Part shown: one piece after another, positions 1-64,000 of the stretch | Layout of the letters: every line of letters begins with the position of its first letter | Numbering within the stretch: position 1 is the stretch's first letter | Source: Aquificota bacterium | Lineage (GTDB): Bacteria > Aquificota > Aquificia > Aquificales > Hydrogenothermaceae | Length of the DNA stretch: 64,000 nucleotides | Direction: 5' to 3' | NCBI GenBank assembly: GCA_013153635.1 | Contig: JAADDZ010000003.1 | Coordinates: 6,995 to 70,994, forward strand | Made by a program: the position numbers and the translations under genes | Notes under the pieces: generated by a model | What the model was told of the DNA's origin: nothing | What the model saw: the letters and a program-made list of their open reading frames with translations, nothing else | The model's database searches: none

Positions 1-300
1 GGAAAGGAAAAAGCTGTTATAAAAATAGGAAAAAATGTAATGACAGGTCCCTATGTAAAAATATTTGCCTTTAATCATGGAATAGAACTATCAGATACAC
101 CAATGATAGAACAGCCAGTAGTAGAAAAGGACGTAATCATAGGAAACGACGTATGGATAGGAGCTGGTGCTATAATTCTTCCCGGCTGTAAGATAGGTGA
201 TGGGGTTGTTATAGCCGCCGGCGCTGTTGTAACAAAAGACATTCCAAGCAATGTTATTGTTGGTGGAATTCCTGCGAAAATAATAAAAAAAAGAGCATAA
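1..300 (+). CDS. Hexapeptide-repeat acetyltransferase, 3' part (5' end outside window)
   Basis: The frame is open from base 1, so only the C-terminal ~99 residues are present. They show left-handed beta-helix hexapeptide repeats (for example [16 protein letters not shown] and [13 protein letters not shown]) ending in the typical [11 protein letters not shown] tail of the maltose/galactoside/colanic-acid (LacA/WcaF) O-acetyltransferase family. The His in AFNHG fits the family's catalytic histidine region. Family members transfer acetyl from acetyl-CoA to a sugar hydroxyl. The next gene starts 8 bases downstream and the neighbours are polysaccharide genes, so acetylation of a surface glycan is the likely role. 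The exact acceptor cannot be told. Confidence 0.85.
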
Positions 301-307
301 GACGACC

Positions 308-1486
308 ATGCAAAAAATTACAGACATTAATGTTATCTTCCTTGGGGCAGGTCCAACAGCTTTGGCAGGTATAAGAGAAGCAGGAGAAAATAAATTTAAC
401 ACCTATACCATAGGTCTTTATCCATATGAAGTAGGTCTATACTCTAAATACACTAAAAAATTAGGGTATGCACACCCAGAAAAAGAACCAGAAAAATTAC
501 TAAATATACTAAATAAATTCTATGGAGAAAATCCTAACTCTACGAATATATTAATACCTACTGGAGATGAATCCATTGAATTCCTATCTAAAAACAAAGA
601 AAAATTAAAAGATAGATTTGTATACAGCTTGCTCCTATCAGATATAAGCGAGATTATTTTAAACAAAGAAAAATTTGCCCAAATATGTGAAAAATACAAT
701 ATTCCTGCACCAAAAACTTGGACAAAAAACACAAACATACCCTTAGAAGAATGGGCTAAACAAGTAAAATATCCGTGTTTCATAAAACCTGTCTACTACC
801 ATAAATGGGCAAAAATGTTTGGACTAAAAAAAGGTTTTTTAGTTAACTCAAACAAAGAATTAATAGAAACATATAATAATCTATATAATAAATTTAGTGA
901 ACTAATTATCCAAGAAGTCATTCCCGGAGATGACTCAAATATCGTAGTTTTTAGTGCTAACTTTACAAAAGACAATGTAGAGCAAATCTTCACCGGAAGA
1001 AAAATAAGGCAGTACCCTGTAAATTTCGGAACAACTACTTGTGCTATATCAGAAAATATCGAGGAAATAAAAGAATACTCTATAAAACTGTTAACCTCTA
1101 TCAAATATATAGGTGTTTGTGATGTAGAATTCAAATACGATTATAGGGACAATACCTACAAGATAATCGAAGTCAACGCAAGGATAGGAAGATGGTATAG
1201 ATTAGTTACAAAATCAAGAAAAATACCATTAACCGCCTCTATACACTACCTAGCAAATACAAATACAAAATTGAAAGAAACCCAAGAAAAAGAAAATATC
1301 ATATGGCTATTTCCTATAAGAGATATACCAGCTATATTAAAACAAGAGAACAAACTAAAAGCCATAAAATACTACTTTAAAAGAAATAAAGTTTGGTGTA
1401 TCTTTGATAAAAAAGACCCTTTACCTTTTCTGATGTATTTTTTCGAAATGGGATACAAATATATAAAATATAAAAAAGGAAAGTAG
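308..1486 (+). CDS. ATP-grasp ligase of a polysaccharide locus
   Basis: 392 residues. The N-terminus (NVIFLGAGPTALAGIREAG) resembles a pre-ATP-grasp Rossmann-like fold. It is followed by an ATP-grasp body with a Lys-containing strand (CFIKPVYYHKW, ~residue 160), the IIQEVIPG segment (~200) and the acidic metal/ATP end CDVEFKYD...IIEVNARIGRW (~265-300). This fits the carboxylate-amine ligase group (D-aspartate ligase or CarB-like) often found in glycan clusters. Such enzymes activate a carboxylate as acyl phosphate and join it to an amine. It lies between an acetyltransferase and a PLP aminotransferase, so it may attach an amino acid to a sugar. Substrate is unknown. The start has no strong Shine-Dalgarno sequence. 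Confidence 0.75.
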   Translation: MQKITDINVIFLGAGPTALAGIREAGENKFNTYTIGLYPYEVGLYSKYTKKLGYAHPEKEPEKLLNILNKFYGENPNSTNILIPTGDESIEFLSKNKEKLKDRFVYSLLLSDISEIILNKEKFAQICEKYNIPAPKTWTKNTNIPLEEWAKQVKYPCFIKPVYYHKWAKMFGLKKGFLVNSNKELIETYNNLYNKFSELIIQEVIPGDDSNIVVFSANFTKDNVEQIFTGRKIRQYPVNFGTTTCAISENIEEIKEYSIKLLTSIKYIGVCDVEFKYDYRDNTYKIIEVNARIGRWYRLVTKSRKIPLTASIHYLANTNTKLKETQEKENIIWLFPIRDIPAILKQENKLKAIKYYFKRNKVWCIFDKKDPLPFLMYFFEMGYKYIKYKKGK

Positions 1487-1489
1487 TAC

Positions 1490-2515
1490 ATGCACAGCAA
1501 ATTTCAAGATTCTCCAAATGTAAACTGGTTTTCCTTCCCAAGGAAAAAAGAAGATGAACCAAACTTTCCCAATGTAATAAAAACATTTATGGGAAGAGAT
1601 GCCCTTAACATCTACTTGTGGAACATAAAACAAAAAAGGGAAACATTAACAGCTCTTATTCCTGCTTATATATGTAAGGAGGTTCCTGACCAATTTAAAA
1701 GAAATAGCATTGACATCAAATACTATGATTTGAAAAACTTTCAAATAACTGTAAATGATATAAAATCATCTTTAGATAAAAGTATCGATATATTTTATTT
1801 TGTTCATTATTTTGGAATATACCAAAAGAATATAAAGGAAATAATAAAAACTGTAAAAAACATTAACCCTAATGCTATTATCATAGAAGATAGAGCCCAT
1901 TATCTTAGCGATAAATATATATTACCTGAAGTTGATGCGGTCATTTATAGCTTTAGAAAACTCCTTCCTATACCTGAAGGTGGAGGTATTTATTCAAAAC
2001 AAAAACTTACATACCAAAAAAAACCTCGACTATACTCAAATTTTTTAGTGAGCCTTGTTTTGCTAAAAAAGAAAATATTCGGACATAACCCAAAATTTTC
2101 TCGTTCCAATGTAATGAAAGACACCTTAAAACCTTCTAATGAACTCTTACTTCCATCTAGTTTTTCTGAAAAAGTTATAAACCAATACAATATAGAAGAA
2201 GAAATACAGTTCAGGAGAAAACTTTTTTATTTATGGAAAGAAAATATAGAAGAACTTGGAATAAAACCTGTTTTTAAAGAATTATCTGAAAAAGATATTC
2301 CACAAGGATTTCCAATCTATGTAGATAATGCACAGCATTTTTTTGAGAATATGTTAAAAAAGGGAATTTTTCTAAAAAGACATTGGGAATTGCCAAAATA
2401 TATTGAAAAAGTAGCTCCTTTTTCTTATAATTTATCTAATAAAATAATTACCCTTCCTATTTATAAAGGTATTGAAAATAGAAATGTTATTTTTTTAAAA
2501 AATCTATTAAAATAA
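1490..2515 (+). CDS. DegT/DnrJ/EryC1-like PLP-dependent aminotransferase (divergent)
   Basis: 341 residues. PLP fold-type I features are visible: IIEDRAHYLSD (Asp for the PLP ring nitrogen, ~residue 132), then VDAVIYSFRKLLPIPEGGGIY (~145-165), where the Lys of SFRK fits the Schiff-base lysine seen in the SxxK(x)GG region of sugar aminotransferases. The N-terminal GRDAL segment and Gly-rich loop also fit. Length is slightly below the ~370 usual for DegT proteins and sequence is divergent. It starts 4 bases after the ATP-grasp gene behind an AAAGGAAAG ribosome site, so they are co-translated. Likely role is making or using an amino sugar for the surface polysaccharide; a regulatory PLP protein is not excluded. 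Confidence 0.65.
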   Translation: MHSKFQDSPNVNWFSFPRKKEDEPNFPNVIKTFMGRDALNIYLWNIKQKRETLTALIPAYICKEVPDQFKRNSIDIKYYDLKNFQITVNDIKSSLDKSIDIFYFVHYFGIYQKNIKEIIKTVKNINPNAIIIEDRAHYLSDKYILPEVDAVIYSFRKLLPIPEGGGIYSKQKLTYQKKPRLYSNFLVSLVLLKKKIFGHNPKFSRSNVMKDTLKPSNELLLPSSFSEKVINQYNIEEEIQFRRKLFYLWKENIEELGIKPVFKELSEKDIPQGFPIYVDNAQHFFENMLKKGIFLKRHWELPKYIEKVAPFSYNLSNKIITLPIYKGIENRNVIFLKNLLK

Positions 2516-2558
2516 AGAATAATTTACTAAAACTAAATAAAACACGGGAGAATTAAAG

Positions 2559-4913
2559 ATGAGAAATATAATATTTCTTCTACTAACCTTATCACTATAT
2601 TCTTTATCGTTTGGAACTAACGCTAAACATCTAAACATATTCCCTGTTTTTATTGAAAACAAAGGACAAGTCCGCACAGATATTAAATATTACTTAAAAT
2701 CTCCAGTGGGAACAGTAGGGATACAAGATAACGGTACTATTCTTTATTATCTTATAAACAATGGAAAAATAGAATACTTTGCGGAAGAACCTACAAATCA
2801 TAAGAAAAAATTAGAAATACTAGGGTTAGAAAAACAGAAAGCTATCGTAAATTACTTTAAAGGAAATAAATATATAACTAATATCCCTACTTTTAAAAAA
2901 GTAAAATTAACTAACGTCTTTCAAGGAATAAATATAGAACTAATATTAAACGACGGAAAATTAGAAAAAATATTCAAAGTAAAACCCTACAGCAAAGTAT
3001 CTGACATAAAACTTTCACTAAGCAATGTAAATAAAATAAGAATAAATAAAGAAGGTGAACTAGTTCTACAGCTAAAAGATAGTACCAAAAAATTCTCGAA
3101 ACCAGTTGCATTTCAAATTATCAATGGAAAAAAACATTTTGTAAAAGTACATTACAAAATTTTAAACAAAAATACGTATTCTTTTGAAGTTGGAAAATAT
3201 GACAAATCCAAAGAGCTAATAATAGACCCGATACTCAATGGAATTTCGTTTGGAGGAACCAACGAAGAATTTGCAAAAAGCATAAGAATTGTAGGAGATA
3301 AAGTTTTTGTTGCAGGTTTTACCCGTTCTGAAGACTTTCCTGCTAAAAACGGATACGATACATCTTTTAATGGGAAAAAAATCATACCTAATGTTACATA
3401 TGACGAAAACGAAGGAGTGTATCTAGATGAAAATAACCAGAGAGTAATCTGCCATGAGTATATAGAAGATACTAAGACCTGCATTATTTACAACCAGGAT
3501 ATTTTCGTAGTTAAACTTGATAAAAACCTAACACAGATAGAAAGCGCAACTTTTTTAGGTGGTTCAGAACTGGATAGAGCAGATAGTCTATTAGTTGATA
3601 ATAATGGAAATATCATCATAGTGGGAAGTTCATATTCTCCAGACTTTCCAACTACAGACCTTGTAGATGGAGATGACCCTCTAAATCATGGAAATTGGGA
3701 TATTATTATTGCCGTTTTTAACAATGACCTAAACCAGCTTATAAAATCAGTACGAATTGGAGGCTCTAGAAAAGACAAAGCAACTGATGCAAAACTATCT
3801 GAAAATTACATATATGTATATGGATATACAAGGTCAAGTAACTTTCCAACCACTCCTAACGCATACCAACCTTCAAAAATGATAGGAAACGATTATGATG
3901 CTTTTATCATGAAAATTGATGTATCCCTGAACAAAATAGAATCCTCTACCTTTTTTGGAGGATTAGAAAAAGACCTAACATCAAAGATATATGTATCTGA
4001 AGATGCAGTGTATGGAACAGGAACAACTCATTCAAAATCTTTATCTAATGCAAACGTACCCGGATTCAATAAAACATTTAATAGTGGAGATTCCTCTAAG
4101 AAATACTATACCGATGGATTTCTTTTCAAGATGGATAAAAATTTAGAACAGTTACAAGCATGGACTTTCATAGGAGGAAATGAGATAGATAAAACTAATG
4201 ATGTTGGACTGTACAATGGTTCTGTATACGTAATAGGATATACTCATTCTGAAGATTTCCCAGTTACAGAAAACGCCTTTAGAAAAGAATTAACTGGAGA
4301 ATATGAAGAATACACAATCGTAGAAGGAGGTACAAGTTATACAGTATACAAAAAACCTTTAGATGCATTTATAACTCAACTTGACGAGAATTTAACACAG
4401 ATAATCAATTCTACGTATCTTGGAGGTTCTTTACATGATAACTCAAACACTATAAAAATTGACGATAGAGGTAATATCTACGTGAGCGGATTTACAAACT
4501 CCTATGATTTTCCAATTACCTCTACAGCCATAAAAACAGAAATACAAGGAAGTGATGGTTTCATGCTAATAGCCTCTACCAATCTAGATAACGTAGTATA
4601 TTCAACCTTTATAGGAGGAGCTAATCAAGACTCTATTTGGGGATTTTGTACTGATTCTGAATATTCTATTTATACTCTTGGTGTAACAAACTCTATAGAT
4701 TTTAAAAATTATCTAAACAATCCTAGCATAAGTAATGATGACGACATTTTTATTACTAATTTTTACTGGGAAGAAGGGAATTTGTTGACAAAATCGTGTG
4801 ACAAAGGTAGTAACGGCTGTAATTATTCTTTTTATGGAAATAATTTAATATTCCTTCTAATAGCTATACTGTTTTTATCAATGAGAAGATTTACAATTAG
4901 AAACATGGTGTAA
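2559..4913 (+). CDS. Secreted SBBP-repeat beta-propeller protein with C-terminal membrane/Arg tail
   Basis: 784 residues. An N-terminal signal peptide (MRNIIFLLLTLSLYSLSFG) is followed by a conserved N-domain beginning IENKGQVRTDIKYYLKSP, typical of proteins with SBBP repeats. From ~residue 225 there are about eight repeats of the form FGGTNEEFAKSI...VAGFTRSEDFPA, the beta-propeller repeat pattern (G-x-T-x-S-x-DFP). The end is GSNGCNYSFYGNN, a ~15-residue hydrophobic helix, then MRR and a short basic tail, resembling C-terminal protein-sorting signals that are cleaved on the cell surface. It sits inside a polysaccharide locus with a PEP-CTERM-type deacetylase. Likely an extracellular surface protein; specific function unknown. 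Its stop codon lies inside the palindrome at 4906-4928. Confidence 0.8.
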   Translation: MRNIIFLLLTLSLYSLSFGTNAKHLNIFPVFIENKGQVRTDIKYYLKSPVGTVGIQDNGTILYYLINNGKIEYFAEEPTNHKKKLEILGLEKQKAIVNYFKGNKYITNIPTFKKVKLTNVFQGINIELILNDGKLEKIFKVKPYSKVSDIKLSLSNVNKIRINKEGELVLQLKDSTKKFSKPVAFQIINGKKHFVKVHYKILNKNTYSFEVGKYDKSKELIIDPILNGISFGGTNEEFAKSIRIVGDKVFVAGFTRSEDFPAKNGYDTSFNGKKIIPNVTYDENEGVYLDENNQRVICHEYIEDTKTCIIYNQDIFVVKLDKNLTQIESATFLGGSELDRADSLLVDNNGNIIIVGSSYSPDFPTTDLVDGDDPLNHGNWDIIIAVFNNDLNQLIKSVRIGGSRKDKATDAKLSENYIYVYGYTRSSNFPTTPNAYQPSKMIGNDYDAFIMKIDVSLNKIESSTFFGGLEKDLTSKIYVSEDAVYGTGTTHSKSLSNANVPGFNKTFNSGDSSKKYYTDGFLFKMDKNLEQLQAWTFIGGNEIDKTNDVGLYNGSVYVIGYTHSEDFPVTENAFRKELTGEYEEYTIVEGGTSYTVYKKPLDAFITQLDENLTQIINSTYLGGSLHDNSNTIKIDDRGNIYVSGFTNSYDFPITSTAIKTEIQGSDGFMLIASTNLDNVVYSTFIGGANQDSIWGFCTDSEYSIYTLGVTNSIDFKNYLNNPSISNDDDIFITNFYWEEGNLLTKSCDKGSNGCNYSFYGNNLIFLLIAILFLSMRRFTIRNMV

Positions 4914-4928
4914 ATAAATTTTACACCA
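4906..4928. promoter_or_regulatory. Upstream activator-site palindrome 1 of the ASH-protein promoter
   Basis: A perfect inverted repeat, TGGTGTAAA-N5-TTTACACCA, overlaps the stop codon of the preceding gene. Its core TGTAAA-N5-TTTACA recurs at 4977-4995 and twice before the second sigma-54 promoter. There is no T-tract after it, so it does not read as a terminator. Its centre is about 160 bases upstream of the -12 element, a normal distance for a sigma-54 enhancer site. Confidence 0.6.
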
Positions 4929-4976
4929 TTAAAATAAACAAGGAATACACATTTGTAAGGCTAATACATTTATCAG

Positions 4977-4995
4977 TTGTAAATAATTTTTACAA
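4977..4995. promoter_or_regulatory. Upstream activator-site palindrome 2 of the ASH-protein promoter
   Basis: A perfect inverted repeat, TTGTAAA-N5-TTTACAA, has its centre ~93 bases upstream of the -12 element of the sigma-54 promoter. A further half site (TGTAAA) lies at 5030-5035. The spacing to palindrome 1 is 69 bases centre to centre. Identity of the binding protein is unknown; no enhancer-binding protein gene is in the window. Confidence 0.6.
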
Positions 4996-5064
4996 TAATA
5001 AGTACTACAAAATCTCTATTTTTAAATTTTGTAAATATTTCATAGCCTTACGAAAAGGCAATTT

Positions 5065-5081
5065 TTGGCATATAAATTGCT
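5065..5081 (+). promoter_or_regulatory. Sigma-54 (RpoN) -24/-12 promoter
   Basis: TTGGCA-N6-TTGCT matches the sigma-54 consensus TGGCAC-N5-TTGCW, with GG (5067-5068) and GC (5079-5080) separated by exactly 10 bases. The predicted start near 5092 gives a ~42-base leader with a GGGAGG ribosome site before the ATG at 5134. Two palindromic activator sites lie upstream. Confidence 0.8.
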
Positions 5082-5133
5082 TAATAATTAAAATAACTTT
5101 AGTAACTTAAAACTAAGTAGGGAGGTCTGTGTT

Positions 5134-6270
5134 ATGAAAAATACTCTAAAAACGGTAGTACTTGGAAGTGCTATATCTTCGGCACTTGTCTTGGGAAATG
5201 CTTTTGCAGGACCCATAGTAGATGTCAACCCGGGAACTACACAGTTTGGAGATGTTCTTGTTGGTACGACAGCTGGTCCAGAAACTATAATCATTACAAA
5301 TACTGGTGATGCTGATTTGGTTATCTCTAGTATAACTCTTAGAGGTAGAGACTTTGATAACTATGCTGTAGCGGCAGGAACTACATGCCCAATGGGCGGT
5401 GGAACATTAAGTGTTGGTCAATCTTGTGAAATAAAGGTAACTTTTACTCCAAACAGCATAGGCTACAAAAAGGCACTGTTTAAAATAGTATCAAATGGAG
5501 ACCCTTCTCCAGCTTACGCTTATTTAAGAGGAACTGGAGTAGACCCAAGTGCTGAACTAACTCCAAGCTTCTATGACTATGGTCATGTATGGATAGAAGG
5601 TCCTACATTCCCAGTACAACAGTTCACCCTTCAAAACACAGGAAATACAGATTTGATAGTACAAGGTATCCATCTTAGAGGACAGTATGCCCCTAACTGG
5701 CAGTTTGTAAGTGGTACTGATGCATGTCCATATGGAACTACATTCACATTACCAGAAGGTCAAGACTGTCAAATCTACGTTGAATTTCATCCTATAGAAG
5801 TAGGAGAAATGAAAGCTGCAATAAAAGTTTATACAAATGATACTGACGAGCCTAAACTATATTCAAAACTCGTAGGAGTTGGAAGAAGTGCCTATGAACC
5901 AGATATAGACCTGTGTGAATTCTCTGATCCAGCAGACTTTGGAGAGGTTCCTATCTGTACGGGAACTATAACTCATAGAATAGAACTCCAAAACGAAGGA
6001 CAGATGGACTTGAATATCGATCAAGTTCTTTTAAGAGGAAGAGATGCGGCTAACTTTAGTATCGTAACTGACAACTGTAGCGGAACAACTCTAACAGCAG
6101 GTCAAATTTGTGATGTCTATGTTCAGCTAGACCCAGCAGTAACAGGAACAGGTTATAAAAAGGCTGTACTTAAAGTTCGCTCTAATGATCCAGACGAAAA
6201 TCCATACATCATATATCTAAGAGCAACTGTTACTGATTGTAGTACCCTTAACGACATAATACCTCAATAA
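5134..6270 (+). CDS. Secreted protein with three ASH-type (choice-of-anchor D) Ig-like repeats
   Basis: 378 residues. The signal peptide (MKNTLKTVVLGSAISSALVLGNAFA) would be cleaved before GPIVDVNPG. Three ~115-residue repeats follow, each with a start like P..DFG.V..G, a middle like LQNTGNTDLIVQGIHLRGQ and an end like CEIKVTFTPNSIGYKKA. This is the ASH/MSP-like immunoglobulin fold of choice-of-anchor D proteins. Each repeat holds a Cys pair ~15 residues apart (for example TTCPMG...QSCEI), and the protein ends shortly after a further Cys, without the usual C-terminal anchor. It probably forms an exported stalk or fibre. A strong GGGAGG ribosome site, a sigma-54 promoter with paired activator sites and a strong terminator after the gene suggest a monocistronic, strictly regulated, abundant product. 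Confidence 0.8.
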   Translation: MKNTLKTVVLGSAISSALVLGNAFAGPIVDVNPGTTQFGDVLVGTTAGPETIIITNTGDADLVISSITLRGRDFDNYAVAAGTTCPMGGGTLSVGQSCEIKVTFTPNSIGYKKALFKIVSNGDPSPAYAYLRGTGVDPSAELTPSFYDYGHVWIEGPTFPVQQFTLQNTGNTDLIVQGIHLRGQYAPNWQFVSGTDACPYGTTFTLPEGQDCQIYVEFHPIEVGEMKAAIKVYTNDTDEPKLYSKLVGVGRSAYEPDIDLCEFSDPADFGEVPICTGTITHRIELQNEGQMDLNIDQVLLRGRDAANFSIVTDNCSGTTLTAGQICDVYVQLDPAVTGTGYKKAVLKVRSNDPDENPYIIYLRATVTDCSTLNDIIPQ

Positions 6271-6293
6271 TAGATTTGATAAATCTCCAATAT

Positions 6294-6321
6294 AGGAGGG
6301 TGTTATGCCCTCCTTTTTCTT
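6294..6321 (+). terminator. Rho-independent terminator after the ASH protein gene
   Basis: The stem AGGAGGG/CCCTCCT encloses a 7-base loop and is followed by TTTTTCTTT. It lies 24 bases after the stop codon and closes a single-gene transcript. Confidence 0.85.
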
Positions 6322-6357
6322 TATATATATCAAATTTCTTAATCAAAATCGGACGCG

Positions 6358-7212
6358 ATGAATATACTTACTTTTGATATTGAGGAATGGTTCCACATTA
6401 TAGATATTCCTAATATAAAAGGGGAAAAACATTGGGAATCTCTAGAAGTACGAATTCACAAAAATATAGATAGAATTTTAGAGCTACTATATATCAAAAA
6501 TCAAAAGGCAACTTTTTTTTGTTTAGGCTGGATAGGTGAAAAGTATCCAGAAGTTATTAAAAAGATTGATGAACATGGTCATGAAATAGGCTCTCATTCT
6601 CGTCTTCACATTCCTGTATATCAAATGAAACCTGAAGATTTTGAAAAAGATACAGAATACTCTATCAAAACGTTAGAAGATATAACAGGTAAAAAAATCA
6701 GAATGTATAGGGCTCCTAGTTTCTCTATTACTTCCAAGTCCATATGGGCTTTAGAGATTTTAGCAAAACTTGGAATAGAAATAGATGCTTCTATTTTTCC
6801 TGCTTCTAGATCACATGGCGGTCTCGAAACTTTTAGATATTCAAAACCTGTCTTAATAAATGTGAACGGTATTTTGTTAAAGGAATTTCCAATGAATACC
6901 GTAAAACTCTTTGGTAGAAATATGGTTTTTTCTGGAGGTGGTTATTTTAGATTATTACCGTATAGATTAATTAAATTTTTTATGAAAAACTCCTCATATG
7001 TTATGACCTATTTTCACCCAAGAGACTTCGATCCTTATCAACCTGTATTGAAAGGTTTGAGTTTAGGTAGAAAATTTAAATCTTATTACGGATTAAAAAA
7101 TGCTTTTTCCAAATTAGAAAAACTAATTACTGATTTTGAGTTTGTTGACATAAAAACAGCCGAAAAAAGATTAAAATGGAATACTAAAATAAATTTGGGA
7201 GATATTAAATGA
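6358..7212 (+). CDS. Polysaccharide deacetylase, PEP-CTERM/XrtA locus type
   Basis: 284 residues. It begins [14 protein letters not shown], where the Asp of the TFDIEEWF motif is the NodB-family metal/catalytic Asp. Later motifs are [18 protein letters not shown] (~50-66), [12 protein letters not shown] (metal His pair, ~73-84) and [10 protein letters not shown] (~117-126). The C-terminal part, with [27 protein letters not shown] and a [12 protein letters not shown] segment, is the DUF3473-like extension typical of the deacetylase subfamily next to exosortase XrtA. The family removes acetyl groups from GlcNAc-like residues of an exopolysaccharide. The gene overlaps rfbA by 4 bases. An exosortase gene is not in view and may lie left of the window. 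Confidence 0.85.
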
Positions 7213-8075
7213 AAGGAATAATATTAGCTGGAGGTAGTGGGACAAGGTTATACCCTATAACTATACCTACTATAAAACAGTTACTTCCTGTTTATGATAA
7301 ACCTATGATTTATTATCCATTGGCAACTCTTATGCTTGCTGGGGTGAGAGATTTTTTAATTATCTCTACGCCCAAAGATTTACCAAGGTTTCAAGAACTT
7401 TTCGGAGATGGAAGCAAATTAGGACTTAACTTTAGCTATGCTAAGCAAGAAAAACCAAGAGGTATAGCAGAAGCTCTTATTATAGGAGAAGATTTTATAG
7501 GTAACGATAATGTTTGGTTAATACTCGGGGATAATCTATTTTTTGGGCATGGTCTTCCAGAACTTCTTAAGGAAGCTGGAGAGCAAAAGGAGGGTGCTAC
7601 TGTTTTTGGTTATTACGTTTCTGACCCTGAAAGATATGGGGTTATTGAGTTTGATAAAGATGGAAAGGTTCTTTCTATAGAAGAAAAACCAAAAAAACCG
7701 AAATCGCATTATGCGGTAACAGGTCTGTACTATTACGATGGAGATGCTCCAAAGATAGCAAAATCTATAAAACCTTCACATAGAGGTGAGCTAGAGATTA
7801 CAGATGTAAATAATGAGTATCTAAAGAGGGGAAAACTCCACGTGAAATTAATGGGAAGAGGTTATGCATGGCTTGATACTGGAACTCATGATTCTCTTTT
7901 AGATGCTTCTGATTTTGTTAGGATTGTAGAGCATAGGCAAGGTCTAAAAATAGCTTGTATCGAAGAAATTGCGTATAGAATGGGATACATAGATAAAGGT
8001 CAGCTTGAGAGTTTGGCTCAACCTTTGAAAAAAACAGGATACGGAAAGTATCTGTTAAAACTTCTTGAGGAGTAA
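7209..8075 (+). CDS. rfbA: Glucose-1-phosphate thymidylyltransferase RmlA
   Basis: 288 residues, the normal RmlA length. It opens [18 protein letters not shown], the nucleotidyltransferase signature loop, followed by [44 protein letters not shown] (metal Asp), [33 protein letters not shown] and [15 protein letters not shown]. It makes dTDP-glucose from dTTP and glucose 1-phosphate, the first step to dTDP-rhamnose and related sugars. Its start overlaps the deacetylase stop (ATGA). The other rml genes are not in the window. It converges with aguA 2 bases away and no terminator hairpin is seen between them. Confidence 0.95.
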
Positions 8076-8077
8076 CA

Positions 8078-9106
8078 TTATTTAGTTTTTGTAAAATATG
8101 GTATTTGTTGAGATAAACAGTGAAAGGCTCCTTGTCCTACTAATATGCTTCTTGCATCAATGCCTATTACTAATCTATCTGGAAAGTGTTCTTTGAGAAT
8201 AGATAAGGCTGTGCTGTCTTCTTTTGTCTCAAAAACGGGAACAATTACAGCAAAGTTTGAGATATAAAAGTTTAGGTAGCTTGCTGGAAGTCTCATTTTT
8301 CCCCATGGATAGTTGTAATATATTGGGGAGGGTTGGGGTATCTTTACGATATTAAATTTTCCAAGCTGTTCTAAGAATTCTAAATTCTGTTTTAGAGTTT
8401 TGTAATTCTCGTCTTCTTTGTTTTTCGTGTATAAAACAGCTATTGTATTATCATCTAAAAATCTTGCTATATTGTCTATATGCCCATCTGTGTCGTCTCC
8501 TACTATTTCTCCTCCGGGAAGCCATAATATTTGTGTGGCTCCTGTGTATTCTTTTATAGTTTCTTCTATCTCTTTTTGAGGTTTAGTTTTGTTTCGCTTT
8601 AGGACACAACTTTTGGTTGTAAGTAGTGTACCTTTGGAGTTTATCTCTATAGCACCTCCTTCAAGGATTACAGAAGGTCTAAAGATTTTGTCTGCAAAGT
8701 ATTTTGCTAGTTTGTATCCTGCAATTTTATCTTTTTCGTGTGGGTATTTTTCTCCCCAACCGTTGAACTCCCAAACAGTTGCACCTATACTGTTTTGTTT
8801 TTTTAAAAATGTTGGTGCGTAATCTCTACACCATGCATCATTTGTTGGAAGAACATTTATTTTTATCTGTCCTTGGACACATTTTTTTTCAAGTTTCTGC
8901 TCTAGTTCGTATCTGGTTAACTGGTCATTGACATTTATATACACCTCTTCTTCTAAGGCTATGATTTTTACAAATTCTACAAATGTGTTTTTTGCGTTTT
9001 CTAACTGGTCAAAGAATGTTTCTTTGTTTTGAGGATAGGTTAATATAGTCCCCTGATGTCTATACCATTCTGGGGGCATTTTGTAACCTTGTTTTTTGGG
9101 AGTCAT
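8078..9106 (-). CDS. aguA: Agmatine deiminase (peptidylarginine-deiminase family)
   Basis: 342 residues. Family motifs run in order: MPPEWYRHQGTILTYP (N-terminus), NDAWCRDYAPTF (~108), ILEGGAIEINSKGTLLTT (~150), LWLPGGEIVGDDTDGHID (~195-212, catalytic Asp/His), and GQGAFHCLSQQIP (~325-337), which holds the nucleophile Cys. The enzyme hydrolyses agmatine to N-carbamoylputrescine and ammonia in putrescine synthesis. It is last of a tightly overlapped minus operon (acyl-CoA synthetase, thiE, aguA; 4-base overlaps). Confidence 0.9.
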   Translation of the reverse strand: MTPKKQGYKMPPEWYRHQGTILTYPQNKETFFDQLENAKNTFVEFVKIIALEEEVYINVNDQLTRYELEQKLEKKCVQGQIKINVLPTNDAWCRDYAPTFLKKQNSIGATVWEFNGWGEKYPHEKDKIAGYKLAKYFADKIFRPSVILEGGAIEINSKGTLLTTKSCVLKRNKTKPQKEIEETIKEYTGATQILWLPGGEIVGDDTDGHIDNIARFLDDNTIAVLYTKNKEDENYKTLKQNLEFLEQLGKFNIVKIPQPSPIYYNYPWGKMRLPASYLNFYISNFAVIVPVFETKEDSTALSILKEHFPDRLVIGIDARSILVGQGAFHCLSQQIPYFTKTK

Positions 9107-9750
9107 ACCTGAAATCCCATTGTTTTTCCTTTTTTTATTTTTTCATAAAGGGATTTTGTATTTTGGGTTATGTTTTTTTTATCTTTGAATATGGCTGATA
9201 CTACGGCTATATTTTTGCAACCTGTCTGCAAAACCTTATCTATATTTTGATGGTTTATACCTCCTATGGCTACTACAGGTTGTATTGAGAGAGTTAATGC
9301 TTTTTTTAAGGCTTCAAGTCCTGCAATTTTTACATCTTCTTTTGTTTTTGTAGAAAAGATACTTCCAAATCCGATGTAGTCTACGGGTAGTTTGTTTGCT
9401 TCTTTTACTTGTTTTAAGTTTTTTGTAGATAGTCCTATTATTTTGTTAGTACCTAATAATCTTCTTGCTACTTCTACTGGTATGTCTTCTTGTCCTATAT
9501 GAACTCCCGTTGCATCTACTGCTAAGGCTATATCTATTCTGTCGTTTATAATAAAGGGTATAGAGTATCTATCACATATTTTTTTTATTTTTAAAGCTTC
9601 TTCATACATATCTTTTGTTTCTTTGTTCTTTGCTCTATACTGAACAACGGTAGCTCCTCCTTTTATTGCCTGCTCTACCGCTTTTTCTATATCTTTTTTT
9701 AGTAGATGTTCGTCTGTTATTGCGTATAGAGAAAGGTCTATCTTTTTCAT
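9103..9750 (-). CDS. thiE: Thiamine-phosphate synthase
   Basis: 215 residues, a TIM barrel of the ThiE family: LYAITDEHLL at the start, VVQYRAKNKETKDMY (~35), IPFIINDRIDIALAVDATGVHIGQED (~64-90), IIGLSTKNLKQVKEA, DYIGFGSIFSTKTK (~130, the pyrophosphate-binding turn) and VVAIGGINHQNI. It joins hydroxymethylpyrimidine pyrophosphate to thiazole phosphate. It overlaps both neighbours by 4 bases. The thiazole-forming partner thiG is encoded about 11 kb away at 20915-21715. Confidence 0.93.
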   Translation of the reverse strand: MKKIDLSLYAITDEHLLKKDIEKAVEQAIKGGATVVQYRAKNKETKDMYEEALKIKKICDRYSIPFIINDRIDIALAVDATGVHIGQEDIPVEVARRLLGTNKIIGLSTKNLKQVKEANKLPVDYIGFGSIFSTKTKEDVKIAGLEALKKALTLSIQPVVAIGGINHQNIDKVLQTGCKNIAVVSAIFKDKKNITQNTKSLYEKIKKGKTMGFQV

Positions 9751-11315
9751 ATTTTTCCGTATTCTCCTTTGTTTAATTTTTCTCTAAGAACTCTTTTTAG
9801 TACTTTACCTGTGGCATTTTTGGGAAGTTCTTGTAGTATTATAAATCTTTTTGGTATTTTGTAGTTTGCTAGTTTATCTTTTAGATAGTTTTTGAATATG
9901 TTAGGGTTTAGATTTTTTGGTGCATCTTCTTTCAGCTGAATGAATGCTACCGGAATTTCTCCATGTATGTCGTCTTTTTTTCCTACTACTGCACACATAT
10001 CGATGTACTCGTGTTGATTCAGTATTTCTTCTATTTCTCTAGGATAGATGTTGATACCTTTTGAGATGATTAGGTCTTTTTTTCTATCGACTATATAGAG
10101 ATAACCTTCTTCGTCTAAATATCCTAAGTCTCCTGTTAAGAGCCAACCGTTTATAACTGTCTCTTCTGTAGCTTCTGGATTTTTATAGTATCCTTTCATT
10201 ACATTATCTCCTTTTTGGATTATCTCTCCTATCTCTCCTTGGGGAAGTTCTATAAATTCTTCATTTACTATCTTTACTTGATAGTCTGGCAAAGGTGGAC
10301 CAACTGATAACGGTTTTTGTTTTTCTAGTCTATTTACTGAAACGATAGGAGATGCTTCTGATAGCCCATACCCTTCTAAAAGGGGTACTTTTGGAAATTT
10401 TTTCTTCATTCTTTGTAAAGTAGATTCTGGTAAGGGCGCTCCTCCTGACACGAAAGCTTTTAGCTTGTTAAACCACATAAAGTACCAAGGTAAATTAGCT
10501 TTTGATAAAGCGTTGTATACTTCTGGAACTCCCATAAATACAGTAACTCTCTTTAAAAGGGTCTGTTTTAATATGTTAGAAAATGGAAGTATAGACCTAA
10601 TTACTACTATAGGTGAAGCAAAATATAGAGGCATTAGTACAGTAGCAGTAAGGGTAAATGTATGAAACATTGGTAAATATACAATAAATCTATCTTTATG
10701 AGTGATAGGTACTACTTTTTCGATATTTATTATGTTTGAAAATATATTTTTGTAGGTGAGCATTACTCCTTTTGGTTTTCCAGTAGTCCCAGAAGTATAC
10801 AGGATAACAGCGGTATCTTCTAAATCTGCCTGTGGTTCTAGATGTTTAACGTCTTTTATAGATAAACATTCCTCAAAAGGTATGTTATCTTTATCTAACT
10901 GTGTGGTTTTATCTTTCCAGATAATTTTTTCTATGGCTGTTTTATCTACTACTTCATTGATTTTTTTGTCAAATTCTGATTCTGTTATAAGTAGTTTTGC
11001 ATCACTATGGTTTAGTATATATTCGAGTTCATTTGGCTTTAAAAATGTATTGATAGGTACTGGTACTGCTCCTAGCTTCCCAATACCTAGGAAAGAGACT
11101 ATAAACTCTTTTGAGTTTTTTAACAAAATAGCTACTTTATCTCCTTTTTTTATACCTAAAAGCTCCAAGTACCTTGCGAAAGAATCTACATACTCTTTGA
11201 GCTGGAGGTTGTTTATTTTTGTATCTTCTTCAAAGATAATAGGTTTTTTCCCAAAATTTTTTGCATTTCTTTCCAAAATTTGGTAAAAGTTTTTAAAAGG
11301 ATATTTTGTATCCAT
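9747..11315 (-). CDS. AMP-forming acyl-CoA synthetase (long-chain fatty acid-CoA ligase type)
   Basis: 522 residues of the ANL superfamily. The P-loop-like signature ILYTSGTTGKPKGVMLTYKN (~172-190), YLPMFHTFTLTA (~215), EGYGLSEASPIVSVNR (~315) and LTGDLGYLDEEGYLYIVDRKKDLIISKGINIYPREIEE (~395-432) are all intact, and the C-terminal Lys in LPKNATGKVLKR is present. It adenylates a carboxylic acid and transfers it to CoA. The substrate chain length cannot be read from sequence. First gene of the minus operon with thiE and aguA. The 64-base gap to the divergent lipoprotein gene carries a TATAAT at 11355-11360 for the plus-strand gene. Confidence 0.88.
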   Translation of the reverse strand: MDTKYPFKNFYQILERNAKNFGKKPIIFEEDTKINNLQLKEYVDSFARYLELLGIKKGDKVAILLKNSKEFIVSFLGIGKLGAVPVPINTFLKPNELEYILNHSDAKLLITESEFDKKINEVVDKTAIEKIIWKDKTTQLDKDNIPFEECLSIKDVKHLEPQADLEDTAVILYTSGTTGKPKGVMLTYKNIFSNIINIEKVVPITHKDRFIVYLPMFHTFTLTATVLMPLYFASPIVVIRSILPFSNILKQTLLKRVTVFMGVPEVYNALSKANLPWYFMWFNKLKAFVSGGAPLPESTLQRMKKKFPKVPLLEGYGLSEASPIVSVNRLEKQKPLSVGPPLPDYQVKIVNEEFIELPQGEIGEIIQKGDNVMKGYYKNPEATEETVINGWLLTGDLGYLDEEGYLYIVDRKKDLIISKGINIYPREIEEILNQHEYIDMCAVVGKKDDIHGEIPVAFIQLKEDAPKNLNPNIFKNYLKDKLANYKIPKRFIILQELPKNATGKVLKRVLREKLNKGEYGKI

Positions 11316-11379
11316 TTTTACCTCATCATTTTTACTAAATTTTAAGTCTTAAAATATAATAATATAGGAGTTAAAGATA

Positions 11380-11907
11380 ATGAAAAAATTCATAGTTTTT
11401 ATAATGGTTTTTCCTTTTTTCTTTTTTTCTTGTGTAAAAAAAGAGAATCTAACCTCTTATACTGTTGAGCTTTCTCCAAACATGATAAACAGCTTTTTGG
11501 AAAAAGAGTTCCCAGTAGAAGAAAAACTTACCATAGGAAAATTGATTTTGAGAGACCCTCAAGCAGACATTCAAAAAGATAAGATATATTTAGGTACTAC
11601 AGTTGCTCTAGACCTTCCTCTAATTCAGGAGATTTCTGGAAGGGCTTATATATCAGGGAGTCTGTACTTTGACAGAGAATCTAAAGCCTTATATCTAAAA
11701 AATCCATCAATAGAGAAGCTTATTTTTAATGATAAAGATTTTTTGAGGTATATTCCTCCTAGTAGCAAGGATATTCTCTTTGATTCTATAAAGAAAATTA
11801 TATCTTCTATACCAATATACAGGTTTGAAAATAATTCGTTGTCTGAAAAGTTAATAAAAGATATTAAAGTCCAAAACGGTAAGCTTCTTGTAACCTTTGG
11901 CTTGTAA
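11380..11907 (+). CDS. Lipoprotein of the DUF1439 (YceB-like) type
   Basis: 175 residues. The signal peptide with lipobox (FPFFFFSC, Cys at residue 18) marks an envelope lipoprotein. The mature part (LSPNMINSFLEKEFPVEEKLTIGKLILRDPQADI...IYLGTTVALDLPL...GRAYISGSLYFDRESKALYLKNPSIEKL) follows the pattern of DUF1439/YceB proteins, which fold as a lipid-binding-like (TULIP/BPI-like) domain. Function of the family is not established. No co-transcribed partner is evident. A spaced GGAG ribosome site precedes the ATG. Confidence 0.7.
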   Translation: MKKFIVFIMVFPFFFFSCVKKENLTSYTVELSPNMINSFLEKEFPVEEKLTIGKLILRDPQADIQKDKIYLGTTVALDLPLIQEISGRAYISGSLYFDRESKALYLKNPSIEKLIFNDKDFLRYIPPSSKDILFDSIKKIISSIPIYRFENNSLSEKLIKDIKVQNGKLLVTFGL

Positions 11908-11991
11908 CTTATCAATTAAGTAGTATTTAGATTATTTTCGTTAAGGCTTACAATTTGCTTTGGCTTTGTTATGGATTTAAAATAAAAGGTT

Positions 11992-12978
11992 ATGTTTTCC
12001 TTTATACTAAAACGGCTTATTCAGATGATACCTTTAATTATTGGAATCACTTTTATCTCCTTTATCATTATCCAGTTAGCTCCCGGAAGTTATTTAGACC
12101 AATTGAAGATGAACCCTCAAATATCCAAAGAAACTATAAAAAAACTAGAAGAAGCCTATGGACTAGATAAACCCTTACTTGTCCAATATTTTATGTGGCT
12201 TGTAAATGCGTTAAGATTTGACCTTGGTTATTCTTTTAGTTACCATGTCCCTGTTACCCAACTAATTTGGGAGAGGATAGGAAATACTCTATTTTTGTCT
12301 ATAACATCTGCAGTAATAGCTTGGTTTTTAGCTATACCTCTAGGTATATGGGCGGCTCTTAAACCAAATTCTATAATAGATAAATTTATCCAGCTTTTTT
12401 CTTTTACTTTTATGTCTATACCAAACTTTTTCTTGGCTTTTTTACTACTGTTTGTTGCTGTTAAAACAGGTGCTTTTCCTACAGGTGGAGCTGTAAGTCC
12501 TGATTATGAACAGATGAGCTTTTGGGAAAAATTAGGTGATAGGCTATGGCATGTTTCCTTACCTGCATTTGTTTTAGGGATAAGCTCGTTAGCAGGTCTT
12601 GTAAGACTCGTGAGAAGTACGATGATAGAGTCATTAAACTCTGAATATGTCTTATTTGCAAGAGCAAAAGGTCTTCCAGAAAGAGAAGTGATATTTAAGC
12701 ATGCTTTAAAAAATGCTCTAAACCCTTTCATAACCCTTTTAGGCTTTGAAATAGCATCTTTACTGTCTGGAGCGGCTTTGATAGAAATTATTGTAAACTG
12801 GCCCGGAATGGGAATGTTAATGTTAGATGCTGTACTGTCCCAAGATTTGTATCTTGTGATGGGAGGTCTTTACATAGGAGCTATAATGCTTATTATAGGA
12901 AATCTAATAGCTGATATTCTCCTTGCAAAACTAGACCCAAGAGTAAGACAGAGGGAAATAGAAGGAGTACTAAGATGA
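11992..12978 (+). CDS. ABC transporter permease, DppB/OppB type
   Basis: 328 residues with six predicted membrane segments and the classic DppB layout: MFSFILKRLIQMIPLIIGITFISFIIIQLAPG at the N-terminus, a periplasmic region with LEEAYGLDKPLLVQYFMWL, and the EAA coupling motif (EYVLFARAKGLPEREVIFKHALKNALNPFITLLG) near residue 220. The end (GNLIADILLAKLDPRVR) is typical. It forms the inner-membrane channel for oligopeptide/nickel-type import with the DppC-like product of 13943-15004. The two genes are separated by a lipoprotein gene with 4-base overlaps on both sides. No ATPase or binding protein is in the window. Confidence 0.9.
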   Translation: MFSFILKRLIQMIPLIIGITFISFIIIQLAPGSYLDQLKMNPQISKETIKKLEEAYGLDKPLLVQYFMWLVNALRFDLGYSFSYHVPVTQLIWERIGNTLFLSITSAVIAWFLAIPLGIWAALKPNSIIDKFIQLFSFTFMSIPNFFLAFLLLFVAVKTGAFPTGGAVSPDYEQMSFWEKLGDRLWHVSLPAFVLGISSLAGLVRLVRSTMIESLNSEYVLFARAKGLPEREVIFKHALKNALNPFITLLGFEIASLLSGAALIEIIVNWPGMGMLMLDAVLSQDLYLVMGGLYIGAIMLIIGNLIADILLAKLDPRVRQREIEGVLR

Positions 12979-13946
12979 ACATACTTTTGTCTATTTTCTT
13001 CTTTTTTTTCCTTTTCTCGTGTAGCGGTGAAGATTCTAACTCTCCACAATCACAAAACTACAGAGAAATGATGAGAGATTTTGTAAAACAGATTTCAAAC
13101 TATACAAAAACCAAAAAACAAGATTTTATAATAATAACCCAAAATGGAATAGAGCTTTTGATAGAAAACAGCACAGACCAAAATATCACAAGATACGACT
13201 ACCTTGATGCTGTTGATGGTATATCTCAAGAAGGCTTATTTTATGGGTATGAGGAGTTTAATCAAGAGACACAAGAAGAAATCACCACTTATCTTTTAAG
13301 TATTCTGATACAAGCAAAAAGGAATAACAAACCAGTCCTTATAACTGACTACTGTAAAGATGTGGACAAGATTAACCTTTCTTATCAAAAAAACAAAAGA
13401 TTTGGCTTTATATCTTTTCAAGCAGATAGTCTTGAACTAGACCAAATCCCAAAATATCCAGAAAAACCTTGGGAAGAAAACTATGATAATATACAAAATC
13501 TATCAGATGGAAAGAATTATTTATATCTCCTAAACTTTCGTAAATTCTCTTCAAAGGAAGACCTTATAGACAAATTAAACTCAACAAACTACGACATTTT
13601 GATAATAGATGCTTTTTGGAGAGAGTTTGAAATGTTTTCCAAAGAGGATATACAAAATCTCAAAACCAAACAGAATGGAGGAAAGAGACTAGTAATAGCT
13701 TATCTAAGCATAGGAGAAGCTGAAAACTACAGGTATTACTGGAAAGATGAATGGAACTATCAATTACCTGACTGGATAAAAGACTACCAAGAATGGGAAG
13801 GAAACTTCCCAGTAGAGTTTTGGAACGGCACTTGGCAGGAAATAATCTATGATTACTTAGACAAGATAGTCACAGCAGGGTTTGACGGAGTTTTCTTAGA
13901 TAAAGTAGATATTTTTGAATTTTTTGAAGGGAATTATAGCCTATGA
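12975..13946 (+). CDS. Lipoprotein with TM1410/GH114-like hydrolase domain
   Basis: 323 residues. The N-terminus (MNILLSIFFFFFLFSCSGED) has a lipobox Cys at ~16. The second half (LLNFRKFSSKEDLIDKLNSTNYDILIIDAFW, then RLVIAYLSIGEAENYRYYW, FPVEFWNGTWQEIIYDYLDKIVTAGFDGVFLDKVDIFEFF) matches the TM1410 / endo-alpha-1,4-polygalactosaminidase-like (GH114) TIM barrel, with the acidic residues in SIGEAE and GVFLDKVD as expected catalytic positions. The first half may be a degenerate repeat (ENYDNIQN... is preceded by a similar DAVDG...GYEEFN region). It sits between two permease genes with translational overlap, so it may be the transporter's extracytoplasmic partner or trim a glycan before import. 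Confidence 0.65.
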   Translation: MNILLSIFFFFFLFSCSGEDSNSPQSQNYREMMRDFVKQISNYTKTKKQDFIIITQNGIELLIENSTDQNITRYDYLDAVDGISQEGLFYGYEEFNQETQEEITTYLLSILIQAKRNNKPVLITDYCKDVDKINLSYQKNKRFGFISFQADSLELDQIPKYPEKPWEENYDNIQNLSDGKNYLYLLNFRKFSSKEDLIDKLNSTNYDILIIDAFWREFEMFSKEDIQNLKTKQNGGKRLVIAYLSIGEAENYRYYWKDEWNYQLPDWIKDYQEWEGNFPVEFWNGTWQEIIYDYLDKIVTAGFDGVFLDKVDIFEFFEGNYSL

Positions 13947-15004
13947 AAGATATACTAAAATATATAAAAAAGAACAAATTAGCATATGTATCTCTTTATC
14001 TCTTAGGGATACTATACTTCCTTGCTATTTTTGCAGATTTTTTTGCACCATACCCTTATGATATACAGCATAGAGATACTCCTTATCACCCACCAACCCA
14101 GATACATTTTATTGATAAAGAGGGAAAGTTCCACCTTAGACCTTTTGTATATGGATACAAGTTAGAAGACCCTGTATTTAAAATCTACAGTATAGATTAC
14201 CAAAGAAAATATCTGATAAGATTCTTCTCAAAAGGTGAAAAACATTACATACTTGGAATTATCCCTACAGATATACATCTTTTTGGAGTTGAATATCCGG
14301 GAAAAATATTCTTATTAGGAGCAGACCATCTAGGTAGAGACATATTTTCTAGACTGCTTTATGGAGCTAGAGTGTCTCTATCCATAGGATTAGTTGGGGT
14401 TCTACTTTCATTTACTATTGGAGCTGTAGTTGGAGGAATATCTGGATACTTTGGAGGAAAAATAGATAACATCTTGATGCGAATCTCTGAAATTATCATG
14501 TCTTTTCCCGGATTTTATCTGATGCTTGCCCTAAGAGCGGTATTTCCTATAACCCTTTCTTCTGTTCAAGTATACTTTCTTATTATAGTGATTCTCTCTT
14601 TTATAGGTTGGGCAGGTCTAGCAAGAATCATAAGGGGAATGGTTCTTTCTATAAGAGAACAAGAGTTTGTTCTTGCGGCAAAAAGCTATGGAGCTTCTTC
14701 TCTAAGAATCATATTAAGACATATACTTCCTAACACCTTTTCCTATCTACTTATAGCCGCTACTTTATCAATACCAGGATACATACTCGGGGAAAGTGCC
14801 TTGAGCTTACTAGGACTTGGTATCCAAGAACCTTACGCAAGCTGGGGAAATATGCTGTCTTCAGCACGAAGTATATCAGCAATCTCTTCCTATCCATGGA
14901 TACTTGCTCCGGGAATAGCTATATTTATCACAATATTAGCGTTCAACCTCTTGGGAGATGCATTACGAGACGCTCTTGACCCAAAACTTAGAAAAATGCT
15001 TTAA
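13943..15004 (+). CDS. ABC transporter permease, DppC/OppC type
   Basis: 353 residues. After the first membrane helix (YVSLYLLGILYFLAIFADFFAPY) there is an unusually long ~90-residue extracytoplasmic insert, then GADHLGRDIFSRLLYGARVSLSIGL, the conserved DppC motif. Membrane segments and the EAA loop (EQEFVLAAKSYGASSLRIILRHILPN, ~230-255) follow, then ESALSLLGLGIQEPYASWGNML and LGDALRDALDPKLRKML at the end. It is the partner of the DppB-like permease at 11992-12978. The overlap with the preceding lipoprotein gene is 4 bases. Confidence 0.9.
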   Translation: MKDILKYIKKNKLAYVSLYLLGILYFLAIFADFFAPYPYDIQHRDTPYHPPTQIHFIDKEGKFHLRPFVYGYKLEDPVFKIYSIDYQRKYLIRFFSKGEKHYILGIIPTDIHLFGVEYPGKIFLLGADHLGRDIFSRLLYGARVSLSIGLVGVLLSFTIGAVVGGISGYFGGKIDNILMRISEIIMSFPGFYLMLALRAVFPITLSSVQVYFLIIVILSFIGWAGLARIIRGMVLSIREQEFVLAAKSYGASSLRIILRHILPNTFSYLLIAATLSIPGYILGESALSLLGLGIQEPYASWGNMLSSARSISAISSYPWILAPGIAIFITILAFNLLGDALRDALDPKLRKML

Positions 15005-15036
15005 TCAAAAGCAAAAATCTAAATGGAGAGTTGTTC

Positions 15037-15537
15037 ATGCAAGAAAAACAAGAAAAATTAGAAGCAAAAGATAACATCAGCCTGAAAGATTATTTAGCTT
15101 TTCTTGTAGCTACAGGAGGTTTTGTAGGCAAAATTCCTATAGCACCGGGAACTTTGGGAACACTAGTTGCTATCCCAATAATACTCATCTATTGGAACAA
15201 AGGAGTAATCGCCCAGTTATCTATAACAGCCGCAGTATTTTTTGTAGGTCTTTGGGCATCTATAGTTTTGGTAGAGAAATATAACGAAAAAGACCCAGAG
15301 TACATAGTAGTTGATGAAATAGCTGGATTTATGATAACTATGATAGCTATAGAACCTACTTTTGTTCATCTTGCTTTAGGATTTGTACTTTTTCGTCTAT
15401 ATGACATACTAAAACCTCCCCCAATTAAAATGTTCGAAAGATTACCATCAGGGCTTGGTGTAATGGCAGATGATATTATAGCTGGTATATACGCTTGGCT
15501 ATGTCTTCTCCTAATAATAAAAATATTCAATATATAA
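15037..15537 (+). CDS. pgpA: Phosphatidylglycerophosphatase A
   Basis: 166 residues from the ATG at 15037, chosen because GGAG at 15025-15028 is 8 bases upstream; a TTG at 15031 in the same frame is too close to that site. Motifs of PgpA are present: GTLGTLVAIPI (~41), VDEIAGFMITMIAI (~88, acidic residues) and the C-terminal FRLYDILKPPPIKMFERLPSGLGVMADDIIAGIYA, which carries the conserved KPPPI and DD. The enzyme dephosphorylates phosphatidylglycerophosphate to phosphatidylglycerol in the inner membrane. Confidence 0.92.
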   Translation: MQEKQEKLEAKDNISLKDYLAFLVATGGFVGKIPIAPGTLGTLVAIPIILIYWNKGVIAQLSITAAVFFVGLWASIVLVEKYNEKDPEYIVVDEIAGFMITMIAIEPTFVHLALGFVLFRLYDILKPPPIKMFERLPSGLGVMADDIIAGIYAWLCLLLIIKIFNI

Positions 15538-15542
15538 AACTC

Positions 15543-15571
15543 TTGAAAAATCTTGCTTTTATAAGCATAAT
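15543..15571 (+). promoter_or_regulatory. Sigma-70-type promoter of mtaD
   Basis: TTGAAA (15543-15548), a 17-base spacer and CATAAT (15566-15571). The predicted start falls at about 15578, inside the palindrome at 15571-15589, leaving a ~27-base leader. Confidence 0.55.
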
Positions 15572-15589
15572 AATCTGTAGTACAGATTA
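15571..15589. promoter_or_regulatory. 19-base perfect palindrome between promoter and start of mtaD
   Basis: TAATCTGTA-G-TACAGATTA, 9-base arms around one base. It abuts the -10 element and ends 3 bases before the GGGGG ribosome site. It could be a repressor operator over the transcription start, or a leader hairpin limiting ribosome access. The same sequence was not noticed elsewhere in the window. Confidence 0.55.
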
Positions 15590-15604
15590 GATGGGGGTTT
15601 AACA

Positions 15605-16912
15605 ATTAAAGCCGACCTTATAATAAAAGATGCTCATATTTTAACAATGGATAAAAATCTGACAGAATACAAATCAGCAGATATTATAATCAAAGACAAA
15701 AAAATCCTAGATATAGGAACCAACAAAGCTGAAAAATTTTCAGGCAAAACTATAGACGCATCAAATATGATAGCAATCCCCGGACTAATAAATGCTCATA
15801 CACATGCGGCAATGACCCTCCTTAGAGGTTATGGCAGTGATAATCCATTAAAAGTATGGTTAGAAGAATATATCTGGCCTATAGAAAATAGATTTGTAAG
15901 TTATGAGTTTGTAAAAGACGGAACAGATATTGCTTGTTATGAGATGCTTAGAAATGGAATTACCTGTTTTGTAGATATGTATTTCTATGAAGAAGCGGTA
16001 GCCCAAAGGGTAAAGCAGTCAGGTATGAGAGCTGTTTTGTGTACTGGAATCTTAGATTTCCCATCTCCCGGAGCAAAAGACTCAAAAGAGAGCTTAGAAA
16101 AAACCAAAGATTTTATAGCAAAATTTAAAACAGACGAGCAGATATATCCATGTGTAGGTCCTCACGCTCCATATACCTGTTCTCCAGAGACATTAGAAAA
16201 AGCTATGGAGATAGCTTTTGAGTTTGACACCTTGTTCCATATTCATCTATCAGAAACAGAGTTTGAAGTAGAACAGATAAAAGATAGATATGGAGCTACT
16301 CCAATAAAACATCTAGATAACATAGGTATATTAAACGACCGGATTCTAGCGGCACATGTAGTCCACCCAACAGAAGAAGAGATAAACCTGATGGCAGAAA
16401 AAGATGTAAAAGTTGCCCACTGTCCAGAAAGCAATCTAAAACTAGCTTCTGGCATATCTCCTGTTCCCCAGATGCTAAAAGAGGGAATTACTGTTAGTAT
16501 AGGCACAGATGGTACTGCTTCTAATGACGATTTAGACATTATTGGAGAAATATCCACCGCCGCAAAATTACATAAAGGTTTTTGGAAAGACCCTACTTTG
16601 CTAAATGCAAAACAAGCTCTCTTGATGGCTACAAGAGAAGGAGCAAAAGCTCTAAGATTAGAAGATAAGATAGGCTCTATAGAAAAAGATAAATATGCAG
16701 ACATCGTGCTAATAGACAAAAATACACCTCATCTTCAACCGATGTTTGACCCTTATGTCCAAATAGTGTATTCTGGAAAGGGATTAGATGTAGATACAGT
16801 TATAGTTGGGGGAAATATAGTAGTGAAAAATAAAGATGTAATAAATATAGACAAAAATTATATTTTAGATAGAGCCTCATATTGGTATAAAAAAATAACT
16901 GAAAACACTTGA
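15605..16912 (+). CDS. mtaD: 5-methylthioadenosine/S-adenosylhomocysteine deaminase, apparent ATT start
   Basis: Amidohydrolase with INAHTHAAMTLLRGYGSD (metal His pair), GPHAPYTCSPETLE, HIHLSETEFEVEQ, AAHVVHPTEEEI, VAHCPESNLKLASG and SIGTDGTASNDDLDI, the full MTA/SAH deaminase set. The family N-terminus normally reads M..DLIIKNA.ILTMD. Here the matching residues (KADLIIKDAHILTMD) precede the first ATG (15647), and that frame holds no ATG, GTG or TTG between the stop at 15578-15580 and 15647. ATT at 15605 has GGGGG at 15593-15597, 7 bases upstream, so I take ATT as start (435 residues). The enzyme deaminates MTA or SAH to the inosyl form. A promoter and palindrome lie immediately upstream. Confidence 0.85.
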   Translation: MKADLIIKDAHILTMDKNLTEYKSADIIIKDKKILDIGTNKAEKFSGKTIDASNMIAIPGLINAHTHAAMTLLRGYGSDNPLKVWLEEYIWPIENRFVSYEFVKDGTDIACYEMLRNGITCFVDMYFYEEAVAQRVKQSGMRAVLCTGILDFPSPGAKDSKESLEKTKDFIAKFKTDEQIYPCVGPHAPYTCSPETLEKAMEIAFEFDTLFHIHLSETEFEVEQIKDRYGATPIKHLDNIGILNDRILAAHVVHPTEEEINLMAEKDVKVAHCPESNLKLASGISPVPQMLKEGITVSIGTDGTASNDDLDIIGEISTAAKLHKGFWKDPTLLNAKQALLMATREGAKALRLEDKIGSIEKDKYADIVLIDKNTPHLQPMFDPYVQIVYSGKGLDVDTVIVGGNIVVKNKDVINIDKNYILDRASYWYKKITENT

Positions 16913-16936
16913 CTATAATAAGTATATTGCTATAAA
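16909..16936 (+). promoter_or_regulatory. Sigma-70-type promoter of the HU gene
   Basis: TTGACT (16909-16914), a 16-base spacer and TATAAA (16931-16936), with the -35 element overlapping the mtaD stop codon. It leaves a leader of ~65 bases with an AGGAGGG ribosome site before the ATG at 17008. Confidence 0.5.
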
Positions 16937-17007
16937 TTAAGAATATTAAGATTTAAAACGATATAAAATAAAAGCGGAAAAAATAACTACTTTAGGAGGG
17001 TTGTAAA

Positions 17008-17292
17008 ATGACAAAAGCAGAGTTGGTTGCAAAAGTTGCGGCAGAAGCAGGTCTAACTAAAGCAGCAGCAGAAAGAGCTGTAAATGCTTTTATAAAAGCG
17101 CTGGCTGAAGCTCTTGTGAAAGGGGAAAGGGTAGCTTTACCAGGACTGGGGGTTTTCCACGTCAAAGAGAGAAAAGCTAGAAAAGGAAGAAATCCTAGAA
17201 CTGGTGAAGAGATTACTATCCCAGCGAGAAAAGTTGTTACATTTAGCGCCGCTAAAGCTTTAAGAGAAGCTTTAAATAAAAAAAGAAGATAA
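17008..17292 (+). CDS. hup: HU-family DNA-binding protein
   Basis: 94 residues, the normal HU length. It starts MTKAELVAKVAAEAGLTKAAAERAVNAFIKAL (helical dimer part), then GERVALPGLGVFHVKERKARKGRNPRTGEEITIPARKVVTFSAAKALREALN, with the DNA-contacting beta-arm containing RNPRTGEEI and the conserved Pro. It bends and compacts DNA as a dimer. GC and codon choice are a little richer than in the neighbours, as expected for a highly expressed gene. It has its own promoter, a strong ribosome site and a terminator, so it is monocistronic. Confidence 0.95.
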   Translation: MTKAELVAKVAAEAGLTKAAAERAVNAFIKALAEALVKGERVALPGLGVFHVKERKARKGRNPRTGEEITIPARKVVTFSAAKALREALNKKRR

Positions 17293-17302
17293 TTTGAAAT
17301 CA

Positions 17303-17335
17303 TGGGGCATCTAGCCCCAGTTTCTTTTATTTTAA
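17303..17335 (+). terminator. Rho-independent terminator after hup
   Basis: TGGGGC-ATCTA-GCCCCA followed by GTTTCTTTTATTTT. It ends directly before the TTG start of the next gene. Confidence 0.85.
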
Positions 17336-17336
17336 A

Positions 17337-18074
17337 TTGAAAAAAATAAGATTAGACAAGTTTTTGTCCCATTTAGGTTTTGGTACAAGGAAAGAGGTCA
17401 AAAATCTTCTAAAAGAAGGGGTTGTAACGGTAAACGATGTAGTTACCAAAAAACCAATATCTATCGATATAGAAAAAGATACTGTCAAAGTTGAAGACAA
17501 ACCAATAAAATATAAAGAACATTTTTACTACATGTTAAACAAACCTCAAGGTTACATAACAGCCACCAAAAGCGAAGAACATTCTACTGTTATGGATTTG
17601 ATGTCTGATGAACCTGTAGCTGATAAATTATTCCCTGTAGGTAGACTAGATATAGACACAGAAGGTTTACTAATAATAACAAATGATGGTCAGCTCTCTC
17701 ATAGATTAACCCACCCAAAATGGAATGTAGAAAAAGAATATTATGCAGTTGTAAAGGGAAACTTATCAGATAAAGATTTTAGCAAATATGAAAAAGAAGG
17801 ATTAAAGATTGACAAAAACGAAAAAACAAAACCTTTCAAGATAAAAGTTTTATCTTCACAGGGAGATAAATCTCATATAAATATTACTGTAACAGAAGGA
17901 AAGTATCATATCGTCAAAAGAATCATGGAAAAATTAGGATACCCTGTTTTATACCTAAAAAGAATTAGAATAGGCTCTTTGGTCTTGGATAAAGAGTTAA
18001 AAAGTGGAGAATACAGAGAACTAACAGAAAAAGAGGTAAAACAGTTAAAAAAAACGGTTAAAATGGAAGATTAA
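17337..18074 (+). CDS. 23S/16S rRNA pseudouridine synthase, RsuA/RluB family
   Basis: 245 residues starting at TTG. An N-terminal S4 RNA-binding domain (IRLDKFLSHLGFGTRKEVKNLLKEGVVTVND, ~4-34) is followed by the catalytic domain with the motif PVGRLDIDTEGLLIITNDGQLSHRLTHP (~97-124), where the Asp in RLDIDTEGL is the nucleophile, and EGKYHIVKRIMEKLGYPVLYLKRIRIG near the C-terminus. It isomerises a uridine in rRNA; RsuA versus RluB/RluE specificity cannot be assigned. The TTG lies immediately after the hup terminator with no clear ribosome site, so expression may rely on read-through or a very short leader. Confidence 0.85.
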   Translation: MKKIRLDKFLSHLGFGTRKEVKNLLKEGVVTVNDVVTKKPISIDIEKDTVKVEDKPIKYKEHFYYMLNKPQGYITATKSEEHSTVMDLMSDEPVADKLFPVGRLDIDTEGLLIITNDGQLSHRLTHPKWNVEKEYYAVVKGNLSDKDFSKYEKEGLKIDKNEKTKPFKIKVLSSQGDKSHINITVTEGKYHIVKRIMEKLGYPVLYLKRIRIGSLVLDKELKSGEYRELTEKEVKQLKKTVKMED

Positions 18075-19093
18075 TTTTTAGGAATTTTTATGATAAATTC
18101 AGACCCTTTTCCTAAGTCGCTTTTTACCATAGCTTTACCTTCGTGAGCTTCTGCGATATGCTTAACTATAGAAAGACCAAGACCTGTACCTCCTACATCT
18201 CTACTTCTTGATTTATCTACTCGATAAAACCTTTCAAAAATCAAAGGAAGAGATTCTTTAGGGATACCTATTCCTGTATCTTTAACTGTGATGTAGCTGT
18301 AATTTTTATCCTCAAAAGATTTAACTTCTACTGTACCGTTTTCTTTGTTGTATTTAACAGCATTTTCTATAAGGTTCTTTAGTAAGATATAGAATTTTTC
18401 TTCATCTACAAACAGCTTAAAATCTGGTTCGATTTTGTTATACATCATTATGTTCTTTTCTTTTGCTGTAGATTTTAGGTCATTGAATATATTATTCACT
18501 GTACTACGGATTTTTATAATTTTTTTATTTATCTTTTCTTCTTTTATCTCTAACTTTGCTAATGTCAATAAATCATTTATAAGATTGTTCATCTGTTGTA
18601 TCCTTTTATAGGCTATCTTTGTAAAGTTCCTTATCTGGGTTAAGTCATTTTCATTTTGAATAGTTTCTAAAACCCCTTGGAGTACTGCTATAGGTGTTTT
18701 TAATTCGTGAGACACATTGGATACAAAATCTCTTTTTGCTTGTTTATACACCTCATAAGGAGTAACATCTGAAAGCTTGATAACGATATTTCTTTCTATG
18801 AAAAAAATATTTAGAAGATAGACATTGTCATTTAGGGAGATTTCTTCATTTTTTATCAATATCTCGTTTTTCTCATCTATCTTTTGAAGAGCATAAGATA
18901 TAACCGTTTCTAGATAGTTATCTTTTAGGATTTCATAAAAATTTTTTCCTTCGGGATTTTCTTCTAAAGAGAGAATCTTTTTTCCAAATTCATTTATAAA
19001 CTTGACTTTTAGGTTCTCATCTAAGATGATTATACCGTCTTTTTGATAATTCAGGATTTTAAGTAATAGCTTTTCATTCATACTATCTGACAA
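18071..19093 (-). CDS. PhoR-like sensor histidine kinase, cytoplasmic, with PAS domain
   Basis: 340 residues with no membrane helix. A PAS-like domain (~5-105: LNYQKDGIIILDENLKVKFINEFGKKIL) precedes the HisKA dimerisation helix with FVSNVSHELKTPIAVLQG (~125, phospho-acceptor His) and an intact HATPase domain: NLIENAVKYN (N box), VKDTGIGIPKESLPLIFERFYR (G1/F) and GGTGLGLSIVKHI (G2). This is the PhoR/ResE group. It autophosphorylates and passes phosphate to a response regulator; none is encoded beside it. The start codon lies within the kdsB 3' end (an ATG at 19081 is an alternative). It follows kdsB in the minus-strand run. Confidence 0.85.
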   Translation of the reverse strand: MSDSMNEKLLLKILNYQKDGIIILDENLKVKFINEFGKKILSLEENPEGKNFYEILKDNYLETVISYALQKIDEKNEILIKNEEISLNDNVYLLNIFFIERNIVIKLSDVTPYEVYKQAKRDFVSNVSHELKTPIAVLQGVLETIQNENDLTQIRNFTKIAYKRIQQMNNLINDLLTLAKLEIKEEKINKKIIKIRSTVNNIFNDLKSTAKEKNIMMYNKIEPDFKLFVDEEKFYILLKNLIENAVKYNKENGTVEVKSFEDKNYSYITVKDTGIGIPKESLPLIFERFYRVDKSRSRDVGGTGLGLSIVKHIAEAHEGKAMVKSDLGKGSEFIIKIPKN

Positions 19094-19812
19094 AATTTCT
19101 CAAAATCTTCTTTAGTATCTATACCTATCGTTTCTTTTGAAGCTTTTATAACTTTAATCTTGTAATTATTATACAAAAGTCTTAACTGTTCTAACTTTTC
19201 TATCTCTTCTATTGGTGCATTATCTAACTTATAAGCAAAATCTAGTAATACTTCTTTTCTATATCCATATATTCCTATATGTCTAAGAGGTAGGTCTGGA
19301 TACAATTTTTTTAGTGTAGAAAAATCTATATCTCTATAAAAAGGTATAGGACTTCGTGAGAAGTAAAGGGCATAGTTATACTTATCTACTATAACCTTTA
19401 CTATATTTGGATTTAAAAAGTCTTCTTCTGAAGATATAGGATATGCAAGGGTAGTTATATCTGCCAACTTTAGCTCTTGTAAAAGATTTTCTATGTCTGT
19501 AGGAGGAATTAATGGTTCGTCTCCTTGGACATTTATAATAAATTCATCTTCTATATCTTTAGCTACATAAGCTATTCTGTCACTACCTGTTTTTAGATTT
19601 GAAGGTGTCATAACAACGTTTACCTCTGGAATATCCTTGAGTACTGATTTTATTTCTTCACTATCAGTTGCCACTATAACTTGATTTACTCCCTCTACTA
19701 AAAGGCAGTTCTCTACTGTCCACTGTATCACAGGTTTATTTTTTACATTTAGTAGGAGTTTATTTTTTAATCTTGTAGAGCCTTTCCTTGCTGGTATTAT
19801 GATAACAGCCAA
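19078..19812 (-). CDS. kdsB: CMP-KDO synthetase
   Basis: 244 residues with the KdsB pattern: VIIPARKGSTRLKNKLLLNVKNKPVIQWTVE (~3-32), QVIVATDSEEIKSVL, MTPSNLKTGSDRIAYVAKDI (~82-100), IINVQGDEPLIPP (~105, metal Asp), ALYFSRSPIPFYRD and LRHIGIYGYRKEVLLDFA. It couples 3-deoxy-D-manno-octulosonate to CMP for lipopolysaccharide inner-core synthesis, which fits a Gram-negative envelope. It overlaps the histidine kinase gene by 16 bases, so the two are probably co-expressed without an obvious functional link. Confidence 0.93.
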   Translation of the reverse strand: MAVIIIPARKGSTRLKNKLLLNVKNKPVIQWTVENCLLVEGVNQVIVATDSEEIKSVLKDIPEVNVVMTPSNLKTGSDRIAYVAKDIEDEFIINVQGDEPLIPPTDIENLLQELKLADITTLAYPISSEEDFLNPNIVKVIVDKYNYALYFSRSPIPFYRDIDFSTLKKLYPDLPLRHIGIYGYRKEVLLDFAYKLDNAPIEEIEKLEQLRLLYNNYKIKVIKASKETIGIDTKEDFEKFCQIV

Positions 19813-19824
19813 TTACATACCCCC

Positions 19825-20904
19825 TTATTGAATAAAAACATTTCCTAAAAATGCTAACGGCTTTACTCCTGTATAAAAACCAAACGGAAGTTTCATATTG
19901 TACTTATACGCTACAAAAGTATAAAACCCTTCTTTTTTTGGTTTTATCACCAAAGAGTTTGTATCGTGAGCGCTATATATCTGTCCATTTTTGTATACTA
20001 CAATTAAAATATCTTGATTATCTAATGTGATAAAAATCTTTGGATTCTTCTCTACAGAGACAAGACTCCCTATAGGCTTTGTATCTCCACCCTCTTCTAC
20101 AAAAATGTCTCCTTTAAAATCTCTTGAAAAGATAGAGATAGTGTTCCCATTTTTTAAGGCATCAAATATCAGACTTTTGGAAAATGAAATATCTGAAGTT
20201 AGTTCTTGTGATAGATAGATTTTATTTAGTACTAGCGGTAGTGTGTAATTCACATCTAAAAAGGATATTGTTCCTTTTGTCTCTAAAAATTTTAATCTGC
20301 TGTAGAATCCAACACCTGAAAGAAAACATGGATTATTTGAGAATCTTTTAAAGTCTAAATTAACGCTTACAAAATCTGTCAATTGGTCGTAAGCCTTCTT
20401 TTCATCAAAAAAGGAAAATAAGAAAAATTTAAATAAGGAAGATACATGTAACAAGTCAAAATTCACAGATTTAGTAAGATTAAACAGCTCATAACAGCTA
20501 GCATTACTATCTTTGGATACAGAAAACTCATCATAAAAGTTTATGCCATTTTTTGTATAACATCTAGAGATTAGTATCTTGTCTCCGTAGATACCTTCTA
20601 AACGAGAAGATAGATATGTACAGTCTGACAAAAAAGCAATATCTATATTGTTTTTCATAAGAGCTTTTAAAAGCTCTTTCTCTCCTATGGTGGATAATCC
20701 AGATTTATTAGTGTATACATCATATACAATAGAATACGATTTTAGAGACTCTTGCGGCATACTAGCTTTAGCTGGTTCATAAGGAGATACAGAAAAATGC
20801 TTTAAGGGAAGGAAGACATCTAAATTAAAAAAAATCAAGAATGCAAAAATCCCAAAAACGAAAAACTTCCATCTGTTTGTTGAGTTTTTTTGTCCAATAT
20901 TCAT
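19825..20904 (-). CDS. Envelope protein resembling a degenerate PHP-type metallohydrolase
   Basis: 359 residues. An N-terminal hydrophobic segment (WKFFVFGIFAFLIFFNLDVFLPL, ~12-34) suggests export or membrane anchoring. The region SYSIVYDVYTNKSGLSTIGEKELLKALMKNNIDIAFLSDCTY (~55-98) has the spacing of the PHP start (HvHT.fSdG....E....a....idfv.iTDH), but the His and final TDH metal ligands are replaced (YDVYT, LSDC). The C-terminal sheet with FYTFVAYKYNMKLPFGFYTGVKPLAFLGNVFIQ resembles the end of CehA-like proteins. If related, it has lost catalysis. Between kdsB (12 bases) and thiG (10 bases) in one minus-strand run. Function unknown. Confidence 0.45.
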   Translation of the reverse strand: MNIGQKNSTNRWKFFVFGIFAFLIFFNLDVFLPLKHFSVSPYEPAKASMPQESLKSYSIVYDVYTNKSGLSTIGEKELLKALMKNNIDIAFLSDCTYLSSRLEGIYGDKILISRCYTKNGINFYDEFSVSKDSNASCYELFNLTKSVNFDLLHVSSLFKFFLFSFFDEKKAYDQLTDFVSVNLDFKRFSNNPCFLSGVGFYSRLKFLETKGTISFLDVNYTLPLVLNKIYLSQELTSDISFSKSLIFDALKNGNTISIFSRDFKGDIFVEEGGDTKPIGSLVSVEKNPKIFITLDNQDILIVVYKNGQIYSAHDTNSLVIKPKKEGFYTFVAYKYNMKLPFGFYTGVKPLAFLGNVFIQ

Positions 20905-20914
20905 TGAAGTATCC

Positions 20915-21715
20915 TTATCTTCCTATAACACCTTCTATCGGTGAAGAGGCTGAAGCATACATCTTTTTGGGAATCCTACCTGCAAGGTACGCTAACCTTC
21001 CAGCTCTTACAGCATACTTCATAGCTACTGCCATTTTTATGGGGTCTTTAGCTTCAGCTATTGCTGTGTTCATCAATACTCCATCGACTCCTAGTTCCAT
21101 AACTATTGCCGCATCAGAGGCAGTACCTATACCAGCATCAACTATTACAGGAACAGAAACAGCCTCTTTTATAAACAAGATATTGTACGGATTTTGCAAA
21201 CCTAAACCAGAACCAATGGGAGCCGCTAACGGCATAACAGCGGCACAACCTATATCTTCAAATTTTTTCGCCATTATTGGGTCATCTGTAATGTAAGGTA
21301 AAACTGTAAATCCTTCTTTTACAAGAATTTCTGCCGCTTTTAATGTTTGAATCATGTCTGGATATAGAGTTTTTTGGTCTCCTATAACTTCTAATTTTAC
21401 AAATCCATGTCCTAGAGCTTCTCGTGCTAATTTTGCAGTAAGTACAGCTTCCTCTGCTGTATAACAGCCAGCTGTATTTGGCAGTATCATTATCTTTGAA
21501 GTATCTATAAAATCTAATAGATTTGGTTTGTTTGGGTCTGTGATATTTACTCTTCGTACAGCAACGGTTATGATTTGTGCTTCTGAAGCTTCTGTAGCCT
21601 CTTTTGTTTGCTGAAAATCTTTGTATTTCCCAGAACCAACGATAAGTCTCGATGTGAATTCTCTGTCCCCAATAACAAGTTTGTCATTCTTTAGAAGCTC
21701 CTGTTCGTTTATCAT
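20915..21715 (-). CDS. thiG: Thiazole synthase
   Basis: 266 residues, TIM-barrel ThiG. It shows [19 protein letters not shown] at the N-terminus, [31 protein letters not shown] (~78-100), [16 protein letters not shown] (~105, Schiff-base Lys), [39 protein letters not shown] (~140-175) and [35 protein letters not shown] (~190-225). It builds the thiazole phosphate of thiamine from deoxyxylulose 5-phosphate, with sulfur from ThiS. ThiS, ThiF and ThiH are not adjacent. No TPP riboswitch was recognised in the 67 bases upstream. Confidence 0.95.
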
Positions 21716-21782
21716 CTGCTAGACCTCCTGTTATTTTGATAAAAAGTATAATTTTTTTTAAATTTTTCAAAAAATATATAAA

Positions 21783-22937
21783 TCATAAAAGAAATCTATC
21801 ACTTTGGTATGGAAGCAATTCTAAACCCTTTATGTTAGGGTTTTCCACATTTTTGTACTGCACTAAGATTTTAAATTTTTCTCCCATTCCCTTTGGTAAA
21901 ATCAATGTTTTCAACCGATTTATTCTCTCAAAAGATGCATAATCATCTTTCTCTTGGAGTTGTGCAATTATATCCATCAAACCTAAATTCGTCAAAAAAT
22001 GTGCTTGGTCAGTAAAACCAAGAGTTTTAAGACCTACTTTTTCTCCATAAAATTTTAATGCTGAAAAATTTACATGAGCGGTAATATCTTGAAGACCAAC
22101 ATTTTCATAGAAATTTTCTGAATACTGATGTTTGTAATAACACAGCAACGTCCCTTTCATTCTGTAATGTTTGTATAGTTCTTTTGACGGATAACCATAA
22201 TCTATAGTTAGTATGTAACCTCTATCTAACTTCTTCCCTATATCTTGGATATATTTTTTTGCATCTAGGTTCACTTCGGTAGTCATTCCCTCTGGAATAT
22301 CTATCTTTAGTTCGTCTAAATACTCCAAAATCTCATGCCTTGGTTCTTTTTCTAACTCTATAACATAGTTATCTTTATCTACAGTCAGAAAAATCTCGAA
22401 TATTTTTCCACCTCTCTTTCTAATCATATGTACCGGAAAGGAATCAAAAAGCTCATTAGAAAACATAATCCCTGTTATACCCTTCTCTTCTATATCTTCT
22501 ATATCTTGCAACCATCTAATATTAGAAAACCCTTTAAGGAGTTCTTTTTGCTGTTTTATATGATAAGGGGATTTTTCAATCAAGATATATTCTGTTTTTT
22601 GATATATCTGGGGATATGTATTTTCTAAATAACTCAAAATATCATGGGCTAGATAGCCCTTACCTGCACCAATCTCCACAATAGAAAATGTCTCTTTCTT
22701 TAGCTTGGAAAACATCTCTACAAACTGCTTGGCTAGGAGTTCACCAAAAGCTTTATCTACTTCAGAACTAGTAAAAAAATCCCCATATCCACCGATTTTG
22801 TCTTTTTTTGAGGTATAATAACCTAACTTTGGATAATATAAAGCCATATCCATAAAATCTCTAAAAGATATAGAACCTTCTTCTTTTATTCTATCTTTGA
22901 TTAAAGAGACAAGTTCTGGTTTTCCAGACAGCTTCAT
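21783..22937 (-). CDS. MidA/NDUFAF7-type SAM-dependent methyltransferase (DUF185)
   Basis: 384 residues. It begins with SISFRDFMDMALYYPKLGYYTSKKDKIGGYGDFFTSSEVDKAFGELLAKQF (~18-70), the defining N-terminal block of the MidA family, then the SAM site FSIVEIGAGKGYLAHDIL (~83-100), IMFSNELFDSFPVHMI (~158) and ILTIDYGYPSKELY (~240-255). In mitochondria the homologue methylates an arginine of a complex I subunit; bacterial targets are not settled. It follows a hypothetical gene with a 9-base gap. Confidence 0.88.
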   Translation of the reverse strand: MKLSGKPELVSLIKDRIKEEGSISFRDFMDMALYYPKLGYYTSKKDKIGGYGDFFTSSEVDKAFGELLAKQFVEMFSKLKKETFSIVEIGAGKGYLAHDILSYLENTYPQIYQKTEYILIEKSPYHIKQQKELLKGFSNIRWLQDIEDIEEKGITGIMFSNELFDSFPVHMIRKRGGKIFEIFLTVDKDNYVIELEKEPRHEILEYLDELKIDIPEGMTTEVNLDAKKYIQDIGKKLDRGYILTIDYGYPSKELYKHYRMKGTLLCYYKHQYSENFYENVGLQDITAHVNFSALKFYGEKVGLKTLGFTDQAHFLTNLGLMDIIAQLQEKDDYASFERINRLKTLILPKGMGEKFKILVQYKNVENPNIKGLELLPYQSDRFLL

Positions 22938-22946
22938 ATCACAAAT

Positions 22947-23393
22947 CTATCTCATATTAGGAGGTAAAAAATCTTTTGGATACATATCTAGCTCTTTTTT
23001 CATCTTTTCTATGAGAGCTTTAAACTTCTCTGCCCTTAGAATCCATGTCTCCATAAAATCTTTTGAGCTTGGAAATTCACACAAAATATCATTATACTGA
23101 CTCAACCTATAATCAATAAAATTTATGATGTAATCAAGCATCTCTTTTAATTTATCCATCTGCTTTGCATATATAAAGATGTCCTTTAACATCTCTTTTC
23201 TTTCCCTTATACCAACCTCGACGCCTATAGCATTTGCAAGGTCTTTTATATCGTATCTAGATATGTATATCCCACTTTTAGATGGAGTAGTAAGTATAGA
23301 TAAAATTTTGTCAAATTCACTTTGTTCTTGGTTTTGCATGAATTTCATATTAGTTTGGAAAGGGTTTTTCATAAGGTCTTCATCTTTGAACAT
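22947..23393 (-). CDS. Hypothetical helical protein
   Basis: 148 residues, not recognised. It is highly charged and predicted mostly helical, with a conserved-looking middle (ISRYDIKDLANAIGVEVGIRERKEMLKDIFIYAKQMDKLKEML) and no signal peptide, membrane span or Cys motif. It is the first gene of a minus-strand pair with the MidA-like methyltransferase, so it could be an accessory or a substrate of it. The name is left open. Confidence 0.7.
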   Translation of the reverse strand: MFKDEDLMKNPFQTNMKFMQNQEQSEFDKILSILTTPSKSGIYISRYDIKDLANAIGVEVGIRERKEMLKDIFIYAKQMDKLKEMLDYIINFIDYRLSQYNDILCEFPSSKDFMETWILRAEKFKALIEKMKKELDMYPKDFLPPNMR

Positions 23394-23475
23394 TGTTTAC
23401 CTCATATAAAATTATTGATAATATACAATATACACCTATTTTTAATTATTTAAAATTAGCAAAAATAGGATTGAG

Positions 23476-24546
23476 ATGGAAAAAATTAACCTAAAAGACC
23501 TAAACTACAAAGAACTAAAAGACTGGGTATTAAACCAAAACTGGAAACCCTTTAGAGCTAACCAAATTGCCAAATGGCTATACACAAAAAAGGTAGATTC
23601 GTATGATAAAATGACAGACATCTCAAAAGATATAAGAGAAATTTTAAAAAAACATACCCAATTTGATTCCCTACAGCTAGTATCATACAAAAAATCCACG
23701 AAAGATGGAAGCATAAAATTTCTATGGAGATTAAAAGATAAAAACACAATAGAAACTGTCTTTATACCAGAAGACAACCATAATACCCTATGTGTATCAA
23801 CACAGGTTGGTTGTGCAGTTGGGTGTAAGTTTTGCTTCACAACAAAAGATGGTCTTATAAGAAACCTATCTACAGCAGAAATAGTTGACCAATATCTACA
23901 GGTACAAAGATTTGTAGGTCTAGAACCTGAAAAAAGAATATCCAATATCGTCTACATGGGAATGGGAGAACCTCTTGCTAACTACGAAAATGTAAAAAAA
24001 TCTATCCAAATCTTAACAGATAAAAACCTAGCAGGCTTATCTAATAGAAAAATAACTATATCCTCTAGCGGTATTATCCACCAGATATTAAAAATGTATA
24101 ACGATAAAGAATTCCCCCAAGTAAGATTAGCTATATCTTTAAATGCTCCTGACCAGAAAACAAGAGAAGAGATAATGCCTATCTCCCAAACAAACAAACT
24201 CCAAGAACTGATGAAAGTTATAGACAACCTCCCATTAAAAGCTGGATACAGAATAATGTTAGAATATGTATTACTAAAAGGGATAAACGACAGACCTCAC
24301 CACGCTCATAAACTAGCCAAACTCATTGGAAAAAACAAAAAGAAATTCAAAGTAAATCTAATACCATTTAACCCCTATCCAGAAGCTTTATATGAAAGAC
24401 CCGAAGAAAAAGATATACTACTTTTTCAAAAAATACTGTGGGATTACGATATAAGTGCGTTTATCAGATGGAGCAAAGGACAAGATATATCTGCCGCCTG
24501 TGGTCAACTTAGAAAAAAGGAAATCAGTAACCTTATAAAGATATAA
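23476..24546 (+). CDS. rlmN: Dual-specificity 23S rRNA (A2503)/tRNA (A37) methyltransferase RlmN
   Basis: 356 residues. The N-terminal helical domain (KELKDWVLNQNWKPFRANQIAKWLY, ~10-35) and the radical-SAM cysteine motif C-x3-C-x2-C in VGCAVGCKFCFTTKDG (~111-126) are present. SNIVYMGMGEPLANYENV (~155), RKITISSSGIIHQI (~190), LAISLNAPDQKTREEIMPI (~218-236), NLIPFNPYP (~295) and the catalytic second Cys in SAACGQL (~343) are all intact. It makes 2-methyladenosine at position 2503 of 23S rRNA and in some tRNAs. Two very small membrane-protein genes follow it closely. Confidence 0.95.
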   Translation: MEKINLKDLNYKELKDWVLNQNWKPFRANQIAKWLYTKKVDSYDKMTDISKDIREILKKHTQFDSLQLVSYKKSTKDGSIKFLWRLKDKNTIETVFIPEDNHNTLCVSTQVGCAVGCKFCFTTKDGLIRNLSTAEIVDQYLQVQRFVGLEPEKRISNIVYMGMGEPLANYENVKKSIQILTDKNLAGLSNRKITISSSGIIHQILKMYNDKEFPQVRLAISLNAPDQKTREEIMPISQTNKLQELMKVIDNLPLKAGYRIMLEYVLLKGINDRPHHAHKLAKLIGKNKKKFKVNLIPFNPYPEALYERPEEKDILLFQKILWDYDISAFIRWSKGQDISAACGQLRKKEISNLIKI

Positions 24547-24563
24547 ATCGAAAGGAGAAGAAA

Positions 24564-24743
24564 ATGGGAGGAGAAGACAATACAATAAATCATGCAGTAA
24601 TGGGAATCATACACTTAGTAGGGTGGTCTATAGTAATAGGTCTTATCATATACTTTTTCAAAAAACATAAAAAAGAAGCTAAAGAGGACGAAAGAATGAA
24701 AAAATGGATACAAAAACAAAACAGCAGAAAAGAAAATGGATAA
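24564..24743 (+). CDS. Small membrane protein (59 aa), unknown
   Basis: Starts at ATG 24564 behind an AAAGGAG ribosome site, 17 bases after rlmN. The 59-residue product has one membrane helix (GIIHLVGWSIVIGLIIYFF, ~14-32) followed by a strongly charged Lys/Glu cytoplasmic tail. Its last 8 bases overlap the next small gene, so the two are translationally coupled. I do not recognise a family. It could be a small respiratory-complex subunit or a regulator of one. Confidence 0.6.
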   Translation: MGGEDNTINHAVMGIIHLVGWSIVIGLIIYFFKKHKKEAKEDERMKKWIQKQNSRKENG

Positions 24744-24858
24744 ACCAACCTTTGTAATTTCCGCTTTGTTGTTCGTAATTTTTTCAGTATTAATAATATT
24801 TTTCCTTATAAAAGAAGGAATCAAATATTATAAAAATAATAAAGATAAAGAAGTATGA
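24736..24858 (+). CDS. Small membrane protein (40 aa), unknown
   Basis: The ATG at 24736 overlaps the previous small gene by 8 bases. 40 residues: a short N-terminus (MDKPT), one long hydrophobic helix (FVISALLFVIFSVLIIFFLI, ~6-25) and a basic tail KEGIKYYKNNKDKEV. Coupling with the 59-residue protein suggests a two-component membrane unit. No family recognised. Confidence 0.5.
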   Translation: MDKPTFVISALLFVIFSVLIIFFLIKEGIKYYKNNKDKEV

Positions 24859-24880
24859 AATATGTTAAGCATCTTTACAC

Positions 24881-24899
24881 ATGTAAAATATATTTACAT
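24881..24899. promoter_or_regulatory. Activator-site palindrome 1 of the second sigma-54 promoter
   Basis: ATGTAAA-N5-TTTACAT, a perfect inverted repeat with the same TGTAAA-N5-TTTACA core as the sites at 4906-4928 and 4977-4995. Its centre is ~200 bases upstream of the -12 element. Confidence 0.6.
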
Positions 24900-24971
24900 A
24901 TTTTAACAACTTAAAAAATTTTTATAACGTTTATACACTTATGTAAAAATACAGCATAAATATTCTCGATT

Positions 24972-24992
24972 TTTGTAAACTTAATTTACAAA
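24972..24992. promoter_or_regulatory. Activator-site palindrome 2 of the second sigma-54 promoter
   Basis: TTTGTAAA-N5-TTTACAAA, a perfect inverted repeat centred ~107 bases upstream of the -12 element and 92 bases from palindrome 1. Same core as the two sites upstream of the ASH-protein gene. Confidence 0.6.
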
Positions 24993-25074
24993 CAGTTTTA
25001 GGTAGAGATTTTCCAATAATTTTAGATAAAAGATATACCTAAGTTAAGATTATTAAAACAAAGTGTTAAAATTA

Positions 25075-25091
25075 TTGGCATTTTTTTTGCG
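25075..25091 (+). promoter_or_regulatory. Sigma-54 (RpoN) -24/-12 promoter
   Basis: TTGGCA-N6-TTGCG with GG and GC separated by exactly 10 bases, as in the promoter at 5065-5081. The expected transcript starts near 25101. Confidence 0.75.
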
Positions 25092-25099
25092 TTAAGGAC

Positions 25100-25296
25100 T
25101 TGCAAAAACTATAAAAGGTGGAGTGAGAAAGTGCTGATTTTTAGCGTAAAGTATTTTTTTTATATGAAAATCGTTTTATGGGATGAAGTTGAGAGTTCTT
25201 GTCGTTTGATACTTGGGTGTTAAAGCTAGATATATCAACACCGACTATCCTAGTATTCAAATCCATAGAAAATTAGAAAAAAATATGGTACAAAAG
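25100..25296 (+). ncRNA. Candidate sigma-54-driven leader or small RNA
   Basis: The segment between the sigma-54 promoter and the TATAAT at 25297 can fold an interrupted hairpin: TTTGATACT (25205-25213) with AGTATTCAAA (25252-25261), one bulge, and inside it GGTGTT (25216-25221) with AACACC (25237-25242). It may be an independent RNA or a long 5' leader of the diguanylate cyclase mRNA. No intrinsic terminator was found at its end. Confidence 0.35.
25131..25223 (+). CDS. Possible 30-codon leader ORF on the sigma-54 transcript
   Basis: GTG at 25131 lies 7 bases after a good ribosome site (AAAGGTGGAG, 25114-25123). The 30-residue product reads MLIFSVKYFFYMKIVLW followed by DEVESSCRLILGC. Its stop codon falls inside the hairpin at 25205-25261, an arrangement that could couple translation to RNA folding. 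It may equally be chance in AT-rich DNA. Confidence 0.3.
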   Translation: MLIFSVKYFFYMKIVLWDEVESSCRLILGC

Positions 25297-25328
25297 TATA
25301 ATCTTATTAAAACTATTTAAAATAGTAA

Positions 25329-26222
25329 ATGAGTTTTATTATGATAAAAGAAAACTGCATACCTGATGTAGAAGAGAGTGTTATCTTCCTGTTTAATTTT
25401 CTAAAAAAGAAAAGATATACAAAAAAAGATTTCTATAGGTTTTTAGACCACATCATAGAGCTAACGAATGCCGAATTTATAACCTTATACCCTAACCTAA
25501 ATTACCCTTCAAAACCACCTATTGATATTAAAAACTTCACTATTAACCCGAAAAAAAATAATTTTAAATTCCAAGATTTTTATGTATATTCTTACAAATT
25601 CAAACACCCGGTACATTTTAATAGAGCTATTCTATTTAAAAGAAGAAGATTTTCTAAAAAAGAACAAGAATTTCTAAAATCCCTGTTTTCCTTTTGGGAT
25701 TTTGTAAATTTTGAGAGAAAACAAAAGGAAAAACTGAAAAAATATGTTTACGTTGATGTATTGACAGGTCTCTACAATAGGTACTTTCTTGAAAATGTAA
25801 TCCCTAGAGAATTAAAAAAAGTAGAAAGGTATAATCAGCCCCTTAGTGTACTCTTTTTGGATATAGACAACTTTAAATACGTAAATGACCTATATGGACA
25901 TGATGTTGGTGACGAAGTACTAAAGATAATAGGAAAAATATTCAAAGAAAATATAAGAAAAACAGACATACCTATAAGATATGGCGGAGATGAGTTTATA
26001 ATATTTTTACCTTTTACACCAGAAAGCTCTGCTATTAAACTTGCCGAAAAAATAAAAAGCAAAATAAGTCAAGAAATAGAAAAAAAGTTAGGTATATATG
26101 TAACTTTGTCTATAAGCGTGTTAGAAGTTAAAAAAGAGGTAAATCTATCTAAGATTTTAAAAAAATTAGATAGTTTACTTTATACAGCAAAGGAAAAAGG
26201 TAAAGATACAATTGTCTCATAA
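25329..26222 (+). CDS. Diguanylate cyclase (GGDEF)
   Basis: 297 residues. The C-terminal GGDEF domain (~140-297) has YVDVLTGLYNRYFLENVIPREL, LFLDIDNFKYVNDLYGHDVGDEVLK, the active loop RYGGDEFIIFLP (~217-228) and the closing LYTAKEKGKDTI, so it should make c-di-GMP. No RxxD inhibitory site is obvious before the active loop. The N-terminal ~130 residues look like a degenerate GAF-like sensor (LFNFLKKKRYTKKDFYRFLDHIIELTNAEFITLYP) without membrane helices. Start at ATG 25329; ATG 25341 is an alternative. A sigma-54 promoter ~240 bases upstream and a nearer TATAAT suggest dual control. The next gene overlaps its stop by 11 bases. Confidence 0.88.
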   Translation: MSFIMIKENCIPDVEESVIFLFNFLKKKRYTKKDFYRFLDHIIELTNAEFITLYPNLNYPSKPPIDIKNFTINPKKNNFKFQDFYVYSYKFKHPVHFNRAILFKRRRFSKKEQEFLKSLFSFWDFVNFERKQKEKLKKYVYVDVLTGLYNRYFLENVIPRELKKVERYNQPLSVLFLDIDNFKYVNDLYGHDVGDEVLKIIGKIFKENIRKTDIPIRYGGDEFIIFLPFTPESSAIKLAEKIKSKISQEIEKKLGIYVTLSISVLEVKKEVNLSKILKKLDSLLYTAKEKGKDTIVS

Positions 26223-27111
26223 TAAATTTTATGTCAGATATATTATATGTGTATTAATATTTCTCTTTTTATACAAGAGTGATACCTTTGCTAATTCAAG
26301 ATTTTATTCCAAAAAAGAGCTAGCTGTAGGTTTTTATTCAGGAGAAGTCCAAGGGATAAGAAGCGTAATTTTTAGACCTAACTATTTCTTTAGTGCTGTT
26401 TTAAAGGATAATGTTAGCGATAGTTTTAGATTTGAGTTTTTTTTAAGAACTCTTTACGGCGATGCTAGGACAGGAGATAGCGATATTGAAAACCAGTTTC
26501 TCCAAACTGACATTTTTTTTAAGCTTTTTTACAAACTTCAAGATAAAAGAAATTTTAAGATACTAACTGGTTTCTTTTCGGAGATATACATACCATTAAA
26601 AGATTTTGTCCCCTTTATAACGGAGGTTCAAAAAGAATACGGTGCTGGAGAAGATAAAATCCCTACCGATAAACCATTTAATTTTGGAATTAATATAAGA
26701 TTTGATGGTATTTACGATAAATTTTTTTCTAGTTTAGAGATAGCTTATTACATATACGGTCATAGGGTTGCTCCTAATCTTGCTCCTATGGCTCCTCTTT
26801 TTGGTATCTTTTGGGAAAATAGAGTCTTTTTCTTTGGTGATTTTTATAAACCTGTTTTTTCATTTTTTATAAACTCTGGGTTTATAATGCAAAAAAAATA
26901 TGATGGAAGCAAGATTTTAACTAAACATGATTTTTTTGCAGGAACTAAAAGGGAATTTGATATAGAGATGGGAATAGATTACATCTTTAGAACTCATTAT
27001 CATTTCTTTTTTGTTTTTTACGGTTACAATAACCTAAATAGAGGTTGGAGCAGAACAGAACCTCATGCCTTTAGAGATGGATTTTTTACTGGTGTAGGGT
27101 ACATTTTTTAA
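26212..27111 (+). CDS. Predicted outer-membrane beta-barrel protein
   Basis: 299 residues from a TTG overlapping the diguanylate cyclase stop. An N-terminal hydrophobic signal segment (YIICVLIFLFLYKSDTFA) is followed by alternating aromatic strands (for example FRFEFFLRTLYGDAR, FDIEMGIDYIFRTHYHFFFVFYGYNNLNRGW) and a C-terminal strand ending GVGYIF, with terminal Phe as is usual for BAM-inserted barrels. Not assigned to a named family. Its overlap with the cyclase suggests a c-di-GMP-linked surface function such as secretion or lipid A modification. A minus-strand tRNA begins directly after its stop. Confidence 0.6.
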   Translation: MSHNKFYVRYIICVLIFLFLYKSDTFANSRFYSKKELAVGFYSGEVQGIRSVIFRPNYFFSAVLKDNVSDSFRFEFFLRTLYGDARTGDSDIENQFLQTDIFFKLFYKLQDKRNFKILTGFFSEIYIPLKDFVPFITEVQKEYGAGEDKIPTDKPFNFGINIRFDGIYDKFFSSLEIAYYIYGHRVAPNLAPMAPLFGIFWENRVFFFGDFYKPVFSFFINSGFIMQKKYDGSKILTKHDFFAGTKREFDIEMGIDYIFRTHYHFFFVFYGYNNLNRGWSRTEPHAFRDGFFTGVGYIF

Positions 27112-27184
27112 TGGAGTCGGCGGGATTCGAACCCGCGACCTTTGCCATGCCGAGGCAACGCTCTCCCAGCTAAGCTACGACCCC
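27112..27184 (-). tRNA. tRNA-Ala (anticodon GGC)
   Basis: 73 bases read on the minus strand: acceptor GGGGTCG/CGACTCC with the G3-U70 wobble pair that marks alanine tRNAs, D-arm GCTTAGCTGGGAGAGC, anticodon stem TTGCC/GGCAA with loop TCGGCAT (anticodon GGC, plus-strand 27149-27151), T-arm GCGGG-TTCGAAT-CCCGC, discriminator A. The 3' CCA is not encoded. Position 33 is C rather than the near-universal U. Confidence 0.95.
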
Positions 27185-27218
27185 ATTGTTATTTACTATT
27201 ATACGCTATTTTTGTAGA

Positions 27219-28592
27219 TTATTGGTAGTTTACCTGAATCCTTTTGTAAGGTCTTGCAAATCTTGAACTTATCCATTTTGGGTCTAGCCATTCTATTGGG
27301 TGAACTTCTAATCCTTGTATGATAACCCCAAAGTGGAGATGGTCTCCTTTGGCTAGTCCTGTGGTATCTGTCCTTGCTATAACTGTTTTTTTATCTACTT
27401 TGTCTCCCTCTTTGACATAAATCTCACTAAGATGGGAGTATAGGGTAAATACCCCTAATCCATGTTCTATTATTACTGAATTTCCATATATTCCTAAAAA
27501 TCCAGTAAATACCACTATTCCGTTATTTGATGCGTGAACAGGAGCATTTTTAATCGAGGCAAAATCCATACCTTTATGGTACGCATCTGCTCCTTTTATT
27601 ATTTTCCCTTTGTATCTGTATTTTCTATAGTCAGCAAAGCCTCCTAGCATAGACGAGTTTTTTAACTGTTGGAATGCTCCTTTGAAAAGAGGCTCTACTG
27701 TTGAAATATTTTTTGTTATATTGTGTATCTGCTCTTCATCTCTCCTTCTTATCTCTACATTTACATACCTAAAGAGTTCTGCCGGGTCTTGTATATCCTT
27801 ATCTGATAAAGGTCTAACTTTAGATTCAATAAAATTATCATCTATATTTATTACTGGTCTTCTATATCTTACTTTTTTGAAGTAGTAGTTAATAGAGTTT
27901 GTCACTTTATTTCCTGCTTTATCTTCTGCATAGACTACTATCGCTTTCTTTGTATTCCAGTAATATGGATAAGGAAATGCACAACCGTAGATTCTATTGT
28001 CAGTAAATATACCATTAAAACATTTAAAAGTAAGTTCTCCTACTTTTATACCTGTTTTAACTACATCTGAAGATATTCTATAAAATACAAACCCTGCACC
28101 TCCGTTCATAACTGAACCGGGAGCAGATAGTATACTAAGAGAAGGAGGACTCAAATCTACTTCTACCTGTTTTTCTATCGCTGTTTCATTCCCAAAAAAT
28201 GATGTATCTTTAGCTACAAATACTAGCTTGGCTTTTCCTTCTTTTAATCCTAGTCTCCTAGAAGGAATCTCTATCTCATACTCTTTTTCTTTTACGTTTT
28301 TCTTTATGTCTTTGTCTTCTAAAAGGGTTATATCTTTATCGTACTGGATAACGTACACTTTTACTTCTTTTAAACCGGGTTTGTCGTCTTTTACTTTGAA
28401 TTTGATTTTACTTTTTGTTCCTATATATTTTGGCTCTTTTTCAAAAGAGAACTCTGGAGGCGAAAAGTTCAGTATCCCTTTAAAGTAACCATATACAGCA
28501 CCGATTCCTAATAATATCAGGAAAAATAGAAAGATTTTTCCTTTGTAGCTTTTTTTCTCGTAACCGTATCCATATCCGTTCATTGAATACAC
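27219..28592 (-). CDS. M23-family (LytM) peptidoglycan endopeptidase, membrane-anchored
   Basis: 457 residues. One N-terminal membrane helix (KIFLFFLILLGIGAVYGYFKG, ~19-39) is followed by an Ig-like extracytoplasmic region (~45-240). A C-terminal LytM domain carries DAYHKGMDFASIKNAPVHASNNGIVVFTGFLGIYGNSVIIEHGLGVFTLYSHLSE and GDHLHFGVIIQG, giving the zinc ligands HxxxD and HxH. It cleaves peptide cross-links in peptidoglycan. The start at 28592 is 4 bases from the leuA stop, so it follows leuA on the minus strand. Confidence 0.88.
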   Translation of the reverse strand: MYSMNGYGYGYEKKSYKGKIFLFFLILLGIGAVYGYFKGILNFSPPEFSFEKEPKYIGTKSKIKFKVKDDKPGLKEVKVYVIQYDKDITLLEDKDIKKNVKEKEYEIEIPSRRLGLKEGKAKLVFVAKDTSFFGNETAIEKQVEVDLSPPSLSILSAPGSVMNGGAGFVFYRISSDVVKTGIKVGELTFKCFNGIFTDNRIYGCAFPYPYYWNTKKAIVVYAEDKAGNKVTNSINYYFKKVRYRRPVINIDDNFIESKVRPLSDKDIQDPAELFRYVNVEIRRRDEEQIHNITKNISTVEPLFKGAFQQLKNSSMLGGFADYRKYRYKGKIIKGADAYHKGMDFASIKNAPVHASNNGIVVFTGFLGIYGNSVIIEHGLGVFTLYSHLSEIYVKEGDKVDKKTVIARTDTTGLAKGDHLHFGVIIQGLEVHPIEWLDPKWISSRFARPYKRIQVNYQ

Positions 28593-28596
28593 TCCT

Positions 28597-30153
28597 TTAT
28601 ATTCCTTCTGATATTTTTCTCTCTATTACAGCCTTCTTTGCATAAAACCTATTGTAAGCATCAATGTATGCTTTTATACTGGCTTCTATTATATCTGTTG
28701 ATGTACCTTTTCCTGAAGTAGTTGAACCTTCAAAATCAACTACAACTCGAACTTCACCCATCGCATCTTTTCCATAGGTTAAAGACCTTATAGAAAAGTC
28801 TTTTAATCTCCCTTTAATTCCTATTGCCTTTTCTACAGCTTTTAAGGCACTATCTATAGGACCATCACCATAAGCCGTTTTAATTATCTGCTCTCCCTCT
28901 TTATATATTTTAACAGTAGCGGTAGGTATAAGTTTATCTCCACTTGTAACATGGAAATATATCAGCTCTACTGGCGATTCTATGTTTGATATTTCTTCAA
29001 ATATCAAAGCTTCTATATCTTCATCAAAGACCTCTTTCTTTTTGTCTGCAAGGGTCTTAAATTTTGTAAATAGTTTGTCTATCTCTCTTTCTGAAAGATT
29101 TGTATAACCTAGCTCTTGTAGTCTGGTTTTAAATGCATGTCTTCCAGAATGTTTTCCTAGAACAATTTTGGATTCTGGAACTCCTACATCTTCAGCTTTC
29201 ATTATCTCGTATGTTTCTCTGTGAGACAAAACCCCGTGTTGATGTATACCTGCTTCATGGGCAAAAGCGTTGTCTCCAACGATTGCTTTGTTTGGTTGTA
29301 CAAAACTTCCTGTAATCCTACACAGCAATCTACTTGTCTTATATATCTCTTTTGTATTTATATCCACATAAACCTCTTTAAAATAATCTTTTCTCACTTT
29401 TATAGCCATCACCACTTCTTCAACCGCCGCGTTTCCTGCCCTTTCTCCAATACCATTTATGGTGGCATGAACTTGTCTTGCACCATTCTTAACAGCTGAT
29501 AGAGAATTCGCAACCGCTAAACCTAAATCGTTATGGCAGTGTACACTTATCGTAGCTTTGTCTATATTGGGAATGTTATTTTTTAGGTCTTTTATCAGCT
29601 GTCCAAACTCTTCTGGTATAGCATACCCTACTGTGTCTGGAACATTTATAGTCCTTGCTCCTGCTTCGATTACTGCTTCAAATATTCTGTACAAGAATTC
29701 TCTATCAGACCTAAAAGCATCTTCTGCAGAAAATTCTATATCGTCAGTGAAGTTTAGAGCAAACTTTACTGCATCTACCGCTTTTTCTAAAACTTCTTCT
29801 GGAGTCATCTTTAGTTTGTACTTCATATGTATTGGAGAGGTAGCTATAAAGGTATGTATTCTCTTCTTTCGTGCTGGCTCTAAAGCTTCTCCTGCTTTTT
29901 CTATATCAGAATGCAAAGCCCTCGCTAAAGAGCAGACAGTAGCCTCTTCTATTTCCTGTGCCACTGCCCTTACTGCGTTGAAGTCTCCTTCAGAAGCGGC
30001 GGCAAATCCTGCTTCTATAACATCAACTCCCAATTTTTCTAACTGTTTTGCCATTGTAATCTTTTCTTCTACAGTCATAGAAAAACCCGGAGCTTGTTCT
30101 CCATCTCTCAAGGTAGTATCAAAAATAACTAATTTTTCCATTGTATCCTCCAA
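28597..30153 (-). CDS. leuA: 2-isopropylmalate synthase
   Basis: 518 residues, the full LeuA length. DTTLRDGEQAPGFSM (~10-24, metal Asp and catalytic Arg), SVHCHNDLGLAVANSLSAVKNGARQVHATINGIGERAGNAAVEEV (~203-247, metal His pair), DNAFAHEAGIHQHGVL (~297) and a C-terminal allosteric domain with SGDKLIPTATVKIY and FEGSTTSGKGTSTDIIEASIKAYIDAYNR. It condenses acetyl-CoA with 2-oxoisovalerate in leucine synthesis and is normally inhibited by leucine through the C-terminal domain. A GGAGG-type ribosome site precedes the ATG. Confidence 0.95.
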   Translation of the reverse strand: MEDTMEKLVIFDTTLRDGEQAPGFSMTVEEKITMAKQLEKLGVDVIEAGFAAASEGDFNAVRAVAQEIEEATVCSLARALHSDIEKAGEALEPARKKRIHTFIATSPIHMKYKLKMTPEEVLEKAVDAVKFALNFTDDIEFSAEDAFRSDREFLYRIFEAVIEAGARTINVPDTVGYAIPEEFGQLIKDLKNNIPNIDKATISVHCHNDLGLAVANSLSAVKNGARQVHATINGIGERAGNAAVEEVVMAIKVRKDYFKEVYVDINTKEIYKTSRLLCRITGSFVQPNKAIVGDNAFAHEAGIHQHGVLSHRETYEIMKAEDVGVPESKIVLGKHSGRHAFKTRLQELGYTNLSEREIDKLFTKFKTLADKKKEVFDEDIEALIFEEISNIESPVELIYFHVTSGDKLIPTATVKIYKEGEQIIKTAYGDGPIDSALKAVEKAIGIKGRLKDFSIRSLTYGKDAMGEVRVVVDFEGSTTSGKGTSTDIIEASIKAYIDAYNRFYAKKAVIERKISEGI

Positions 30154-30280
30154 ATAGTAACAATTACTATTAATGATATAGTATAACTTCTTTTAGTTTT
30201 AACAACTTTTGGAAATATTTTATCATTTACAGTTAACAGTTGATATAATAGTTTGGTTAAATTTAAAGAGTTAAAAAATT

Positions 30281-30523
30281 ATGGAAATCAAGATAAATTT
30301 CAAAAAGGTAGATACTGGTAAAAGAAGATGTCGTATATGTGGCTATATCTATGACCCAAAGAAAGGAGACCCTTTAAGGAATATATCCCCGGGGATATAT
30401 TTTGAGGATTTACCAGATAGTTGGAGGTGTCCTGTTTGTAAATACCAAAAATGGCAGTTTTGGATAATTTTAGAAGAGCCTCCTATACCAGAAGAAAAAG
30501 AGTTACTTCTTGATGAAAACTAA
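30281..30523 (+). CDS. Rubredoxin-like protein
   Basis: 80 residues. The two iron-ligating CxxC knuckles, [14 protein letters not shown] (~17-30) and [13 protein letters not shown] (~50-62), have rubredoxin spacing with the usual aromatic residues around them. About 15 extra residues at each end exceed the ~53-residue minimal form. It would carry one electron in the cytoplasm, for example to an oxygen- or peroxide-reducing partner. It is followed 58 bases later by a DUF2892 membrane protein gene. A TATAAT at 30244-30249 is a possible -10. Confidence 0.88.
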
Positions 30524-30581
30524 AATATTTTATTTATATTAATTTTTACAAAAAGATTTACTGTAAGGAGGTGTTTTTAAA

Positions 30582-30803
30582 ATGGCATGTATGAGTATGG
30601 GAGCTATAAGGGCGCAAAGAGCTATGATGGCTACACTTTTGATAGTGGCTCTTGTTCTGATGCATCTAGGATACAGTTGGGGAGAGTATATAATCTGGTT
30701 TATCATCTTTATGCTCGTCTTTTCCGCTGTAACAGGTATATGTCCTTCTGATGCTATATTCTCTAGACTTTTTCCTTATAAAGGTGAACAGAAAACTGCA
30801 TGA
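30582..30803 (+). CDS. DUF2892 (YgaP-like) inner-membrane protein
   Basis: 73 residues with two membrane helices (MMATLLIVALVLMHLGYSW, ~15-33; YIIWFIIFMLVFSAVTGICPSDAIF, ~36-60) and the conserved GICP segment of DUF2892, which is also the membrane tail of the rhodanese YgaP. Its ATG follows a strong GGAGG site. Its stop overlaps the SbcD-like gene by 4 bases. Function unknown; sulfur or redox roles are inferred for relatives only. Confidence 0.8.
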   Translation: MACMSMGAIRAQRAMMATLLIVALVLMHLGYSWGEYIIWFIIFMLVFSAVTGICPSDAIFSRLFPYKGEQKTA

Positions 30804-31960
30804 AGTTTCTCCATGTGACTGACACTCACCTTGGTTATCGTCAATACGGGCTTGAGGAAAGAGCCCGTGATTTTTTTGATGTTTTTGACGAAGCGATTGA
30901 TTTGGCTATACAGCACAAAGTAGATTTTGTACTCCATTCTGGTGATTTTTTTCATACTTCTAGACCTTCTAATTCTGTAATCTTGGAAGGTTTACAGCTT
31001 TTGAGCAAATTAAAATCTGCTAATATACCTATCTTTTTGATTCCGGGTAATCATGACAGGGGTAACAAAGTAAAAGATGTTTCTCCACTACATATATTAA
31101 GAGATTTTGGAGCAAATCTCATTGAACAAGGAACAGTAGAATATGAGGGAATTTATATTTCTGGTGTTAAATATCTATCTAAAATAGCCTTAAAAAAGAT
31201 AGGTACTATTAAACCTGTCTTAGAGAGATTTTTAGAAAATAGTAAAAATAGAGGAATCCACCTATTAATGCTTCATCAAGAGTTTACCCCTCACTTTCCT
31301 CATGGTTTATATCTCTCCAAAGAGATTCCAAAAGGTTTCTCTTACGTAGGCATAGGTCACTTACATGAAAGGGTTATGCCTTTTTATAATCAAAACTGTA
31401 TGGTGGTTTATCCCGGTTCTACCGAATTTACAGCTTTTTCTAAAAATGAGGAACAGACCCCTAAAGGTGTATTTTTAGTAGAAAAGAAAGAGAATTCCTT
31501 AGAGGCTAATTTTATAGAGTTGAAAAGAAGAAGACCTTTTTTGTCTTTTGAGTTTGAAGAAGAATCTTTTTTAGACACTGTGAAAGATATTAAAACAAAG
31601 CTAGAGAGTATAAGAGAGTATAGTGATAAATCTCCAGTTGTTATCCTAAAAGGGTATATAGAAAAACTTTCTATAAAAGACCTAAATGCTGTTTTAGCTA
31701 AAAATGGGATTTATTTAGACAAAAACAATGTATTACATATAAATTTTCTTTTGAAGACAAGGGAAGATTCTAAAAAACAGAAAGATATTTTTTCTTTACA
31801 CACAAAACAGATAGATATAGAAAAAGAGTTGAAAAGGCTTATTGGAGATGAGCTTCTTGTAAATCATGTTTATGAAATAATATCCCAAGCCAAATCTATG
31901 GAAAGTATTGAAGATTTTAAAGAATTTCTAAAAGAAAACTACACTAAATTAGATATTTAA
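30800..31960 (+). CDS. SbcD/Mre11-like metallophosphoesterase nuclease
   Basis: 386 residues. Calcineurin-like motifs: MKFLHVTDTHLGYRQYG (metal Asp/His), VLHSGDFFHTSRPS (~44), LIPGNHDRG (~77), LMLHQEFTPHF (~153) and YVGIGHLHERVMPF...VVYPGSTEFTAF (~180-210). The C-terminal capping region is SbcD-like. Such proteins cut DNA hairpins and ends together with an SbcC/Rad50 ATPase; no sbcC is adjacent, which is unusual. It overlaps the DUF2892 gene by 4 bases and converges on the Rrf2 gene, whose stop overlaps its own. Confidence 0.85.
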   Translation: MKFLHVTDTHLGYRQYGLEERARDFFDVFDEAIDLAIQHKVDFVLHSGDFFHTSRPSNSVILEGLQLLSKLKSANIPIFLIPGNHDRGNKVKDVSPLHILRDFGANLIEQGTVEYEGIYISGVKYLSKIALKKIGTIKPVLERFLENSKNRGIHLLMLHQEFTPHFPHGLYLSKEIPKGFSYVGIGHLHERVMPFYNQNCMVVYPGSTEFTAFSKNEEQTPKGVFLVEKKENSLEANFIELKRRRPFLSFEFEEESFLDTVKDIKTKLESIREYSDKSPVVILKGYIEKLSIKDLNAVLAKNGIYLDKNNVLHINFLLKTREDSKKQKDIFSLHTKQIDIEKELKRLIGDELLVNHVYEIISQAKSMESIEDFKEFLKENYTKLDI

Positions 31961-32388
31961 AACACCACATTTATACATAACTTTTCCATATCTCCAACTA
32001 TCTCCTTTAATGACGTTTCAGAAAACATCTTATATATAGCTTTTCTTTTGTCAGACCATTTGTGGTGTATGGCACAAGGGTGTTCATCAGAACAGTCTTT
32101 GAAACCTAGCAAGCATGTTTCAAAAAATTCTAAACCATCTATAGCCTCTACTATATCAATTAACATAATCTCTTCTGGTTTTTTTGCTAGTTTTACACCA
32201 CCTTTTGGACCTTTGTAAGAGAACAATAACCCTGCTTTTACCAATTTTTGTACATTTTTCGCTAAAAAATAAAAAGAGGTGTCTAGTTTTTCTGCGACCT
32301 CTTTTACAGGAATAATTTTCCTCTCTCCACCAGCATGAGTTATGTATATCATAGCTCTTATACTTTCTTTGCAAGCTGATGACAGCAT
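31957..32388 (-). CDS. Rrf2-family transcriptional regulator, probably Fe-S
   Basis: 143 residues from the ATG at 32388, preferred over upstream ATGs because AAAGAGGT lies a short distance before it and the family begins MLSSACKESIRAMIYI. A winged helix (VKEVAEKLDTSFYFLAKNVQKLVKAGLLFSYKGPKGGVKLAK) precedes three conserved Cys, C-x6-C-x5-C in FETCLLGFKDCSDEHPCAIHHKW (~97-119), the expected Fe-S cluster site. Rrf2 proteins sense iron-sulfur status, NO or redox. Here it may regulate itself through the palindrome at 32439-32457 and perhaps the nearby nir genes. Confidence 0.88.
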   Translation of the reverse strand: MLSSACKESIRAMIYITHAGGERKIIPVKEVAEKLDTSFYFLAKNVQKLVKAGLLFSYKGPKGGVKLAKKPEEIMLIDIVEAIDGLEFFETCLLGFKDCSDEHPCAIHHKWSDKRKAIYKMFSETSLKEIVGDMEKLCINVVF

Positions 32389-32435
32389 CTTAATACTACC
32401 TCTTTCAAAATTAGTTATATTAATTATCATATATT

Positions 32436-32464
32436 CGTATATCATTATAAATGATATTTGTCAA
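32436..32464 (-). promoter_or_regulatory. Rrf2 gene promoter with operator-like palindrome in the spacer
   Basis: On the minus strand, TTGACA (32464-32459), a 17-base spacer and TATACG (32441-32436). The perfect palindrome ATATCATT-ATA-AATGATAT (32439-32457) fills the spacer between the two elements, a place where repressor binding blocks RNA polymerase. Autoregulation is inferred. Confidence 0.6.
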
Positions 32465-32509
32465 TATTCAACAATTTTATGAATAACTATCTGGCTATAT
32501 AAATTTATA

Positions 32510-32538
32510 TTGACATATAAAAATTTATCTTCTATATT
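32510..32538 (+). promoter_or_regulatory. Sigma-70 promoter of the InsA-like gene
   Basis: TTGACA (32510-32515), a 17-base spacer and TATATT (32533-32538), near consensus. The leader that follows contains an 8-base inverted repeat, TTAAGAAT and ATTCTTAA, separated by 11 bases. Confidence 0.65.
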
Positions 32539-32585
32539 TAAGAATAAGGAGTCTTAATTCTTAAATTATTATTAGGGAGTTTATT

Positions 32586-32834
32586 ATGGTTTGTTGTCCA
32601 GATTGCGGCTCCTCTCAATGTATAAAGGACGGAAAAGTAAATAACAAACAGACCTATCTGTGCAAGTGCTGTTATAGAAGGTTTATCATAAATCCTGCCA
32701 AGAAACATCATACAAATAAAGAAAAAAAGGAAGCTATCCTTCTCTACAAGGAAGGAAACTCCATAAGAGCAATATCCTCTAAACTTGGAATCCCTTTTAC
32801 TACTGTTGCCTATTGGATAAAAAAATATCATTAG
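32586..32834 (+). CDS. InsA-like zinc-ribbon/HTH protein without transposase partner
   Basis: 82 residues. CCPDCGSSQCIKDG and YLCKCCYRRF form a CxxC...CxxC zinc ribbon, followed by a helix-turn-helix (KKEAILLYKEGNSIRAISSKLGIPFTTVAYWIKKY). This is the architecture and length of IS1 InsA, the N-terminal DNA-binding part of IS1-type transposases. No InsB-like catalytic part follows: its stop overlaps the 3' end of the convergent nirDL gene by 4 bases, and no terminal inverted repeats were noticed. It has its own near-consensus promoter. Either a relic of an insertion sequence or a free-standing regulator derived from one. Confidence 0.7.
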   Translation: MVCCPDCGSSQCIKDGKVNNKQTYLCKCCYRRFIINPAKKHHTNKEKKEAILLYKEGNSIRAISSKLGIPFTTVAYWIKKYH

Positions 32835-33847
32835 ACATGTTCCTGTTCCCATTGGTAGTAATCCTCAATAAAATACTTTAGCCTCACTTTTTTGAATTCC
32901 TTTGTAGAAAAGAGAATATGGTAGTTACTTATCCCTGTTTCTTTCACCATATCATCTACCACTGTATATACTTCTTCTTTGGTTTTCCCATGTACCATAG
33001 AAAACAGATTGTACTTCCAATACTGGTTGGTTGTTCGTAGATAACAGTGAGTTACAGCTTTGTAAGAAGCCAATATTTTTCCTATCTGCTCTACCTTTTC
33101 TTCAGGGACTTCCCAAACAACCATACCATTGGCTTTAAATCCAGCTTTCCTATGATTTAGAATTCCTGCGAATCTTCTCATAAAACCTTCTTCCTTGAGC
33201 TGTTGTAATTTATCTATCAATCTTTGTTCAGATATATTTAGATTTTTTGCCAAATCCTCAAATGGATTTTCTTTCAGAGGAAGGTCAAACTGGGTCTCTT
33301 TTATAATATGCTTTTCTTCTTCTGTTAAAGGTCTTGTAGCTGTTTTTTTCTCTTTATATTTTTCTTTTGATAAGTCTGTACCTTGGACGTTGAGTTTCAC
33401 TCCTATTTTAAAGAATTTTACTGTTTTAAGTATTACGTATTTATCTATTTTTGCTTTTTGAGCTAAAATCTGTACTGTTTTCTCTAGTCCTATTTTACTA
33501 TCTGGAGGCACCGCTATTGTAAACCATAGGTTAAAATGATGATTTCTTTCGTAATTATGACTTACACCCGGGTGCTGGTTTATTATATTTGCAGTATCAA
33601 GCAGATTCTCTTTTGGGGTACTAAACGCAACTAAGGAACTTTGGTAACCAAGAGATTTTGTATCGTATATCGGAGAAATCTGGCGGATTATTTTTTTCTC
33701 TTTTTGCTCTTTTAGAATATCTAACAGCTCTTGTTGGGATATGGACAGTTTTTGGGCTAATGTTTCAAAGGGATTTATCTGTATTGGTAGTCCTTCTTGT
33801 ATCTCTTTTAGGATTTGGGTTTCTATATCTTTTGTCTGGATACTCAT
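32831..33847 (-). CDS. Fused sirohaem decarboxylase (NirDL plus NirGH type)
   Basis: 338 residues made of two Lrp/AsnC-like modules. Module 1 (~5-165) has an HTH (NPFETLAQKLSISQQELLDILKEQKEKKIIRQISPIYD) and an RAM-like half with ERNHHFNLWFTIAVPP. Module 2 (~185-335) repeats this (NPFEDLAKNLNISEQRLIDKLQQLKEEGFMRRFAGILNHRKAGF ... LRTTNQYWKYNLFSMVHG). These are the NirD/L/G/H (AhbA/B) sirohaem decarboxylases that remove two acetate carboxyls on the way to haem d1. Two modules in one chain may replace a heterodimer. The start overlaps the nirE stop by 4 bases; last gene of the nir operon. Confidence 0.85.
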   Translation of the reverse strand: MSIQTKDIETQILKEIQEGLPIQINPFETLAQKLSISQQELLDILKEQKEKKIIRQISPIYDTKSLGYQSSLVAFSTPKENLLDTANIINQHPGVSHNYERNHHFNLWFTIAVPPDSKIGLEKTVQILAQKAKIDKYVILKTVKFFKIGVKLNVQGTDLSKEKYKEKKTATRPLTEEEKHIIKETQFDLPLKENPFEDLAKNLNISEQRLIDKLQQLKEEGFMRRFAGILNHRKAGFKANGMVVWEVPEEKVEQIGKILASYKAVTHCYLRTTNQYWKYNLFSMVHGKTKEEVYTVVDDMVKETGISNYHILFSTKEFKKVRLKYFIEDYYQWEQEHV

Positions 33848-34614
33848 GCTATCTCCTCCTGTAGTTTTAGTAAAACTTCTGGCTTGAACCAGTCTATTAG
33901 GTTTCTTAATCTAACTACTTTACCTACCACCATTACAGAAGGAGGCTTTATACTAAGATTCGATGCTACAATTTTTTCTAGGGTTGTCTCTACTACTGAC
34001 TGGGAAGAGGTAGTCCCCCTATGTATAAAAGCTACTGGTTCTTTTGGGTTTCTACCTATTTCAATCAGTTTTTTTGCTATATACTTACGATTATTCACAC
34101 ACATGAGAAATACCAAAGTGTCTATATCTTTTAAAGATTCCCAATTTATGGAGCTTTTAGCTTTTTCTGGGGTTTCGTGACCTGTGATTACCGCGAAAGA
34201 AGATGCAAGACCTCTATGGGTTATTGGTATTCCAGCATAAGCAGGAACACTTACCGCAGAGGTTATCCCCGGTACAATCTCAAAAGGTATTTTATGCTTT
34301 TTTAGAAAGATAGCCTCTTCTCCCCCTCTACCAAACACAAATGGGTCTCCTCCTTTTAAACGAACTACTGTTTCATATTGTTTTGCATAAAAAAGGAGAA
34401 GATTGTTTATCTCTTCTTGGGTTTTTAGATGCTTTCCATCTTCTTTTCCTACATAAACCAGTTTGCAGTCTGGTTTTGCGATTTCTAATATCTCTGGATT
34501 TATCAATCTATCGTAAAGTATCACATCTGCATTTTTTATCAGCTTATAAGCTTTTACTGTGAGTAGTTCTGGGTCTCCGGGTCCGGCTCCTACTAAGTAA
34601 ACTCTTCCAGCCAT
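33844..34614 (-). CDS. nirE: Uroporphyrinogen-III C-methyltransferase (NirE/CobA type)
   Basis: 256 residues, single SUMT domain: YLVGAGPGDPELLTVKAYKLIKNADVILYDRLI (~5-38), VRLKGGDPFVFGRGGEEA (~83-100), VPGITSAVSVPAYAGIPITHRGLASSFAVITGHE (~110-143) and PVAFIHRGTTSSQSVVETTL (~185). No CysG oxidase or ferrochelatase part. It makes precorrin-2 from uroporphyrinogen III with two SAM. Its place between nirF and nirDL indicates NirE, serving haem d1; it could also feed sirohaem. Confidence 0.9.
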   Translation of the reverse strand: MAGRVYLVGAGPGDPELLTVKAYKLIKNADVILYDRLINPEILEIAKPDCKLVYVGKEDGKHLKTQEEINNLLLFYAKQYETVVRLKGGDPFVFGRGGEEAIFLKKHKIPFEIVPGITSAVSVPAYAGIPITHRGLASSFAVITGHETPEKAKSSINWESLKDIDTLVFLMCVNNRKYIAKKLIEIGRNPKEPVAFIHRGTTSSQSVVETTLEKIVASNLSIKPPSVMVVGKVVRLRNLIDWFKPEVLLKLQEEIA

Positions 34615-34629
34615 CTCTTGATACCTCCA

Positions 34630-35694
34630 TTATTTTTTTATAAAAACTCCAGAAGGAAAGGGTACATCTATCTCTTTTATTACTTCCCAACTTGCAGTAT
34701 TAAAGATTTTTAACTTGTTGTCAAAATAAGAGGACAGATACAATCTTTGACCATCTTTTGAAAACCTAAAATGCATAACTCTCTCTCCAGCTTTTAGATG
34801 TTTTAGAACTCTGTTTTCTTTGATAGTAATTACAGATATGTAGTCTTCTTTTTCCCCACTGTAATTAACTACCAAAAAGTTCCCAATTGGAGAAACAGTA
34901 ACGAAAACAGGGAATCCTAGTACTTCTATAAATCCTCTATATGAAAAGTTCTGTAAATCTATGATATGTATTTTGTTATCTCCTACTGCTGGGATATAGG
35001 CTTTTGTACCATAAATCCCCCATGTACCAAAGTGGGGAATCTTTAGGGGAATTCCTTCTTTTATCTCTTTTAGTTTTTGTTTTTTGTATAAGAAATTTTC
35101 TAAATTTAGTATACCTAAGCTACTTTCTCTAAAGAATCCTACGATATAAGCTCTATCTTTTAGTAAAGCATCAAAAGGCATCTTCCCTACTTCATAAAAT
35201 TTCTTAGATACTCTAAAATCCTCTTTCGAATCTAGTATCCATATCTGGTCTTTATCCATAAGAGAAAAGACAACATATCTTCCATCTGTTTTTATTCCTA
35301 CATTTCTTGAATCTGTGTTTATCCTAATTTTTTGGTCTAGATTCTTTTCTAAAATTACTACCTCTCTTGGTTCGTAGTGTGCTATAGCTATATGATTTTT
35401 CAAAATAGTAAAACCGATACCGCTTTTTCCTGTTTTTACTTTTTTCAAAAGCTTATCTTCCTTTGTATCAATCTTAGAAAAGTATCCATCTCTACTTATT
35501 ACATAGGCAGAGTTTTTATAAAACGGGTCAAATTTTAAAACTGCATGGTTCAAATTTCCCAATGAGCATATCTCTCTTTTTAGCTCAAATCTGTCTATAA
35601 CTGCCACACAGCTGTTTTCTCTCTGGATTACATAGACTTTTTCATATCCAAAGACCATATTTAAAGTGAGCAAAAAGGCTATTATATATAACAT
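34630..35694 (-). CDS. nirF: NirF-like haem d1 biosynthesis beta-propeller
   Basis: 354 residues. A signal peptide (MLYIIAFLLTLNMVFG) precedes an eight-bladed-propeller-like sequence related to the d1 domain (VYVIQRENSCVAVIDR, AYVISRDGYFSKID, PFGTWGIYGTKAYIPAVGDNKIHIIDL, FPVFVTVSPIGNFLVVNYSG, VMHFRFSKDGQRLYLSSYFDNKLKIFN). No CxxCH is present, which separates NirF from NirN and NirS. NirF acts in the periplasm late in haem d1 formation, proposed as a dehydrogenase. It overlaps the end of nirJ by 13 bases. Confidence 0.82.
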   Translation of the reverse strand: MLYIIAFLLTLNMVFGYEKVYVIQRENSCVAVIDRFELKREICSLGNLNHAVLKFDPFYKNSAYVISRDGYFSKIDTKEDKLLKKVKTGKSGIGFTILKNHIAIAHYEPREVVILEKNLDQKIRINTDSRNVGIKTDGRYVVFSLMDKDQIWILDSKEDFRVSKKFYEVGKMPFDALLKDRAYIVGFFRESSLGILNLENFLYKKQKLKEIKEGIPLKIPHFGTWGIYGTKAYIPAVGDNKIHIIDLQNFSYRGFIEVLGFPVFVTVSPIGNFLVVNYSGEKEDYISVITIKENRVLKHLKAGERVMHFRFSKDGQRLYLSSYFDNKLKIFNTASWEVIKEIDVPFPSGVFIKK

Positions 35695-36770
35695 GCAGGG
35701 TCCTCCGCTTTGTAGCTCCCATACGTAAAAAATGCTCTTGGTCTTGAACTTCCGTTACATATATCTATGAATTTGCAGTTAGCACACTTACCATCTAAGA
35801 TTCGTGGATAATGGTTTAACATTCTTATTAAGGTACTCTCTTCTAGTATCTGTTTTAGAGGTTTTTCTCTGATGTTTCCTATACTATGATGGTAAAAAGT
35901 ATCTGGTTTAACATTCCCTTGAAAGTCTATATTCAAAATTTTATCTCCAGAACGGTTTCCTCCCCACTTTTTCAATCTTTTGTATAATTTTTCTGAATGT
36001 TCAGGATATTTTTCTTTGAATTTAAGATAAAGATAAACAGCATCAGCTTCATTGTTACCTGTTACCACATCTATCTTTATATCGTTTTCCACATAGAAAA
36101 AGGATTTTTCTAATATGTAATCTACCGCTTTTTTATAAAAGTCCTTTAAAAGTTCAGAGAGATTTTGACCTCTTCCAGAATATACTAGATGAGAGATATA
36201 TATTTTGGGTATATTCTCCTCCTGTGCTAACTGGAAGATATGCTTTAAACTGTCGTATGTATTTGGTGATAAGGTAAATCTCAAACCAACTTTTATCCTT
36301 TGTTCTAGGCATAGTTTTACAGCTTTTAAAGAACCTTCATAAGCTCCTTTTCTTCCTCTAAAGAGGTCATGAATCTCTTTTTTCCCGTCTATACTTATAC
36401 CTACATAGTTAAATGTTTCTTTTATCTGATGGATATTGTTTCCGTCTATAAGTAAACCATTTGTAGACAAGTAAGTAACGATACCTTCTTCTCTTATCTT
36501 TTTCGCTATATCAAATATATCTTTCCTTAGGAGAGGTTCTCCTCCTGAAAGGATAACTATTTTTATATTATTTTCTTTTAACTGTGGTATAAAGCCTATA
36601 ACCTCTTCATAAGAAAGTTGATTCTCTGTTATCTGGTTTGCTGATGAATAACAATGCTTACAGTTAAGGTTACATATATTGGTAAGATTCCAAATTAGTA
36701 CCCTTCCATCGAACTTTCTAGCTTCTTTATTTTGTAAAATTTCTTTTATGTATTCTGTTATCCTTAACAT
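35682..36770 (-). CDS. nirJ: NirJ radical-SAM haem d1 biosynthesis protein
   Basis: 362 residues. The radical-SAM cluster motif C-x3-C-x2-C is in NLTNICNLNCKHCYSS (~29-44), followed by VILSGGEPLLRKDIF (~71) and VGISIDGKKEIHDLFRGRKGAYEGSL (~122-147). A SPASM-like C-terminal Cys set appears in DGKCANCKFIDICNGSSRPRAFFTYGSYKAEDPACYI. NirJ replaces propionates by oxo groups on the tetrapyrrole during haem d1 synthesis. Its ATG overlaps the stop of the nirN-like gene (TAATG). Confidence 0.9.
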   Translation of the reverse strand: MLRITEYIKEILQNKEARKFDGRVLIWNLTNICNLNCKHCYSSANQITENQLSYEEVIGFIPQLKENNIKIVILSGGEPLLRKDIFDIAKKIREEGIVTYLSTNGLLIDGNNIHQIKETFNYVGISIDGKKEIHDLFRGRKGAYEGSLKAVKLCLEQRIKVGLRFTLSPNTYDSLKHIFQLAQEENIPKIYISHLVYSGRGQNLSELLKDFYKKAVDYILEKSFFYVENDIKIDVVTGNNEADAVYLYLKFKEKYPEHSEKLYKRLKKWGGNRSGDKILNIDFQGNVKPDTFYHHSIGNIREKPLKQILEESTLIRMLNHYPRILDGKCANCKFIDICNGSSRPRAFFTYGSYKAEDPACYI

Positions 36771-38419
36771 TACTTATCCTCTTTAAACTTTTTGATAAAT
36801 GAAATTACTGCTTGTAGCTCCTCTTTTGAAAAGTTGAATCTAGGCATGTAGTTTTCTTTGTAACCTAGGAGTCTGTATGTTCCTCCGGGATTCAATATCT
36901 GTGCCATTATCAATTTTTCATCTCTAGTCATAGCGATTCTCTTAAAAGATGGAGCAAAAGCTTCTTCTTGGGTATGGTGACAACCCCAACATTTTTGTAT
37001 ATATATCTGCTCTCCCAGTAATTGGGGTAAGAATCTTCTGTCTTTATTTATATAGTTGTACTTACCTACTGGTAAAGATGCTGAAAATTTAGAAACTTCT
37101 TTTAGAGTTTGAGAATTTAAAATTAAGAGATAGCCGTTTTTATCATATATAGAAAGGTATGCTAACTTACCGTCTCCTGAAAATTCTGTGTGAAGAAATG
37201 TTTTGCCTTTTATAGGAGTTATCTGTTTTGTTTGAAAATTCCTTTTGTTTATAAGAACTAATGTATCAGAGGACACATCTGTCCATAGATAAGGTGTATC
37301 TGGGTGAGTTCTTACAAAAAAGCCGTTTCCTGACAGTTTTATCTGCTTTTCCAAACTCCAATCATACATCTTCCATACAGTAAGTATTGGAGAGCTTATG
37401 TGCCTAGTACCAAAATAAAAATTTCCCTTGTTATACCAAACAGCAACAGAAAAAAGATGAGGCATTGAGGGAATATCATTTTTAAATACAATAGACCCAC
37501 TTTCTAAATCATAAACAAAAAGTTTTTTCTCTTCTTTAGAGCTACCTATAAGGTATCTATCAAATGGGTCTATAAAAAAACCTACTATAGAAGACTTTGT
37601 ATCTATCCTTCTAAATTTAAAATCGTTTAAATCTAACAGATATATACCTGTTTTATCCCTAAAAGAAAACACCGCTTTAGGCTCTTTATAAAGAGAATAT
37701 ACAGCAGAGATTTTGCCACCTACTTTAAATATTTTTACAGGTTTTAAACTTTTCTTATCCAAGAGAACTAGGGATTTAGGAAGCCAACATGAAGCTAGTA
37801 TGTAATCCTGTGATATATCTATATTCCTCAAGTACACACACGGTCTTACTTTACCTACAAAACTGCCCCTTTTTATATTGACTTTTGCTACCCAACCATC
37901 TCTAGAAGGAACAAAGACATAGTTACCTGTTTTTGAAAATTTTATACCTCCATGAACATTAGAAAACTTAAACTTTCCAAGAAGATTTTCCTTTTCTAAT
38001 ATCCATATAGAATTTTTACCTCTTTCAACCACTAAGGTAACATTTTTAATATCTTTGTAAGGGTACAGTTGGAATTTTTTATTTAGGATTTTTATACTTT
38101 TTTCTATATCTTTCTTTTTCCAACTAATTTTTATTGGTTTTTTTACATAGCTGTACAATGCCTGTATCTGCTCCCTCGAAAGAAAAGAAAAAGAAGGCAT
38201 TTGACTAGCTGGGATACCATTTTTCACCACTTTTGTGAACTTTTCTAAACTCATCTTTTTCAAAAAGATAGGTAAAAGAGGAGGTGCAAGTTTTCCTAAC
38301 CTATTTTTTCCATGACAGCTAGCACAATGCTTTTTATATAAGGTGTCCCCCTCTCCAAACGAGTAGAGAGGGACAAGAAGCAGCAGCAGAACTAAAAAAA
38401 ATTTCATCTTAATAAACAT
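36770..38419 (-). CDS. nirN: NirN-like cytochrome with haem c, d1-type propeller and second haem c
   Basis: 549 residues. Signal peptide (MKFFLVLLLLLVPLYSFG), then an N-terminal cytochrome c domain with CASCH (~33) and ASQMPSFSFLSREQIQALYSYV. A d1-type beta-propeller follows (~110-455; for example YVFVPSRDGWVAKV, HPDTPYLWTDVSSDTLVLINKR, HTEFSGDGKLAYLSIYDKNGYLLILN). After it comes a second c-type site CWGCH (~480) with downstream Met (NYMPRFNFSKEELQAVISFI). NirN (~490 residues in Pseudomonas) has only the first haem c; the C-terminal domain here is extra. NirN acts on the last step of haem d1 and its transfer to NirS. Confidence 0.8.
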   Translation of the reverse strand: MFIKMKFFLVLLLLLVPLYSFGEGDTLYKKHCASCHGKNRLGKLAPPLLPIFLKKMSLEKFTKVVKNGIPASQMPSFSFLSREQIQALYSYVKKPIKISWKKKDIEKSIKILNKKFQLYPYKDIKNVTLVVERGKNSIWILEKENLLGKFKFSNVHGGIKFSKTGNYVFVPSRDGWVAKVNIKRGSFVGKVRPCVYLRNIDISQDYILASCWLPKSLVLLDKKSLKPVKIFKVGGKISAVYSLYKEPKAVFSFRDKTGIYLLDLNDFKFRRIDTKSSIVGFFIDPFDRYLIGSSKEEKKLFVYDLESGSIVFKNDIPSMPHLFSVAVWYNKGNFYFGTRHISSPILTVWKMYDWSLEKQIKLSGNGFFVRTHPDTPYLWTDVSSDTLVLINKRNFQTKQITPIKGKTFLHTEFSGDGKLAYLSIYDKNGYLLILNSQTLKEVSKFSASLPVGKYNYINKDRRFLPQLLGEQIYIQKCWGCHHTQEEAFAPSFKRIAMTRDEKLIMAQILNPGGTYRLLGYKENYMPRFNFSKEELQAVISFIKKFKEDK

Positions 38420-40046
38420 CTCTCATAGTGTTATAAACATTGAACTTCCCTGTAGGAGTTCTTACCCAATCTCCAGTTATAGCCTTTTTAATCTTTAGAG
38501 TGTTCGCATCGTAAACCAGTATGGCGGTAGGTTCTTCTTTTTTACCCCATATAGATACCCACAGCTCTGTACCATACTTGTCAAAATCAAAATGAACAAC
38601 TCTTCCTTTGTATTTCTTAGGAACTTCTATCGTTTTGATAACTTTTAAACTCTTTTTATCAATAACATGAAAACTTCTTTGGAGTTTTATATCAGGGTTC
38701 AATGTTCTATCTGCAAAGATATACTTCACTTTTGGGTGAGTCTTAACAAATAGATTTCCACCTCCTTCTCCGGGAAGTTTGATTCTAGCAACAACCTTCC
38801 ACGCATATTCAGGGAAATTTCTCTTGTCTACACCGATACATACAATAGAACCTTCCCCTATATGTCCTGTACACCAGATAGGTCCGTATGTATCATGATA
38901 AACATTAGCACCTCTTCCCGGGTGAGGTTTCGTTCCTGTATCTACCAAAGCTTCTAATTCCTTCTCTACAGTATCAACAACTACCACTTTATTTCTCATA
39001 TTAGCCGCAACAAGGAAATATCTCTTTGAAAAGTCCCAACCACCATCATGCAAAAATCTCTCTGCATCTATTATCGCTACCTTTAGATTGTGTATATCTG
39101 AATAATCTACTAGCCACACCTTTCCAGTCTCTTTCATATTAACAACCCATTCAGGTTCTTCATGAGAAGCAACGATAGAAGCAACCCTCGTCTCCCTCAT
39201 AAACTCATTTGTATCGTAGGTATAATCACTTGTTCCTACTATTTTTAGAGGCTCTAGAGTCTGCCCGTCCATTATCACAAAAGAAGGAGGCCAGTAACAA
39301 CCAACAATAGCAAGCTTATCTTTGTAATTTCCATACTTACCTGCATACTTACTAACATCTACAGAACGAGCATCATAACAAGCCTTAACCTCTGCAACTT
39401 TATCAGGTTTTGGCAACCATAGGTCGATAAGAGTAACCTTTCCATCTCTACCGATAGAATAGAAGTATCTACCAGAAGCAGAAGCCCTTAGTATATGGAC
39501 AGCAAAACCTGTATCTACAATATTGACTAACTCCTTTCGGCTACCGTCTATTATCGCTACCTTTCCAACATCTCTAAGGATAACTCCAAAGAAGTTCTGC
39601 CAATCTCTATCATGAGCAGGAGAAGTAGGTCTATGGTCTACAGGTACATAAACCTTCCATGTACTTTTTATCTGTGCCAAAGACCTCTCTGGAGGTTCTG
39701 GAGGAGGATTAAATAGATACTTTGCCAATAGCTTAATCTCTTCTTTTGTTAAAACCCCCTGTCTTCCCCAGTCAGGCATTCCCCCGGGAGTACCATAATA
39801 GATAAAATCTTCTATAACCTTAGGGGTAAAACCCTTCTTCTTAAGTGTGTGAGGTTCTAAGTTAGGACCAGTTGCCCCTTTACGGAGCATTCCGTGACAA
39901 CCAGCACACCTATCAAAGTAGAGTTGAGCCGCCTTTTCCATCTCTTCAGGAGTTAATGTATAATCCTCCTTTGCCGATGAAGTAGAAGAAAACATAAAAA
40001 ACCCGACAGACACAGCTAAAAGACCTGTCATCAACCGCCTTCTCAT
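38409..40046 (-). CDS. nirS: Cytochrome cd1 nitrite reductase
   Basis: 545 residues. Signal peptide (MTGLLAVSVGFFMFSSTSSA), haem c domain with CAGCHG (~46) and Met region PGGMPDWGRQGVLTKEEIKLLAKYLF, and a d1 propeller starting WKVYVPVDHRPTSPAHDRDWQNFFGVILRD (~130). Propeller motifs DTGFAVHILRASASGRYFYSIGRDGKVTLIDLW, EFMRETRVASIVASHEEPEWVVNMKETG, GTKPHPGRGANVYHDTYGPIWCTGHIGEG and HFDFDKYGTELWVSIW match NirS and carry its conserved active-site histidines. It reduces nitrite to nitric oxide in the periplasm. First gene of the minus-strand nir operon, behind a strong GGAGGGT ribosome site. It diverges from napA across a 237-base region. Confidence 0.95.
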   Translation of the reverse strand: MRRRLMTGLLAVSVGFFMFSSTSSAKEDYTLTPEEMEKAAQLYFDRCAGCHGMLRKGATGPNLEPHTLKKKGFTPKVIEDFIYYGTPGGMPDWGRQGVLTKEEIKLLAKYLFNPPPEPPERSLAQIKSTWKVYVPVDHRPTSPAHDRDWQNFFGVILRDVGKVAIIDGSRKELVNIVDTGFAVHILRASASGRYFYSIGRDGKVTLIDLWLPKPDKVAEVKACYDARSVDVSKYAGKYGNYKDKLAIVGCYWPPSFVIMDGQTLEPLKIVGTSDYTYDTNEFMRETRVASIVASHEEPEWVVNMKETGKVWLVDYSDIHNLKVAIIDAERFLHDGGWDFSKRYFLVAANMRNKVVVVDTVEKELEALVDTGTKPHPGRGANVYHDTYGPIWCTGHIGEGSIVCIGVDKRNFPEYAWKVVARIKLPGEGGGNLFVKTHPKVKYIFADRTLNPDIKLQRSFHVIDKKSLKVIKTIEVPKKYKGRVVHFDFDKYGTELWVSIWGKKEEPTAILVYDANTLKIKKAITGDWVRTPTGKFNVYNTMRDVY

Positions 40047-40132
40047 CTAAACACCCTCCTTGGATTTATTTGGTTAAACTTCAACTTTTAACTTAAAAGT
40101 GGGCTAATAGCCATTCAATACAGTGTATAAAT

Positions 40133-40146
40133 TTGATGAAAATCAT
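40133..40146. promoter_or_regulatory. FNR/DNR-like box between nirS and napA
   Basis: TTGAT-GAAA-ATCAT, nine of ten positions of the Crp/Fnr-family consensus TTGAT-N4-ATCAA. It lies 87 bases from the nirS start and 137 from napA, so it could serve either or both operons. A second imperfect element, CATCAAA...TTTGATG, occurs at about 40200-40230. Confidence 0.6.
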
Positions 40147-40283
40147 AAAAACAGTCTAAAGCATTGAAATTATTGTATTTACTGGAATATGAGATAAATC
40201 ATCAAAGTTGTACAATCTATTGTTTGATGGTTTGTAAACACTTAACTAATTAGTAAAAGAAAACCAAAGGAGGCACCTTTGTG

Positions 40284-43088
40284 ATGGAAAATTTAAAAAT
40301 TAATAGGAGAGACTTTCTAAAAACAGCCGCGGCAGTATCAGCCGCTTTGACAGTCGGGATAGATGTTCCACAGGAGGCTATCGCCGCCATAAAAGAAGCA
40401 GAAAAAGATTGGAGATGGGACAAAGGTGTATGTAGATTCTGTGGGGTCGGGTGTGGAATTTTGATAGCCACAAAAGGAAACCGCGTAGTAGCAGTAAAAG
40501 GAGACCCTCAAGCACCTGTTAACAGAGGTCTAAACTGTATAAAAGGATACTTCAATGCAAAGATAATGTATGGAAAAGACCGTCTTACAAAGCCCTTACT
40601 TAGAGTAAATGAAAAGGGAGAATTCGATAAAAAAGGAAAATTCAAACCTGTAAGTTGGGAAAAAGCATTCCAAGTGATGGTTCAGCAGTTCAAAAAAGCC
40701 TACAACGAACTAGGACCTACAGGAGTAGCCATATTTGGCTCTGGACAGTACACAATATTTGAAGGCTATGCGGCGGCAAAATTGATGAAAGCTGGTTTTA
40801 GAAGTAACAATATAGACCCAAATGCAAGACACTGTATGGCAAGTGCAGTTGCTGGATTTATCCAAACATTTGGTATAGATGAACCTTCTGGGTGTTACGA
40901 CGATATAGAGCTAACAGACACAGTAGTTACATGGGGTGCAAACATGGCAGAATGTCACCCTGTTCTATGGTCAAGGGTAGCAGACAGAAAACTTAGTAAT
41001 CCAGATAGAGTCAAAATCGTAAACCTATCTACTTACAGAAATAGAAGCTCTGACTTAGCAGATATGGAAATCATCTTCAGACCTCAAACAGACTTAGCAA
41101 TCCAAAACTATATACTAAGGGAAATTGTATACAATAACCCAGACGCCATAGATAAAGAATTCGTAAATAAATACTGTGTATTTGCTACTGGTTATGTTGA
41201 CATTGGATACGGAATGAGACCAAATCCAAATCACCCAAAATACAGCCCAAAAGAAAGAGAAACAATGAAAAAAGAAGTTGAAAAAATCGTATCAAGAAGA
41301 GAAGAAGTTTCTTTGAAATACCTAGGAGTAAGAGCTGGTCAAATTATGAAAATGAAACATAACAAATCCGCCGGCAAACACTGGCTTATAAGCTTTGAAG
41401 ATTTCAAAAAAGCCTTAGAACCATACACTTTAGATTTTGTTGCCGAAATTGCAAAAGGAGACCCAGAAGAACCATTAGACTCTTTCAAAGAAAAGCTAAA
41501 AACCCTTGCAAACCTGTACATGGAAAAAGGCAGAAAAGTAGTAAGCTTTTGGACAATGGGTTTCAATCAGCACAATAGAGGAACATGGGTAAACGAAAAT
41601 ATCTATTCTATCCATCTCCTTCTAGGAAAACAAGCAAAACCGGGAAGTGGAGCTTTTAGCTTAACAGGGCAACCATCTGCATGTGGAACAGCTAGAGAAG
41701 TTGGAACATTTTCCCATAGATTACCTGCAGACATGGTAGTATTCAATCCAAAACATAGAAAAATATCTGAAAAGATATGGAAAGTTCCTGAAGGAACTAT
41801 AAATCCAAAAGTAGGCTCTCACATCGTTAAAATTATGAGAGATATAGAAGATGGAAAGATAAAATGGGCTTGGGTTCAAGTTTGTAACCCATGGCAAGAT
41901 ACAGCCAACCTAAACCACTGGCTCAAATCAGCGAGAGATATGGACAATTTTATTGTTGTTTCAGATGCATATCCTACAGTTTCCTGTAAAGTCGCTGACC
42001 TGATTTTACCTAGTGCTATGATTTTTGAAAAATGGGGTATGTATGGAAACTCTGAAAGAAGAACCCAAGCATGGAGACAGCAGGTAGTAGCCCCGGGAGA
42101 AGCTATGCCAGATGTATGGCAGATAGTAGAATTCTCCAAGTACTTTAAACTAAAAGAAGTATGGAAAAAGTGGAAACTCCCTGATGGAACTGTACTTCCT
42201 AATGTATTAGACAAAGCAAAAGCTATGGGATACAGTCCAGACGACACCCTTTTCGATGTTCTATTTGCAAACGAAGAAGCCAAAAAATATAGATGGCCAG
42301 ACCCTATCGGAAGAGGATTCCATAACACAGAAGCCGCAGGAGACGGAAGAAATATAATAGGTACTGATGGAAAACTATTCAAAGGATACGGTTTCTTCAT
42401 ACACAAATACATGTTCGAAGAGTACAGAAAATTTGGTCTTGGTCATGCTCACGACCTTGCAGATTTTGACACATACTACAAAGTAAGAGGTCTTAGATGG
42501 CCTGTAGTAGACGGAAAAGAGACCCCATGGAGATTCAATGTAAAATACGACCCTTACGCACGAAAACTTAGAACGAACCCTGACGATGAGTTTGCCTTTT
42601 ATGGACCAGCCCTAAAATCTCTTCCAAAAGGAGACTTAATAGAACCTAAAACAAAAGAAAAATTCAGCCTAAAAAATAAAGCAAAAATCTTTTTCAGACC
42701 GTATATGGACCCTCCAGAACTCCCTGATAATGAATATCCTTTCTGGCTAGCTACTGGAAGAGTTATCGAACACTGGCATACAGGTTCTATGACTATGAGA
42801 GTTCCTGAACTATACAGAGCAGTACCAGAAGCGGTCTGTTTTATGAACCCTAAAGACGCCAAAGAGATAGGTGTAAAAGATGGAGAATACGTATGGGTTG
42901 AAAGTAGAAGAGGTAGAGTTAAAGCTAGAGTAGAAACAAGAGGAAGAAATAAACCTCCTAGAAAATATGTATTCATTCCTTTCTTTGATGAAAGGATATT
43001 AGTTAATAAGGTATGTTTAGACCATACCTGTCCAATATCCAAAGAAACAGACTACAAAAAAGCGGCTGTAAAAATATATAAGGCATAA
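40284..43088 (+). CDS. napA: Periplasmic nitrate reductase catalytic subunit
   Basis: 934 residues from ATG 40284 (a GTG lies directly before it; AAAGGAGG at 40267-40273). Twin-arginine signal [12 protein letters not shown], then the [4Fe-4S] site [15 protein letters not shown] (C-x2-C-x3-C) with the fourth Cys in [11 protein letters not shown]. The Mo-bis-MGD ligand Cys is in [15 protein letters not shown] (~175). Molybdopterin contacts such as [44 protein letters not shown] and [17 protein letters not shown] follow. It reduces nitrate to nitrite with electrons from NapB. Somewhat longer than the ~830-residue proteobacterial enzyme, matching the ~925-residue epsilon type. First gene of the plus-strand nap operon. 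Confidence 0.96.
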
Positions 43089-43897
43089 TGGAAAAGAAAA
43101 AGCAAAAGAACTTAAGTAGAAGAAAATTTTTTATAAAAAGTTTCCAAGCAGTAGGCTTATCTGTATTAGGGGGTTTAATGTGGGGAGCATATATAGATGA
43201 AGCTGTCAGCGCTCCCCTTGTTTTAAGACCTCCCGGAGCTTTACCAGAAAAAGAATTTTTAAAAAAATGTATAAAATGTGGGCTTTGTGTAGAGTACTGC
43301 CCGTATGAAACTCTCAAACTTGCCAAACCCGGAGAAAATCTTCCATTAGGTACACCTTACTTTGAACCTAGGAAGGTACCCTGTTACATGTGTACTGATA
43401 TTCCGTGTGCAGTAGCTTGTCCCACAGGAGCATTAGATACAGATACAGTATCAGACATAGAAGATGGGAAAAAAGTTTTGAATATAAACAAAGCCCGTAT
43501 GGGTTTAGCTGTGATAAATACAGAATCCTGTATAGCATACTGGGGTATTCAGTGTGACGCGTGTTATAGAGCCTGTCCCTTGATAGACAAAGCTATAACC
43601 ATAAACTACATGAGAAACGAAAGAACAGGAAAACATGCCTATCTAGTTCCTGTAGTTCACAGCAATCATTGTACAGGTTGCGGTCTTTGTGAATATGCTT
43701 GTGTTACAGTAGAACCTTCTATATATGTTTTACCAAGGCATATAGTAAAAGGAAAAGCTGGACAGCATTATCTAAAAGGTTGGGAAACAGAACAAAAGCT
43801 CCAAATGATACAAGAAAAAAGAAGTAGGTTTGTTACTCCAAGAAGTGAAAAATCCCCCCTCGAATATCTAAACGAAGGAGACCTTCTAAATGATTAG
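43088..43897 (+). CDS. napG: Nap quinol dehydrogenase Fe-S subunit
   Basis: 269 residues. A twin-arginine signal (LSRRKFFIKSFQAVGLSVLGG) and four [4Fe-4S] sites: CIKCGLCVEYCP, CYMCTDIPCAVACP, CIAYWGIQCDACYRACP and CTGCGLCEYACV. It works with NapH to oxidise menaquinol and pass electrons toward NapB/NapA. The start overlaps the napA stop (TAATG) and the end overlaps napH by 8 bases. Confidence 0.95.
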   Translation: MEKKKQKNLSRRKFFIKSFQAVGLSVLGGLMWGAYIDEAVSAPLVLRPPGALPEKEFLKKCIKCGLCVEYCPYETLKLAKPGENLPLGTPYFEPRKVPCYMCTDIPCAVACPTGALDTDTVSDIEDGKKVLNINKARMGLAVINTESCIAYWGIQCDACYRACPLIDKAITINYMRNERTGKHAYLVPVVHSNHCTGCGLCEYACVTVEPSIYVLPRHIVKGKAGQHYLKGWETEQKLQMIQEKRSRFVTPRSEKSPLEYLNEGDLLND

Positions 43898-44714
43898 CAA
43901 ATTTATCTTTAAACATAGATACCTTCTTCTTAGAAGAGCTGTCCAGATAAGCATCATTTTTTTATATATCGCAGGGAATATATACGGCTGGAACATACTA
44001 AAAGGAAACCTAAGCATGGGAAAACTCTTCGAAGTTATACCTTTGGCTGACCCATATGCAGTACTACAGATGATATTCGCTGGAGCATTATTACTATGGG
44101 ACGTTCTGATAGGAGCTGTTATAGTTTTTATCTTTTATGCACTTTTTTCTGGCAGAGCTTTTTGTAGCTGGGTCTGTCCAGTAAATATCGTTACAGACAC
44201 AGCTAACTGGATAAGAAAAAAATTCAAACTAGACAAAGATGAATGGCAATTAAGATTTTCTAGAAAAGTTAGATACTGGATACTAGGTTTAAGTCTTGTA
44301 ATGTCTCTAATAATGGCTGTCCCTGTATTTGAGTTTGTAAGCCCTATATCTATGCTCCATAGAGGACTCATATATGGAATGGGATTTGGTTGGGCGGCAG
44401 TTTTAACAGTATTTCTATTTGATTTATTTGTTACAAAAAACGGGTGGTGTGGACATCTTTGTCCATTAGGAGCTTTTTATTCTTTAACAACTTCTAAATC
44501 AGTTCTTAGGGTATATCATATCCAACCTCACTGTACCCTATGTATGAACTGTAAAAATATATGTCCAGAAAAACAAGTACTCTCCATAATAGGAAAAGAA
44601 AGCGGTTATATAAACTTTGGAGAGTGTATAAACTGTGGAAGATGTATAGAAGTATGCAATGATGATGCTTTGAAATTTTCTCTAAGATACATAAAAAAAG
44701 AAAAGGAGGGTTAA
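43890..44714 (+). CDS. napH: Nap quinol dehydrogenase membrane subunit
   Basis: 274 residues. Four to five membrane helices (for example VQISIIFLYIAGNIYGW, VLIGAVIVFIFYALFSGRAF, WILGLSLVMSLIMAVPVFEF, GWAAVLTVFLFDLFV), the cytoplasmic CxxxCP motifs CSWVCP and CGHLCP, and two C-terminal ferredoxin sites (CTLCMNCKNICP, CINCGRCIEVCN). It takes electrons from menaquinol, replacing the tetrahaem NapC of other bacteria. Overlaps napG by 8 bases; napB follows 3 bases later. Confidence 0.95.
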   Translation: MISKFIFKHRYLLLRRAVQISIIFLYIAGNIYGWNILKGNLSMGKLFEVIPLADPYAVLQMIFAGALLLWDVLIGAVIVFIFYALFSGRAFCSWVCPVNIVTDTANWIRKKFKLDKDEWQLRFSRKVRYWILGLSLVMSLIMAVPVFEFVSPISMLHRGLIYGMGFGWAAVLTVFLFDLFVTKNGWCGHLCPLGAFYSLTTSKSVLRVYHIQPHCTLCMNCKNICPEKQVLSIIGKESGYINFGECINCGRCIEVCNDDALKFSLRYIKKEKEG

Positions 44715-44717
44715 AAA

Positions 44718-45197
44718 ATGCTTAAGCAGAGTATATCCGTCTTCATTGGAACAATGATTGTAGTAGGAAGCGTCCTGTACATGAGCGGGACAATAGCAGG
44801 AGAAAAAACGATAGCTCCAGAAGAGATAGGTATTAGAAAACAGACAGTTTTTACAGAAAACACCCAAGTACCAGAAGTAAAATATCCAGATACACCTCCC
44901 GGTACAGGAAAAACACTATCTAGGGCTTATCCTACTGTACCTCCCCAGATACCCCACAGCATTAAAGACTTTTTGCCTATAACAGCAAAAGAAAATGCGT
45001 GTCTAAACTGTCATATGCCAGATGTAGCCAAAACAGTAGGCGCAACACCTATACCCCCTTCTCACTTCCAAAGAAGATTCTCCAAAACAGGAAAACCTAT
45101 CTACAAAATAGCCGGAGCAAATTACTACTGTGTATCTTGCCATGTACCCCAAGCAAATGTAGAGCCACCAATAGAGAACGTTTTTGGCAAACAATGA
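44718..45197 (+). CDS. napB: Periplasmic nitrate reductase dihaem cytochrome c subunit
   Basis: 159 residues. A signal segment (VFIGTMIVVGSVLYMSGTIAG) is followed by two CxxCH sites, ENACLNCHMPD (~93) and YYCVSCHVPQANVEP (~137), with IPHSIKDFLPITAKENACLNCH and IPPSHF providing the distal histidines typical of NapB. It passes electrons to the NapA [4Fe-4S] cluster. Its stop overlaps the napF start (ATGA). Confidence 0.95.
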   Translation: MLKQSISVFIGTMIVVGSVLYMSGTIAGEKTIAPEEIGIRKQTVFTENTQVPEVKYPDTPPGTGKTLSRAYPTVPPQIPHSIKDFLPITAKENACLNCHMPDVAKTVGATPIPPSHFQRRFSKTGKPIYKIAGANYYCVSCHVPQANVEPPIENVFGKQ

Positions 45198-45694
45198 ACA
45201 GACGCCAGTTCTTTAAAAAGCTTCCTCATATGGCTAAAGACCTGATAGCGGAAGAAAAACCTGTTATCAGACCTCCCTATTTTTCAGAAGAACATATACA
45301 AAAATGCAAAAAGTGTGAAGGCTTTTGTGTTACAGCCTGCGAAGAAAGAATAATATTTAGGTTAGAAGACGGTTCTCCATACCTTGAGTTTAGAGAATCA
45401 GGGTGTACTTTTTGTAGAAAGTGCAGTGATGCATGTTTAGAAGATGTTATATCTTATGAAAGCCTACCCCAAGACAAAATCAAAACCACTATAAGAATCC
45501 AAACTCAAACATGCCTCGCATGGAATAAAACCATATGTAATTCGTGTAGAGACGTTTGTATAGAAAATGCCGTCAAATTTTTAGGTCTATTTAATCCTCA
45601 AATAGACCATGACAGATGTACAAGCTGTGGGTTTTGTGTAGCAAAATGTCCTGTCTCTGCAGTACAGACAGTACAAAAAGAGGAGATATATTGA
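45194..45694 (+). CDS. napF: Ferredoxin-type protein NapF
   Basis: 166 residues from the ATG at 45194 overlapping the napB stop; longer in-frame upstream reading lies inside napB and is not coding. Four Fe-S sites: CKKCEGFCVTACE, CTFCRKCSDACLEDV, CLAWNKTICNSCRDVCIENA and CTSCGFCVAKCPVSAV. NapF is a cytoplasmic maturation factor for NapA, probably for Fe-S insertion. The N-terminus MNRRQFFKKL resembles a twin-arginine motif but lacks a hydrophobic stretch, so it is not an export signal. Confidence 0.92.
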   Translation: MNRRQFFKKLPHMAKDLIAEEKPVIRPPYFSEEHIQKCKKCEGFCVTACEERIIFRLEDGSPYLEFRESGCTFCRKCSDACLEDVISYESLPQDKIKTTIRIQTQTCLAWNKTICNSCRDVCIENAVKFLGLFNPQIDHDRCTSCGFCVAKCPVSAVQTVQKEEIY

Positions 45695-46641
45695 AAAAAT
45701 TTCTTCCAGCTATTTTACTTTTTTATACGGTGTATGCTCAAACCGTTTTAACCCCAGAAAAAATACTCTTAGCCGAAGGGGGTGTAAAAGATGTCACTTA
45801 CAAAAACCAGCTTCTTTATATCGCCACAGAGATAGGAACAGTAGAGATATTTAACCTAAACACAGGAAAAAAAGTCCAAAAAATCACCCTACCAAACATA
45901 AAAGATTTCTTCGATGAACCTATAAAACCAAAAGTGTACTCCATAGACGTATCATCAGACGGGACAATCTATATGTTAGTCCAATCTACTGAAGGATTCT
46001 CCCAGCTTTACAGATACAAAAACAAAAAACTAGAACTCCTTATCCCAGAAAAACAAAAACTACTCGCAGTAAAAGCTAAACTGTACAAAGACAGATACAT
46101 ACTTCTTGGTTTACCAGCAAACGACATCATCTTATATGACCTGAAAAATAAGAAAAAAGTCTACCAGCTACATATTAGCCGTTCTCCTTTTTCAGATTTT
46201 GCAATAAACAAAGACCATGTAGCGATAGCCTGTGAATCAGGTATAGTCTATATAGTACACATACCTACAGGAAAGATAGAACAAAACATTCCTAAAATGA
46301 ACCTCGATAAAACATTCAAAATAGACTTTAAAGGAAACTACATATTTACCGGAGGAAGAGATAAAAAAGCCACCCTCTATAACCTAAAAACAAAAGAAAA
46401 ACATGTATTCAAAGCAAAATTCTTCGTATATTCGGTAGGTTTAAGCCCGTCCTTAAAATACGGAGCTTACGGTATAAACGAACAAAGTGATATAGCAGTC
46501 TTTGATATACCATTAAAAACAACCAGATACATACTAAAGGGACATTCTTATGCTCTTAACAATATTCTGTTTATAACAGATAACCAGCTAGTTACAACAG
46601 ACGAATCAAGGAAAATCCTTTATTGGAGGTTAAAACAATGA
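45691..46641 (+). CDS. napL: NapL beta-propeller protein of the epsilon-type nap operon
   Basis: 316 residues from the TTG at 45691 (AGGAG at 45681-45685, TTGA overlap with the napF stop); this start gives a proper signal peptide (LKKFLPAILLFYTVYAQ), while upstream in-frame codons lie inside napF. WD40-like blades follow (LLYIATEIGTVEIFNLNTGKKVQKITL, HVAIACESGIVYIVHIPTGKIEQ, YIFTGGRDKKATLYNLKTKEK, ILFITDNQLVTTDESRKILYWRL). NapL occurs with napA in epsilonproteobacteria; its exact role is undefined. The stop overlaps napD. Confidence 0.88.
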   Translation: MKKFLPAILLFYTVYAQTVLTPEKILLAEGGVKDVTYKNQLLYIATEIGTVEIFNLNTGKKVQKITLPNIKDFFDEPIKPKVYSIDVSSDGTIYMLVQSTEGFSQLYRYKNKKLELLIPEKQKLLAVKAKLYKDRYILLGLPANDIILYDLKNKKKVYQLHISRSPFSDFAINKDHVAIACESGIVYIVHIPTGKIEQNIPKMNLDKTFKIDFKGNYIFTGGRDKKATLYNLKTKEKHVFKAKFFVYSVGLSPSLKYGAYGINEQSDIAVFDIPLKTTRYILKGHSYALNNILFITDNQLVTTDESRKILYWRLKQ

Positions 46642-46940
46642 ACATCTCTAGTGCTGTAGTTAAAGTAGCCCCTAAGTATCTTAACCAAGTCCTAAATCTC
46701 CTAGAAGAATCGCAACTATGTGAAGTTCATTTTTACGACGACCAAGGAAAGATAATCATAACAGTAGAAGCAAACAACGTAAGTGAAGAAATGGAAAAAT
46801 TTGACAGAATATCCAAACTAGACCACGTACTATCTGTAGACCTTGTTTACTGCTACAGTGAAGAAGAGCTAGCAGACGCCATAGATGAATTTCATAGACT
46901 AGAAGATAAATATGTACCAGATGCCTTGAAAGATGCCTAA
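46638..46940 (+). CDS. napD: NapD chaperone
   Basis: 100 residues from the ATG at 46638 (GGAGG at 46625-46629); a TTG 15 bases earlier is the start of nothing recognisable. MNISSAVVKVAPKYLNQVLNLLEESQLCEVHFYDDQGKIIITVEANNVSEEMEKFDRISKLDHVLSVDLVYCYSEEEL is the NapD ferredoxin-like fold. It binds the NapA twin-arginine signal peptide and delays export until cofactor loading. Start overlaps the napL stop and the end overlaps the PAS gene. Confidence 0.92.
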   Translation: MNISSAVVKVAPKYLNQVLNLLEESQLCEVHFYDDQGKIIITVEANNVSEEMEKFDRISKLDHVLSVDLVYCYSEEELADAIDEFHRLEDKYVPDALKDA

Positions 46941-47499
46941 AAATCAGATTCTTGAAAAAACTTTCGATATGTTTTGGGAAACAGATGTCCCAGAAAACGA
47001 ACTTATCATATCTAGGACAGACCTAAAAGGCACAATAACATATGCAAATGAGACCTTTGCAAAAATATCAGGATACTCTGTAGATGAACTAATAGGAAAA
47101 CCTCATAATATCATAAGACACCCAGACATGCCCAAAAGCATATTCGAAAATCTCTGGAGTACAATCAAGCAAGGAAAAAAATGGGAAGGATATATCAAAA
47201 ACCTAAGGAAAGATAAAGGATACTACTGGGTTAAAACAGAAATATCAGGAATATACAAAAATGGAAAACTTATAGGATACAAATCAATGAGATACAAAAT
47301 ATCTGATACCCAAAAAAGACAGATGCAGAACCTATACGACAAAATAAGAGAAGAAGAAGAAGGAATAGTAAGGTTAGTCATATATACAAAAAAAGAAGTA
47401 TACGAAAAATTAGAAGAACTTTCAAAAAAACTAAACAAACACCCAGTAGAGATAGTAGAAGAGGCAATTTTAAACTTTGATTACATAAAGGAGGGGTAA
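46933..47499 (+). CDS. PAS-domain protein with ribbon-helix-helix-like C-terminus
   Basis: 188 residues. The PAS domain (~20-125) is of the Aer type: LIISRTDLKGTITYANETFAKISGYSVDELIGKPHNIIRHPDMPKSIFENLWSTIKQGKKWEGYIKNLRKDKGYYWVKTEISGIY. A helical linker follows. The last ~45 residues (RLVIYTKKEVYEKLEELSKKLNKHPVEIVEEAILNF) have the strand-helix-helix pattern of CopG/Arc ribbon-helix-helix DNA-binding domains. No kinase or methyl-accepting domain is present. It overlaps napD by 8 bases and precedes the porin gene by 2, so it is part of the nap operon. I infer a redox- or FAD-binding transcription factor, possibly for this operon; the RHH call is by pattern only. Confidence 0.65.
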   Translation: MPKNQILEKTFDMFWETDVPENELIISRTDLKGTITYANETFAKISGYSVDELIGKPHNIIRHPDMPKSIFENLWSTIKQGKKWEGYIKNLRKDKGYYWVKTEISGIYKNGKLIGYKSMRYKISDTQKRQMQNLYDKIREEEEGIVRLVIYTKKEVYEKLEELSKKLNKHPVEIVEEAILNFDYIKEG

Positions 47500-47501
47500 G
47501 C

Positions 47502-48785
47502 ATGAAGAAAAAATTTGTATTAGCAGGAGCAAGCTTATTGACCTTTGGGTTATTAAGTTTACATCAAACAGAAGGAATCAAGCTAAAAAAAGCTTTTGCA
47601 GACCAACCATTTATCAGCGGAATCGAAGCCCACTTACAGATTAGACCTAGATACGAATACGTTGATGTAGAAAACAGCCCAAACAAAGATGCAAACGCAC
47701 TTACAGTGAGAACAGCAATTACTACAAAACTAAAATCCCTATTTGGAATAAAAGGATTTAACGGAATCATAGAAGCCGCAAATGTTGGTGCTATCATAGA
47801 CGACTACTCACCTCAAAAGCCAAACTATGAATTAGTTCCAGACCCGCCAATAACTAGATTTTCCCAATTTGCAGTAACCTATACCAAAAATAAAACGACC
47901 TTCATAGGAGGTAGAGTTTACGTAACCATAGATGACCATAGATTTATCGGTAATGTTCCATGGAGACAGATGTATCAATCTTTTGGTGTTTTAGCAGTTT
48001 CAACAAAAGCGGTTAAAAACTTTAACCTACTTCTTGCTGGGATATACGAAAGAAAAGGAATTATAGACGATCTCAATGCTGACTGGAGACTAGATAAAAT
48101 GCCTCTAGTACTAGATATAAACTATTCAGCCCACAAATCACTAAGACTAAAAGCGTTTGCCTATATGATAACAGACGTTCACGACACATTTGGTCTAAAA
48201 GCTTCAGGAAAAGTAAAACTAGGAAAAGTAAAACTCTCCTACCTAGGAGAATACGCAAAACAAGACAGTCCTTATGCTTTAGATAATCTCCCTGCCAATC
48301 CAAACATAGACGCAAACTACTACAGATTATCTCTTGGAAGTGTTTCTGGTGGTTTCTTTGGAAACATTATGTACACACATTTTGATGGAAGAGATACAGG
48401 AGAAGACAAAGGATTTTCCACACCGTTAGCTACACTGCACAAATTTGAAGGGTGGTCTGATGTACTCCTACTCGGAGCCGCAAACGGATTTGACTATGGG
48501 CTAAACGAAGTAGGACTCACTTTAGGATATAAAAAACCAGACCTTGGAAATCTTATGCTTATTTATCTCATATTTAAATCTGATATGAATCCTACAGACC
48601 CAACAGTAGGAAAAGATATTGGAAAAGAGCTTGATGTACAATACACCAAAAAACTCACACCTCATTTATCCTTCTTAGCAAAAGCCGCATTTTACAGAGC
48701 AGATGACGGGTATTACACAGGAGGCACCCTAAAAGGTACTCAAGATGTAAAAAAATATTGGCTTCAGCTTAACTACCTATACTAA
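47502..48785 (+). CDS. Porin-like outer-membrane beta-barrel
   Basis: 427 residues. A signal peptide (MKKKFVLAGASLLTFGLLSLHQTEG) precedes a barrel-like sequence with alternating strands: GIEAHLQIRPRYEYVDVENSP, FAVTYTKNKTTFIGGRVYV, FNLLLAGIYERKGIIDDLNADWR, LKLSYLGEYAKQDSP and a final strand YWLQLNYLY ending in an aromatic residue, as needed for BAM recognition. It fits the alginate-export/OprD-like group only loosely. It directly follows the PAS gene in the nap run (ribosome site GAGGGG within the PAS stop), so anion (nitrate/nitrite) uptake is a reasonable guess. Confidence 0.7.
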   Translation: MKKKFVLAGASLLTFGLLSLHQTEGIKLKKAFADQPFISGIEAHLQIRPRYEYVDVENSPNKDANALTVRTAITTKLKSLFGIKGFNGIIEAANVGAIIDDYSPQKPNYELVPDPPITRFSQFAVTYTKNKTTFIGGRVYVTIDDHRFIGNVPWRQMYQSFGVLAVSTKAVKNFNLLLAGIYERKGIIDDLNADWRLDKMPLVLDINYSAHKSLRLKAFAYMITDVHDTFGLKASGKVKLGKVKLSYLGEYAKQDSPYALDNLPANPNIDANYYRLSLGSVSGGFFGNIMYTHFDGRDTGEDKGFSTPLATLHKFEGWSDVLLLGAANGFDYGLNEVGLTLGYKKPDLGNLMLIYLIFKSDMNPTDPTVGKDIGKELDVQYTKKLTPHLSFLAKAAFYRADDGYYTGGTLKGTQDVKKYWLQLNYLY

Positions 48786-48800
48786 AAATGAGGTAATAAT

Positions 48801-49841
48801 ATGGAAAAATTTTTAAAAACCGTGGGCGTTGGTGTCCACGGTTCTAAAGCTTTGTCCTTTGAAGAAGCAGAAGAAGCGATGAGAATCATTCTCAATGGAG
48901 ATTGTGATGACATAGAAACAGGTGCCTTCTTTATGGCGATGAGATACAAAGGAGAAGAGATACAAGAACTAAAAGGTTTTTTAGAAGCTCTTAGAGATGA
49001 AACCAAAATCACCCATACCCCAAAATTTAAACCATTAGATATATCAGTACCTTATGATGGTAAAAACAGAACACCTCATATACTGCCTGCTTCAATATTT
49101 ATCGCCACCTCCTCTGGTCTAAAAATCACTGGACATGGAAGTGAAAATGTCCCAGCCAAATACGGAACAAATTATTATGACGTTCTTATAGAGATGGGGT
49201 GCTGTTACCTAAAAGACAAAGAAGATGTCCTAGACGCTTTAGAAATATCAGGATTTGCATACCTTCCCCAGTGGTGTTTCAACAGGAAATTATTTGCTCT
49301 ACTACCAAAGAGAAGAAAATTCCATCTACGCACATTTATAAATGTGATAGAAAAACTATTAAACCCCTTCAACACCAAAAAAATCGCAGTAGGAATATTT
49401 CACAAACCCTACTTTAAAAAACTCAAAGAACTACTGACACACCTACAGTTTGAGGATTTTTATGTAATAAAAGGTGTAGAAGGTGGAATAGAGACAAACC
49501 CTTTCAAACCAACCACCATAATAGATAAAGAAGGAAAAGAGATAAAAATATCTCCTTCCAAGCCAATAAACATAGAAGAAAAATCTATCTCTCTAAAAGA
49601 GAATGCAAAACTCTGTTACCAGATACTCAAAGGAGAATCCCACCCCCTTGAACAATGGGCAGTAGAAACAGCTGGTTTACTATTATTTATAGGTGGTGTA
49701 GCATCATCTATTGAAGAGGGAATAGAGTTAGCAAAAGAAAATCTAAAAACCAAAAAAGCCTACAAAACCTTTGAAAATTTCCAAAAAATAACAGTACACA
49801 GTAGCGACAAAATACGGTTTAGTTATAAACCTCTAAGGTAG
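48801..49841 (+). CDS. TrpD2/YbiB-like nucleoside-phosphorylase-fold protein
   Basis: 346 residues. N-terminal helical domain with LSFEEAEEAMRIILNGDCDDIETGAFFMAMRYKGEEIQELKGFLEAL, the TrpD-type dimer region. Then ISVPYDGKNRTPHILPASIFIATSSGLKITGHGSENVPAKYGTNYYDVLIEMG in place of the GTGGDG and KHGNR motifs of true anthranilate phosphoribosyltransferase. These changes fit the TrpD2 (YbiB) subgroup, which binds nucleic acid rather than anthranilate. It starts 15 bases after the porin gene and overlaps the convergent tsaB gene by 19 bases. Confidence 0.75.
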   Translation: MEKFLKTVGVGVHGSKALSFEEAEEAMRIILNGDCDDIETGAFFMAMRYKGEEIQELKGFLEALRDETKITHTPKFKPLDISVPYDGKNRTPHILPASIFIATSSGLKITGHGSENVPAKYGTNYYDVLIEMGCCYLKDKEDVLDALEISGFAYLPQWCFNRKLFALLPKRRKFHLRTFINVIEKLLNPFNTKKIAVGIFHKPYFKKLKELLTHLQFEDFYVIKGVEGGIETNPFKPTTIIDKEGKEIKISPSKPINIEEKSISLKENAKLCYQILKGESHPLEQWAVETAGLLLFIGGVASSIEEGIELAKENLKTKKAYKTFENFQKITVHSSDKIRFSYKPLR

Positions 49842-50434
49842 ATAGGCTCTAACTTGTGAATATCCTCTATTAAATCATTCTTCAATGAAAAGATACCCCC
49901 TTCAAAACCTACAGACTCTTTTAAATGTACTACATTATCAAAATCTATATCTACATTTTTCAAAATAACTAATCTATCTTGAGATAAAAAAGTACCTACC
50001 TTATTTTGAGGTATCAACTTCAAATCAGAATTCGGCTCTATCCAAAAACCGTTAGATACATAATCTCTGTAATAAACTTCCCCTTTACCTGCATTAACCA
50101 CAACAGATATATAACCCTTATAAACCCTATATTTATAAGCTATTGCATCAAGACTTACAAAAGCATAAATTGGTATTCCAACAGAATAAGCTATCATCTT
50201 AGCTATACTTACCCCTACTCTCACACCTGTATAAGAACCGGGACCTTTGTCTACTATAACTCCAGAAAGATTATCAAAATCAAAATCCAACTCTTCTTGT
50301 AACTGTTTTAGCTTATAAGGAATAAAATCAGAAAATTGTCTACTTTTAGAATACATTACACGAGTAAGTAACTGATTTTCTGTAAAAATACAAATTTCAA
50401 AAATTTCAGAAAAAGTATCTATTGCTAAGTACAT
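49823..50434 (-). CDS. tsaB: tRNA t6A biosynthesis protein TsaB
   Basis: 203 residues. ASKHA-fold N-terminus (YLAIDTFSEIFEICIFTENQL), then LSGVIVDKGPGSYTGVRVGVSIAKMIAYSVGIPIYAFVSLDAIAYKYRVYKGYISVVVNAGKGEVYYRDY, which contains the KGPGSYTGVRVG motif of TsaB. It pairs with TsaD in making N6-threonylcarbamoyladenosine at position 37 of tRNAs. The ATG is preceded by AGGAGAATC. It converges with the TrpD2-like gene. Confidence 0.93.
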   Translation of the reverse strand: MYLAIDTFSEIFEICIFTENQLLTRVMYSKSRQFSDFIPYKLKQLQEELDFDFDNLSGVIVDKGPGSYTGVRVGVSIAKMIAYSVGIPIYAFVSLDAIAYKYRVYKGYISVVVNAGKGEVYYRDYVSNGFWIEPNSDLKLIPQNKVGTFLSQDRLVILKNVDIDFDNVVHLKESVGFEGGIFSLKNDLIEDIHKLEPIYLRGL

Positions 50435-50502
50435 GATTCTCCTATTATTTTAATTAAAGTGATATTAAAATTATACCGAAAATCTGCACAGGAAGAGAAA
50501 AA

Positions 50503-50712
50503 ATGGCAAAAAGAAAATTGAGGAAAATTTTAAAAAAATATCTTTCAGATAAGGAAATAGAAAAATTAGAAAAAATGTTTCTGGAGGACAAATATATGCC
50601 CAGAAGTGAAAAATTAAAAAATATCAAAGAGAAAATCCAAAGAGGAGAGTATAACATACCTCCTGAAGAGTTAGCAGAAAAAATGCTAGAATTCTTTAAG
50701 AAAAATAAATAA
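50503..50712 (+). CDS. flgM: FlgM-like anti-sigma-28 factor
   Basis: 69 residues. The C-terminal part RSEKLKNIKEKIQRGEYNIPPEELAEKMLEFF (~35-66) fits the FlgM core pattern (R.EKV..IK..I..GEY.I....IA.KLL), which binds FliA (sigma-28) and holds back late flagellar genes until the hook is built. The N-terminus is short and basic (MAKRKLRKILKKYLSDKE). No flagellar genes are adjacent, which is uncommon but known for scattered regulons. Its 3' end overlaps the convergent cysteine desulfurase gene by 17 bases. Confidence 0.65.
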   Translation: MAKRKLRKILKKYLSDKEIEKLEKMFLEDKYMPRSEKLKNIKEKIQRGEYNIPPEELAEKMLEFFKKNK

Positions 50713-51844
50713 ATTTCATGTAATTATCGTATATTTCTTTGATAAAAGAGATAGTTTTATCCACTTCTTCTTTAGAATTAAAAATTCCAAAAGAAAATCT
50801 TACAGCTCTCAAAGCTTCCTCCTTAGAAAAACCATAAGAAAGCAAGACATGTGAAGGATTTACAGCACCGGAAGAGCAAGCTGACCCAGAAGATACACAT
50901 ACCCCCTTAGAGTCTAATGCCAGTATCATAGTTTGGGCATCGATTTTAGGAAAAATAACACAACTAATATGAGGTAGCCTATCTACACTGTCACTAACAA
51001 TATAAACATCTGGTATAACCTCTTTCAGTCTACCCTCAAAATACTCTCTCAACCCCTTTAAATGGTTATAAAACTCACTTTTATTACTATTCCATATCTT
51101 TACAGCATCAGATATAAACTTTATATATTGAGGATTTTCTGTACCAGAGCGATAACCTTTTTCTTGACCACCACCAAGTAATAAAGGCTCTATTTCTATA
51201 TCTTTCCTTTTGTAAAAAAGACCTATCCCTTTAGGAGCATTTATCTTATGCCCAGACACAGAAAAAAAATCGATAAATTCCAAATTTATATCTTCCTTCA
51301 AAAAGGATTGGACAACATCAGAAAAAAACAAAACCTCCCTTTCTCTACACAGCTTTCCTATCTTTGTAATATCCTGTAGTACTCCTGTCTCATTATTACC
51401 ATGTATTACAGACACCAAAAAAACATCTTTATCCAACCGTTTTTCTAAATCATCTATGTCTACAACACCTGTTTTATCAACCTTTAAAAATTCAACTGAA
51501 AAACCCCTCTTAGCAAGGTATCTAGCAGGATTTAAGACAGATTTATGCTCAATAGGAGAAACAAGTATTTTATTTTTATCCTTTTGAATGTATGCTGTAC
51601 CTCTTATAATCGTATTGTTACTCTCTGTAGCACAAGAAGTAAAGATTATCTCATCTTCACTAGAACCAACAAATTTAGATATAATTCTACGGGAATCTTC
51701 TATAAGATTACGCACCCTTTGTCCTTGAGTATGGATACTATTAGGATTTGCAAAATATTTCTCAAAAATATCAGGCATTTGAGAAAGAATCTCATTAAAA
51801 ACGCGAGTAGTAGAAGCATTATCAAGATATATAAAACTAGCCAT
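50696..51844 (-). CDS. Cysteine desulfurase (NifS/IscS family)
   Basis: 382 residues from the ATG at 51844, chosen because AGAGAGG precedes it; an ATG 21 bases earlier has no such site. YLDNASTTRV at the start, NPNSIHTQGQRVRNLIEDSR, FTSCATESNNTIIRG, VSVIHGNNETGVLQDI (~134), FSVSGHKINAPKGIGLFY (~199, PLP Lys) and CVSSGSACSSGAVNPSHVL (~316-334, persulfide Cys). It takes sulfur from cysteine for Fe-S clusters and thio-cofactors. Sequence favours the NifS-like group I with short active loop. No isc or suf scaffold gene is adjacent. Confidence 0.9.
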   Translation of the reverse strand: MASFIYLDNASTTRVFNEILSQMPDIFEKYFANPNSIHTQGQRVRNLIEDSRRIISKFVGSSEDEIIFTSCATESNNTIIRGTAYIQKDKNKILVSPIEHKSVLNPARYLAKRGFSVEFLKVDKTGVVDIDDLEKRLDKDVFLVSVIHGNNETGVLQDITKIGKLCREREVLFFSDVVQSFLKEDINLEFIDFFSVSGHKINAPKGIGLFYKRKDIEIEPLLLGGGQEKGYRSGTENPQYIKFISDAVKIWNSNKSEFYNHLKGLREYFEGRLKEVIPDVYIVSDSVDRLPHISCVIFPKIDAQTMILALDSKGVCVSSGSACSSGAVNPSHVLLSYGFSKEEALRAVRFSFGIFNSKEEVDKTISFIKEIYDNYMKFIYFS

Positions 51845-51915
51845 TGACTTCCTCTCTAACTTCACAGAAGTTTAAAATATAATAGTATCAAAATTACACA
51901 TCTAGGAGGTATGTC

Positions 51916-52752
51916 ATGAAAAAAATCCTATATATAGGACTTTCTATAATAACTAGCTTTACAATAGCCACAGCAAAAGATGTTAGATTAGGAATACCTC
52001 CTAAAACATTAGAAAAGTATTATCCACCAAATTCAGAAAAATACGAATTTTTGATGAATATGTACAAAGCCTCTACAGCTTTTACTGGTCTCTCTACCAG
52101 TATAAGAGAAAAAGATTGGCAAAGAGCTGAAAAATGGGCTAAAACCTTAAAAGACGCTTATCTAAAAATAGGAGAGCTTGTTCCCCAATGGGATAAAGTT
52201 CTTAGAAAAGAAGAAGCAAACTTCTTAGTCCAAGCAGTAAAAAACAAAGATATACGAAAAATACAATTTTTTGCCAATGCAGTAGGGAACACCTGCTCCA
52301 AGTGCCATGATAGATACTTAGCATCAACTAAATTGCTATACCACTTTCCAGATTTTGATACAGTAACGCTAGAAGACCCGATAACATCAGTAGAATACAA
52401 CGTTTCAGACTATATGAAAAAAATGATAACCTCCTTTAAGCTCCTAAATGTATACATGCACGACAGCAAATCAAAAAAAGCCAAAAAAGAAGGCATGAAC
52501 TTTGTAAAAAGACTAAAAGGTCTATCCCAGATGTGTAGTGAATGTCACACAAATCAACTTTCAGAAAAAGTATACTTTGGAAAAGATTTCTACCAAAAAG
52601 TAAAACAACTAGAACAATCTATCAAAAATCTCAATCCTAATAAAATATCCCAGACATTCAACTGGATAAATAAAAATAACTGCTCAAAATGTCACAATGT
52701 TCATGAAGTACCTACAATGATAAGAGAAAAAATAAAGAAAAAGCAAAAATAA
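51916..52752 (+). CDS. Periplasmic trihaem cytochrome c, duplicated four-helix type
   Basis: 278 residues. Signal peptide (MKKILYIGLSIITSFTIATA), then two similar helical halves. Half 1 ends with NTCSKCHDRYLAS (~128) and half 2 with QMCSECHTNQL (~207). A third site, NNCSKCHNVHEVP (~257), lies near the C-terminus. Each half resembles a cytochrome c-prime-like bundle with haem at its C-terminal end. Electron partner unknown; denitrification or sulfur oxidation are both possible in this organism. Starts behind AGGAGGT; it converges with the glycosyltransferase gene 1 base away. Confidence 0.8.
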   Translation: MKKILYIGLSIITSFTIATAKDVRLGIPPKTLEKYYPPNSEKYEFLMNMYKASTAFTGLSTSIREKDWQRAEKWAKTLKDAYLKIGELVPQWDKVLRKEEANFLVQAVKNKDIRKIQFFANAVGNTCSKCHDRYLASTKLLYHFPDFDTVTLEDPITSVEYNVSDYMKKMITSFKLLNVYMHDSKSKKAKKEGMNFVKRLKGLSQMCSECHTNQLSEKVYFGKDFYQKVKQLEQSIKNLNPNKISQTFNWINKNNCSKCHNVHEVPTMIREKIKKKQK

Positions 52753-52753
52753 C

Positions 52754-53854
52754 TTAAGACTCCTTTGCAAGCTCTCTAAAAAGCTCAAGATACTTTTGAG
52801 CTGTGTTTTCAATAGAATATCTAGAAGCTGTTTTTACAGCTTCTTTTGAAATCTTATCATATTCTTCTTCACTAAGAGAAAGCATCTTTTCCATTTTGGC
52901 AGAAAGACCCTTTACATCACCTACAGAAACGGCAAAACCATTTACACCATCTTTCAGGTACTCTCCTATACCTCCAGCCAAAGTAGACAAAACAACTTTT
53001 CCTGTTGCCATCGCTTGTAATAAAGCCCCAGCTATCCCCTCCGAATGAGAAGAAAGTACAAAAAAATCTGAAGCATTTAAAATATCTGGTACATCTTCCC
53101 TAAATCCTAACCCAAACACTCTACCCTCTAAACCAAAATCCTTTATTAGCCTTTTAGCTTCTTCCTTATCTGTATTATTTCCTACAAGGTACAGTACACA
53201 ATCTTCACAATCTAGCTGGGCAAAAGCCTCCAAAAGAATATCTTGACCTTTTCTCCAAAGTTGCCAATTTGCTACATTTACAAAAATTTTCTTATCTTTA
53301 GGAAAACCTAACTTTTCCCTTAACTCTTTTTTCCTAAAAGGTTCTGGAGCAAATCTACCAAGGTCAACACCACTTTCAATAGGAACTAATTTTTCTGGGA
53401 AAAAATCAGCTTCCTTTAGATTCTCATAAACATCAGAAGAAACAACCACGATTTTATCTGCAATTTTGTATTTAAAATTTTTAGAAATAGACGAAGGTAT
53501 AAACCCAGACCTCCTTACAGCTACAAGCTTTGGCTTTTTTTTCAAAAAAGGATAAATAAGCCTCAAGTAATTAAAAGTAGTAGAAGAATTTGCAACCACG
53601 ATGTCATAGTTCCCTTCTATGATAATATTTAGGAGTCTTTTGTAGTTTTTCAGATTGTACCTCCTTAAACCTCCATTATCCATCTCATAAAACTTCAATG
53701 GAACTACACCATCTAGCCTATCTATAAGCTCCCTATGCTCAAAAGGAAGAGCCAAATGTACATCTATATGTTTTGCCAGCTCTTTAGTTATCAAAAATGT
53801 TTGCTCTTTAGTACCACACCAACCTTTTTTATCTATAACCTCTAAAACTTTCAT
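52754..53854 (-). CDS. Glycosyltransferase family 4/GT-B
   Basis: 366 residues from the ATG at 53854 (GAGGTGGG ribosome site); an in-frame GTG 9 bases earlier overlaps that site. GT-B pattern: MKVLEVIDKKGWCGTKEQTFLITKELAKH at the start, VPIESGVDLGRFAPEPFRKKELREKLGFPKDKKIFVNVANWQLWRKGQDILLEAFAQL (~160-215), VFGLGFREDVPDILNASDFFVLSSHSEGIAGALLQAMATGKVVLSTLAGGIGEYLKDGVNGFAV (~255-320) with the E-x7-E sugar-nucleotide site. Likely involved in lipopolysaccharide or exopolysaccharide assembly; donor and acceptor unknown. A single gene between divergent and convergent neighbours. Confidence 0.88.
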   Translation of the reverse strand: MKVLEVIDKKGWCGTKEQTFLITKELAKHIDVHLALPFEHRELIDRLDGVVPLKFYEMDNGGLRRYNLKNYKRLLNIIIEGNYDIVVANSSTTFNYLRLIYPFLKKKPKLVAVRRSGFIPSSISKNFKYKIADKIVVVSSDVYENLKEADFFPEKLVPIESGVDLGRFAPEPFRKKELREKLGFPKDKKIFVNVANWQLWRKGQDILLEAFAQLDCEDCVLYLVGNNTDKEEAKRLIKDFGLEGRVFGLGFREDVPDILNASDFFVLSSHSEGIAGALLQAMATGKVVLSTLAGGIGEYLKDGVNGFAVSVGDVKGLSAKMEKMLSLSEEEYDKISKEAVKTASRYSIENTAQKYLELFRELAKES

Positions 53855-53953
53855 TGTTCCCACCTCTTAATAATAATAACTATTATTAGTATATTGTAAT
53901 ATACAAAATATTGCAAAAAACCCTAAAGGGAAATATCTTTTTCTTTCAAGTTG

Positions 53954-53962
53954 TGCTATAAT
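53954..53962 (+). promoter_or_regulatory. Extended -10 promoter of rplU-rpmA
   Basis: TG-C-TATAAT (53954-53962), an extended -10 element with no good -35 hexamer. The leader to the ATG at 53997 is about 28 bases with an AGGAGGT ribosome site. Confidence 0.5.
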
Positions 53963-53996
53963 AGATGGTTCAAATTGCTATTATAGGAGGTACAAC

Positions 53997-54293
53997 ATGT
54001 ATGCTGTTATAAAAACAGGCGGTAAGCAGTACAAAGTAGAACCGGGAAATCAACTGAAAGTAGAAAAAATCAAAGCAAATCCCGGAGATACAGTTAGTAT
54101 TCCTGCAGTTTTGATAAAAGACGATACTGGCAATATCACTTTTTCTGGAACAGTAGAAGCAGAAATAGTAAAACACGCAAAACACAAAAAAGTAATAGTT
54201 TTTAAATTCAAAAGAAAAAAAAGATACTCTAGGAAAAGAGGACACAGACAACCATATACTTTACTCAAAGTAAAAGAAATCAAAGCTTCATAA
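53997..54293 (+). CDS. rplU: 50S ribosomal protein L21
   Basis: 98 residues. MYAVIKTGGKQYKVEPGNQLKVEKIKANPGDTVSI is the L21 start and KVIVFKFKRKKRYSRKRGHRQPYTLLKVKEI its rRNA-binding C-terminus. Part of the large ribosomal subunit, domain contacts on 23S rRNA. First of the rplU-rpmA pair, 12 bases before rpmA. Confidence 0.98.
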   Translation: MYAVIKTGGKQYKVEPGNQLKVEKIKANPGDTVSIPAVLIKDDTGNITFSGTVEAEIVKHAKHKKVIVFKFKRKKRYSRKRGHRQPYTLLKVKEIKAS

Positions 54294-54305
54294 GGAGGTT
54301 TAGTA

Positions 54306-54566
54306 ATGGCTACGAAAAAAAGTGGTGGTGCGGCAAAGAACGGAAGAGATAGTATTTCAAAAAGACTTGGTGTTAAAAGATACGATGGACAGTTTGTAAA
54401 AGCTGGAAACATCTTAGTTAGACAAAGGGGAACAAAATTCTATCCCGGAAAAAATGTAGGTCTAGGGAACGACTACACTTTATTTTCTCTAATAGATGGA
54501 TATGTAAAATTTGAAACATCAAAAGGAAAAAAAGTAGTCAGCGTTTATCCAGAAAAATTAAACTAA
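54306..54566 (+). CDS. rpmA: 50S ribosomal protein L27
   Basis: 86 residues. [70 protein letters not shown] is a normal L27; its N-terminal tail begins directly with MATKKSGG, without the cleaved extension of Firmicutes. It reaches toward the peptidyl-transferase centre. A GGAGG site precedes the ATG. Confidence 0.98.
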
Positions 54567-54567
54567 C

Positions 54568-54587
54568 AGCAGAGACCCCTCTCTGCT
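54568..54587 (+). terminator. Hairpin after rpmA (weak or attenuating terminator)
   Basis: AGCAGAGA-CCCC-TCTCTGCT, an 8-base perfect stem with a 4-base loop, directly after the rpmA stop. Only TTCAATA follows, so there is no proper T-tract. It is 7 bases before the start of the next gene and may reduce read-through or block ribosome entry. Confidence 0.5.
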
Positions 54588-54594
54588 TTCAATA

Positions 54595-55812
54595 ATGCCT
54601 TTATATATAGAACTCGCCCTTAAATATCTCTTTTCAATTCGTTCAAAAGCCTTATCTTTTATGACATTTATCTCTATCATAGGAATAACTGTAGGAGTGT
54701 CCGCTCTTTTGATAACACTAGCAGTAATGAGCGGATTTGAGTATGGTTTAAAAACAAAGATAGTAGACAACAACCCCCATATTCTTGTACTAAAACTAGG
54801 AGGATACATAGATTCCCAAGAACTACCCCTACTAGAAGAAAAACTAAATCAGATAAAAGATATACAAGCGATAGAACCTATTATATACACCCAAGCCGTA
54901 GCAAAAAAGAAAAACAATATCACCCCTGTCTTTGTCAAAGGGATTATACCCCAAAAAGAAAAACAAGTCTCCCATCTAGACAAAAAAATAATAGCTGGAG
55001 ATTTTTCTCTTTTAGAAAAAACAGGATTTGCAGTAATAGGTTCAGACCTTGCATTTATACTAGATGTCTGGATAGGAGACAAAATAAACATATTTTCTCC
55101 ATACGGAAAAAGAACACCTTTTGGTTACGTACCAAAAACCAAAACATTCCAAATATCAGCTATAGCTGACTTTGGAGTGTACGAACTAAACTCTACATTT
55201 GTAGCAATAAACTTACTCGACGCCCAGCAGTTATTCAACCTAGAAAACAGATTTACTGGAATACAGCTTAGACTAAAAAACCCAATGCAAGCAGACACAG
55301 TAAAACAAAAACTCCTATCAATACTCCCCTCCCAATACATCATAAAATCGTGGATAGATATAAACAGAAGTCTCTTTCAAGCACTACAATTAGAAAAATT
55401 TGGTATGTTCTTAGTACTAACGTTGATAGTGCTAGTAGCATCTTTTAATATATCAAGTCTTCTAATCACCAAATCTAGAGAAAAAAGAAAAGAAATAGCC
55501 ATACTAAAAACATTAGGAGCTACTAACAGTTTCATTCTAAAAATATTTATCTGGCAAGGAATCATAATAGGAATGATAGGGATAACTCTTGGGTTAATTT
55601 TAGGAATAACAACAATTTTTGTAGCAGACCATTATCATCTGATAAAACTAAACCCAGAAGTTTATATGATAGAATACCTCCCCCTTAAGATAAGCTTAGA
55701 AGAATCCATAGCAGTTGTAGTATCTGCTCTCGTTATCTCATTTTTATCCTCGCTTATTCCTGCTAAAATGGCATCAAAAGAAATACCAGTGGAAATCCTA
55801 AGATATGAATGA
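54595..55812 (+). CDS. lolC: Lipoprotein-releasing ABC transporter permease (LolC/LolE)
   Basis: 405 residues. N-terminal membrane helix in YLFSIRSKALSFMTFISIIGITVGVSALLITLAVMSGFEYGLKTKIVDNNPHI (~10-60), the LolC/E hallmark. A periplasmic domain (~60-265) follows, then three C-terminal helices in FGMFLVLTLIVLVASFNISSLLITKSREKRKEIAILKTLGATNSFILKIFIWQGIIIGMIGITLGLILG and the last helix ending SLIPAKMASKEIPVEILRYE. With LolD it extracts lipoproteins from the inner membrane for delivery to LolA. One permease gene only, as in LolF-type systems. No ribosome site is evident before the ATG. Confidence 0.9.
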   Translation: MPLYIELALKYLFSIRSKALSFMTFISIIGITVGVSALLITLAVMSGFEYGLKTKIVDNNPHILVLKLGGYIDSQELPLLEEKLNQIKDIQAIEPIIYTQAVAKKKNNITPVFVKGIIPQKEKQVSHLDKKIIAGDFSLLEKTGFAVIGSDLAFILDVWIGDKINIFSPYGKRTPFGYVPKTKTFQISAIADFGVYELNSTFVAINLLDAQQLFNLENRFTGIQLRLKNPMQADTVKQKLLSILPSQYIIKSWIDINRSLFQALQLEKFGMFLVLTLIVLVASFNISSLLITKSREKRKEIAILKTLGATNSFILKIFIWQGIIIGMIGITLGLILGITTIFVADHYHLIKLNPEVYMIEYLPLKISLEESIAVVVSALVISFLSSLIPAKMASKEIPVEILRYE

Positions 55813-56497
55813 AAAAAAGGCAGTAGTAACTCAAAACTTAGAAAAGATATATCACACAAAAACAGACATCGTTCACGCCTTAAAAGGAATATCTATCCAG
55901 ATACAAAAAGGGAATATGGTAGCTGTTATGGGACCCTCTGGTTCAGGCAAAAGTACATTTTTACACCTATTAGGAGGCTTAGACAGACCAACCAAAGGAA
56001 AAGTCTATATCGACGAAACTGATATTTTCTCTCTTTCAGATAACCAATTAGCCAAATTTAGAAACCAAAAAATAGGATTTGTCTTCCAATTTCATTACTT
56101 ACTACCAGAACTAACAGCTTTAGAAAACGTTCTAGTACCTGTGAAACTGTATCAAAAAAATAAAACTACCAATAACAAAGCCTATAATCTCCTAAAAGAA
56201 CTAGGACTAGAAAAAAGAATAGACCATTTACCTTCTCAACTATCTGGAGGAGAACAGCAGAGAGTAGCTATAGCTAGAGCTATAATAAACTCACCAGATA
56301 TAATCCTAGCAGACGAACCTACAGGAAACTTAGACAGCAAAAACACACAAAAAGTTATGAACATTTTAAAAGAACTAAACGAAAAGAAAAATACAACGAT
56401 AGTAATAGCTACACACGACAAAGAGGTGGCAAAATACTGCAAATATATTCTTCATATGAAAGATGGTAAAATTGTAAATAAGGAATCTATATCATAG
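55805..56497 (+). CDS. lolD: Lipoprotein-releasing ABC transporter ATPase
   Basis: 230 residues. Walker A GPSGSGKST (~40), Q-loop FVFQFHYLLPELTALENVLVP (~90), signature LSGGEQQRVAIARAI (~145), Walker B IILADEPTGNLD (~165) and H-loop IATHDKEVAKYC. LolD/MacB-type ATPase. It overlaps the permease gene by 8 bases, so both make one complex. Confidence 0.93.
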   Translation: MNEKKAVVTQNLEKIYHTKTDIVHALKGISIQIQKGNMVAVMGPSGSGKSTFLHLLGGLDRPTKGKVYIDETDIFSLSDNQLAKFRNQKIGFVFQFHYLLPELTALENVLVPVKLYQKNKTTNNKAYNLLKELGLEKRIDHLPSQLSGGEQQRVAIARAIINSPDIILADEPTGNLDSKNTQKVMNILKELNEKKNTTIVIATHDKEVAKYCKYILHMKDGKIVNKESIS

Positions 56498-56547
56498 TTT
56501 TATAAAGATAAATAAGTATAATTTATAGTAATAGAAACCACACAGAC

Positions 56548-56577
56548 TTGACAAAATCAAGGTATGGCAAATTTTAT
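56548..56577 (+). promoter_or_regulatory. Possible promoter of clpC
   Basis: TTGACA (56548-56553) is followed after 18 bases by TTTTAT (56572-56577), a weak -10. No CIRCE-like or CtsR-like tandem operator was recognised in the 121-base gap before clpC. Confidence 0.35.
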
Positions 56578-56618
56578 TAGGCAATTATATAAAAGCGAAT
56601 AAAAAGAGGTGCATAAAG

Positions 56619-59066
56619 ATGTTTGAAAAATTTACTGAAAAAGCAAGAAAAATAATATTAGATGCAAGAGAAAAAGCTTTAGAATATAAAAGTAACTATC
56701 TAGGAAGTGAACACCTACTTTTATCACTCCTAGAAGACGAAGACATAACTGTACTAGTCTTATCTAGATTTGGTCTTACTATAGACAAAGTTAAAAGAAC
56801 ATTAACTTCCCAAATGGTAAAAGGTTCTCACACAGGAGAAGTACTCTTTGCCCCTGATGCCAAAAGAGTACTTGAACATGCGGTTGAGGAAGCCAGAATC
56901 CTTCACCACCAATTTGTAGGACCAGAACATCTCCTCATTGGAATAGTAAGGGAAAAAACTGGACTTGGAGGAAGAGTCCTAAGAGGATTCGGTATAGACG
57001 AATATTCCATAAGAAGAGAAATCCTACAAATACTAGGTGAGATACCAGCTCAAGAACAAGTTAAACAAGTACCTACCCCAAATATAGATAGATTCAGCAG
57101 AGACCTTACAGCACTAGCAAAAGAAGGAAAATTAGACCCAGTAATAGGAAGAGACAAAGAGATAGACAGAGTTATCCAAATACTAACAAGAAGAAGAAAA
57201 AACAACCCAGTCCTAATAGGCGAACCGGGAGTAGGAAAAACCTCAATAGTAGAAGGCTTAGCCCAAAGAATAGCAAACAAAGAAGTACCAGAACCTCTTT
57301 TAGGAAAGAGAATAGTAGCCCTCGACCTAGCTTCACTAGTAGCAGGAACAAAATACAGAGGACAGTTTGAGGAAAGACTCAAAAATATACTCAAAGAACT
57401 AGAAAAAGCTCCATACATTATCCTATTTATAGACGAACTTCACACCTTAATAGGAGCAGGAGCCGCCGAAGGCTCTATAGATGCATCAAACATGCTAAAA
57501 CCAGCCCTAGCAAGAGGAGAAATCCAAGTTATCGGAGCAACAACCATAGACGAATACAGAAAATACATAGAAAAAGATGGAGCTTTAGAAAGAAGATTTC
57601 AGCCTGTACTAGTAGAACCACCTACACCAGAAGACACCGTACAGATACTAATGGGTCTGAAGAAAAAATTTGAAGAATTTCACGGAGTAGAATACACAAA
57701 AGAAGCGATAGAAAAAGCGGTAGACTATTCAGTCAAATACATACCAGATAGACAACTTCCAGATAAAGCTATAGACCTTATAGATGAAGCCGGAGCATGG
57801 GTAAGACTTAGAGAACTCGCCCTTCCTCCAGAGATTCAAGAGATAGAAGAAAAAATCAAAAAAATAGAAGAAGAAAAAGCAAAAGCCGCAAAAGAACAAG
57901 ACTATGAAAAAGCGGCAAGACTAAGAGACGAAGAACTAAAATTAAGAGCAAAATTTGAAACTCTAAAAGCACAGTGGAAAGAGAAGAAAAAAGAAAACAA
58001 ACCAAAAGTGACAGAAGAAGACATAGCAGATGTAGTATCAAAATGGACAGGAATACCTGTAGCTAGACTAACAGAGACAGAAGCAGAAAAACTCCTACAC
58101 ATAGAAGAAGAGCTACACAAAAGAGTTATAGACCAAGACGAAGCGATAAAATCAATAGCCAAAGCAATCAGAAGAAACAGTGTAGGACTAAAAGGAGGAC
58201 ACAGACCTATAGGGGTGTTCCTATTCTTAGGACCAACAGGAGTAGGAAAAACAGAAACAGCAAAAGCTTTAGCAGAATATCTCTTCGGAAGTGAAGAAGC
58301 ATTAATCAGATTTGACATGTCCGAATACATGGAAAAACACACAGTATCAAGGTTGATAGGCGCACCTCCCGGATATGTAGGCTATGAAGAAGGAGGTCAG
58401 CTCACAGAAGCAGTAAGAAGAAGACCTTACTCTGTACTACTCTTTGATGAAATAGAAAAAGCACACCCAGATGTATTCAACATATTCCTACAGATATTTG
58501 ACGATGGAAGACTTACAGATTCCTTTGGAAGAGTTGTAGACTTTAGCAACACAATAATAATAATGACCTCTAACTTAGGAGCAAGATTAATACTAGAATC
58601 TAACAAACTAGGGTTTGAAAGAAAATCCACAATACTTGACTATGAAGAAATGAAAAAGAACGTACTAGACCAAGTTAGAAAAGCATTTAGTCCAGAATTT
58701 ATCAACAGATTAGACGAAATCATAGTATTCAAGCCATTGGATAAAGAAATAATAAAAGGTATAATTGAATTACAACTCAAAGAAATAAATAAAAGGTTAA
58801 AAGAATGGGATATAACTGTAAAGCTCTCGAAGGAGTTCATAGATTATCTGATAGACAGAGAATTTCGAGCAGAATACGGAGCAAGAAGCATAAAGAGAGC
58901 TTTACAATCATTAGTAGAAGATTTATTAGCAGAAGAAATACTCAAAGGCAAACTACCAGCTGGTTCCACAGCGGAAATAGTAATCAAGAAAGATGGAAAA
59001 GTTGGTCTAAAAATAAGAAAACCCAGAAAGAAAAAGAAAAAAGAAAAAGAACCAGTAACTACATAA
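56619..59066 (+). CDS. clpC: ATP-dependent Clp protease ATPase subunit ClpC
   Basis: 815 residues. Clp-N double repeat ([38 protein letters not shown] ... [27 protein letters not shown]), AAA1 with [16 protein letters not shown] (~205) and [12 protein letters not shown], a UVR-type middle ([21 protein letters not shown], ~427), AAA2 with [20 protein letters not shown] (~548) and [29 protein letters not shown]. The arrangement with UVR motif marks ClpC rather than ClpA or ClpB. It unfolds proteins for ClpP or remodels aggregates. A strong hairpin terminator starts 11 bases after its stop. Confidence 0.96.
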
Positions 59067-61453
59067 AAAACATAATAGAGGGCTTAAGCCCTCTGATTTT
59101 TTTTGTCATATTAATACTATTTTCTCAAACCATTGCACAAGAAAACACACAAGAAAATACAAAAGACACTCCCAAAATAGAAACCCCCTCTTTTCACGAA
59201 GAAGCCAAAAAAATATACAAAATTGAAAAAGTCGAAATAAAAGGACTCAAATTCTTCAATCCAGAAATAATAAAACCCTTAATACCCTTTGGAAAAGGAG
59301 CAATAGTAACAAGAGACCAGCTTGCCACCACACTAAAAGAGCTATACAAACTTGGATACTTTGAAAATGTAGAAGCTTACACAAGATACACAGAAAACGG
59401 AATAGACCTTATCTTTGTCTTCAAAGAACTACCAGTAGTACAAAAAATAGAATTCGAAGGTAACAAAGCCTTTTCTGATGAAGAACTCCTAAAAGAACTA
59501 GGAATAGAAACAGAAACAAGAGCAGAAACAGGAAAAATTTTACCGTTTGCTACTGTAGGACCTGAACTAGCAAGAAAACTAGCTTCCCTAAAAAAAGGTC
59601 TAGGAAGAGTCTTTTCCATAGAAGAGATAAACCAGATAATCTTAAAAATAAAAAAACTATACGAAAAAGAAGGATACTACAACGTAAAAGTGTACTACTA
59701 CTTTAAAGGAAACACCCTCGTATTCAAAATAGACGAAGGACAAAAAGCTTATGTAGAAAAAATCATAATTATCGGAAATAAAGCTATATCAGAAAGAGAA
59801 ATAAAATCTGTAATGGAAACAAAAGAAAGAAACATATTACTATTTAGAATCCACCCAAGACTAGAAAAAGACATTCTGTACGAAGATATAGAAGCAATAA
59901 GACAACTATATATAGACAAAGGATTTTTAGAAGTAGAAATCGAAGAACCAATAATAGAGCTAAAAGAAGGAGAAAAATATATAATAACCATAAAAATAAA
60001 AGAAGGTCCCAGATACAAAATCAAAGATATACAATTTGTAAACAACATATACTACACATACCAAGAACTAATATCAAACCTAAAAAAACCCCTAAAAAAA
60101 GGCTCTTACTACAATGGAAAACTAGTAAGACAGTTACAAAGAATAACATCAGACAAATACGCAGAGCTTGGATTTATCTTTGCCAATGTAAACGTTGAAA
60201 AATTAATAGATAAAGAAAAAAAACAAGTAGTAGTAAAATTCGTAATAAATCCGGGCAATAGATTTTATGTAGACAAAATAAATATCGCAGGAAATTACGA
60301 ATCCAGAGACTATGTAATAAGAAGAGAAATAAGACTAGCTCCCGGAGACCTATTCCTTAGAAAAAAATTGATGCGTTCATACTCCCGCCTCTATGGACTT
60401 GGATTTTACGATATGGTTAACTTTCAACCAAAAGTAAAATCAGAAAAAGAAATGGACTTAGATGTACAAGTATCAGAAAGATTTACAGGACAAATCTCCC
60501 TTGGAGCAGGATACAGCCAATTAACAGGTTTTTCTCTATTTGCCTCTATAAGAAAAGGAAACTTCCTTGGAACTGGAGACACCCTTGGAGTATCCCTAAG
60601 CATAGGTTCCCAGTACAGAAACAACGAAATATCATATCTTCACAGATGGGCTTTTTACAAACCTATAGACCTAGGATTTTCCATATACGATAGAAAAGTA
60701 AACTACGGTACATTTGTGTCAACTAAGCAAGGAATTTCAACCAATGTATCATACGAATTTAGAGAATACTGGAGAACAGGAGTAGGACTATCAGCAATAA
60801 AAGGTAGATACTCAAACATACAAGAAGAAGCTCCCGACTACATAAAAAGACAAGCAGGAGATTATTATCTATACTCTATATACACATTCCTAAACCGAAA
60901 CTCTGTAGACAATCCCCTTATCCCAACAAAAGGTACAGACTTCACAATAACATTTAAAACAGGGACAGGAACATGGGACTTTTATAAAATAGTAGTATCC
61001 CAAACAGTTTATCTCCCAGACAAATTCTTTTATACAGACTTTGTTTTTTCACTACGAGCAAGATACGGATTTATGGACAAAATAAACAAAGAAGTTCCAA
61101 TCGACGAGTTATTCTTTGTAGGAGGAGACTTTACAATAAGAGGATTCGATTACGGTATGGCAGGACCTTACGATGACAACTACAATCCAAATGGAGCAAA
61201 ACAGCAGATAATCTTAAATCTACAGCTAGCACACCCCCTAGTCCAAAGATTCCTATGGGTTTATGGTTTCACAGACATGGGAAAAGGTTTTGATGAAGGA
61301 GACCCTTTTACAGACTTATACTACTCTGTAGGCTTTGGAATAAAAATTATTACCCCAATGGCTCCTATTGATGTATACTATGGAAAAGTACTAAACGCTC
61401 CTCCGGGAGTAAACGACTCAAGAATAGGTTTTGTATTAGGAACATTTTTCTAA
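59063..61453 (+). CDS. bamA: Outer-membrane assembly factor BamA, start codon uncertain (ATA proposed)
   Basis: Five POTRA-like repeats (for example [112 protein letters not shown]) precede a barrel containing [16 protein letters not shown] (the VRGF-like loop) and ending GFVLGTFF. It inserts beta-barrels into the outer membrane. No ATG, GTG or TTG lies in this frame near the signal peptide ([15 protein letters not shown]). The frame runs back into clpC. ATA at 59063 overlaps the clpC stop (ATAA) and gives MKNIIEGL plus that hydrophobic core; ATT at 59096 is an alternative. With ATA the product is 796 residues. Operon: bamA, skp, lpxD. Confidence 0.85.
59077..59104 (+). terminator. Rho-independent terminator at the clpC-bamA junction
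   Basis: AGAGGGC-TTAA-GCCCTCT (59077-59094) then GATTTTTTTT. It ends the clpC transcript, yet it sits inside the 5' coding part of bamA if bamA begins at 59063, and no promoter is visible between the two genes. Confidence 0.8.
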
Positions 61454-61465
61454 AAGGAGAAAGCT

Positions 61466-61972
61466 ATGAAAAAAAACTTAATTTTGATGCTATCACTACT
61501 CATACTTTCAACACTAACATTCGCCCAGACAAAATTTGCATATGTAGACGTTCAAAAAATAATGAACGAATCTAAAAAAGGAAAAAAACTAAAAAAAGAT
61601 ATAGAACAAAAGCTAGAATACTACAAGAAAAAAGCAGAAGAGCTAGAAAAAAAAGCAAAAGAGATACAAAAACAGATGGAAAGCCCAGCATTAAGCGAAA
61701 AAGGTAAAAAGAAAAAACAAGAAGAATTACAAAAAATAGAACAAGAATTCTTAATGCTCCAACAAAAAGCCCAAATAGAACTAAACCAGATGAAAATGCA
61801 AGCAGAAAAACAGATGCTCAAAGATATAGAAAGACTAGTAGAAAAATACGCCCAAAAAAATAACATAGACATCGTCCTCATAGGAGGGAAAATAAGTGCA
61901 ATCCTATATGCAGATAAATCCTTAGACATAACAGACCCAATTTTAAAGATGTACAATGAGGAAAAACAATGA
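61466..61972 (+). CDS. skp: OmpH/Skp-family periplasmic chaperone
   Basis: 168 residues. Signal peptide ([17 protein letters not shown]), then [50 protein letters not shown], a long charged coiled coil, and the closing [31 protein letters not shown], typical of OmpH/Skp. It holds unfolded outer-membrane proteins in trimeric jaws before BamA. It starts 12 bases after bamA behind AAAGGAG and overlaps lpxD by 4 bases. Confidence 0.93.
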
Positions 61973-62964
61973 AAATCTCACAGATAGCAAAAACCTTTAA
62001 CGCAAAAGTAATAAACCTAAAAAGAGATACAAAAATAAAAGGATTAAAAAGTATTCACACCGCCCAAAAAGGAGATATTACCTTTTTAACAGATAAGAAC
62101 TTGTCCCACCTAGCCCAAAAAACAAAAGCATCAGCAATCTTTGTAAAAGAACCAATAGAAAACTTAAACATTCCACAAATAATAGTAGAAAATCCACAGC
62201 ATACATTTTATAAACTTATAGACATATTTTATCCAGACAAACCCAAAAAAGCCAGAAAAGCAAAAACAGCAAAAATCTCTAAAAACACCAAAATAGGGAA
62301 AAACGTCTACATAGGAGATTACACTATCATAGAAAAAAATGTAGAAATAGGAAACAATGTAACAATATACCCACACACATACATAGGAGAAAACACAAAA
62401 ATAGGAGACGACGTTATCCTCTACCCTAGAGTTACTATCTACAAAGACACATATATAGGTAACAGAGTAATTATCCATTCAGGAGCAGTAATTGGAGCAG
62501 ATGGATTTGGGTACTATAGAGAGAATAACCAACACCAAAAAATAAAACATATAGGAAAAGTGATAATAGAAGATGATGTAGAAATAGGTGCAAACACAAC
62601 TATAGATAGAGCCATGCTTGATGAAACAATAATAAAAAAAGGTGCAAAGATAGACAATCTAGTTATGATAGCCCATAACTGTATAGTAGGAGAAAGAACA
62701 ATATTTGCAGGACAAGTAGGGCTAGCAGGAAGTACAGAAGTAGGAGATGATGTTATCCTTGCTGGACAGGTAGGAGTAGCAGACCACATAAAGATTGGAA
62801 ACAATGTTATAGTTACCGGAAAATCTGGAGTATGGTCAAATCTAGAAGCAGGAAAAATGTACGGCTCAAATATCCCAGCAATGGAATGGTCTAAATGGAA
62901 AAGAGTTCTTGCAGTACTCTTGAAACTTCCAGATATATATAAAAAAATCAAAAAAAATCTATAA
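61969..62964 (+). CDS. lpxD: UDP-3-O-acylglucosamine N-acyltransferase
   Basis: 331 residues. N-terminal uridine-binding domain ([36 protein letters not shown]), then hexapeptide beta-helix from ~105 ([49 protein letters not shown]), and [70 protein letters not shown] with the catalytic His of the IAHNC segment. It adds the second acyl chain in lipid A synthesis. Last gene of the bamA-skp-lpxD group. Confidence 0.95.
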
Positions 62965-62992
62965 ATTAAATTTAAAACACCTTTTCCAAATT

Positions 62993-63190
62993 TTAAAAGA
63001 AATAACAATATATCCTCTGTACAGCAATGATATTACGCAAGATGTGGCAAATCTTTTGTATTCCGCCGTCAAGAAAAAACTGCATAAAAAGGCTTAAAAA
63101 AGAGTCTTCTTCAGTTATGTCTTTGAAATCAAATTCATATCTGTCTTTTATACCTAATTCATTTAGTATTTTTTCTACTTTAATATCTTT
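62993..63190 (-). pseudogene. Coding remnant adjoining the CRISPR array (unknown family)
   Basis: On the minus strand 65 codons stay open from a stop inside the first repeat to TAA at 62993-62995: KVEKILNELGIKDRYEFDF, KDITEEDSFLSLFMQFFL, DGGIQKICHILRNII and onward. Composition looks protein-like (amphipathic, acidic then aromatic), but there is no upstream start: the only in-frame ATG is at residue ~36. It may be the 3' end of a gene cut by the array or chance. I do not recognise a family. Confidence 0.3.
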
Positions 63191-63938
63191 CTATCCCACT
63201 TCGTTCAGATAAAACCTGCTACCATGAGTAGAGATGTAATAAAAACATCTCTAACTTTCCATCCCACTTCGTTCAGATAAAACTTTCACACAAGGAAATG
63301 TTGTTATATTAGATGCTTCCTTTCTATCCCACTTCGTTCAGATAAAACTATATAGATAAATATCCTTTTCCTTTAAATCTTCTTTCTTTCTATCCCACTT
63401 CGTTCAGATAAAACAATGATGAGCATTAGTCTGTCAAGATACTGTGACGACTTTCTATCCCACTTCGTTCAGATAAAACAATGATTACTATTATCGATTA
63501 TTAGATAATCTCTTTTCTTTCTATCCCACTTCGTTCAGATAAAACATTTTTTAATAAAAAATTGGTATCGTGGGAAACCACTTTCTATCCCACTTCGTTC
63601 AGATAAAACATCTTCAACGTAGTTCTATCGATTCTATTTTTTCCCGCTTTCTATCCCACTTCGTTCAGATAAAACTTACGGTTGATAACGATGTTTTTTC
63701 ACGATTATTATCTTTCTATCCCACTTCGTTCAGATAAAACAAATAATAGAAAAGCTATATGAATGAAATAGCCCGCTTTCTATCCCACTTCGTTCAGATA
63801 AAACAAGTGGCAAAAGAGCATACATCAGAAGAAGAAAACGAGCTTTCTATCCCACTTCGTTCAGATAAAACAAAAGTTCTGGCAGTTTCTAATCCTGTTT
63901 TGGAGAAAGCTTTCTATCCCACTTCGTTCAGATAAAAC
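63187..63938 (-). CRISPR. CRISPR array, 12 repeats of 29 bases, 11 spacers of 35-39 bases
   Basis: Repeat starts on the plus strand: 63187, 63255, 63320, 63386, 63451, 63517, 63581, 63647, 63712, 63776, 63843, 63910. The repeat reads CTTTCTATCCC, ACTTCGTTCA, GATAAAAC in plus orientation. The second repeat has one change (CTTTCC). Read on the minus strand the repeat begins GTTTTATC and ends ATAGAAAG, like type I-B repeats that begin GTTTT and end ATTGAAAC, so I infer minus-strand crRNA transcription with the leader at the right end. The variant repeat near the left end agrees with that being the old, trailer end. No spacer was matched to a target, and no cas gene is in the window. Confidence 0.98.
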
Positions 63939-64000
63939 CCGTTAAAACCGGTTAATAAAAAAATAAAGCAAAGAATCAATAAAGTCAATATCTTCAGCAG
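63939..64000. other. Probable start of the CRISPR leader
   Basis: 62 AT-rich bases follow the last repeat without another repeat where one would be due by about 63977, so the array ends at 63938. With the inferred minus-strand orientation this is the leader side, cut by the window end. Confidence 0.4.

Follow-up and report, generated by a model that had tools for sequence, protein, structure and literature searches.

The window analysed here is a stretch of 64,000 nucleotides from a genome of the Aquificota (family Hydrogenothermaceae), in which two intergenic regions share paired copies of the palindrome TGTAAA-N5-TTTACA, to which no strand is assigned, ahead of an exact sigma-54 promoter. 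The region that leads to a diguanylate cyclase contains (i) an imperfect dyad, TGTTAAGCATCTTTACA, at 24863-24879, with one mismatch and 19 bp upstream of the next dyad, (ii) a predicted distal activator site, TGTAAAATATATTTACA, at 24882-24898, centred at about -212, (iii) a predicted proximal activator site, TGTAAACTTAATTTACA, at 24974-24990, centred at about -120, and (iv) an exact -24/-12 promoter, TGGCATTTTTTTTGC, at 25076-25090 on the + strand. The two identical dyads had been recognised in the initial annotation, and their flanking matches extend to 24881-24899 and 24972-24992; the second exact -24/-12 element that it placed at 25075-25091 is also present, and its “additional half site” may instead be the third, near-perfect dyad. 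The proposed gene start at 25100 is wrong, as the sequence there reads TTG CAA AAA CTA TAA. The cyclase reading frame occupies 25329-26222 (+ strand) and encodes a GGDEF protein in which the RKTD inhibitory-site motif can be read. It is preceded by a leader of ~227 nt that encloses a 30-codon ORF at 25131-25223.

The first copy of this architecture consists of a predicted distal activator site at 4909-4925 (centre about -175), which overlaps the stop codon of the frame at 2559-4913, a predicted proximal site at 4978-4994 (centre about -106), again with no strand assigned to either, and an exact sigma-54 -24/-12 promoter, TGGCATATAAATTGC, at 5066-5080 (+ strand). The gene that follows, at 5134-6270 on the + strand, encodes a secreted HYDIN/ASH-like Ig-repeat protein. 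Directly 5′ of the dyad pair, the frame at 2559-4913 encodes a DUF7948/SBBP beta-propeller protein, whose homologue in a related genome (G001, L055) itself lies behind a dyad/sigma-54 promoter.

The whole genome (1.69 Mb in 28 contigs) holds six exact dyads, arranged as three pairs 69-92 bp apart, and no copy of a reversed-dyad control pattern. The third pair lies outside the window, at C24:10930/11020 (L007), flanked by a leftward exopolysaccharide operon and rightward multihaem cytochrome-like genes. The operon encodes a family 4 glycosyltransferase (GT4), a Poly_export/SLBB (Wza-like) protein, and a Wzz/GNVR (Wzc-like) kinase. A -24/-12 site, TGGTACATTTTTTGC, with a single mismatch in its -24 element (TGGTA), faces this operon and places the dyads at -114 and -204. 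This direction is supported because the corresponding operon in two genomes of the same genus (G001 and G002; L052 and L083) carries dyads together with an exact TGGCA-N6-TTGC element. Two large multihaem cytochrome-like proteins (L007, 11084-16130) share the intergenic region with the dyads of the operon.

In all three pairs, one dyad lies about 105-120 bp and the other 175-212 bp upstream of a -24/-12 promoter, and in this genome the dyads precede only the HYDIN-like secreted protein, the diguanylate cyclase, and the exopolysaccharide operon. The promoters at 25076 and 5066 have the TGGC(A)-N6-TTGC sequence with GG and GC at fixed spacing, from which the exopolysaccharide promoter departs by one mismatch, and each region has at least two inverted repeats about 80-230 bp upstream, as expected of activator sites. 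The paired palindromes are very probably the upstream activator sites of a sigma-54 promoter. Exact -24/-12 sites number two in the window (0.26 expected) and nine in the genome, and only the two window promoters have dyads. The other exact sites lack a dyad within two mismatches at activator distance, and the dyad therefore marks one subset of sigma-54 promoters. Dyad-free promoters serve, among others, glnB-amtB, a type IV pilin whose neighbour is a PilR-like gene, and a lipoprotein whose neighbour is a response-regulator activator.

Across this and related genomes, 46 distinct promoters combine an exact -24/-12 element with at least one exact upstream dyad; the loci surveyed were mostly fetched for dyads, and some for the candidate activator, a peptide motif, or the -24/-12 sites of this genome. 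Three or more sites, counted with up to one mismatch, occur in 37 of the 46. In a common layout, two sites in tandem, 18-21 bp apart, lie near -175 to -200 and one further site lies near -85 to -120; the tandem spacing is also found at 24863/24882 in the window. None of the exact -24/-12 sites in these genomes has a reversed dyad nearby. The targets are conserved as well: the Ig-repeat protein has an orthologue in G003 (L070; 46% identical) and the cyclase one in G001 (L061; 58% identity), both behind dyads and an exact -24/-12 promoter. With the exopolysaccharide operons of the same genus, they bear out the conservation of the palindromes on which the initial annotation had made its reading depend. 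A promoter of this kind also precedes another GGDEF protein in G018 (L107) and PilZ-bearing cellulose synthases in genera g17 and g21 (family f2). Less in keeping with such a regulon, G001-G004, G012, and G018 also hold exact dyads near which no -24/-12 element can be recognised. At contig ends of G002 (L084, L085, L086, and L089), the dyad TGTAAAAAATTTTTACA is part of a repeated element that has no -24/-12 site.

Eight sigma-54 activators (enhancer-binding proteins, EBPs) are encoded in this genome, namely six response-regulator EBPs, one GAF EBP, and one with an N-terminal PilZ domain, designated PilZ-EBP; a ninth match, a Clp-type AAA protein, was excluded. PilZ-EBP (G000:C9:23257-24696) is a 480-residue protein composed of PilZ, a zinc ribbon, AAA+, and a C-terminal Fis-type helix-turn-helix (HTH). 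It has the motifs that define an EBP, GETGTGK (Walker A) and GAFTGA, as well as the PilZ motifs RxxxR and DxSxxG, all intact. The PilZ domain scores 26.8 bits against a Pfam cut-off of 22.5; among nine orthologues, six match the PilZ model at E ≤ 0.001 and all nine have RxxxR with (D/N)xSxxG. The reading preferred here, at a probability of roughly 0.8, is that the dyads are sites for a sigma-54 EBP that governs a matrix and attachment regulon, that PilZ-EBP is the likeliest such protein, and that it would respond to c-di-GMP within a feedback loop.

An activator that binds the dyads but ignores c-di-GMP, with PilZ in another role and the cyclase as an output, is unlikely; it would accord with the relaxation of DxSxxG to NxSxxG in g7 and DxSxxA in g21, but both ligand motifs are intact in g1-g4, and (D/N)xSxxG is the accepted PilZ motif for c-di-GMP (PMC10333796). 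Among the targets, moreover, are c-di-GMP genes, joined in relatives by a PilZ-bearing cellulose synthase. Four g7 genomes also have GAFTDA as the sigma-54 contact loop, which counts against the preferred reading. Their one dyad promoter is intact, which opposes the notion, rejected here, that this loop marks a dead regulator. The g7 EBPs (L118, L224-L231) have VY[STA]L in place of VYKL in the recognition helix, and the g7 regulon seems to have shrunk to roughly one promoter close to the EBP gene.

The distribution of dyads among genomes tracks this one activator. In a survey for the N-terminal part of the EBP across 136 genomes of the phylum, 29 carried it and 107 did not. Exact dyads average 6.3 in the carriers vs 0.67 in the others (Mann-Whitney p 6e-14, a value that ignores shared ancestry), and the genome-wide enrichment of the motif that the initial annotation proposed to compute is clear. 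The association holds within single genera: in genus g17, the ten carriers have 3, 5, 5, 4, 0, 10, 1, 5, 2, and 0 dyads and the seven non-carriers 1, 0, 0, 0, 0, 0, and 0 (exact p 0.005), and carriers also differ from non-carriers in g7 (p 0.03), both values again ignoring shared ancestry. Against it stand two g17 carriers that have no exact dyad, G057 and G064, of which G064 is 99% complete. Dyad promoters are found only a few kilobases from the EBP gene in several genomes, and such linkage occurs in two families; linkage to dyad promoters or regulon genes is found in G004, G049, G051, G056, G061, G062, and the g7 genomes.

These patterns weigh on the identity of the protein that binds the dyads. 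A real regulon could be served by one of the six response-regulator EBPs or by the GAF EBP, with PilZ-EBP merely co-inherited, and the presence of seven other EBPs and the location of the PilZ-EBP gene on a separate contig, where it adjoins no target, lend this some room. It is nevertheless quite improbable, since every one of the other seven finds a reciprocal best match in at least one dyad-poor genome while PilZ-EBP, alone among the eight, finds one in none of those tested, and since the dyads follow PilZ-EBP even within one genus and in two families are located close to the gene that encodes it. Genome contigs searched with the EBP alignment yielded generic AAA+ activators only, and the Hydrogenothermaceae match L173 carries a different EBP. 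Least probable by far, and rejected, is that AT-rich palindromes, terminators, or repeats lie by chance near two random promoters: the intergenic DNA is AT-rich, one dyad overlaps a stop codon, and some G002 dyads sit inside a repeat, but the window has four exact dyads against 0.03 expected from dinucleotide shuffles, the reversed control gives none, the geometry recurs in 46 promoters, and the G+C-rich stem and T-run of a terminator are missing. The earlier judgement that the same architecture would hardly occur twice by chance is thereby upheld, and its prediction that one activator co-controls the surface protein and c-di-GMP synthesis is supported by the clear genome-wide enrichment and a conservation test passed strongly; the third target, PilZ-EBP, and the leader peptide are additions to that earlier reading.

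In relatives, dyad promoters are associated with a larger matrix cluster. A single 9-kb stretch of G049 (L250) contains PilZ-EBP (7015-8436), a BcsS-like protein, a cellulose-synthase-like protein that bears PilZ and has its own dyad/-24/-12 promoter, and a second such promoter. Behind this second promoter, still within the stretch, come a short K-I-I-L-W-D-E protein, one large and two small secreted proteins, and the export genes, which encode a C39 peptidase and an outer-membrane protein. The peptidase is FilB/FapD-like (E 2e-49 and 2e-34) and the outer-membrane protein FapF/FilC-like (E 8e-47 and 1e-41); as their NCBIfam scores fall far below the curated cut-offs, they are regarded as relatives and not as certified members of Fap or Fil. 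No profile matched the large secreted proteins. C39 peptidases of the FilB/FapD-like type (72 bits or more) occur in 23/29 carriers vs 0/107 others. In G001, the operon runs in the order peptide, small secreted protein, C39 peptidase, cyclase, and FapF-like gene. Nothing in the genome of the window matches the large secreted protein, its C39 match lies elsewhere and is weaker, and FapD/FapF-like genes were not found in it as a set; the window protein at 26212-27111 has no similarity to the FapF-like gene of the G001 operon. Because the large secreted protein is absent and the C39 match only weaker and elsewhere, the cyclase promoter of the window looks like a remnant of a C39/FapF-like operon.

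The short ORF in the cyclase leader (25131-25223, + strand) has a GTG start and an internal ATG at 25164, which is followed by a K-I-V-L-W-D-E motif at 25167-25187 (MKIVLWDE). Searched as DNA, the pattern K[I/V/M][I/V/M]LWDE was present in 20 of the 29 carriers, mostly as a single copy; among the 107 other genomes it matched one, where the bases read KVVFWDE. The codons of the K[IV][IV]LWDE motif vary at third positions, and therefore the peptide is what is conserved. In nearly every carrier the motif lies shortly behind a dyad/-24/-12 promoter, and this holds in two families; copies were located in the window (25164-25223) and in L061, L081, L069, L107, L250, L258, L265, L074, and L310-L330. 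Some of these proteins combine a signal peptide with a double-glycine-like stretch, and others are bare. A second copy in this genome, KVILWDE at C21:95522 (L331), belongs to a longer ORF and has neither dyads nor a -24/-12 element. As guesses, the C39 peptidase might process the leader peptide as a component, or the peptide might act on the cyclase or the EBP. A wider proposal, held tentatively and with somewhat less than even confidence, is that PilZ-EBP, as one protein that links c-di-GMP to sigma-54, forms a positive loop with its own cyclase and ancestrally also drove a complete matrix island (cellulose and a Fap-like amyloid). The short conserved K-I-I-L-W-D-E peptide, as the first product encoded after these promoters, would then have an unrecognised function, such as nucleating amyloid, serving as a secreted signal, or modulating the cyclase or the EBP.

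The mechanism proposed for the regulon builds on what the sequences of these genomes show: the sites and promoters with their geometry, the targets and their conservation, and the co-occurrence and linkage with the EBP. PilZ-EBP would occupy two or three dyads, placed in the ranges of about -105 to -120 and -175 to -230. Binding of c-di-GMP to its N-terminal PilZ domain would either relieve or trigger the AAA+ domain, the sign of the response being a presumption, and the dyad-bound EBP would contact sigma-54 RNA polymerase by looping. Three promoters would thereby be opened, those of the secreted Ig-repeat protein, the exopolysaccharide operon, and the diguanylate cyclase, and the product of the last would close a positive feedback loop that reinforces the matrix state.

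Aquificota form streamers and mats in hot springs. No account of the transcriptional control of their matrix was met in the literature searched, and a PilZ-EBP regulon in the phylum was likewise not found there, which is weak evidence of absence. The analysis provides a candidate activator, operator, promoter class, and set of targets across two families, each of which lends itself to in vitro tests on purified proteins, so that a candidate “switch to biofilm” circuit of hot-spring bacteria is now open to testing. The presence of PilZ-EBP in some species of one genus and not in others also makes dissection by comparison possible.

Among known systems, the Fap operon of Pseudomonas (PMC5557850) and FilB/FilC offer parallels to the cluster of the relatives, with the C39 peptidase resembling FapD/FilB and the channel FapF/FilC. 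FapD is a periplasmic C39 protease required for amyloid secretion (PMC5557850). The likeness to Fap is limited by the sub-threshold scores, by large secreted proteins without a profile match, and by the absence of the set from the genome of the window. VpsR of Vibrio cholerae is an EBP-type biofilm regulator that responds to c-di-GMP, as proposed here, but it is atypical in being associated with sigma-70 and has no PilZ domain (PMC10333796). FleQ of Pseudomonas is likewise an AAA+/Fis EBP that ties c-di-GMP to matrix genes; however, it has a divergent receiver N-terminus, lacks PilZ, and binds c-di-GMP on its AAA+ domain through an LFRS motif (PMC7288161, PMC10333796). In PilZ-EBP, LFRS is absent ahead of Walker A, and the N-terminus is PilZ plus a zinc ribbon and not receiver-like. 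BerB of Burkholderia cenocepacia comes close in that it is an EBP that binds c-di-GMP, raises exopolysaccharide, and needs RpoN, yet it is without an N-terminal input domain and acts via berA (PMC5552954), whereas PilZ-EBP, at 480 residues, has PilZ and a zinc ribbon before AAA+, and here the sites stand directly before the exopolysaccharide operon, the surface protein, and the cyclase, as part of their own promoters. If the proposal is true, the fusion of PilZ to a sigma-54 activator would couple c-di-GMP to RpoN more directly than FleQ, VpsR, or BerB.
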